A DNA stretch of 36,446 nucleotides, taken from the NCBI GenBank assembly GCA_002721725.1, contig PBLK01000026.1, forward strand, positions 1 to 36,446, given 5' to 3'. The first letter of the stretch is position 1. Every line of letters begins with the position of its first letter. Made by a program: the position numbers and the translations under genes. This document shows, in pieces, positions 1 to 36,446 of the stretch. This DNA is from Rhodobiaceae bacterium. Lineage in GTDB: Bacteria; Pseudomonadota; Alphaproteobacteria; RS24. The notes beneath the pieces were generated by a model, which saw only the letters and a list, made by a program, of their open reading frames with translations, was not told the origin of the DNA and ran no database searches.

Positions 1-2
1 CA

Positions 3-653
3 GCCGGTTTCGGGCGCATTGCCGGTCAAAGTCATGTTGTTTCGACAACACGCGGCGCTCGACGCAATGGCACGCTTGTGCCGCAACGCCTTGACCTAAG
101 CTGGACATCTGAAGATACAATCAAATCGAGCTATATGGATTATATTGACGGTGCGCCGCATAAATTCGTATCCGGCTACGCCCAACCCGAAGAATTTCGT
201 TCCAAAAACCCGATTGCCATTGAAAATGTCGGGGTTGGCAGTTTTGACCCGTTTTTGGGTCTGCTCTCGCCGTTAAACGGGCGGCCTTTGCGCGCCGCCT
301 GCAACGGGACAAAACGGATATTTGATGGGCGGCGCTTGGCGACACTAACGGCGCAAGATGTGGTTTTTGTGCCACCCTTCGAACATGATTTCCCGCAGCG
401 TCGCCCTGCCGTGAGGTGCAGTATTTTATGGCAACCCGTAGCCGGATATTCCGAAGCCAGCTTGGAGCGCGCCGCTGAGTTTCCACCAGTGCACGCGCAT
501 TTCGGTCAAATCAGTAACACCGGCTTTGCCGCACCGCTAGATATACGCGGTAAATCACGCTATGGCTGGGTCACCATCAGAGCCATCCACTACTTTGCCG
601 AGACAATGACGCCGTTTTTGCCCTTCGACATTCGTGAAATCACTGCGCCCTAA
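3..653 (+). CDS. DUF3108-like protein, 5' end missing
   Basis: This frame is open back to the first bases of the window, so the gene starts upstream and only the C-terminal 216 or so codons are present. A GTG at 78 could serve as a start, but the in-frame sequence before it (GFGRIAG...) continues a plausible domain, so I treat the gene as truncated by the window. The visible part resembles the C-terminal half of DUF3108 proteins, which are predicted to be exported beta-rich proteins of unknown function. Shared features are a DPF-type segment, a Cys followed by an FDGRR turn, and a closing stretch of short beta strands. No catalytic motif is visible. The family call rests on pattern memory only. 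Confidence 0.6.
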   Translation, partial: AGFGRIAGQSHVVSTTRGARRNGTLVPQRLDLSWTSEDTIKSSYMDYIDGAPHKFVSGYAQPEEFRSKNPIAIENVGVGSFDPFLGLLSPLNGRPLRAACNGTKRIFDGRRLATLTAQDVVFVPPFEHDFPQRRPAVRCSILWQPVAGYSEASLERAAEFPPVHAHFGQISNTGFAAPLDIRGKSRYGWVTIRAIHYFAETMTPFLPFDIREITAP

Positions 654-730
654 AGCCTGAAAGCGTCACTTTCTTAGCCAGAAGGTGCAATAAGACGTGT
701 GATCATAATTATTTGATTTTTTACTCGCCA

Positions 731-758
731 TTGCCGGTCAGCGCTCTATTTGTATATC
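731..758 (+). promoter_or_regulatory. Candidate sigma-70-type promoter for the cold-shock gene
   Basis: TTGCCG at 731-736 and TATATC at 753-758 are separated by 16 bases. Each box matches 4 of 6 consensus positions. Transcription would start near 765 and give a leader of about 75 bases, long enough for the structured 5' leader common in cold-shock mRNAs. GCGCC near 781 and GGCGC near 814 could pair across that leader. Predicted by eye only. Confidence 0.35.
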
Positions 759-840
759 TGAAGCTTAGTGTCCAATCCAAGCGCCTAATCGATTGAGACG
801 GCTTATCCGCTTCGGCGCGCTTTCAAATATGGAGGCGAAT

Positions 841-1071
841 ATGCAGACCGGAACTGTTAAATGGTTCAATTCGGCCAAAGGATATGGCTTCATCACCCCT
901 GATACAGGTGGAGATGACTGCTTTGTCCATGTAACGGCCGTTCAGGCTTCTGGCCTGAAACAATTAATCGAAGATCAGCGGGTGGAATTTGATATGCAAG
1001 AGGGCCGAAACGGCCGAATGGTTGCTTGCGAAATTTCAATTTTGGGCAGCACTGAGGCTGCCGCCGAGTAA
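841..1071 (+). CDS. Cold-shock protein, CspA family
   Basis: This is a 76-residue single cold-shock domain protein that would bind single-stranded RNA or DNA and act as an RNA chaperone. The start at 841 is preferred because GGAGG lies at 831-835, five bases before it, and because the protein then begins with the family's usual [15 protein letters not shown] (RNP1-type motif). DCFVHV follows as RNP2. An in-frame ATG at 829 would add only four residues and lies next to the ribosome-binding site itself. The tail ends in Ala/Glu-rich residues. Which csp paralogue this is cannot be told from one locus. The glutaredoxin gene follows after 56 bases and may be cotranscribed. Confidence 0.93.
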
Positions 1072-1127
1072 TATCTGCTTGCATCTAGCGCCCTTTTGTC
1101 CGATTCTAGGGCAGAAGGAGCGCTGGA

Positions 1128-1385
1128 TTGCCAAAGATAGAAATATATACCACGTCGATTTGTCCCTTCTGTCATGCAGCAAAAAAATTGCTAAACCAAA
1201 AAGGGGCAAGCTTTTCTGAGATTAGCCTAACCGAAGAGCCTCATTTGCGCGAACGCATGGTCGATCGCACCAATGGCCGCCGCTCCGTGCCGCAAATTTT
1301 CATTGATGACGCACATATTGGCGGTTGTGACGATCTCTATGCGCTGGACGCAAAGGGCGGTCTCGACCCGCTGCTCGGTTCTTAA
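1128..1385 (+). CDS. grxC: Glutaredoxin 3 (GrxC type)
   Basis: This 85-residue dithiol glutaredoxin reduces protein disulfides and glutathione mixed disulfides in the cytoplasm, using glutathione. The active site CPFC is at residues 12-15. The cis-Pro segment SVPQIFIDD and the GGCDD glutathione-binding turn follow at the expected distances, and the length is normal for GrxC. The start codon is TTG at 1128, supported by AGGAG at 1116-1120 seven bases upstream; no ATG fits the family's N-terminus. A weak inverted repeat (GCCCT at 1090-1094, AGGGC at 1108-1112) lies just before the ribosome-binding site. The stop codon is only two bases from the stop of the opposing M20 peptidase gene. Confidence 0.93.
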   Translation: MPKIEIYTTSICPFCHAAKKLLNQKGASFSEISLTEEPHLRERMVDRTNGRRSVPQIFIDDAHIGGCDDLYALDAKGGLDPLLGS

Positions 1386-1387
1386 GC

Positions 1388-2866
1388 TTACAAGCCCGAC
1401 ATCATTCTGAAATAAAAACGCACTGTATCGTTCAGCGTGGCAACGCTGATTCGCTCATTTGTGCCGTGGATACTGGCCAAGTCGCTGGGTGCCAATTGCA
1501 TATAGGTGAAGCGATAATGATTGGGCGTAATTTTGCGATAATGTCGCGTATCGGTTGCCGCTACAAGCAGGCGCGGCGTTACGATAAGCCGTTGCGGCGC
1601 CGCCGTGTCGCGAATGGCAGATGTCAGATGCTGCCAACCAAAGCCTTCGGTCGGACTGACCGGCGATGGTGACATGCCGCGCTGGCCCGAACCGTCAAAC
1701 GTTACTTCAACCCGCGCATCGTCAATCACACTGATAACGCGCGCGCGCACTGTGTCGGGGGTTTCACCGGGCAAAATACGGAAATTGACTTTCGCCGCTG
1801 CATCAATCGGCAGCACATTGGCTTTGATACCGCCTTTAATCATGGTTGCCGCCGTGGTCGTGCGCATTCCTGCTTGCGCCTGCCTGTCCCCTTCAAAAGC
1901 CCCTATGACCAGCGGTTTAAACAGCCAAAGGTTTTTCATCACCAGACGATTGGCGAAAGACATATCATCGGCCACCGCCTCCAAAAAGCTTTGCGTATGG
2001 CTAAAATCACGCGGGAATTGATTGGCCTCAAGCGCCGCAATGGCCGCCGCCAAAATACCGATAGAAGTTTGCTCCGGCGGCATGGAGGAGTGGCCACCCT
2101 CACCTATGACCTTTAACTGAAGGGTCACAATGCCTTTTTCAGCGGGGGCAATCAGCGCCATTGGTGCATCAATGCCCGGCACCACGCCTTGCGTCACCAA
2201 GCCGCCCTCATCTACCAAAAACTCAGCTTGCACGCCGCGCTTTAGCAGCAAATCAGCCATTGATTTGGCCCCGTCAATGCCTCCCTGCTCTTCGTCATGG
2301 CCAAAAGCGAAATAAATCGTCCGCTTGGGCTGCAACCCTTGCTGCAGGATATGTTCCGCTGCTTCCAATAGGCCGATAATATTGACCTTATTGTCGAGCG
2401 TGCCGCGCCCCCAAATAAAACCGTCCGCGACAACACCCGCAAAAGGCGGCTGCGTCCACTTGTCCTCTGTCCCAGGAACGACGGGCACAACATCCGTATG
2501 CCCAAGAAAAATCACCGGCTTATTGTCATCGCTGACCGGCTCACTGCCCTGCCAAGTATAGAGCAATGAATAATCCGCAATGATTTCGCGTTTCAATGCC
2601 TTGTGCACAAGCGGGAATTCTCGTTCGAGGTAATCGTGATAAGCCAGCAATTCTTTCGAAGAAGTCGGCTTGTCGCGCCCGAATGAAATGGTTTTGAAGC
2701 GCACGGACTCACTCATCAGCCGTGTCACGCGGTTGCTATCGGGACGAAAGTCAAAAACCTTACCGGCTCTTTGGTCGCTGCTTGGCATAAAAGTTCGAAC
2801 CATTAAAACCGTAAGCAGTAAAACCAAAGCCGCCGCGATGGCAGGGAGCATTCTTTTCTTAAACAT
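1388..2866 (-). CDS. M20 family metallopeptidase, membrane anchored
   Basis: This 492-residue protein has an N-terminal hydrophobic segment (about residues 8-26) that is either an uncleaved signal anchor or a signal peptide, so the catalytic part is probably periplasmic. The M20 motifs are clear: GHTDVV with metal ligands His123 and Asp125, the bridging Asp158 in TLDNK, and the DEE pair at 191-193 containing the catalytic Glu. The length and motif spacing resemble the carboxypeptidase S / PM20D1 branch, which hydrolyses peptides or N-acyl amino acids. The substrate is unknown. It follows rodA by nine bases and closes the mre/mrd unit. A role in wall-peptide trimming is possible, but only position suggests it. 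Confidence 0.88.
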   Translation of the reverse strand: MFKKRMLPAIAAALVLLLTVLMVRTFMPSSDQRAGKVFDFRPDSNRVTRLMSESVRFKTISFGRDKPTSSKELLAYHDYLEREFPLVHKALKREIIADYSLLYTWQGSEPVSDDNKPVIFLGHTDVVPVVPGTEDKWTQPPFAGVVADGFIWGRGTLDNKVNIIGLLEAAEHILQQGLQPKRTIYFAFGHDEEQGGIDGAKSMADLLLKRGVQAEFLVDEGGLVTQGVVPGIDAPMALIAPAEKGIVTLQLKVIGEGGHSSMPPEQTSIGILAAAIAALEANQFPRDFSHTQSFLEAVADDMSFANRLVMKNLWLFKPLVIGAFEGDRQAQAGMRTTTAATMIKGGIKANVLPIDAAAKVNFRILPGETPDTVRARVISVIDDARVEVTFDGSGQRGMSPSPVSPTEGFGWQHLTSAIRDTAAPQRLIVTPRLLVAATDTRHYRKITPNHYRFTYMQLAPSDLASIHGTNERISVATLNDTVRFYFRMMSGL

Positions 2867-2875
2867 TTTTGTCCC

Positions 2876-4000
2876 CTATTTCGGCAAATCCGCCATTGGC
2901 TGGCGTTCCATCGACAAAATCACGCCCAAACCTGCCATAAAAGTCAGTAGCGACGTTCCACCGTACGAAATAAATGGCAGCGGCACACCGACAACTGGCG
3001 CAAGCCCCATTACCATAGCCAGATTGACCGTGACATATATCGACAAGGCAAAAGCAAAACCAGCAATGGTAAGTTGCGAGAACCGATGGCGCATTTGCGC
3101 TGCAATGTTGAACATTAAGAAAATCATCACTGCGAACAAAAATATCAGTATTATTGAGCCAATAAAGCCAAGCTCCTCGGCATAAATGGCAAACACAAAA
3201 TCCGTGTGCCTTTCCGGTAAAAAATTAAGCTGACTTTGTGTGCCTTGCGCAATGCCCTTGCCAAACAAGCCGCCTGAACCGATGCCGATTTTAGACTGAA
3301 TAATATGATATCCAGCTCCCAGCGGGTCGCGCTCGGGGTCAAGGAATACCAAGACCCGTTCTTTTTGATATTCAAATAAATAATTCCAAACTACCGGCAC
3401 GGCAGCAATTGCAATCGCAATTCCGGCGAGGAAATAACGCATCGACACACCGGCAAGAAACACCAGGCCAATGCCGCTGGCTGCCAGCATCAACGCCGTG
3501 CCCAAATCCGGCTGTGCGAAAACAAGAAGAGCGGGTAGGCCAATCATCGCCATAGGCACAACCAAGCCCAAGGGCTGCGAAACATCATCGCGATGCAAAG
3601 TGTGGTAATAGCGCGCTAAAGCCATAATCAGAGCAAAGCGCATAAATTCGGATGGTTGCAGGGTAACAAATCCTAAATTAAGCCAACGCTGCGCTCCCAT
3701 GCCACTATTGCCGACAAGCTCCACCGCAATGAGTAACAAAAAAACCCCCCCATAAATCGGATAGGAAAAATTGAAAATTGTCCGCAAATCAAGATTGGCA
3801 ATGGCATACATGAGCAAAAGGCCGACCGCCAATCGGGTCGCGTGCCGCCATGCCCAGGGCGAAAAATCACCACCAGCAACCGAATAAAGAACCATCACGC
3901 CAATCAGCCCCAGCAGCGCCGTGATGAAAATTAACGGCATGTTCAAAAGGCCGATACTGACTAGCTGGGTCGTTCTGCCACTGCGGCCTTGGTAACTCAT
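2876..4000 (-). CDS. rodA: RodA, SEDS peptidoglycan glycosyltransferase
   Basis: This polytopic membrane protein of 374 residues and about ten transmembrane segments belongs to the SEDS family. RodA polymerises lipid II into glycan strands in the elongasome, paired with PBP2. Family hallmarks seen are GAQRWLNLG, LQPSEFMR, the QPDLGTA segment, and the C-terminal PLPFISYGGTSLL. FtsW is excluded mainly by context: the gene overlaps the end of mrdA by four bases (ATGA), the standard mrdA-rodA pairing. The N-terminus carries a short Arg/Gln-rich cytoplasmic tail. Translation is probably coupled to mrdA. Confidence 0.96.
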   Translation of the reverse strand: MSYQGRSGRTTQLVSIGLLNMPLIFITALLGLIGVMVLYSVAGGDFSPWAWRHATRLAVGLLLMYAIANLDLRTIFNFSYPIYGGVFLLLIAVELVGNSGMGAQRWLNLGFVTLQPSEFMRFALIMALARYYHTLHRDDVSQPLGLVVPMAMIGLPALLVFAQPDLGTALMLAASGIGLVFLAGVSMRYFLAGIAIAIAAVPVVWNYLFEYQKERVLVFLDPERDPLGAGYHIIQSKIGIGSGGLFGKGIAQGTQSQLNFLPERHTDFVFAIYAEELGFIGSIILIFLFAVMIFLMFNIAAQMRHRFSQLTIAGFAFALSIYVTVNLAMVMGLAPVVGVPLPFISYGGTSLLTFMAGLGVILSMERQPMADLPK

Positions 4001-5844
4001 GATGCCACCTCAGAATTGTCTTTGCCGACCAACTTGGCCGGACGAACAATATTTTTATTTTTCAAGAGCTGCACCATAATATCACGCGCAATCGGCGCTG
4101 CGACCTGCCCGCCGCCGCCTCCATGTTCAATGACAACGCTGACCGCATAACGCGGATTATTGTGCGGCACATAGCCGACAAATAGCGAGTGATCGCGCAA
4201 ATGCCAATCAAGTTTGGAATTGGGAATAACCCCGGTCAGGCGCTCATCTTTTGAAATGCGGCGCACTTGCACCGTGCCGGTCTTACCCGACATGCGCGCG
4301 CCGTCAATCAACAGGCTGGAGGCATAGGCCGTACCGTCTGGGCGGTTTACCGAGCGATACATGCCGCGCTGAACAATAGCGAGATTTTCAGGCTTTAATC
4401 GCAGTTCAGAAATCGGCTCGACCGCATTATCAGTTTTGATAATACGCGGCTGTAATAGCTTGCCACCATTTGCCAAAGCCGCCGTCATCACCGCTAATTG
4501 CAAGGGTGTTGCCAATAGATAGCCCTGCCCGATGGCAGTGATGATAGTCTCACCCGTGCGCCAACCAGTATCATAATTGGCGCGCTTCCAATCGCGCCCG
4601 GGCACAGTGCCACTCTTTTCGCCATCTAGATCAATGCCAGTCGATTTGCCGAAGCCGAAGCGACGCGCCATTGATTCTATGCGGTCAATGCCAACGCGCA
4701 GAGCCAAATCGTAAAAATATGTATCGCAAGAGCGCTCTATTGCATCAATCATATTGACCGGCCCGTGACCTTGAGATGTCCAGCAATGAAACTCCTCACG
4801 AGCAAATTTATAAATCCCAGTGCAACTAATTTTTTCTTCCGGATCAATCAGCTTATCTTCCAGCGCTGCCAACGCCACCAACATTTTGAAGGTCGAGCCG
4901 GGTGCATAAAGGCCTCGCATGGCCTTATTGACCAATGGCTTACGCTCATGATCGACAAGCCGCTCCCATTCTTCCACCTCAATACCACGCGATAATTTAT
5001 TCAAATCGAAGCTTGGCGCTGACACCATGCTGACCATTTCGCCACTATGGATATCCATGACCATTGCCGAACCGCTAAGCCCTTTAAGGCGCTGCGCCGA
5101 AAATATTTGCAAATCCAAATCAATGGACAATGCCAAGTCGCGCCCTTTTTCGCCTGGCTCAGATTGCAATTCACGCACCGTGCGCCCGATGGCATTCACC
5201 TCGACATGACGCACGCCAGGTGTGCCTCGCAAATCGCGCTCGAAATGGCGCTCAATACCGCTGCGCCCGACATGGTCACCGACAATATCATCGACACGCC
5301 GCAAGTCCTCGCGCGTTTTGGTGCCAACAAAGCCGACCAAATGAGCCACTGATTGGGCATGCGGGTAGACCCGCTTTTGCCCCACTACAGGTTCAACGCC
5401 CGAAAGATAAGGCAAGTTTAGGTTTAGCGCCGCAAACGCATCCCAAGACAAATCCTCAAGCACGACCACCGGCTTGAAAGACGGCACACGGCTAATTTTG
5501 CGGCGCATTTCATTTACCGCCGACCGGTCGAGGTTCAACAAACGGCCCAAATCATTTAGCGTCACATCCATATCGGCGACCTGTTCGGGCACCATTCGGA
5601 TTTGTAAATTGCGGTCATTATCGGCCAATAATTTGCCGCTGCGGTCGGTGATACGCCCACGCAATGCCGATATTTGAGAAATATTAACACGATTGGCCTC
5701 GGCCAATGTCGCATATACATCTGAACGCGCCACTTGCAAAAATTGTAAACGACCAGCCAATACCAGAAACAAACCAGCTTGCAGGCCGCCAAGCATCAGC
5801 AAGCGGCGCGAGAAATTTTGACCTTCAGTGTCATAAATCGACAT
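3997..5844 (-). CDS. mrdA: Penicillin-binding protein 2 (peptidoglycan DD-transpeptidase)
   Basis: This class B penicillin-binding protein of 615 residues crosslinks peptidoglycan during cell elongation. It has a short cytoplasmic tail, one transmembrane helix at about residues 15-35, a pedestal domain to about 240, and a transpeptidase domain. The active site is complete: STFK with nucleophile Ser317 and Lys320, SCD at 372-374, and KTGT at 521-524. The length is near that of E. coli PBP2. The start ATG shares one base with the mreD stop, and the end overlaps rodA by four bases, so it is translated as part of the mre/mrd unit. The order mreD-mrdA-rodA separates it from the division enzyme FtsI. 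Confidence 0.96.
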   Translation of the reverse strand: MSIYDTEGQNFSRRLLMLGGLQAGLFLVLAGRLQFLQVARSDVYATLAEANRVNISQISALRGRITDRSGKLLADNDRNLQIRMVPEQVADMDVTLNDLGRLLNLDRSAVNEMRRKISRVPSFKPVVVLEDLSWDAFAALNLNLPYLSGVEPVVGQKRVYPHAQSVAHLVGFVGTKTREDLRRVDDIVGDHVGRSGIERHFERDLRGTPGVRHVEVNAIGRTVRELQSEPGEKGRDLALSIDLDLQIFSAQRLKGLSGSAMVMDIHSGEMVSMVSAPSFDLNKLSRGIEVEEWERLVDHERKPLVNKAMRGLYAPGSTFKMLVALAALEDKLIDPEEKISCTGIYKFAREEFHCWTSQGHGPVNMIDAIERSCDTYFYDLALRVGIDRIESMARRFGFGKSTGIDLDGEKSGTVPGRDWKRANYDTGWRTGETIITAIGQGYLLATPLQLAVMTAALANGGKLLQPRIIKTDNAVEPISELRLKPENLAIVQRGMYRSVNRPDGTAYASSLLIDGARMSGKTGTVQVRRISKDERLTGVIPNSKLDWHLRDHSLFVGYVPHNNPRYAVSVVIEHGGGGGQVAAPIARDIMVQLLKNKNIVRPAKLVGKDNSEVAS

Positions 5845-6362
5845 CAGTTTCTCTCCGAGGCACTTAGGGTTTCCCTGAAAAATGTCAGTGGAAAATATAA
5901 CAGCGGAAAAAACAAGATGCAGACAAGAGCAGACAACAAAAACGGAACAGTTGCCAAGTGCAAATCACCGATCATTAAGGCCAGAAAAAATGCTGATAAA
6001 TATGTCATTGCAACCAGCACGGCAAAAGTGATCCAGTAAGAGCCAAAACTGGCTGTCGATAGAATATTGCGCTGGCTGACGCAGAGGAGATAAAAAATTA
6101 CAAATAAAGAGGACCAAAAACCAAGCGGCATTTCACTTACAATATCATTCAACAAACCTAGACTCGCCAAAAATGCGGGGGTCGCGTCACTTTCTGCCGC
6201 CAAGCCTATAAAAAAAAGTGGCGCAAAATACAGCCCAATTTTGAGCTGTGCCATAACGAAAAAATCGTTCGGTACGCTTTCGAGAAAAATAAATATAAGC
6301 ACCATAAGATATGGAAGAAAAAGGCTACCGCCGGGTTCATTACTGCTTCTAAAACGGCTCAT
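5844..6362 (-). CDS. mreD: MreD, rod-shape membrane protein
   Basis: This small integral membrane protein of 172 residues has about five hydrophobic helices and few polar stretches, as in MreD. It bridges MreC to the elongation machinery. Sequence conservation in MreD is low, so the call rests largely on size, hydropathy and its place between mreC and mrdA. The start ATG overlaps the mreC stop in an ATGA, and the TGA stop shares one base with the mrdA start. The region looks richer in A+T than its neighbours, as expected for membrane-helix codons. Confidence 0.9.
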   Translation of the reverse strand: MSRFRSSNEPGGSLFLPYLMVLIFIFLESVPNDFFVMAQLKIGLYFAPLFFIGLAAESDATPAFLASLGLLNDIVSEMPLGFWSSLFVIFYLLCVSQRNILSTASFGSYWITFAVLVAMTYLSAFFLALMIGDLHLATVPFLLSALVCILFFPLLYFPLTFFRETLSASERN

Positions 6363-7225
6363 TGTGATATATCCGGCGCCAATTGAAGCTCGCTCGGGGG
6401 AGCTTTTGTCGCTTGCGACAGCACCAAGCGCACATAGTTAAGCCCCTGTAAATCATCGAGTAGCTGCACGGTTAATTTGCCGTCTTCATTGCGTCGTACC
6501 AATGCCACCGGCAAGCCGACAGGAATTTGCCCCCCGCGCCCTGATGTAACCAGTAAATCGCCATCTTTCAATTCCGCCTGACGAGGCAAAAATTGTAATT
6601 CAGGTTGCGGTCGATTGGTGCCCGACAAAATTGCTTGCACATCAGATGACAATGCGACTACGGGAATATGACTGTTGAAATCGGTCAGCAATAAAATACG
6701 GGATGAATTACTTCCACTGGAAATTACGCGCCCAATCAGCCCGTTCGGCCCCATAGCGGCTTGCCCGGGTGCAATGCCCCTGTCGCGCCCACCTTTGGTG
6801 ACCAAAGTATGCACAAACGGGCTGTTCAAATCGGCAATGACACGCGCATTGACCATTTGCAAATCTGGCTCACTCGGCAGGTTAAGCAAGCCGCGATATT
6901 GCTGCATCAGAAATTCGGCCCGCGTAAGTTCATTGATCCGCTCACGTAGTTCGATATTTTGCCGCTCCAATTCGCGATTGCGATTTCTGACATCACCTAG
7001 AGTGGTGAAATAATTTCCGATATCTTCAACTGCCTGTGCCGGTCGCCCCGCCAATTCCAGCATCGGGCTAGTCAGGTCGAAAACAAGCTGGCGAACAGCA
7101 GATACGCGCGGGTCATCTTTTGGAATAATGGCGAGAACAAGAAAACCGGCAACCAGGCACAAGGCTGCGATGCCGGCGACACTTATCAGCCGTGTTTCGG
7201 TTCCGCCTATGCTTGGTTTGGCCAC
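6359..7225 (-). CDS. mreC: MreC, rod-shape-determining protein
   Basis: MreC (288 residues) is a bitopic periplasmic scaffold that binds PBP2 and helps activate the elongasome. The sequence shows a cytoplasmic stub, a transmembrane helix at about residues 15-35, a charged coiled coil at about 75-110 (NRELERQNIELRERINEL), and the double beta-barrel domain with GLIGRVI, LLLTDFNSHIPV and VTSGRGGQIPVGLPV. The start is GTG at 7225, preceded by a strong GGAGAGGGG ribosome-binding site; no better ATG exists. It lies 22 bases after mreB and overlaps mreD by four bases. Confidence 0.95.
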   Translation of the reverse strand: MAKPSIGGTETRLISVAGIAALCLVAGFLVLAIIPKDDPRVSAVRQLVFDLTSPMLELAGRPAQAVEDIGNYFTTLGDVRNRNRELERQNIELRERINELTRAEFLMQQYRGLLNLPSEPDLQMVNARVIADLNSPFVHTLVTKGGRDRGIAPGQAAMGPNGLIGRVISSGSNSSRILLLTDFNSHIPVVALSSDVQAILSGTNRPQPELQFLPRQAELKDGDLLVTSGRGGQIPVGLPVALVRRNEDGKLTVQLLDDLQGLNYVRLVLSQATKAPPSELQLAPDISQ

Positions 7226-7247
7226 TGAACCCCTCTCCGTTCAGCCT

Positions 7248-8300
<1,053 letters not shown>

Positions 8301-8317
8301 TCAATAGGAACAGTAAT

Positions 8318-9886
8318 TTAAGCGATCAGAGAGCCGGGCGCTTGTTTCTCACGCTTTATCAGTAATTTGTTTAGTGCACTGACATAAGCCCGCGCTGACG
8401 CCACCATAGTGTCAGTATCGGCGGCACGACCGGTAACCGTTTTACCTTTTTCTTCCAATCTGACACTGACTTCAGCTTGCGCATCCGTGCCTTCGGTAAC
8501 CGCATGGACTTGATACAGTTGCAAATTCGCCTCATGCGGGAACAGCGCATTAATGGCATTAAAAGTGGCATCAACTGGGCCATCGCCAGTGCTATCGATT
8601 TCAGTCTCTTTTCCGTCAATCTCCAGTTTCAGGTTGGCCTGTTGCGGCCCTTCCGAACCTGCAATGACACGCAAGGAAACCAGCTTAACGCGATCTGCCC
8701 CTTTGGCTACTTCATTATCGACAAGAGCGACAATATCATCGTCAAACACATGTTTTTTACGGTCGGCCAAATCTTTGAAGCGGGTAAACGCTTCTTGCAA
8801 TTGATTATCGCCCAGCTCATATCCCAGCGCTTTAATCTTTTCGCGGAACGCATGGCGACCTGAGTGTTTACCCATCACCAGAGAGGTTTGCGAAATGCCA
8901 ACACTTTCTGGTGTCATGATTTCGTAAGTCTGGTTGTTTTTTAGCATACCGTCCTGGTGAATGCCGCTTTCATGAGCAAAAGCATTTTGTCCAACAATAG
9001 CTTTATTATATTGTACCGGAAAAGCTGTGACTGACGAAACCAGTTTGGAAGCACGCGACAGGCTTGTAGTTTCAATATTAGTCCATTGCGGCATGGCGTC
9101 ATTGCGCACATTCAGCGCCATAACAATTTCTTCCAAAGCCGCATTACCGGCGCGTTCACCCAAGCCATTAATGGTGCACTCGACTTGCCGCGCACCGGCT
9201 TGCACACCCGACAAGGAATTGGCAACTGCCAGCCCCAAATCATTATGGCAATGGGTCGAGATAATCGCCTTTTCAATATTCGGCACGCGCTGGAGCAACA
9301 TGGTGATAATCTCGAAATATTCCTGCGGCACTGTATAGCCCACAGTATCAGGAATATTAATTGTGGTGGCTCCTGCCTTAATAGCGGTTTCTACCGTGGC
9401 GCACAAAAAATCGCGGTCCGTGCGGGTTGCATCCTCTGGCGACCATTCAACGTTTTCGACAAGATTGCGCGCGTGGCTGACGGAGAAGGCAATTGCTTCC
9501 ATTACCTCATCGGGTTCCATTTGCAGCTTGTGCTTCATGTGCACCGGACTAGTTGAAATAAAAGTATGGATACGCGGGTTTTTCGCGTGCTTCACTGCAT
9601 CGGCAGCGCGGTCAATATCTTTTGCACCGGCCCGGGCCAAACCACATACTTGCGCATTTTGCATTAGCTTGGCGACTTCCGACACGCTTTCAAAATCGCC
9701 ATTTGAGGCAATCGGAAACCCCGCTTCGATAACATCAACACCCATTGCATCCAGCAACTCGGCGATTTGTAGTTTTTCTTCCAGCGACATAGACGCGCCC
9801 GGTGACTGCTCGCCGTCACGCAAAGTGGTATCGAAAATATAGACGCGGTCGTGTTCGTGGCCGCTTTGTTTGATTGAGTTGATCAT
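8318..9886 (-). CDS. leuA: 2-isopropylmalate synthase
   Basis: LeuA condenses acetyl-CoA with 2-oxoisovalerate, the committed step of leucine synthesis. It has the catalytic TIM-barrel motifs [12 protein letters not shown] and [24 protein letters not shown] in the linker, and the C-terminal leucine-sensing domain (from about residue 400), so feedback inhibition is expected. I place the start at ATG 9886 because AAGGA lies seven bases upstream; an in-frame ATG at 9901 has only a weak site and would add five residues. The resulting 522 residues match the usual long bacterial form. The gene is preceded by an apparent leucine leader-peptide region (9887-10089) and followed 29 bases later by mreB. 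Confidence 0.96.
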
Positions 9887-9890
9887 AGTC

Positions 9891-9917
9891 TCATCCTTCA
9901 TGTGACCTATGGGTCAT
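9891..9917 (-). CDS. Possible 8-codon mini-ORF before leuA
   Basis: An ATG at 9917 follows a strong AGGAAAGGA sequence four bases upstream. It opens an 8-codon frame (MTHRSHEG) that stops four bases before the leuA ATG. It is in a different frame from leuA and crosses the leuA ribosome-binding site. Ribosomes on it could keep that site open or pass on to leuA. The inverted repeat TGACC-N4-GGTCA (9902-9915) lies inside it. Expression is unproven. Confidence 0.3.
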   Translation of the reverse strand: MTHRSHEG

Positions 9918-9937
9918 GTGTTCCTTTCCTGATAAAT

Positions 9938-9979
9938 CCCCTGAAAACGCGCCGTTCATCGACTGTCCGATCTCAGGGG
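9938..9979 (-). promoter_or_regulatory. Hairpin at the end of the leuA leader ORF
   Basis: CCCCTGA at 9938-9944 and TCAGGGG at 9973-9979 are perfect inverted repeats (7 base pairs) around a 28-base loop, which itself holds a small ATCG/CGAT stem. Read on the minus strand, the leader ORF's UGA stop is part of the upstream arm, so a ribosome at the stop would block the stem. Only a short AUUUAU follows the downstream arm, so this is not a textbook intrinsic terminator. It may be a pause or Rho-dependent element, or part of a translational switch. Confidence 0.5.
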
Positions 9980-10089
9980 CAGGTAAGGAGAAGGATGGAT
10001 AGTGCAGTGGCGGATGCGGGCGCGCGCAAAATCGCACGGCCGAAAGAGGCCGATTTCCGATTTTGAAAAGATTTAGCGCGTAAGTACAT
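9973..10089 (-). CDS. Predicted leucine leader peptide (LeuL-like) before leuA
   Basis: A 38-codon ORF starts at ATG 10089 and ends at the TGA at 9975-9973, 86 bases before the leuA start. Its C-terminal end reads LSILLLTCP, so four of the last nine residues are leucine (codons CTA, CTT, CTC, CTT). A leucine cluster just before the stop of a short ORF in front of leuA is the signature of ribosome-mediated attenuation, known for leu operons of enterobacteria and predicted in other proteobacteria. The stop overlaps a hairpin arm. There is no strong ribosome-binding site before the ATG, so translation may be near-leaderless or begin at an internal codon. The rest of the peptide is basic and shows no domain. 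Confidence 0.6.
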   Translation of the reverse strand: MYLRAKSFQNRKSASFGRAILRAPASATALSILLLTCP

Positions 10090-10116
10090 AAGCCATTCTT
10101 TTTAAAACATTCATCA

Positions 10117-10131
10117 ATGAGCTTTGCTCAT
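10117..10131. other. Perfect 6-bp inverted repeat between the LysR gene and the leuA leader
   Basis: ATGAGC-TTT-GCTCAT is a perfect 6-bp inverted repeat with a 3-base loop. It lies 75 bases downstream of the LysR-type gene and 28 bases upstream of the leuA leader ATG. On the minus strand a TTTT run follows only after ten bases, so it is a poor intrinsic terminator. It could equally be a protein-binding site for the leu promoter. No clear -35/-10 pair was found nearby. Confidence 0.25.
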
Positions 10132-10205
10132 ATATCTGTTTACGCAAGGAAAACTCGCATGGCAAGCACTTTCAGCGCTAGATTCCGCGCTTTAGAATAC
10201 TAGCA

Positions 10206-11138
10206 TCATGCGCTGAAGCTGCCGCGCAGTCTAGCCGACTCATCTTCAACCACTTGCACGACAAAATCCATCACCGCACGTACATGGCCAAGCTTGGCCA
10301 TATCGGCCCGCGTCAGAAGCCATAATTCCAAGCTGCCGACCAGATCAGGACCAGCCAAACAAGTCAAGCCGCTGACATTGTCGGCTTGAAAACACGGCAA
10401 GGCTGCTACCGCATCGCCATTTAAACAAGCGGCCAAACGCGTTGCGGCGCTTGAGGAACGCATCAGTAGCTGACCAGCTTTTTCGGCCCGCGACAGCCAC
10501 CAAACCGGTCCAAGCGGGCGCTCTTCTTCGGAAAAGCCAATAATTTTGACGTCGGACAAATCATTTCTCGCTGGGCCGTCGCCTAGTGTCGAGGCATAAT
10601 CTCGGGACGCATAAAGCCCATAAGCTACATCGGTCAATTTTCGAACCAGCATATCGCCTTGTGTCGGCCGCGCCAGCCTGAGCGCAATATCGACATCGCG
10701 CAGGGCATTCATCACACGCGGGGCCGGGCCTAAGCCAGAAATCGACGGATCGGTGATGATATCTAGGGCAACATCGGGTGATTTTTCCTGCAAAACTGGT
10801 AAGAGCGGCCCCAACAGGCCGCCTGCTACCACTTCACTGGCTGAAAGCCGCACTACACCCCGAACATCGCCATAACCGGCCTGAAAATCCCGTTGCAGTG
10901 ATGACAAACTATTATCAACAGGTTCTAATGATTGCAGCAGCCTTGTTCCGTCCTGCGTCAACGCATAACCGCTCCGCAGCCTCTCAAACAGCCGCGCATC
11001 TAACGCTTCTTCGAGATTACCTATGCGCCGCAAAACAGTGGTGGTATTGACATTCAACTCGCGGGCAGCGGCAGATAGGCTGCCGGTTGCGGCAACTGCT
11101 AGAAAATAGCGCAGATCATCCCAATCAAGGCCTTTCAT
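10206..11138 (-). CDS. LysR-type transcriptional regulator
   Basis: This 310-residue LysR regulator has an N-terminal winged helix-turn-helix (about residues 5-62, with FLAVAATGSLSAAARELNVNTTTVLRRIGNLE) and a C-terminal effector-binding domain from about residue 90. The ATG at 11138 is chosen because the protein then begins MKGLDWDDLRYFL, the normal position relative to the HTH. A TTG at 11171 would add 11 residues without a ribosome-binding site. Neither start has a good Shine-Dalgarno sequence. The effector and targets are unknown. It lies between ilvC and leuA, but its effector domain gives no sign of a link to amino-acid control. An array of 8-base TTGC-headed repeats lies just upstream. 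Confidence 0.9.
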   Translation of the reverse strand: MKGLDWDDLRYFLAVAATGSLSAAARELNVNTTTVLRRIGNLEEALDARLFERLRSGYALTQDGTRLLQSLEPVDNSLSSLQRDFQAGYGDVRGVVRLSASEVVAGGLLGPLLPVLQEKSPDVALDIITDPSISGLGPAPRVMNALRDVDIALRLARPTQGDMLVRKLTDVAYGLYASRDYASTLGDGPARNDLSDVKIIGFSEEERPLGPVWWLSRAEKAGQLLMRSSSAATRLAACLNGDAVAALPCFQADNVSGLTCLAGPDLVGSLELWLLTRADMAKLGHVRAVMDFVVQVVEDESARLRGSFSA

Positions 11139-11152
11139 AATTGCAGCAGAGT

Positions 11153-11184
11153 ATCTGCAAATACGCAACAATGCAATTATGCAA
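11153..11184 (-). repeat. Four tandem 8-base TTGCNNNN units upstream of the LysR gene
   Basis: On the minus strand, four consecutive 8-base units each start with TTGC: TTGCATAA, then TTGCATTG, then TTGCGTAT, then TTGCAGAT. They end 14 bases before the LysR start codon. The dyad-like content and position fit an autoregulatory binding region, but the units are short and low in complexity. Confidence 0.4.
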
Positions 11185-11315
11185 GCTAGCTCTTGCTAAT
11201 TCAGGTCATTTATTGATAGTAAACCAGAAATTGAGAGAAAAACGCGCCTCTTGCACAGGCAAAAAGGGCAGTGCTCATCGCCTACGCAGCACTTATCATT
11301 TTTTAAATTGGCAAG

Positions 11316-12326
11316 CTAGTTGCGCTCTTGATCGACCAGCTTATTAGCTGCAATCCAAGGCATTTTCGAACGCAAATCGGCGCCGACTTTTTCAATCGGG
11401 TGCGCGTTTGAATTTTTGCGGAAATCTTTGATTTCCTCTTGGCCGCCCTGCATCCAGCGATCGGTGAATTTGCCGGTCTGAATGTCTTCGAGGATTTTTT
11501 TCATCTCGGCTTTGGTTTCGGAGGTAACCACACGCGGGCCGGAAACATATTCACCAAACTCCGCCGTGTTGGAGATAGAATAATTCATATTGGCAATGCC
11601 TCCTTCGTAAATCAGGTCCACAATCAGCTTCACTTCGTGCAGGCATTCAAAATAGGCCATTTCCGGCGGATAACCGGCTTCGGTCAATGTTTCATAACCG
11701 GCTTTAATCAGCTCGACCACACCGCCGCACAAAACGGCTTGTTCGCCGAACAAATCGGTTTCGCACTCATCGCGAAAAGTGGTTTCGATAATGCCCGAAC
11801 GACCGCCGCCGACACCACACGCATAAGACAACGCCAAATCACGCGCTGCGCCTGAGGCGTCTTGCGCGACGGCAACCAGACAGGGCACACCGCCCCCTTT
11901 CAAATATTCACCGCGCACTGTGTGACCGGGGCCTTTCGGCGCGACCATTGACACGTCAAGGTCTGGGCGCGCTTCAATTAGACCGAAATGAATAGACAGG
12001 CCATGCGCGAACATCAGCGTGCCGCCTTCGCGTATATTATTGGCAATGTGCTCGGCATAAATGTCCTTTTGCAGCTCGTCGGGCGTCAAAATCATCACCA
12101 CATCCGCCCAAGCAGCCGCATCTGCAATGTTCCTTACCTCGATGCCCTCGGCTTCGGCTTTGGCAATCGAGCCGGAGCCGTCGCGCAAACCGACGCAAAT
12201 TTGTCCAACGCCGCTATCGCGCAAATTGAGTAAATGAGCATGGCCTTGAGAACCATAGCCAATCACGGCCACTTTCTTGTCTTTGATCAGATTTACATCT
12301 GCGTCGCGTTCATAAAGCATTTCCAT
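11316..12326 (-). CDS. ilvC: Ketol-acid reductoisomerase (NADP+)
   Basis: IlvC isomerises and reduces 2-acetolactate (or 2-aceto-2-hydroxybutyrate) to the dihydroxy acid in valine, leucine and isoleucine synthesis. The 336 residues match class I (short) enzymes. Seen are the Rossmann motif [11 protein letters not shown], an R-x6-S-type cofactor loop ([12 protein letters not shown]) expected to bind the NADPH phosphate, the metal ligands in [15 protein letters not shown], and [17 protein letters not shown] with [17 protein letters not shown] in the knotted C-terminal domain. It follows ilvH by 26 bases and ends the ilvIHC unit. I see no convincing hairpin plus T-run after its stop. Confidence 0.97.
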
Positions 12327-12352
12327 CAGTTTGCTCCTTAAATGCTCAAAAA

Positions 12353-12862
12353 TTACATAGGTTCCGGACCGCGCGCCAAAGCCGCCGCGCCGGTGCGCGA
12401 AGCTTCTTGCAGCCCCAAAGGTGTCATTAATTCGATAAAGGCATCGATTTTTTCGCCATTGCCAGTGATTTCAAAAACAAAGCTCTCAGGCGTCGCATCG
12501 ACGACACGGGCACGAAACGCTTCCGACAAGCGCAAGGCTTCAACTCGCGCCTCTCCTTTGCCCGACACTTTGACCAGCGCCAATTCGCGCTCAACGCTTT
12601 CGCATTCAACGGTCAGGTCAACGACACGATGCACCGGCACAAGGCGACCCAATTGCGCCTTGATTTGCTCAATCACTTGCGGCGTGCCGCTGGTCACAAC
12701 AGTGATGCGCGACATTTGCGCGGCTTGGTCCACTTCGGCAACGGTCAGGCTGTCAATATTATAGCCGCGCCCCGAAAACAGACCGATAACGCGCGCCAGC
12801 ACTCCGGCCTCATTATCGACCAGCACTGAAATTGTATGCGTCGCTGTAGCTTGTTCGCTCAT
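12353..12862 (-). CDS. ilvH: Acetolactate synthase small (regulatory) subunit
   Basis: IlvH (169 residues) is the regulatory subunit that stimulates the catalytic subunit and confers valine feedback inhibition. The N-terminal ACT domain is clear ([33 protein letters not shown], about residues 9-41), followed by the C-terminal ALS_ss_C domain. The ATG at 12862 is chosen over 12940 because it gives the family's normal short N-terminus; the extra 26 codons have no family-like features. It lies 86 bases after ilvI, in a spacer containing a small GGGG/CCCC stem. ilvN is an equivalent name in many annotations. Confidence 0.95.
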
Positions 12863-12948
12863 TGAAAACCTGTCCAAACCCGCCCCTCTTACCGGCACTC
12901 TATAGCGCAGCACCGCAAGCGGGGAAAGCCCCATATTCACCCTAATTT

Positions 12949-14706
12949 CTAGACCAGCGCCTTGCCTTCATCAGAGACTTCGACTTCCAGCCCCTGATCG
13001 TCAGCCAACAGCATGTCATTATGCGCCGCACCCGATGGAATCATCGGGAAGCAGTTCTCTTCTTTGGTGACAATGCAGTCAAAAATAACCGGCCCGTCCG
13101 TTTCAACCATGCGCTTAATGGCATCGTCCAATTCGCTAGGCTTTTCTGCCCGAATCCCAGTCGCGCCATAGGCCTCGGCCAATTTCACGAAATCGGGCAG
13201 CGCCTCAGAATAGGAATTGGAATAGCGCCCTCCATGCAGCAATTCCTGCCACTGGCGCACCATGCCCATATATTCATTGTTCAAAATGAATATTTTGATG
13301 GGCAGGCGATGCTGCACAGCGGTCGATAATTCTTGCATGGTCATCATGGCCGAGGCTTCGCCGGCAATATCAATCACCAAGCCTTTCGGATTGGCAACCT
13401 GCACGCCAACCGCTGCCGGAATGCCATAGCCCATTGTGCCCAAACCGCCCGAGGTCATCCAGCGATTGGGGTCTTCAAAGCGATAATATTGCGCCGCCCA
13501 CATTTGGTGCTGGCCCACCTCCGTCGTAATGAACGTGTCCGGTCCTTTGGTCAGCTCATACAGGCGTTCAACCGCATATTGCGGCTTAATCGCCTTATCG
13601 TCTTTGCGATAGGCCAGACAATTGCGGTCGCGCCAGGCATCAATTTCCTGCCACCAGCTACTCAATGCCTTTTTGTCAGGGGTGACGGCACGCGATTTAT
13701 AAACCCGCAACATGTCTTCCAACACATGCGCCACATCGCCGACAATCGGCACGTCAACAACAACATTTTTATTGATGCTGGATGGGTCGATATCGATATG
13801 GATTTTCTTGCTGTCGGGCGAAAACTTATCCAAAGCACCGGTGATGCGGTCATCAAAGCGCGCGCCGATATTTATCATGACATCGCAATCATGCATCGCC
13901 AGATTGGCTTCATATGTGCCGTGCATGCCCAACATGCCGAGCCATTGCTTATCGGCCGACGGATAGCTGCCCAGCCCCATCAGGGTTGACGTAATGGGAT
14001 AGCCCGTCAGCTTGACGAATTCGCGAAGCAATTGGCTGGCCTGCGGGCCTGAATTAATAACCCCGCCGCCTGTATAGAAAACAGGCTTTTTGGCATTGGC
14101 AATCAAATCAACAGCGGCATTAATCGCCTCCATATCGCCTTTGACTTTCGGCTGATAGGATTTGTGCTTCACCGCGGCCGGTTTCAAATAATCGCCCATA
14201 GCAAATTGCACATCTTTGGGAATATCGACAACCACCGGGCCGGGGCGGCCCGTGGTGGCGACATAAAAGGCTTCATGCATGACGCGCGCCAAATCATTCA
14301 CGTCTTTGACAAGATAATTATGCTTGGTACATGCGCGCGTGATGCCGACCGTATCGGCTTCTTGAAACGCATCGGCACCAATCAAATGGGTCGGCACTTG
14401 GCCGGTAATGCAAACCATCGGAATGGAGTCCATCAACGCATCGGTCAGGCCGGTCACCGCATTAGTGGCACCGGGGCCGGAAGTAACAAGCACAACACCG
14501 CATTTGCCGCTGGAACGGGCATAGCCCTCCGCCGCGTGGGTCGCACCTTGTTCATGGCGAACGAGAATATGCTCAATATCTTCCTGCTGGAACAATTCGT
14601 CATAAATCGGCAGCACAGCCCCGCCGGGATAGCCGAAAATATGCTGAACGCCATTATCGCGCAGGGCTTGCAAGACGATTTGAGCCCCGTTTATCTGTTT
14701 TTCCAT
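12949..14706 (-). CDS. ilvI: Acetolactate synthase large (catalytic) subunit
   Basis: This ThDP- and FAD-dependent enzyme makes 2-acetolactate or 2-aceto-2-hydroxybutyrate, the first common step of branched-chain amino acid synthesis. The N-terminal ThDP domain has the activating Glu in RHEQGATHAAEGYAR (about residue 52), the central FAD domain follows, and the C-terminal domain has GLGTMGYGIPAAVG and LNNEYMGMVRQWQELLHGGRYS. The ThDP metal motif reads GEAS (about residue 449) where GDGS or GDAS is typical, so Glu sits in the Asp ligand position. Two ATGs are adjacent; the second (14706) has better spacing from GGTGGA. Small and large subunit genes are in the usual order. Confidence 0.95.
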   Translation of the reverse strand: MEKQINGAQIVLQALRDNGVQHIFGYPGGAVLPIYDELFQQEDIEHILVRHEQGATHAAEGYARSSGKCGVVLVTSGPGATNAVTGLTDALMDSIPMVCITGQVPTHLIGADAFQEADTVGITRACTKHNYLVKDVNDLARVMHEAFYVATTGRPGPVVVDIPKDVQFAMGDYLKPAAVKHKSYQPKVKGDMEAINAAVDLIANAKKPVFYTGGGVINSGPQASQLLREFVKLTGYPITSTLMGLGSYPSADKQWLGMLGMHGTYEANLAMHDCDVMINIGARFDDRITGALDKFSPDSKKIHIDIDPSSINKNVVVDVPIVGDVAHVLEDMLRVYKSRAVTPDKKALSSWWQEIDAWRDRNCLAYRKDDKAIKPQYAVERLYELTKGPDTFITTEVGQHQMWAAQYYRFEDPNRWMTSGGLGTMGYGIPAAVGVQVANPKGLVIDIAGEASAMMTMQELSTAVQHRLPIKIFILNNEYMGMVRQWQELLHGGRYSNSYSEALPDFVKLAEAYGATGIRAEKPSELDDAIKRMVETDGPVIFDCIVTKEENCFPMIPSGAAHNDMLLADDQGLEVEVSDEGKALV

Positions 14707-14746
14707 CATTCCACCCGCGCTTTATCACACGTCTCCAAATAGTTAC

Positions 14747-14762
14747 GGGCGCAAGAGCGCCC
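14747..14762. other. Perfect GC-rich hairpin in the ilvI leader
   Basis: GGGCGC-aaga-GCGCCC is a perfect 6-bp stem with a 4-base loop, between miaA and ilvI. No T-run follows on either strand, so it is not a standard terminator. If transcription of ilvI starts near 14766, the hairpin would lie at the very 5' end of the mRNA, where it could protect the transcript or modulate expression. There is no leader-peptide ORF in this 97-base gap. Confidence 0.35.
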
Positions 14763-14772
14763 AGAGCTCGCA

Positions 14773-14800
14773 AAACTAACAAATTTTATATCAAGGTCAA
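14773..14800 (-). promoter_or_regulatory. Candidate promoter for ilvIHC
   Basis: On the minus strand, TTGACC (14800-14795) is followed after 16 bases by TAGTTT (14778-14773). The -35 box is strong (5 of 6) but the -10 is poor (3 of 6). An alternative -10, TATAAA, lies inside the spacer. The position just after the miaA stop fits an independent promoter for the ilv genes. Confidence 0.3.
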
Positions 14801-14803
14801 GCC

Positions 14804-15721
14804 TTATTTTGAAATAAATGAAAAGATTTTGGCAAAATTATTTTCATAATCTTGCTCAGAAAAGCTTTTCCAGTCGCTCATTTGATTGCGGAACCAAGTC
14901 ATTTGCCGCTTGGCATAGCGTCGAGTTGCCTGTTGAGCCTGCGCCGTGGCCACTTCGGCATCTATTTCGCCCTGCAAATACGCCATTATTTGGCCAACGC
15001 CAAGTGCTTTTAGCCCATTGGCATCGGGCGGCAGATTGAGCGCCCATAATTCTTCAACTTCTTGCTGCGCCCCTGCCGCCAGCATGGCCTCATAGCGCGC
15101 ATTACAACGCGCGTAGAGCCAATCGCGATCCGGCATCAGCAAAATACCGCAATAATCGGTCAGTGGCGGCTTTTGCACCTGTTTTTGCCATTGCGATAAA
15201 GGCTCACCAGTCGCCTCAAAGACTTCAAGGCCGCGTAAAATGCGCTGCGAATCCGTCGGCGGTAGACGCTCTGCCAATACGCCATCAACGCTTTGCAATT
15301 CGGCATAGAGCGCCGCCAAACCGTCACTGTCGAGCCGCGCGCGCAAGCTGTCACGCACATTATCGGGAATATCAGGAATATCGGCCAGCCCCTCAATCAG
15401 GCTTTTGAAATAAAGCCCGGTGCCGCCGACCAATATCGGGCATTGTCCATTCTCCTGCGCCTCGTCGATTGCAGCCAACGCCTCGGCCTGCCATTGCCCG
15501 ACACTATAGGGCGCGGCAACCGGCACATGGCCGTAGAGACGATGCGGGGCGCGGCGCAAATCTTCTTTGGGGGGCCGCGCCGTTAGCACATTCAGCGTGC
15601 CATAAACCTGCATGCTATCAGCATTAATAACGCAACCATTGAATTTTTCGGCCAACGCTAATGCCAATGCGGACTTGCCGCTAGCCGTTGCGCCTGCAAT
15701 AAGAATGGGTAGCTCTGACAT
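14804..15721 (-). CDS. miaA: tRNA dimethylallyltransferase
   Basis: MiaA (305 residues) transfers dimethylallyl from DMAPP to N6 of A37 in tRNAs that read U-starting codons. Seen are the P-loop GATASGKS near the N-terminus, the NADSMQVY motif that recognises the target adenine, GGTGLYFKSLIEGL in the catalytic core, the DSQRILRGLEV stretch, and the C-terminal ATRRYAKRQMTWFRNQ helix typical of the family. It is divergent from serB with only 26 bases between the start codons, so the two promoters must overlap or lie within the genes. ilvI follows after 97 bases. Confidence 0.96.
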   Translation of the reverse strand: MSELPILIAGATASGKSALALALAEKFNGCVINADSMQVYGTLNVLTARPPKEDLRRAPHRLYGHVPVAAPYSVGQWQAEALAAIDEAQENGQCPILVGGTGLYFKSLIEGLADIPDIPDNVRDSLRARLDSDGLAALYAELQSVDGVLAERLPPTDSQRILRGLEVFEATGEPLSQWQKQVQKPPLTDYCGILLMPDRDWLYARCNARYEAMLAAGAQQEVEELWALNLPPDANGLKALGVGQIMAYLQGEIDAEVATAQAQQATRRYAKRQMTWFRNQMSDWKSFSEQDYENNFAKIFSFISK

Positions 15722-15747
15722 AACTCATTCATATAGGGTTCTCGCAC

Positions 15748-16641
15748 ATGACAAAAGCGGCAGAAACGGATTTTCTTGTCATCACCGCAAAGCCGGGTAG
15801 TAAAACGTTGTATGATGACAAACTGGCGGCGCTGGCAGAAGCGATACCGCCTTTGCCCGCTGCCGACCGCCTCGGCGATGATGCGGTGCAATATGCGATC
15901 ACGAGAGATATCCAGGGTATTGCCGATGCCGTAACCAACCGTTTTATCGATGAGCCGTTTGACGTAAACCGCGTCAGCGGTATCAAACGACAGAAAAAAA
16001 TGCTGATTGCCGATTTGGAGAGTACCATTATTGAGCAGGAATGCCTCGATGAATTGGCGAAGACTGTCGGCAAGCAGGATGTTATTGAAAATATAACTGA
16101 GCGCGCGATGCGCGGTGAATTGGATTTTGAATCGGCCTTGAAAGAGCGCGTCGCCATGCTGCAAAACCTTCCAGAAAGCGCTCTCAAAGAACTTTATGAT
16201 ACAGGTATCTCACTGATGCCCGGGGCGAGGGCTTTGCTCGCCACTTCGCGCAAGCATGATGTTTTTTGTGGCCTTGTTTCGGGCGGCTTTGCGTTTTTCG
16301 CTTCGCGCATTGCCGACAGTCTCAACTTCAATCGCTTTGAGTGCAATGATTTGAATGTTAAAAACGGCATGCTTGACGGCACGGTTGTTGAGCCAATTTT
16401 GGGTCGAGCAGCCAAGGCCTCAATCTTGACCTCCTGGGCTACTGAATTGGGTATCGGGCGCGAAGATGTGCTGGCTGTTGGCGATGGGTCCAATGACTTG
16501 GCAATGCTTGATTCTGCCGGGATGGGCGTTGCTTTTCGGGCTAAACCCGCCGTGGCCGAATCCGCTCGCTATCGAATTACTTATGGCGATTTAAGCGCCT
16601 TGCTATATCTGCAAGGCTATCGGCAAGAAAATTTCGCCTAA
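15748..16641 (+). CDS. serB: Phosphoserine phosphatase, HAD family
   Basis: SerB dephosphorylates O-phosphoserine in the last step of serine synthesis. This 297-residue form has an N-terminal extension of about 80 residues (a divergent ACT-like region) and a C-terminal HAD domain. HAD motif I reads DLEST: the nucleophile Asp89 is present, but the second Asp, the general acid/base in characterised phosphoserine phosphatases, is Glu91. Motif II (VSGGF), the motif III lysine (near GRAAKASIL) and motif IV (VGDGSNDLAML) are intact. The EQECLDELA segment after motif I is characteristic of SerB. The gene ends eight bases from the opposing degP stop. Confidence 0.93.
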   Translation: MTKAAETDFLVITAKPGSKTLYDDKLAALAEAIPPLPAADRLGDDAVQYAITRDIQGIADAVTNRFIDEPFDVNRVSGIKRQKKMLIADLESTIIEQECLDELAKTVGKQDVIENITERAMRGELDFESALKERVAMLQNLPESALKELYDTGISLMPGARALLATSRKHDVFCGLVSGGFAFFASRIADSLNFNRFECNDLNVKNGMLDGTVVEPILGRAAKASILTSWATELGIGREDVLAVGDGSNDLAMLDSAGMGVAFRAKPAVAESARYRITYGDLSALLYLQGYRQENFA

Positions 16642-16649
16642 TGGTTTTA

Positions 16650-18086
16650 TCAGTCATTTAGTGGTATCGCGATAAAACGAACGCTTTCCGTCGAACGAAT
16701 AAAAGCCAAAACCGAATTGCGACCGCTTTGCTTAGCCGCTTGCAATGCATCAACTGCGCCCTTGGCCGAGCCGACCGCGCGTTGGTCAATCTCTGACACT
16801 ACATCACCAGGGCGAAGGCCAGCTTCAAAAGCTGCACTATCGCGTTCAACATCGACGATCACAGCGCCGATAATGTCATCGCCAAGCCCAAAACGCTTCC
16901 GGTTTTCACGGTTCAGACTTTGCATCGTGAGGCCAATAAAGCTTTCATCGTCATCGCTGCTAGCCTTTTCCTGTTTAGGCCTTTGGCTATGGGCTTTGGT
17001 GCTGACCTCCTCCAACCGTCCGGTAACGATTTCCAGCATACGTGACTTACCTCGGCGAAAGACCTCTACCTGAACCGGCTTGTCAATCGCCGTTTCAGCA
17101 ACAATACGTGGCAGATCGCGCATTGTCGGCACAGGCTTATCGTCAAAACGAACAATCACATCCCCAACTTTCAAACCACCTTTTTCCGCTGGGCCATCAG
17201 GCGAAATCTCTGATACTAGGGCACCACGCGCCTTACCCAGCGACAATCCTTCGGCCAACTCATCGGTCACTTGCTGGATGCGCACACCCAACCAACCGCG
17301 TCGCGTTTCACCAAAACTTTGCAATTGCGCTGTTACCGTTTTGGCAAGATTGGAAGGGATGGAAAAGCCGATACCAACCGAACCACCTGACGGCGATATG
17401 ATAGCTGAATTAACTCCAATGACCTCACCCTGCATATTAAACAGGGGGCCACCCGAGTTTCCGCGATTTATCGCGGCATCGGTTTGAATGAAGCTGTCAT
17501 ACGGGCCAGCATTAATGTCGCGATTAATCGCCGAGATGATGCCGGCGGAAAGCGAGCCTCCCAGTCCAAAGGGATTGCCGATAGCAATTACCCAATCGCC
17601 AACGCGCGCTTTATCGCTATCACCTAGTGGCACAAAGGGCAGGCGTTTTTTGGACGTCACTTTCAATACCGCCAAGTCGGTTTTTGGGTCACGCCCAATT
17701 AATTTCGCATCAAGCTTGGTACCATCTGAAAAAGTCACCGTGATTTCATCGGCTTCCTCAATCACATGATTATTAGTGATGATAATACCTTTTGGATCCA
17801 CGACGAAACCACTGCCCAAAGAAGAGACTTTCTGACTGGGAGCTTGGCCGCCGCGACGCTGATCAAAAAACTCTTCAAAAAAGCGGTCAAAAGGCGGTTG
17901 GCCGGGGCCGCGCGAACGGCGCTGTTGTACCTTCTGTGAGGTGGAAATATTGACCACTGCCGGGGTCAGGCGTTCGGCTAAATTCGCAAAGCCGTCAACG
18001 GGTCGCGCGATGGCAGATGTTGAGACCAATGGCGCAACCATCAGCAAGAAAATAATCAAAAAGCGAGAAAGCGTGTATTCCAACAT
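16650..18086 (-). CDS. DegP/HtrA-type periplasmic serine protease
   Basis: This 478-residue Do-like protease and chaperone degrades misfolded envelope proteins. A signal peptide (about residues 1-27, ending SAIA) directs export. The chymotrypsin-like domain carries the full triad His107 (TNNHVI), Asp137 (KTDLAV) and Ser211 (GNSGGP). Two PDZ domains follow, at about residues 255-350 and 380-475, as in DegP/DegQ rather than single-PDZ DegS. A basic, Arg-rich loop with a FFEEFFDQR stretch precedes the protease domain. The gene follows DUF2065 by 12 bases at the end of the hflKC unit, a common alphaproteobacterial arrangement. Confidence 0.95.
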   Translation of the reverse strand: MLEYTLSRFLIIFLLMVAPLVSTSAIARPVDGFANLAERLTPAVVNISTSQKVQQRRSRGPGQPPFDRFFEEFFDQRRGGQAPSQKVSSLGSGFVVDPKGIIITNNHVIEEADEITVTFSDGTKLDAKLIGRDPKTDLAVLKVTSKKRLPFVPLGDSDKARVGDWVIAIGNPFGLGGSLSAGIISAINRDINAGPYDSFIQTDAAINRGNSGGPLFNMQGEVIGVNSAIISPSGGSVGIGFSIPSNLAKTVTAQLQSFGETRRGWLGVRIQQVTDELAEGLSLGKARGALVSEISPDGPAEKGGLKVGDVIVRFDDKPVPTMRDLPRIVAETAIDKPVQVEVFRRGKSRMLEIVTGRLEEVSTKAHSQRPKQEKASSDDDESFIGLTMQSLNRENRKRFGLGDDIIGAVIVDVERDSAAFEAGLRPGDVVSEIDQRAVGSAKGAVDALQAAKQSGRNSVLAFIRSTESVRFIAIPLND

Positions 18087-18098
18087 TGAAGAGAAATC

Positions 18099-18284
18099 CT
18101 ATCCAAGCATCCAGACAAAAACGACTCCGATAAGTAAAGCGACTAGCCCACCATTGCGAAGGGCGGCATCACTGACAGAGTCGATTTGTCTGACAATAGA
18201 ACGCAAAAATGACGGAAAAAGGGCATAGAGGGCACCCTCAAAAGCAAGCACCAGCCCAATGGCCAGAAACAGCTTTTCAATCAT
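18099..18284 (-). CDS. DUF2065 (YjeT-like) small membrane protein
   Basis: This 61-residue protein has two hydrophobic helices (about residues 2-27 and 43-60) joined by a polar segment with RQIDSVSDAALRNGG. It matches the DUF2065/YjeT family, which sits beside hflC in many proteobacteria, including E. coli. No biochemical function is established. The start ATG shares a base with the hflC stop (TAATG), so translation is likely coupled. The position between HflC and the DegP protease suggests a part in membrane quality control, by association only. Confidence 0.9.
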   Translation of the reverse strand: MIEKLFLAIGLVLAFEGALYALFPSFLRSIVRQIDSVSDAALRNGGLVALLIGVVFVWMLG

Positions 18285-19291
18285 TAGTTCGCTGCCTGCT
18301 CCGTCGCCGCATCGGCAACAATTTCAGGGCACAAATTATCGCTCAATGACTTACCACCTGCTGTCAGCTTATCGACATTAACCCTCGCCCCGCGCTTAAC
18401 CTGACCAGACTGGCTCGGCGCCAACGTCGAGTTCGGGTTTTTCAAGAACTGAAAAAATGCACTATCCGGCGACAACACCATTGTAGTGCCGTCTTCCTCA
18501 AGAGCCTTTTCGTAAGCTTGCATTGAGCGATAGAAGGCAAAAAAATCGGGGTCTTGACCAAATACTTTGGCGAAAACGCGGTTACGGCAACCATCGCCCT
18601 GACCGCGAGTAATTTCACTGTCGCGCGTTGCCTCCGCAAGCAGAACCGTGACTTGCTTGTCGGCTTGGGCGCGAATGGCACGCGCCACTTCCTGACCAAG
18701 AGCACGGAACTCAGCCGCTTCTTGCTCGCGCTCGGTTTGCATACGACGGTAGATCGCTTGGCTATTGGCCTCCGGCAAATCGGCGCGGCGAATGCGCACA
18801 TCGATAATCTCAATGCCGAAATCGGCCGCTTGCTTGTTAACCAAGGCACTGATGCGCTGCATCAGCTGTGAACGCTCGTCGCGCACCACGGTTTCGAATT
18901 TTTCTTCACCTAAGACCGAACGCATGGAGGAAGAGACAATGGTTGAAAGGCGGGATTGCGCCCGGCGCTCATCTCGAAGCGCTTTATAGAATTGAAGCGG
19001 GTCAATAATGCGATAACGGGTAAAAGCGTCAACCACCAGACGCTTTTGATCTGACGCAATCAGCTCTTCCGCAGGCGTATCGAGGTCGAGTATGCGCTTG
19101 TCGATGGAAATGACATTTTGCACAAACGGTATTTTCAAATGTAGACCGGCATCAGTAATGACGCGGCGCGGGTCACCAAATTGCAACACCAAAGCCTGTT
19201 GCGTTTGATGCACGGTAAATAGTGAGGCTGATGCCAACACACCAAGCACCGCAAGGAGAATGAGAGAAATTACGAGACTAGGGCGTTTCAT
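18284..19291 (-). CDS. hflC: HflC, FtsH modulator of the SPFH/prohibitin family
   Basis: HflC (335 residues) is anchored by one N-terminal transmembrane helix (about residues 5-25) and carries a periplasmic SPFH/band 7 domain. With HflK it forms a large cage around the membrane protease FtsH. Typical features are TVHQTQQALVLQFG, RILDLDTPAEE, VDAFTRYRIIDPLQFY, IEIIDVRIRRADLPE and the late QDPDFFAFYRSMQAYE. The start shares one base with the hflK stop. The helical segment has GQGDGCRNRVF, where most HflC have GEGDAEANRI-like sequence, a small local divergence that adds a Cys. Confidence 0.96.
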   Translation of the reverse strand: MKRPSLVISLILLAVLGVLASASLFTVHQTQQALVLQFGDPRRVITDAGLHLKIPFVQNVISIDKRILDLDTPAEELIASDQKRLVVDAFTRYRIIDPLQFYKALRDERRAQSRLSTIVSSSMRSVLGEEKFETVVRDERSQLMQRISALVNKQAADFGIEIIDVRIRRADLPEANSQAIYRRMQTEREQEAAEFRALGQEVARAIRAQADKQVTVLLAEATRDSEITRGQGDGCRNRVFAKVFGQDPDFFAFYRSMQAYEKALEEDGTTMVLSPDSAFFQFLKNPNSTLAPSQSGQVKRGARVNVDKLTAGGKSLSDNLCPEIVADAATEQAAN

Positions 19292-20403
19292 TATTTTGCC
19301 TCCTGATTGCGCTTTAACTGGTCTAGTGGCAAATACGGCACAACACCTTGACCGTCCTGCTCGATGATCACCTTATTCGTGCGACCGAGAACCTTTTCCA
19401 ATGTTTCAAGAAACATTCGCTGGCGGGTCACGCCGCGCGCCGACCGATATTCATCATAGATCGAAGCGAAACGGGTCGCTTCACCATCGGCTTCAGCCAC
19501 AGTTTGCGCGCGATAAGCCTCCGCCTCACGGCGAATTCGGACCGCTTCACCTTGTGCTTCCGGCACAACGCGATTGGCATACTTATTGGCTTCATTGCGA
19601 GCTCGCTCTTGGTCGGCTCGCGCCGCTTGCACATCACGAAAAGCGTCAATTACCGCCGCAGGCGGGTCAACCTTCTGCATTTTCACCCGTGTGATGGTGA
19701 TACCGGCACCATATTCATCGAGGGTTTTTTGCATCAACGCTTTTACCTGCTCTTCATTGGTCTGACGCTGTTCAGTCAAAATCGGCTGAATGTCGTTCTG
19801 CCCGATAATTTCGCGCATAGTGCTTTCGGCCACCGCCTTTACCGTGCCAGTCGGATTTTGGATATTAAACAAAAAATCGGGCGCATCTTTTATGACCCAG
19901 AAAACCGAGAAGTCGACATCGACTATATTTTCGTCGCCAGTCAGCATCAGACTCTCCTCTGGCACATCGCGTGTCACACCGGCTGCGCGGCGGTCAGTGC
20001 TGGCGCGCATACCAATGTCCACGAGATTTTCCGTTGTCACTTTCGGGGTCACCGCCGTCTCAATCGGCCACGGCAAATGATAGTTCAGACCCGGGCTAGT
20101 TTGCGTATGGAATTTACCGAAGCGCAACACAACGCCCTGCTCATCGGCCTGCACGCGGTAAAAGCCGCTCAAGGCCCATAGGCCAAACAGAACGGCGAGA
20201 ATAACAACAAGGCCGGAACCGCCCCCGGCGCTGGGCAACAAACGGCTGACGCGCTCTTGCGCTTGACGGATCATTTCTTCAATGTCGGGTTCATTTCCGC
20301 TTGGGCCTCTGCCGCCGCCGTTGCCTCGTTTGGGGCCCTTGCCGGAGCCACCGCTGCTCCCCCACGGGTTTTGATTGTTGCCTGAATTATTGTCCCAGGG
20401 CAT
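19291..20403 (-). CDS. hflK: HflK, FtsH modulator of the SPFH/prohibitin family
   Basis: HflK (370 residues) is the partner of HflC in the FtsH-regulating cage. It begins with the usual Gly/Asn/Pro-rich cytoplasmic tail (about residues 1-37), has a transmembrane helix at about 63-82, and then the band 7 domain with VQADEQGVVLRFGKF, PGLNYHLPWPIE, DENIVDVDFSVFW and a long helical region rich in Glu, Ala and Arg. It is the first gene of hflK-hflC-DUF2065-degP and is divergent from mrp across 172 bases that hold candidate promoters for both. Confidence 0.96.
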   Translation of the reverse strand: MPWDNNSGNNQNPWGSSGGSGKGPKRGNGGGRGPSGNEPDIEEMIRQAQERVSRLLPSAGGGSGLVVILAVLFGLWALSGFYRVQADEQGVVLRFGKFHTQTSPGLNYHLPWPIETAVTPKVTTENLVDIGMRASTDRRAAGVTRDVPEESLMLTGDENIVDVDFSVFWVIKDAPDFLFNIQNPTGTVKAVAESTMREIIGQNDIQPILTEQRQTNEEQVKALMQKTLDEYGAGITITRVKMQKVDPPAAVIDAFRDVQAARADQERARNEANKYANRVVPEAQGEAVRIRREAEAYRAQTVAEADGEATRFASIYDEYRSARGVTRQRMFLETLEKVLGRTNKVIIEQDGQGVVPYLPLDQLKRNQEAK

Positions 20404-20430
20404 TGACTAACCTCCGTTTACCGAGACGCT

Positions 20431-20459
20431 TTTATATGCGCGCGCCGAATGTGTCGCAA
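20431..20459 (-). promoter_or_regulatory. Candidate promoter for hflK
   Basis: On the minus strand TTGCGA (20459-20454) and TATAAA (20436-20431) are 17 bases apart, matching 4 and 5 consensus positions. The -10 box is 27 bases before the hflK start codon. The -35 box overlaps the GTGTC/GACAC inverted repeat. Confidence 0.45.
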
Positions 20460-20467
20460 TGTGACAC
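20451..20467. promoter_or_regulatory. Dyad GTGTC-N7-GACAC over the hflK -35 region
   Basis: A perfect 5-base inverted repeat with a 7-base centre covers the proposed hflK -35 box. Its size and place suit a dimeric regulator's binding site, but I recognise no specific factor. It does not match the alphaproteobacterial LexA form GAAC-N7-GTTC. Confidence 0.3.
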
Positions 20468-20498
20468 TTGTGCAAAAGCAACGCAATCTTCGCATTGA

Positions 20499-20527
20499 TT
20501 GACAAGAGCATCATATACGGGTCTATG
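20499..20527 (+). promoter_or_regulatory. Candidate promoter for mrp
   Basis: A perfect TTGACA at 20499-20504 is followed after 17 bases by TCTATG (20522-20527), a weak -10 box with 3 of 6 matches. The mrp ATG is at 20576, giving a leader of about 40 bases with an AGG at 20562-20564. Confidence 0.4.
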
Positions 20528-20575
20528 TGGTGAACATGACAGGTAAATTCAAGCTTTAACTGAGGTTTTTTAACC

Positions 20576-21595
20576 ATGAGCGGATTGGTCGAGAAAGATA
20601 TTCTCGCGGCTTTGGATGCGATTACCGCCAGCGGCGATACGCAATCGCTGATTGCCGCCGACCGCGTGCAAGGTCTGGTGCTGCGCGACGGCAATATCGG
20701 CTTTTCGATTGAGGTTGATGGCTTGGCGCCTGAAACACTGGACGGGCTGAAGGCGCAAGCTGAGCAAGCGGTAAAAAATCTCAGCGGCGTTGTCTCCGTG
20801 ACCTGCATTTTGACAGCGCATCGCGCGGCGCAAAAAAAAGCCCCACATAACAGCGCGAGCACGGAAATTCCCGCCATTTTCAAACGCATTAAAACAGTGA
20901 TTGCTGTCGCTTCCGGCAAAGGCGGGGTCGGCAAATCCACCGTCGCCGTCAATCTCGCCGCCGCATTGGCAAAAGCGGGCAATGCCACCGGCCTGCTTGA
21001 TGCCGATATTTACGGGCCGAGCATGCCGCATCTTTTGGGCATTGCCGACAAACCGCAACTGAGCGACGATAAAAACCTCATTCCCATTCAAGCGGACGGC
21101 ATACACACCATGTCCATCGGCTATTTGGTCGATAGCGAACAAGCGATGATATGGCGCGGCCCGATGGCGCAAGGCGCGCTGATGCAAATGCTTGAAGATG
21201 TAGCTTGGCCCGATTTGGATGTGCTGGTGCTCGACCTGCCGCCGGGCACGGGTGATATTCAACTGACAATGGCGCAGCGTATTCCGGTATCGGGCGCGGT
21301 GCTTGTCACCACCCCGTCAGATTTGGCATTGGTCGATGTGACCCGCGCCATCGCCATGTTTGAAAAAACCCAAGTGCCGGTGCTGGGGCTCATTGAAAAC
21401 ATGGCCTATCTCGACGCCCCGGACGGCACGCGTCTCTATCCGTTTGGCGAAGGCGGCGAGGCTATGGCGAAAAAAGTGAAACTGGCGCATCTCGCCGCCC
21501 TACCGCTTGATGCCGCCATTGGCATGGATGGCAGCCATGAGGCGTTTCAAAAACTGGCGACGCGAATCAGTAAGTCGATAAAGGAAACTGCATGA
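20576..21595 (+). CDS. mrp: Mrp/ApbC-family iron-sulfur cluster carrier ATPase
   Basis: Mrp (339 residues) is a cytoplasmic P-loop ATPase of the NBP35 family that carries Fe-S clusters to target proteins. An N-terminal MIP18-like (DUF59) domain of about 80 residues is followed by the deviant Walker A KGGVGKS (115-121), DADIYGPSMPHLL, and DLPPGTGDIQLT. The region where family members often have CPxCG reads NMAYLDAPDGTRLYPFGEGG, so the cluster-binding CxxC is absent. The only Cys in the protein is residue 77. Similar Cys-less forms are, from memory, common in alphaproteobacteria. The stop overlaps the DUF1737 start by four bases. Confidence 0.93.
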   Translation: MSGLVEKDILAALDAITASGDTQSLIAADRVQGLVLRDGNIGFSIEVDGLAPETLDGLKAQAEQAVKNLSGVVSVTCILTAHRAAQKKAPHNSASTEIPAIFKRIKTVIAVASGKGGVGKSTVAVNLAAALAKAGNATGLLDADIYGPSMPHLLGIADKPQLSDDKNLIPIQADGIHTMSIGYLVDSEQAMIWRGPMAQGALMQMLEDVAWPDLDVLVLDLPPGTGDIQLTMAQRIPVSGAVLVTTPSDLALVDVTRAIAMFEKTQVPVLGLIENMAYLDAPDGTRLYPFGEGGEAMAKKVKLAHLAALPLDAAIGMDGSHEAFQKLATRISKSIKETA

Positions 21596-21789
21596 GTGAA
21601 GAAAAGAAAGCCTATCGTTTTTTGACCGGCCCCGACGATGCCGCCTTTTGCCAGCGTGTGTCCGATGCGCTACGCGACGGCTGGGTGCTGTATGGCCCGC
21701 CGCTTATTCAGGTCGATGCGGACGGCAACCGCCATTGCGGGCAAGCCGTGGTGCTGCCGGAGTTTCTCTCTACTTATTCAGAAAATTAA
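21592..21789 (+). CDS. DUF1737 domain protein
   Basis: This 65-residue protein matches DUF1737: YRFLTGPDDAAFCQRVSDALRDGW, then LYGPPL and a closing CGQAVV motif. Its function is unknown. The start ATG overlaps the mrp stop (ATGA), so translation is probably coupled to mrp. The 3' end overlaps the convergent SMP-30 gene by 20 bases, so the last residues (LSTYSEN) are encoded opposite that gene's last codons. Confidence 0.85.
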   Translation: MSEEKKAYRFLTGPDDAAFCQRVSDALRDGWVLYGPPLIQVDADGNRHCGQAVVLPEFLSTYSEN

Positions 21790-22678
21790 GCGGCAGGCCG
21801 GGTGTGTCCCATTCGGTCGCCAGTAAGCGGCCGGTGCCGGAAGCGGTGATGTAAGCGGTTTTCAAACCTTCCCCGCCAAAGCAAATATTGGTGGTCATCG
21901 GGTCGCCGGTCGCAACATGGCGAATAGCGCCGTTCTCAGGGTCAATGCGCGAAATGCCACCATTCATAATGGTCGCGACACTAACCGTGCCATCGGTCTC
22001 GACCGCCATAGAATCGAAAAAGCTATACCCCCCAGGCGAGGCGACAAAGTTCTTCTGCCCCGTGCGCCCGCTCTCAGCCAGCTTGCCCGGCCCGTCCAGC
22101 TTCCAGCGCCAGAGCCGCGCGCCTTGCGTCTCGGCGACATAGACATAATCTTCATCAGGACTGAGGCCGACACCATTGGCGGTTTCAACGGGAAACACCA
22201 TTTCCTCGACGTGGCTGCCATCGGTTTTGGCGTAAAACAGCGCGCCTCGGTCTTTCAACCGACCATGCCCTTTGCCCAAATCGGTGAACCAAAAGCCGCC
22301 CTGCTTGTCGAAAACAATATCATTGGGCCCGCGCAGCGGATTGCCGTTCACTTCCGTATACAGCACCTCGACCTTGCCGGCCGCCAAATCGACCCGCTCA
22401 ATGCGCCCGCCCGAATAGTCTTCTGCAATATCACCGGCAAACAGCAAACCGTTCACATCGTGCCATTCAAAGCCGCCATTATTGCAAATATAGACCGCGC
22501 CATCGGGGCCAATGGCCGCGCCGTTCGGCCCGCCGCCGGTTTCGGCAATCACTTCGATTTTGCCGTCAGGGGTGACACGGCTCAGCGTGCCGCGCGCAAT
22601 CTCAACCAATATGACCGAGCCATCGGGCATGGCAATCGGCCCTTCGGGAAATAATAGGCCTGAAGCAATTTCGCGCAT
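21770..22678 (-). CDS. SMP-30/gluconolactonase-like beta-propeller hydrolase
   Basis: This 302-residue protein has the repeated beta-propeller strands of the SMP-30/gluconolactonase/LRE family. Expected metal ligands are the Glu of LLFPEGPIAM, the Asn of GPNDIVFD, the Asn of TANGVGLSPDEDYVYVAET and an Asp (FDSMAVE) in the last part. Members hydrolyse sugar lactones or related esters in a metal-dependent way; the substrate here cannot be predicted. A strong GGGGAGGG site precedes the ATG. It starts 14 bases after the folA stop, so it is read with thyA and folA, an unexpected partner for nucleotide synthesis. Its 3' end overlaps DUF1737 by 20 bases. Confidence 0.88.
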   Translation of the reverse strand: MREIASGLLFPEGPIAMPDGSVILVEIARGTLSRVTPDGKIEVIAETGGGPNGAAIGPDGAVYICNNGGFEWHDVNGLLFAGDIAEDYSGGRIERVDLAAGKVEVLYTEVNGNPLRGPNDIVFDKQGGFWFTDLGKGHGRLKDRGALFYAKTDGSHVEEMVFPVETANGVGLSPDEDYVYVAETQGARLWRWKLDGPGKLAESGRTGQKNFVASPGGYSFFDSMAVETDGTVSVATIMNGGISRIDPENGAIRHVATGDPMTTNICFGGEGLKTAYITASGTGRLLATEWDTPGLPLNFLNK

Positions 22679-22692
22679 ATCACCCTCCCCGC

Positions 22693-23181
22693 TTAAATGC
22701 GTTTCAGCGTGATAAAACTATAATCGGCGCTGTCATTTTCGCCAGCCGAAAATCTTTCGCGGGAAATTTCTTGCCACGCATCTGCTTCCTGCAAAGCAAA
22801 TGCCGTGTCGCCATCGGGCTCGGCATGAACTTCAGTTAGGTGAATGGTCGCAGCCTGCGGCTCAAATAATTTATAAATCTGCCCGCCACCGATAATCATT
22901 ACCGTCTCAGCATCACCCGCCGCGTCCAACGCTTCCTCGGGTGTGGCGACACCGACCACCCCATCGGGCAAATCCAACGCGCTGCGGCTGATGACAATAT
23001 TCACCCGACCGGGCAAAGGCCGACCGATACTTTCCCAAGTCAGTCGCCCCATAATAATCGGGCACCCCATCGTCACTTGCTTGAAATGTTTGAGGTCAGA
23101 CGGCAGACGCCACGGCATATCCCCGCCTTTGCCGATAATGCCGTTTTCGGCAACGGCCACCACCATCTCAATCACCGGCAT
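22693..23181 (-). CDS. folA: Dihydrofolate reductase
   Basis: FolA (162 residues) reduces dihydrofolate to tetrahydrofolate with NADPH, regenerating the cofactor consumed by thymidylate synthase. Motifs seen are VVAVAENGIIGKGGDMPWRLPSDLKHF (substrate site, with the catalytic acid Asp in PSDL), the cofactor-binding MGRLTWESIGRPLPGR, and MIIGGGQIYKLF. The length is normal for chromosomal enzymes. The ATG is two bases after the thyA stop without its own ribosome-binding site, which implies translational coupling with thyA. Confidence 0.96.
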   Translation of the reverse strand: MPVIEMVVAVAENGIIGKGGDMPWRLPSDLKHFKQVTMGCPIIMGRLTWESIGRPLPGRVNIVISRSALDLPDGVVGVATPEEALDAAGDAETVMIIGGGQIYKLFEPQAATIHLTEVHAEPDGDTAFALQEADAWQEISRERFSAGENDSADYSFITLKRI

Positions 23182-23183
23182 GA

Positions 23184-23978
23184 TTAAACGGCAACCGGCG
23201 CGGCAATGTGTGGCTGCGCAACATAATCAACCAATTCGAAATCATCAAAAACGAAGCCGAAAATATCTTTTTTGTCAGGATTGATGTTAATGCTCGGCAA
23301 AACCCCCGGGCGGCGCTGCAATTGCGTGCGCGCTTGGTCAATATGATTGAGATAAAGATGCGCATCGCCCAACGTATGCACGAAATCTCCGGCTTCCAAA
23401 TCGCAAACTTGCGCCAGCATTTGTGTCAGCAGTGCATAAGAGGCGATGTTGAACGGCACACCGAGGAAGATATCAGCTGAGCGCTGATAGAGCTGGCACG
23501 ACAGCTTGCCTTTGGCGACATAAAACTGGAACAGACAATGGCAGGGCGGCAGTGCCATATTATCGACATCGGCCGGATTCCAAGCCGTGACGATATGACG
23601 ACGCGAGTCAGGATTATTTTTCAACTGATCCACCAGAGCGGTAATTTGGTCAATATGCGCCCCGCCCGGTGTTTGCCAACTGCGCCATTGCTTACCGTAA
23701 ACCGGACCGAGATTGCCGCCCGCATCGGCCCATTCATCCCATATTGAGACGCCGTTTTCTTTCAAATAGGCGATATTGGTGTCGCCAGAGAGAAACCACA
23801 GCAATTCATGAATAATGGATTTCAGATGCAGTTTCTTGGTTGTGAGAACCGGGAAACCTTGCCCTAAATTAAAGCGCATTTGGTGGCCGAACACGGATAG
23901 CGTGCCGGTGCCGGTGCGGTCATCGCGCTGCACGCCGTGGTGCAGCACATGCTCAAGCAGGTCAAGATATTGCTTCAT
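23184..23978 (-). CDS. thyA: Thymidylate synthase
   Basis: ThyA methylates dUMP to dTMP using methylene-tetrahydrofolate. Starting at ATG 23978 it has 264 residues, the same as E. coli ThyA, and begins [12 protein letters not shown]; an upstream in-frame ATG (24032) would add 18 residues without family similarity. AGGG lies just before 23978. Seen are [11 protein letters not shown] (phosphate-binding Arg), the catalytic Cys in [12 protein letters not shown], and [24 protein letters not shown]. The gene heads a thyA-folA-SMP-30 unit and is divergent from the tmRNA gene. Confidence 0.96.
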
Positions 23979-24055
23979 AGCCCTAATGTGCCCTTTTCGA
24001 TGAAAGATTCGCAACGGGCTTTGCCGCCGCACTGTTAATTTGCTGTGTAAACTGC

Positions 24056-24341
24056 TATATGTTCCTCGTCGGCTTGCCGACTATGGCGATAAACGGGCTT
24101 CGCAATAAACCCATCGGACCCGGGGGCAGTACCCGGCGCCTCCACCAATTCTTTCATGTTTCGGGGGCGAACCAGGATCGACGAGGGCGTAAAGGATGTT
24201 TCCGTCGCTCGGCATGGTACCATCGTTATCGGGCCATTTTTATAGTTGCAAATGACAACTATGCGGAAGTAGCTGTCGCTGCGTAAGCAGTCACACGACT
24301 TCATTTCAAGTCCACCGCCTTCGCCGGCGGCGGCGGGGTTC
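24056..24341 (+). ncRNA. ssrA: Two-piece (circularly permuted) tmRNA gene
   Basis: tmRNA rescues stalled ribosomes and tags their nascent peptides. The gene is permuted as in alphaproteobacteria: the acceptor piece comes first and ends GCCTCC-A-CCA at 24138-24147. A 15-base spacer follows. The coding piece then starts GGGGGCG at 24163. The 7-base acceptor stem forms between 24163-24169 and 24137-24143, with one G-U pair. A CCGGG/CCCGG T-stem lies at about 24119-24135, and the D-arm-like CCAGGATCGACGAGGG follows the acceptor strand. The tag frame is at 24248-24286. The outer ends are approximate: the acceptor piece probably starts near the GTCGGC/GCCGAC hairpin at 24068, and the coding piece ends before the terminator. 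sspB follows directly. Confidence 0.9.
24248..24286 (+). other. tmRNA tag reading frame, peptide ANDNYAEVAVAA
   Basis: Twelve codons (GCA to GCG, then TAA) encode ANDNYAEVAVAA. With the alanine carried by tmRNA itself, the full tag would be 13 residues. The ANDNYAE start is the type recognised by alpha-type SspB, and the final VAA-type end is a ClpXP signal. It resembles the Caulobacter tag, which has two residues (EF) where this one has a single V. Confidence 0.92.
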
Positions 24342-24377
24342 GGAAGGCACCTGGCAACAGAAGCCTTCCACTTTTAA
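24342..24377 (+). terminator. Intrinsic terminator of the tmRNA gene
   Basis: GGAAGGC (24342-24348) pairs with GCCTTCC (24363-24369), a 7-bp stem with a 14-base loop, followed by ACTTTTAATT. It lies between the tmRNA coding piece and sspB, so sspB probably needs read-through or a promoter of its own. It is the clearest rho-independent terminator in the window. Confidence 0.7.
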
Positions 24378-24405
24378 TTGGCCGAGAGGCAAGCAGGCAA
24401 AACAT

Positions 24406-24930
24406 ATGACAGACACAAGCGATGATTCTGGCGACATTTATAAATATGCAGATCGCGCCCAAGCGGCGCTTCTCGATATGGTGCGCAAAGTTATGCAGGA
24501 AGCCGCATCAGAAGGCCTCCCCGGCGGGCATCATTTTTACATCACCTATTTCACCCATGCTGAGGGGGTGGTGATTTCCGACAGGCTGCGCGCTCAGCAC
24601 CCGGAAGAAATAACCATTGTGCTGCAAAACCAGTTTGAAGATTTACAAATTGAACAAGACGCGTTTCAAGTGACGCTGAGTTTCAATGATACGCCGGAGA
24701 GATTGACCGTGCCCTTTACTGCCGTCAGTAAATTTTATGACCCCAGCGTTGCTTTCGGCCTGATGTTTGATGTCGAAGCACCCAATGTCGAATTGGCTGC
24801 CATTGAAGACCAAGACAGCATTGTCGATGCCATTTTATCGGCTGAGGAGACACAATCGGATGCGCCGAGCGCGCCCGATAGTGGAAAAAAAGGCGAAGTT
24901 GTCAGCCTTGATAGCTTTCGCGATAAATAG
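24406..24930 (+). CDS. sspB: SspB, ClpXP adaptor for tmRNA-tagged proteins
   Basis: This 174-residue protein matches the alphaproteobacterial SspB family (stringent starvation protein B-like). SspB binds the N-terminal part of the tmRNA tag and tethers the substrate to ClpXP. The substrate-binding beta domain covers about residues 10-130, with GGHHFYITYFTHAEGVVISDRLR, EEITIVLQNQFEDLQ, LTVPFTAVSKFYDPSVAFGLMF. An acidic, low-complexity linker (about 132-158) follows, and the tail GEVVSLDSFRDK probably docks on ClpX. It starts 37 bases after the tmRNA terminator stem. fumC follows after 92 bases, a neighbourhood I recall from other alphaproteobacteria. Confidence 0.92.
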   Translation: MTDTSDDSGDIYKYADRAQAALLDMVRKVMQEAASEGLPGGHHFYITYFTHAEGVVISDRLRAQHPEEITIVLQNQFEDLQIEQDAFQVTLSFNDTPERLTVPFTAVSKFYDPSVAFGLMFDVEAPNVELAAIEDQDSIVDAILSAEETQSDAPSAPDSGKKGEVVSLDSFRDK

Positions 24931-25022
24931 TTTTCAACGCTTGGTGTTAGCCGATATATTGGCGGCATGGGGTCGCCGTGCTAGACCGAAGACAGATTAA
25001 AAATTCCATTGGAGAATGAAAA

Positions 25023-26414
25023 ATGGCCGATACGCGCACCGAAACCGATAGCTTTGGCCCGCTGGAGGTTGCGGCGGACAAATATTGGGGCGCACAAACG
25101 CAACGCTCGCTCGGCAATTTCAAAATCGGCACGGAAACCATGCCGCTGCCGCTGGTGCGGGCGCTCGGCATTGTCAAAATGTCAGCCGCCAAAGCCAATA
25201 TGAAACTCGACAATTTGGAAAAAGAGATTGGCGAGGCCATTGTCAGCGCCGCCGGTGAAGTTGCGGAAGGCAAGCTGAACGATCATTTCCCGCTTGTTGT
25301 TTGGCAAACCGGCTCGGGTACGCAGTCAAACATGAACTCCAATGAGGTTATCTCGAACCGCGCCATTGAAATGCTGGATGGTACGATGGGTTCGAAAGAG
25401 CCGGTGCACCCGAATGATCATTGCAATCGCAGCCAATCATCCAATGACACGTTCCCGACCGCCATGCACATAGCGGCGGCGGAAGAAATCGTTCATATGC
25501 TGGTGCCGAGCCTGCAGCAATTGCACAATGCGCTGAATGATAAGGCGCAGAGCTTCAAAGATATTATCAAAATCGGCCGCACCCATACACAAGACGCAAC
25601 ACCTCTGACATTGGGGCAAGAATTTTCCGGCTATGTCGCTATGGTGGCAAACGGCATTACGCGCGTCGAAGCCGTGTTGCCGAAACTCTATGAATTGGCG
25701 CAAGGCGGCACGGCGGTCGGCACAGGCATTAATGCCAAAATCGGTTTTGCCGAAAAATTTGCCGATGAAGTAGCGGCCTATACCAAACTGCCCTTCGTTA
25801 CCGCACCGAATAAATTTGAGGCTTTGGCAACGCATGACGCTATGGTCGAGGCGCATGGCGCACTGAATGAAGTGGCTGTCTCCTTGTTCAAAATCGCCAA
25901 TGATATTCGCCTGCTCGGCTCCGGCCCGCGCTCTGGCCTCGGCGAGTTGAGCCTGCCGGAAAATGAGCCCGGCTCCTCCATCATGCCGGGCAAGGTCAAC
26001 CCGACCCAATGCGAAGCGCTGACAATGGTGTGCGCGCAAGTGATGGGCAATAATACGGCGGTATCGTTTGCCGGTTCGCAAGGTCATTTTGAGTTGAATG
26101 TTTATAAGCCGGTGATTGCCGCCAATGTGCTGCAATCCATTCGCTTGCTCGGCGATGCGGCGGTCAGCTTCTCAAATAATTGCGTTGTCGGCATTAAAGC
26201 CAATGAAGACAATATCGCCGCGCTGATGGAACGCTCGCTCATGCTGGTCACGGCTCTGGCCCCGAAAATCGGTTATGACAATGCCACCACTGTCGCCAAG
26301 ACGGCGCATAAAAACGGCACGACTTTGCGCGAAGAGGCGGTCAAAGGCGGCTATGTGACGGAAGAAGAATTCGACACGATTGTGCGCCCCGAAGACATGA
26401 TTGCGCCGAAATAG
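25023..26414 (+). CDS. fumC: Fumarate hydratase class II
   Basis: FumC (463 residues, usual length) interconverts fumarate and malate in the TCA cycle without an Fe-S cluster. Signatures seen are [22 protein letters not shown] near the N-terminus, [18 protein letters not shown], the [20 protein letters not shown] active-site segment, [20 protein letters not shown], and the superfamily loop [16 protein letters not shown]. These separate it from aspartase and argininosuccinate lyase. GGAG eight bases before the ATG supports the start. It is probably cotranscribed with the small ribbon-helix-helix gene that starts 24 bases later. Confidence 0.96.
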
Positions 26415-26438
26415 GCTGATATTGAATAGGCAGCGGGC

Positions 26439-26654
26439 ATGAAACCCGAAAAACGCTCCATCACCATTGCCGGTCACGCAACCAGCGTATCATTGGAACC
26501 GCTTTTTTGGGACGCGCTGAAAGAAATGGCAGCGCAAAACAAGCAATCAGTGCCTGACCTTATTCGCCAATTGGATGCCGAGACCCGCCAAGCCAGCCTG
26601 TCATCTACTCTGCGGGTGGCGGTGTTGCGTTGGGCGCGGCAGCAATCGGGTTAA
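26439..26654 (+). CDS. Ribbon-helix-helix domain protein
   Basis: This 71-residue protein fits the RHH_4 group: KRSITIAGHATSVSLEPLFWDALKEMAAQ, then a second helix and the closing LSSTLRVAVLRW. Such proteins are predicted DNA-binding dimers, but targets for this branch are unknown to me. It lies 24 bases after fumC, which is where I remember it in other alphaproteobacteria. Its last 50 bases lie within the convergent asmA-like gene, so the conserved LSSTLRVAVLRWARQQSG end is encoded opposite that gene's last codons. Confidence 0.85.
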   Translation: MKPEKRSITIAGHATSVSLEPLFWDALKEMAAQNKQSVPDLIRQLDAETRQASLSSTLRVAVLRWARQQSG

Positions 26655-29600
26655 AGGCCGAGGCATCGGCCTTTAAATCGGGCTTTTCCAAATTGCCGGT
26701 AATCTGCCACAGCACGGGTTTTTGGCGGTCAAACGGGTAAAGCGCGAAAGCCGCATCGACTTCCAACCCGACCATGTCCAGCGCCCCCTCAAGCCGCGCT
26801 TCATTCAAACCGTCGGCAAAAACAAAATCACTGCTCGCCGTTTCAATCACGCCATTGCGCATATTGGCGCGCCCGAGACCACGCGCGAAACTCAAACGAT
26901 GAGCGCCGGTATATTGCGCCACCAATTCGGTAGCATTGCCGCTAAAATCATTGGCGCGGACTGCTTCTGCAAAACCGACAGCATCAAAAAAGGTCAATTC
27001 ACCGGGCGCAATTTCAAAGTTCACCTCGCCGCCCAGAGACCCCATGACCGCCCGCGTCGAGCTGCCCCGTCCTTCAAGTCGGAACGCGCCGCTCAGTCCA
27101 GCATCAACCAACGCATCGCCATAGCGCGCCGCTACCAGCATTGACGGATTGACATCATTAAATTGTCCGTCAAATGCAAAGCGCGGAGTAAGCAGGCCGC
27201 CCTCAGCCAGCAAATTGGCTGTCATTGTGCCGCCCAACATAGTCGCGGTCATTTCAGGCGCTTCCAAAACACCCTCGGTCAGCTTCAAGCGTCCGGCCAG
27301 CGTGTCGAGCGTCAATTGGCCGAAACGCATATTGCCGGCACGCAATTCAATATTGGCATCGCCGCGCCCCAGCACGGACCAAGTCAGCCCCTCGTCGCGC
27401 CAGTTTTGCGCTTTGCGTTGCGGCAAAAGCCAACTCATATCGACATTATCAGCCGCAATATTGATATTTAATTGAGGCAAGGTTTCACGTAATTGCAAAA
27501 CCCCCTCGCCCGAAATATGCCCTTGGGAAAAGCTCATATCGAGGCCGGAAAAGCTGACATTGTCGGGCGTTGCCGTCAGCTGAACCTTACCGCCTGCCGC
27601 AACAGATTTTTCTGCACCACTAGGGTCAAGAATCGCCAAAACCTTGGCCAAATTAAATTCCAACGCGCCGCTCAGCGACCGCCCACCAGTGCCCGCCCGC
27701 AAGGAACCGTTTAATGCCAAATTATCATCGGCCAGTGCCATATCGCCGGTAATGGCAAACAAATCATTGCCTGACGCGTTAAGCGTCACCTGCATGCGCC
27801 CGCGCGCCGCATCATCATAAGTGGCGGGCAGAAAAAACAAGGGCGCCAGATTATTGGCCGCACCGTCAAGGCCCAGACTTATTTCAGTGCCGCTCTCAAC
27901 AAAAGCCAGCGAGCGCGCCGGCGTGCTCATGGCAAAATCTAGAGCCATCTCGCCAATATCGCCGCCCGCGGAATACAGCACTTTAGGCCAAGCTTCAGAA
28001 TTGGGCGCAGTCAGGATTATATCCACGGCAAGCCGACTGGCCGCATCGGAATTGAAATAGAGCGGCGCAAAACGAGCCGAGATCGGTGCATCCAGCCAAT
28101 CGGACGACGCGCTTTCAATGGACAGGGACAGCGCGCCATGCGTGGGTATCGTTTCATAATTCAAACTGCCCGTAAGTTGGATATCTGCATTGCTCAAATT
28201 GGACATGTGCATTCTATCGAGCCGCATGGCTTGATTGCGAATTGCACCTCTCACATGAGCGGGCCCAAGCCGCCTTGTATCGACAAATGCGCGTCCCACT
28301 TTTATATCAAAATCAATTTCCCGCGCGTCGTCAGCCTCACGCATAAGCGCCGATAAAAGACGGTTGATTTGCCGTCCAACACCCGCAACACCTCCATCAC
28401 GTGCCGCAGAACCACTAACTACAATGCCCCAATCGGCCAAATCAAGTCGGTTAATGTTGAACAAAACATTTGCCCGCTGCGCCGATAGATCAGGCAGTGT
28501 TATTTGCGCGGAAAAATAATCGTCCCCTAGGCGACCGGCGAGGCCGTTCAGCACCAAACCGTCATCATTGAATTTCACATCCCCGACAAGCGAAGTGCGT
28601 TGCAAATTAGCTTCGTCAACGGTCTCGGCGAAAGCAGAGAAATCAACTCCATAGCGATTGCCAAGCCAAAGCAGAAGCGCCAGCGTATCGGAAGAACGGG
28701 CAGAGAAATTACCATCAAAATGAGGGCGCTGCGCCGCCAAATCAAAACGCCCTGAAGCTAATAGGGAAGACCGAAAAGGCAGGTTAAGATTGAGCCGCTG
28801 CAAGCTCAAATCCTGAGACTTTTGAATAAAAGCGGCGGACAAGTCGGAACCGGTTTCATTGCCAACAATAAATCGCGTCGCCTCAAGCGCCAACGAAACG
28901 CTAAGATCGGGGGCGAGATTGCGCCACAGGCCAGTCAATAGCGCGTCGGGTCTATTGCCGAAATTCGGGCGCAGCAAATCGAGGTCAACAGACCCCGTTG
29001 ATATGCGTCCGTCAAGCATCGGCACTTCGCCTGTCAATCGCGGCCAATTCAACGACATTCGCGCAACGAATACCGTATTCAGCGCTTCGATTTCCAAACT
29101 GTCTGAGCGTAGACCGGAGGGTGAGCCACGCACCAAGCCCGACAGGCTAAGCCGCCGTCCGTCCGGCAAAACAGTTAGCGGAAGGCGCGCTTCAATAGCA
29201 CTAGCAAGCAGATTGTCGGAAACCAGCTCGACCTCGCCATCGAGCCGCCATTGCGCGTCCATATCCGATAAAAATCCGCTGAATTGAAGTTGCTCATTAA
29301 TACCGAGGCCAATCGTCAGTCCAATTTCAATTTCGCGTGCGCGCCTGACAACATTAAGGCCCAAGCGCGCTGCCTGACCACCAGAAAGTGATTTCCGCAA
29401 ACTTATCCGCATGCGTCCATCGCCCTGCTGGGCCGCAAGGATGACCGATAAACCGTCAATATTTGTTTGCCCCGACGGTTGCAACGGGTCAAGGCCGGTA
29501 ATACGAAAATCTCCGTTCAACAGGGTGACCGGCGGCAAAATGATATTGTGCAGGCGGGTCAACATGGCCACCGGGCGCACATTCAGACGTATTTGCACAT

Positions 29601-29937
29601 CGGGGTTCAACAAAATGAAAGCGCGCGACGACACGCGCCCTTGCAGCATTTCGGCGAGGCTTAAATCGACGATAAGCCGCGGCATGGTAGCGGCGAAACG
29701 CGCATCAGCCTCAGTATTAGCGCGGAAACTGACCTTGTCGATAATCACTTGCAACCGTGGGACAAAGCGCAGGCGCACCGCGCCCTCAATTTTCACTGTG
29801 CCTCCGAAACGCGACGATAATTCAGCCTCAATTTGGCTCACCGGCGGCAAAATCTGCACCGTATTGGGCACCATCACCGCGCCGATAACCAGCGAGAGCA
29901 ATAGAAAAATTGCAGAAAGATAGGGAAAGCGCGGCAT
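26605..29937 (-). CDS. AsmA-family protein
   Basis: This large protein of 1110 residues has one N-terminal hydrophobic segment (about residues 6-28) and then a long periplasmic region of short amphipathic beta strands. It matches the AsmA family, with an N-terminal AsmA domain (SSRFGGTVKIEGAVRLRFVPRLQVIIDKVSF) and a C-terminal AsmA_2-type region (about 860-1080, with MTATMLGGTMTANL). AsmA-like proteins are thought to form hydrophobic grooves that move phospholipids between the inner and outer membranes. The length exceeds E. coli AsmA (617) and fits the long alphaproteobacterial forms. The C-terminus is Ala/Pro-rich and overlaps the ribbon-helix-helix gene by 50 bases. It is divergent from uvrD. 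Confidence 0.88.
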   Translation of the reverse strand: MPRFPYLSAIFLLLSLVIGAVMVPNTVQILPPVSQIEAELSSRFGGTVKIEGAVRLRFVPRLQVIIDKVSFRANTEADARFAATMPRLIVDLSLAEMLQGRVSSRAFILLNPDVQIRLNVRPVAMLTRLHNIILPPVTLLNGDFRITGLDPLQPSGQTNIDGLSVILAAQQGDGRMRISLRKSLSGGQAARLGLNVVRRAREIEIGLTIGLGINEQLQFSGFLSDMDAQWRLDGEVELVSDNLLASAIEARLPLTVLPDGRRLSLSGLVRGSPSGLRSDSLEIEALNTVFVARMSLNWPRLTGEVPMLDGRISTGSVDLDLLRPNFGNRPDALLTGLWRNLAPDLSVSLALEATRFIVGNETGSDLSAAFIQKSQDLSLQRLNLNLPFRSSLLASGRFDLAAQRPHFDGNFSARSSDTLALLLWLGNRYGVDFSAFAETVDEANLQRTSLVGDVKFNDDGLVLNGLAGRLGDDYFSAQITLPDLSAQRANVLFNINRLDLADWGIVVSGSAARDGGVAGVGRQINRLLSALMREADDAREIDFDIKVGRAFVDTRRLGPAHVRGAIRNQAMRLDRMHMSNLSNADIQLTGSLNYETIPTHGALSLSIESASSDWLDAPISARFAPLYFNSDAASRLAVDIILTAPNSEAWPKVLYSAGGDIGEMALDFAMSTPARSLAFVESGTEISLGLDGAANNLAPLFFLPATYDDAARGRMQVTLNASGNDLFAITGDMALADDNLALNGSLRAGTGGRSLSGALEFNLAKVLAILDPSGAEKSVAAGGKVQLTATPDNVSFSGLDMSFSQGHISGEGVLQLRETLPQLNINIAADNVDMSWLLPQRKAQNWRDEGLTWSVLGRGDANIELRAGNMRFGQLTLDTLAGRLKLTEGVLEAPEMTATMLGGTMTANLLAEGGLLTPRFAFDGQFNDVNPSMLVAARYGDALVDAGLSGAFRLEGRGSSTRAVMGSLGGEVNFEIAPGELTFFDAVGFAEAVRANDFSGNATELVAQYTGAHRLSFARGLGRANMRNGVIETASSDFVFADGLNEARLEGALDMVGLEVDAAFALYPFDRQKPVLWQITGNLEKPDLKADASAFNPIAAAPNATPPPAE

Positions 29938-29999
29938 GAGGACCTATTGTTATCTCGAGAGGTGACACTAACAATGTCGCAACTGATTGGCTAGATAAG

Positions 30000-30028
30000 T
30001 TCGGTGCAATGGCGCGAAATGCTATAGT
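30000..30028 (+). promoter_or_regulatory. Candidate promoter for uvrD
   Basis: TTCGGT at 30000-30005 and TATAGT at 30023-30028 are 17 bases apart, with a strong -10 box. The expected start point near 30035 gives a short leader of about 20 bases before ATG 30054. Confidence 0.4.
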
Positions 30029-30053
30029 TAGAGAATCAAATTAGGTGACATGC

Positions 30054-32399
30054 ATGGGAAACGATCCGTTCGATTTGGGCGCCGATGCCCCGCCCCCCGC
30101 GCCGCAAGCGGAAGGTGGCAGGATATCTGAGCGTGCCAGTGCGGCTGGGCAAGCGCGCCGCACCGAGCCTTTGCTTGACGGATTGAATGAAGAGCAAATC
30201 GCCGCCGTGACCGCCAGTGACGGCCCGCTTCTGTTGCTGGCCGGAGCCGGAACAGGCAAGACCCGCGCCCTAACTACCCGCATTGCCTATAAAATTGCCA
30301 CGCAACAAGCATGGCCAAGCCATATTCTCGCCGTGACCTTTACCAATAAGGCGGCGCGCGAAATGAAAGAGCGTATCGGCCATATGCTGGGCGAAACCGT
30401 TGAGGGCATGCCCTGGCTCGGCACATTTCACTCATTATCGGCGAAAATATTGCGCATTCACGCGGAATTGGTCGATTTACGGCCCGATTTCACCATTTTG
30501 GACATGGATGACCAAATTCGCCTGCTGAAACAGCTGATTCAGGCCGAAAATATCGACGAAAAGCGCTGGCCCGCACGGCAAATGGCTATTCTCATTGACC
30601 GCTGGAAAAACCGAGGTTGGATGCCGGAAAATGTGCCGGAAGGCGAAGCGGGATTCTTCGGCAATGGCTTGGGGGGTAAGATTTACGCCGATTATCAAAA
30701 ACGGCTAAAAATCCTCAATGCTGCTGATTTCGGCGATTTATTGCTCGAATGTTTGCGCCTGTTCCGCGAAAACGAGGCAGTGCTGAGCGAGTATCAACAA
30801 CGCTTCAAACATATTTTGGTCGACGAATACCAAGATACCAATGCCGTGCAATATCTCTGGCTGCGCTTGCTGGCGCAGGGCCACAATAATATTTGCTGTG
30901 TCGGCGATGATGACCAGTCGATTTACGGCTGGCGCGGGGCCGAAGTTGACAATATTTTGCGCTTTGAAAAAGATTTTGAAGGCGCGCAAGTCATTCGGCT
31001 GGAACGTAATTATCGCTCAACGCCGAATATTTTGGGTGCCGCCTCCGGGCTGATTGCCGCCAATGAAAGCCGCCTCGGCAAAACCTTATGGACCGACAGC
31101 AATGAAGATGGCGAGCCGGTAAAGGTGCGCGGCGTGTGGGATGGCGAAGAAGAAGCGCGGATGACGGCCGATGATATTGAAGCCTATCAACGCAGCGGTC
31201 AGGCGCTTAATGAAATGGCGGTGCTGGTGCGCGCCTCGTTCCAAATGCGCGAATTTGAAGACCGTTTTATTTCTTTGGGTATTCCCTATCGCGTGATTGG
31301 CGGCCCGCGCTTTTACGAGCGTGCCGAAATTCGCGATGCCAATGCTTATTTGCGGCTGATTGCGCAAATTGATGATGATTTGGCGTTTGAGCGGATTTGC
31401 AACAAACCACGCCGCGGCCTCGGCAATGTCGCCATGCAGACATTGCAAAATGCGGCGCGCGGGCAAGGCAAATCGCTGTTCCGCATGGCCGAAGACATTA
31501 TCGATACGGAAGAATTGAAACCGGCAGCGCGACGCGCTTTGACGGGCTTTGTGCGCGCCGTCACCCATTGGCGCTCTTTGGTCGATACCATGACGCATAC
31601 GGAGCTGGCCGAACTGGTGCTCGATGAAAGCGGCTATACCGCCATGTGGCAGGCCGATAAGTCACCCGATGCACCGGGCAAATTGGAAAATTTGAAAGAA
31701 CTTGTGCGTTCAATGGAAGAATTTGAGACGCTGACCGGCTATCTCGAACATATTTCTTTGGTCATGGAAGCCGCCAATGACGACAATGAAGACAAAGTCT
31801 CCATCATGACGCTGCACGCCGCCAAAGGGCTGGAATTTGAAAGCGTGTTTCTGCCCGGGTGGGAAGAAGGCCTGTTTCCCCATCAACGCAGCCTTGATGA
31901 AAGCGGCACCAAAGGCTTGGAAGAAGAGCGCCGCCTCGCCTATGTCGGCATTACCCGCGCCAAGCAGCGCGCCACCATCAGCTTTGCCGGCAATCGCCGC
32001 ACGCATGGCCAATGGAATGCGGCCCTGCCCTCGCGCTTTATTGATGAATTGCCGGAATCCCATGTCGAGGTGGCCGAAAGCGACCATGCCGTCGGCGGTT
32101 TTTCAAACCAAAGCCGTTTCAATAATGATTTTTCCACGTCAAGCTATAACAGCCCCGGTTGGCAACGCGCGCAAAACAATCGCAGCTCTTATAAACACAG
32201 CGCACCACCGACGATTAATGCGCGCGCCGAGCCGGTTGTTTCTTCCGTGAGCAGCAGCGCGTTTAAACGCGGCGAGCGCATATTCCATCAGAAATTCGGC
32301 TATGGCCGCATTGAAGCGATTGAAGGCAATAAGCTGACCGTGGCCTTTGAAAAAGCAGGAACCAAAAAAGTGCTCGATAATTATGTCGAAAAGCACTGA
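30054..32399 (+). CDS. uvrD: UvrD/PcrA-type superfamily 1 DNA helicase
   Basis: This 781-residue 3'-5' helicase acts in nucleotide excision and mismatch repair. All SF1A motifs are seen: the Q motif LNEEQIAAV, Walker A AGAGTGKT, VDEYQDTN (II), GDDDQSIYGWRGA (III), RNYRST (IV), VSIMTLHAAKGLEFESVF (V) and EERRLAYVGITRAK (VI). The C-terminal KRGERIFHQKFGYGRIEAIEGNKLTVAFEKAGTKKVL is the Tudor-like domain of UvrD/PcrA. ATG 30054 is preferred to GTG 30045 because AGGTG then lies six bases upstream. A non-conserved N-terminal extension of about 40 residues is Pro/Ala-rich. Confidence 0.95.
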   Translation: MGNDPFDLGADAPPPAPQAEGGRISERASAAGQARRTEPLLDGLNEEQIAAVTASDGPLLLLAGAGTGKTRALTTRIAYKIATQQAWPSHILAVTFTNKAAREMKERIGHMLGETVEGMPWLGTFHSLSAKILRIHAELVDLRPDFTILDMDDQIRLLKQLIQAENIDEKRWPARQMAILIDRWKNRGWMPENVPEGEAGFFGNGLGGKIYADYQKRLKILNAADFGDLLLECLRLFRENEAVLSEYQQRFKHILVDEYQDTNAVQYLWLRLLAQGHNNICCVGDDDQSIYGWRGAEVDNILRFEKDFEGAQVIRLERNYRSTPNILGAASGLIAANESRLGKTLWTDSNEDGEPVKVRGVWDGEEEARMTADDIEAYQRSGQALNEMAVLVRASFQMREFEDRFISLGIPYRVIGGPRFYERAEIRDANAYLRLIAQIDDDLAFERICNKPRRGLGNVAMQTLQNAARGQGKSLFRMAEDIIDTEELKPAARRALTGFVRAVTHWRSLVDTMTHTELAELVLDESGYTAMWQADKSPDAPGKLENLKELVRSMEEFETLTGYLEHISLVMEAANDDNEDKVSIMTLHAAKGLEFESVFLPGWEEGLFPHQRSLDESGTKGLEEERRLAYVGITRAKQRATISFAGNRRTHGQWNAALPSRFIDELPESHVEVAESDHAVGGFSNQSRFNNDFSTSSYNSPGWQRAQNNRSSYKHSAPPTINARAEPVVSSVSSSAFKRGERIFHQKFGYGRIEAIEGNKLTVAFEKAGTKKVLDNYVEKH

Positions 32400-32406
32400 T
32401 GGCTAT

Positions 32407-33231
32407 ATGCCCGCCACTTGGAAACTGAGTTTCGCCACAGTCGATAAGGCTGCAGCCGAGGAAGCGCTGGAAACTTTCGGCGTAACCATTTGGGCCACCG
32501 ATGTCGATAATCAAGTGACACAGTTTGAGGTTTATTTCGAAACAGAACCCGATTTGACCGGTTTGGTTTTACCGGCGGATGCAAAGGTGGAAGTCATTGC
32601 CTTGCCCGATAAAGATTGGGTAAGCGAAAGCCAAAAAGGCCTGCCACCCGTGATTGTGCCGCCGTTTTATTTGCATGGCAGCCATGATGTGCCACGCGGT
32701 GGCGGCTGGCTGAATATAGAAATGCAAGCGGGCAATGCTTTCGGCTCCGGTCATCACGGCACGACACAAGGCTGCTTGGCTTTGCTGGCCGCGCATATGA
32801 AAACGCATCGCCCGCGCCATATTGCCGATATTGGCTGCGGCTCGGGGGTGCTGGCCATCGCTGCTGCGAAAGCCGGATGCCGAAATATTTTGGCCAGCGA
32901 TAACGACCCGATCGCTGTCGCAATGAGCACCGCCAATATGCGATTAAACGGCGTTACCCCGCGCATGACTTGCTTTACCGCTGAGGGGATGGCGCATCGC
33001 GCCTATCAGGCAAAGCGCTTTGATTTGATTTTGGCCAATATATTGGCCGCGCCATTGCGTGATTTGGCGGCTGATTTCAAATGCCATTTAAGGCTGCATG
33101 GGCGGGTGATCGTGTCCGGCATTCTAAATGAGCAAGCACGCCGCGTCATGGCGCACTATCGTGCTCATGATTTGATGGTAGAACGGAAAATTGTCATTGG
33201 GGCATGGACGAGCCTCTGCTTTAAGCGATAA
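32407..33231 (+). CDS. prmA: Ribosomal protein L11 methyltransferase
   Basis: PrmA trimethylates ribosomal protein L11. The 274-residue form starting at ATG 32407 has an N-terminal L11-recognition domain (about residues 1-90) and a C-terminal Rossmann methyltransferase domain with the SAM-binding motif ADIGCGSGVLAIAAAKAG, then ASDNDPIAV, and the NILAAPL motif IV typical of PrmA. The GNAFGSGHHGTTQGCL segment before it is also characteristic. An ATG at 32383 is in frame and overlaps uvrD by 17 bases; neither has a strong ribosome-binding site. I prefer 32407 because it gives the family's usual short lead before the first Trp. It is probably cotranscribed with uvrD. Confidence 0.92.
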   Translation: MPATWKLSFATVDKAAAEEALETFGVTIWATDVDNQVTQFEVYFETEPDLTGLVLPADAKVEVIALPDKDWVSESQKGLPPVIVPPFYLHGSHDVPRGGGWLNIEMQAGNAFGSGHHGTTQGCLALLAAHMKTHRPRHIADIGCGSGVLAIAAAKAGCRNILASDNDPIAVAMSTANMRLNGVTPRMTCFTAEGMAHRAYQAKRFDLILANILAAPLRDLAADFKCHLRLHGRVIVSGILNEQARRVMAHYRAHDLMVERKIVIGAWTSLCFKR

Positions 33232-33239
33232 TATGCGGC

Positions 33240-36446
<3,207 letters not shown>

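Follow-up and report, generated by a model that had tools for sequence, protein, structure and literature searches.

The product of leuA, 2-isopropylmalate synthase, catalyzes the first committed step of leucine synthesis. Ahead of leuA in enterobacteria, the leu leader (RF00512) acts by a transcription terminator/antiterminator switch. In the erm translational attenuators, ribosome stalling in a leader ORF frees the hidden Shine-Dalgarno sequence of the next gene. The published account of the LEU element, upstream of actinobacterial leuA, includes a pseudoknot and proposes binding of a protein (Seliverstov et al. 2005, PMC1262725). Its authors favored a protein because, in the Streptomyces leuA leader, altering the Leu codons reportedly gave results at odds with classical attenuation (PMC1262725). 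Among the Alphaproteobacteria, the described leader ORFs include the ilvBN attenuator (PMC4117421), uORFC-8-2 before cysS (PMC8632094), and rnTrpL/peTrpL (PMC10117765). These are amino-acid leader ORFs from the same class as the one described here; they serve other genes and amino acids and have been described as acting on transcription, and by term counts leuA does not occur in any of these three papers. Searches of the open literature turned up no account of a leuA leader from Alphaproteobacteria; Vitreschak et al. 2004, reportedly a survey of attenuators in proteobacteria, possibly mentions one.

Here we describe a leader element ahead of leuA in a contig of a Rhodobiaceae bacterium (PBLK01000026.1, 36,446 nucleotides; this whole stretch is referred to as the window). 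The order on the minus strand is a LysR-type gene (10206-11171), 319 nt of intergenic DNA, leuA, 29 nt, and mreB. The genes and the central features of the leader are as follows.

8318..9886, minus strand: leuA, 2-isopropylmalate synthase, 522 aa (NCBIfam equivalog NF002087, 864.6 bits; start at ATG 9886 by comparison with relatives)
7248..8288, minus strand: mreB (NCBIfam MreB), 29 nt downstream of leuA (spacer 8289-8317)
9973..10089, minus strand: leader ORF of 38 codons and a stop, MYLRAKSFQNRKSASFGRAILRAPASATALSILLLTCP; relatives share its frame and Leu end
9985..10002, minus strand: putative regulatory Leu codons, CTA TCC ATC CTT CTC CTT (codons -9 to -4); Leu at -4 in 60/60 loci and at -6 in 56/60, CTT about eightfold enriched relative to the leuA coding sequence
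9971..9979, minus strand: 5' arm of hairpin P2, CCCCTGAGA, containing the stop codon; compensatory changes in 6/9 pairs across 57 loci
9938..9946, minus strand: 3' arm of hairpin P2, TTTCAGGGG; same covariation evidence as the 5' arm

The first-pass annotation had pointed to a 38-codon, leucine-rich minus-strand ORF ending LSILLLTCP. This description is exact at 9973-10089, and the ORF recurs in many Alphaproteobacteria. Its 3' end reads CTA-TCC-ATC-CTT-CTC-CTT-ACC-TGC-CCC-TGA, in which the four Leu codons (CTA, CTT, CTC, and CTT) are of the minority type, TTG and CTG making up 65% of the Leu codons in the window genes. At the Leu frequency of this genome, the probability of four or more Leu among nine codons is about 0.007. 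When the intergenic region was base shuffled, 7 of 3,000 shuffles produced an ORF with a start, at least four Leu in its last nine codons, and a stop within a stem of 7 bp or more. Against chance, this result from a single genome is only suggestive; the decisive evidence that the putative leader ORF is real is its conservation. Within the ORF there is also a hairpin, AAAATCG...CGATTTT (window 10028-10064), which is probably incidental, because it is imperfect at the matching site in close relatives.

To follow the leader beyond the window, we sampled LeuA loci from 60 related genomes and 80 named records. The same architecture precedes leuA in most of the alphaproteobacterial loci sampled, with carriers among the sampled records in Bradyrhizobium, Methylobacterium, Microvirga, Chelatococcus, Rhodovulum, Paracoccus, Sphingomonas, Asaia, and Caulobacter; it was not found in the gamma-, beta-, and deltaproteobacterial loci of the sample. 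Leader peptides at these loci end LLLTCP, LLLLISP, LLLLSRL, or LRLTRP directly before the stop. The first-pass annotation had proposed comparing the leuA loci of relatives and had named non-conservation as evidence against the leader; in this comparison, both the Leu cluster and the open frame are conserved.

A covariance model built on the core (Leu run plus hairpin) matches 132 of 387 alphaproteobacterial genomes, nearly always with one copy each; in the genome that holds the window it revealed no second copy, the next best hit having E above 1. In 111 of the 113 matched genomes with a listed LeuA, the element lies directly upstream of leuA on the same strand, at a median gap of 76 nt. Matches in a phylum-wide sample were alphaproteobacterial in 105 of 106 genomes. 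A LeuA is listed for 153 genomes, and in 41 of them the model gave no match. Inspection of 20 unmatched leuA genomes uncovered divergent versions in 5 (for example, CCCCAAACGG/CCGTTTGGGG in L145), and the remainder appear to be without the element. On this sampling, the leader element is class-wide in Alphaproteobacteria and matches no Rfam family.

The gene downstream is not always the same one. In families f13 and f15 (L118, L119, L128, L130, L132, and L135), the element precedes a yeast-type LeuA (TIGR00970 in L132), which in the genome tested is about 27% identical to the LeuA of the window. Because it is also found ahead of this non-orthologous enzyme, the element seems to track enzyme function rather than one orthologous gene.

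The leader stop codon (TGA, 9975-9973) lies inside the stem CCCCTGA/TCAGGGG, formed by 9979-9973 with 9944-9938. The 7-bp hairpin noticed in the first pass (9938-9979) is thereby confirmed, and it can be extended to nine pairs (9979-9971 with 9946-9938); we refer to it as P2. Loci were chosen by P2 and Leu content, so that the proportion of P2 cells that are paired across the 57 loci (96%) is biased upward; this applies less to the compensatory changes, which exceed those in all shuffles and all slid versions. Pairing is kept through changes of the stop to TAA or TAG (L031, L039, L027, and L046). The core is conserved in both sequence and structure, and the P2 loop is variable. At L056, L060, L068, L078, and L145, the stop is found two or three codons further downstream (e.g., after RPWA or CPKR) and the hairpin persists. 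Since it is retained where the stop has moved, the hairpin itself seems to be selected.

A P2-like hairpin with an internal stop codon was also seen ahead of a threonine dehydratase (ilvA-like) gene (L126, G331:C14:107286-107336). The ORF there ends GGARIPRP and is neither Leu- nor Ile-rich, and the hairpin is possibly a sister element or a chance occurrence.

A second pairing joins the Leu run to the ribosome-binding region of leuA. The longest ORF would place the leuA start at 9901, five codons upstream of ATG 9886. Close relatives do not have the upstream ATG, which argues for a start at 9886, and the Shine-Dalgarno sequence ahead of this codon (AAGGATGA, 9898-9891) is common to them. The pairing, termed P1, has the following parts.

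9990..9997, minus strand: P1 5' strand, CATCCTTC, within the Leu run (putative anti-Shine-Dalgarno); pairs with 9892-9899 in the minimum free energy (MFE) fold, with own-versus-swapped covariation
9892..9899, minus strand: P1 3' strand, GAAGGATG, holding the leuA Shine-Dalgarno (MFE fold)
9980..9989, minus strand: 5' side of the P1 extension (9985-9989 and 9980-9983), pairing with 9922-9926 and 9928-9931 (MFE fold)
9922..9931, minus strand: 3' side of the P1 extension (MFE fold)

P1 played no part in the selection of loci. It was assessed by the duplex of the last 27 nt of the leader with positions -45 to -1 of leuA, taken from the same genome or from GC-matched swaps; swaps were used because base composition makes raw duplex energies against the upstream ORF segment uninformative. 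Mean duplex energy was -17.6 kcal/mol for own pairs versus -14.9 kcal/mol for swapped pairs (z -7.5, 0/20,000), and the signal is also present within Rhodobacterales-type loci alone (11/20,000). Controls using upstream leader or ORF segments and leuA coding segments gave energy z values between -1.5 and 0.7. P1 and P2 were the only strong signals in the full set of segment pairs tested; for a pseudoknot of the P2 loop with the spacer, the leuA region, or the ORF, there was no own-versus-swapped signal.

In RNA folding, which the first-pass annotation had recommended, the window leader was more stably folded than its shuffles (z -4.15). Blocking the Leu run in silico increased exposure of the leuA start (-14 to +3) in the window from 0.34 to 0.54; the mean across loci went from 0.46 to 0.52 (p 0.001), a small gain on average, with none in several loci. 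Blocking the early ORF in silico had no significant effect on this exposure. In Rhodobacterales, most P1 pairing falls upstream of the core Shine-Dalgarno instead of on it, so blocking of leuA there would be indirect. The hairpin at the stop codon had initially been taken for the folding switch. It is conserved, but it is not the sequestering stem, a part that would instead fall to the pairing between the Leu codons and the leuA ribosome-binding region. A minimal attenuation model does not account for P2, which may speed refolding after ribosome departure or bring the two P1 strands together.

The element also extends upstream of the ORF, where two promoter-like boxes are located.

10160..10165, minus strand: -35-like box, TTGCCA; TTGCNN-17-TAAACA at the same place in 17/19 family loci (consensus match only)
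10137..10142, minus strand: -10-like box, TAAACA; invariant in 17 loci and always 17 nt from the -35 box

A sigma-70 consensus scan of the window found no promoter. From the pattern match at 10165-10137, the leuA transcript is predicted to start near 10130, upstream of the ORF. A transcript beginning downstream of 9973 had been named as evidence against the leader; as far as the sequence allows, the promoter-like box that 17 of 19 family loci carry ahead of the ORF speaks against such a start. The functional unit is larger than first noted, with the putative promoter (about 10165) at one end and the start of leuA (9884) at the other.

Downstream of the ORF, in the interval up to leuA, a scan of the window found no intrinsic terminator on the leuA strand. 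A T-tract after the hairpin is absent in the window and in most loci, and a T-rich stretch after P2 (5 T in 8) is reached in 5 of 60. An Rfam scan of the window detected no family, including T-box or metabolite riboswitch; the window leader matched neither Leu_leader (RF00512) nor any other family at E ≤ 5, and none of 16 related loci had a match at the gathering score in Rfam 15. At L030 (G037), a divergent version, GCTTAAGC/GCTTGAGC, is followed by ATTTTTATAG and resembles an intrinsic terminator; at this locus the leader may act on transcription.

These results bear on transcriptional attenuation, the type of control seen in enterobacterial leu operons, in which the ORF would govern a terminator (intrinsic or Rho-dependent) ahead of leuA. 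The leader peptide and hairpins are compatible with it, as are the few loci that are T-rich after P2 (ATTTTTATAG in L030; 5/60 with 5 T in 8), and Rho-dependent versions leave no clear signature. Nevertheless, we regard it as unlikely, given that the T-tract is missing in the window and most loci, that the leader is without an Rfam match, and that the conserved pairing targets the leuA ribosome-binding region, which a terminator does not need. Attenuation of leuA through Leu codons, as originally put forward, is strongly supported by conservation, whereas the terminator-type switch that it implied is not, there being neither a T-tract nor a Leu_leader match. Given the general absence of terminators and the probable masking of the leuA start by P1, the leader is most simply read as a translational attenuator.

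Codon statistics at the leader end were collected from 60 non-redundant loci, with expected counts derived from the leuA of the respective genome. All 60 have Leu at codon -4 (48 CTT, 12 CTA, and no other codon) and 56 have it at codon -6; at codon -5, Leu occurs in 46 and Arg in 14, 13 of the latter being CGA. The last codon before the stop (-1) is Pro in 47 and Leu in 11. CTT was observed 117 times against 13.9 expected, CTG 36 times against 119, and TTG once against 39. The frame that ends at the hairpin stop contains 4.03 Leu per nine codons versus 0.22 and 1.15 in the other two, neither of which has a Leu cluster in the 60 loci. Slow decoding of Arg (CGA) at -5 and slow termination at Pro -1 are candidate contributors that may add to the response.

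The frame dependence of the Leu enrichment (4.03 per nine codons versus 0.22 and 1.15) is hard to reconcile with an RNA switch that binds a protein or small molecule and carries the ORF incidentally, as once proposed for the actinobacterial LEU element. Such a switch would suit a core kept in sequence as well as structure, and the actinobacterial authors favored a protein because Leu codon mutations had non-classical effects (PMC1262725). The Leu codon at -4 is invariant, however, compensated TGA/TAA/TAG changes keep the stop within P2, and the loop of P2 varies, which together make this explanation decidedly improbable.

The N-terminal part of the ORF behaves differently from its end. Substitutions there are about equal at the three codon positions, without codon-position bias, and the N-terminal peptide sequence differs freely between genera. 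The terminal codons, rather than the peptide, therefore appear to matter. We considered a conserved peptide function and rejected it on this codon-position evidence. The same pattern weighs against a leader peptide acting in trans or as a ligand-sensing arrest peptide, which we hold to be very doubtful. Pro occupies the final codon at 47 of 60 loci, and Pro before the stop slows termination in known arrest peptides; this Pro is also set by the CCCC of P2, however, and is replaced by Leu in Rhodobacterales. Trans-acting leader peptides are reported in alphaproteobacteria (peTrpL; PMC7298713). Finally, a chance ORF over a structured 5' untranslated region with no regulatory role has almost nothing to commend it, since, common as short ORFs are and although the combined features arose in 7 of 3,000 base shuffles, it is contradicted by class-wide conservation, position, and two independent covariation signals.

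We conclude that the leuA leader is quite probably a translational attenuator, in which the Leu codons serve as an anti-Shine-Dalgarno and a stalled ribosome frees the leuA start. The leader has the general makeup of an amino-acid attenuator, with a cluster of codons for the pathway product and an RNA structure that overlaps these codons and could control the next gene. The leuA mRNA would start near 10130 and carry the attenuator. In a leader without a ribosome, the 3' end of the ORF (Leu codons and stop) would form the 5' side of a long hairpin, with P2 enclosing the stop codon and P1 joining the Leu codons to the ribosome-binding region of leuA, which would keep leuA translation low. With charged tRNA-Leu plentiful, ribosomes would complete the ORF and leave, and the hairpin would re-form. 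With charged tRNA-Leu scarce, a ribosome would stall on CTT-CTC-CTT and cover the 5' strand of P1, freeing the leuA start; we infer the direction of regulation, as well as the stalling and the leucine response, from this arrangement. The minority Leu codons (CTT, CTC, and CTA) would then be sensor and anti-Shine-Dalgarno sequence at once.

By description, the nearest known relative is the actinobacterial LEU element. Both have an upstream ORF with a run of Leu codons and the same target, leuA; both pair the Leu run with the leuA Shine-Dalgarno as a base stem (here from the window fold and covariation); and neither has a proposed terminator-based mechanism. The LEU element is described as having a pseudoknot, whereas the alphaproteobacterial element is without a pseudoknot signal and is centered on the stop-codon hairpin CCCCTGA/TCAGGGG. 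With the enterobacterial leu leader (RF00512) it shares Leu codons in a leader ORF ahead of leuA that are proposed to sense charged tRNA-Leu, but the window leader is without a terminator and without an Rfam match. Stalling in the erm attenuators results from antibiotic plus nascent peptide, while in the leuA leader it would result from empty A-sites at Leu codons. On balance, we favor a class-wide translational attenuator, absent from Rfam 15 as a family, that uses the same Leu codons as starvation sensor and anti-Shine-Dalgarno and precedes two distantly related LeuA forms (bacterial-type and yeast-type). As it is found ahead of both, the switch would have outlasted or followed the replacement of its gene.

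The adjacency of leuA and mreB is widespread and is kept far beyond the family of the window. The gap of 29 nt in the window compares with -11 to 72 nt in the family and more than 100 nt in many others, and the genes downstream form an elongasome cluster (MreC, a PBP2-like transpeptidase, and RodA/FtsW). In a sister genus (L012, L013, and L014), mreB overlaps the end of leuA by 8-11 nt, which may couple translation of the two genes. It is possible that mreB is co-transcribed with leuA, but under translational control of leuA its expression need not change, and an effect of leucine on mreB by polarity or coupling is speculative.

Taken together, a single compact element, recognizable with a covariance model, would account for the way leucine controls leuA in many Alphaproteobacteria. 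It would be an amino-acid attenuator acting on translation, whereas terminator-based leaders are the textbook case. A short unannotated gene would gain a role, and the start codon of leuA is corrected. Since the mechanism of the parallel LEU element has been left open, a test in an alphaproteobacterium could inform both systems.
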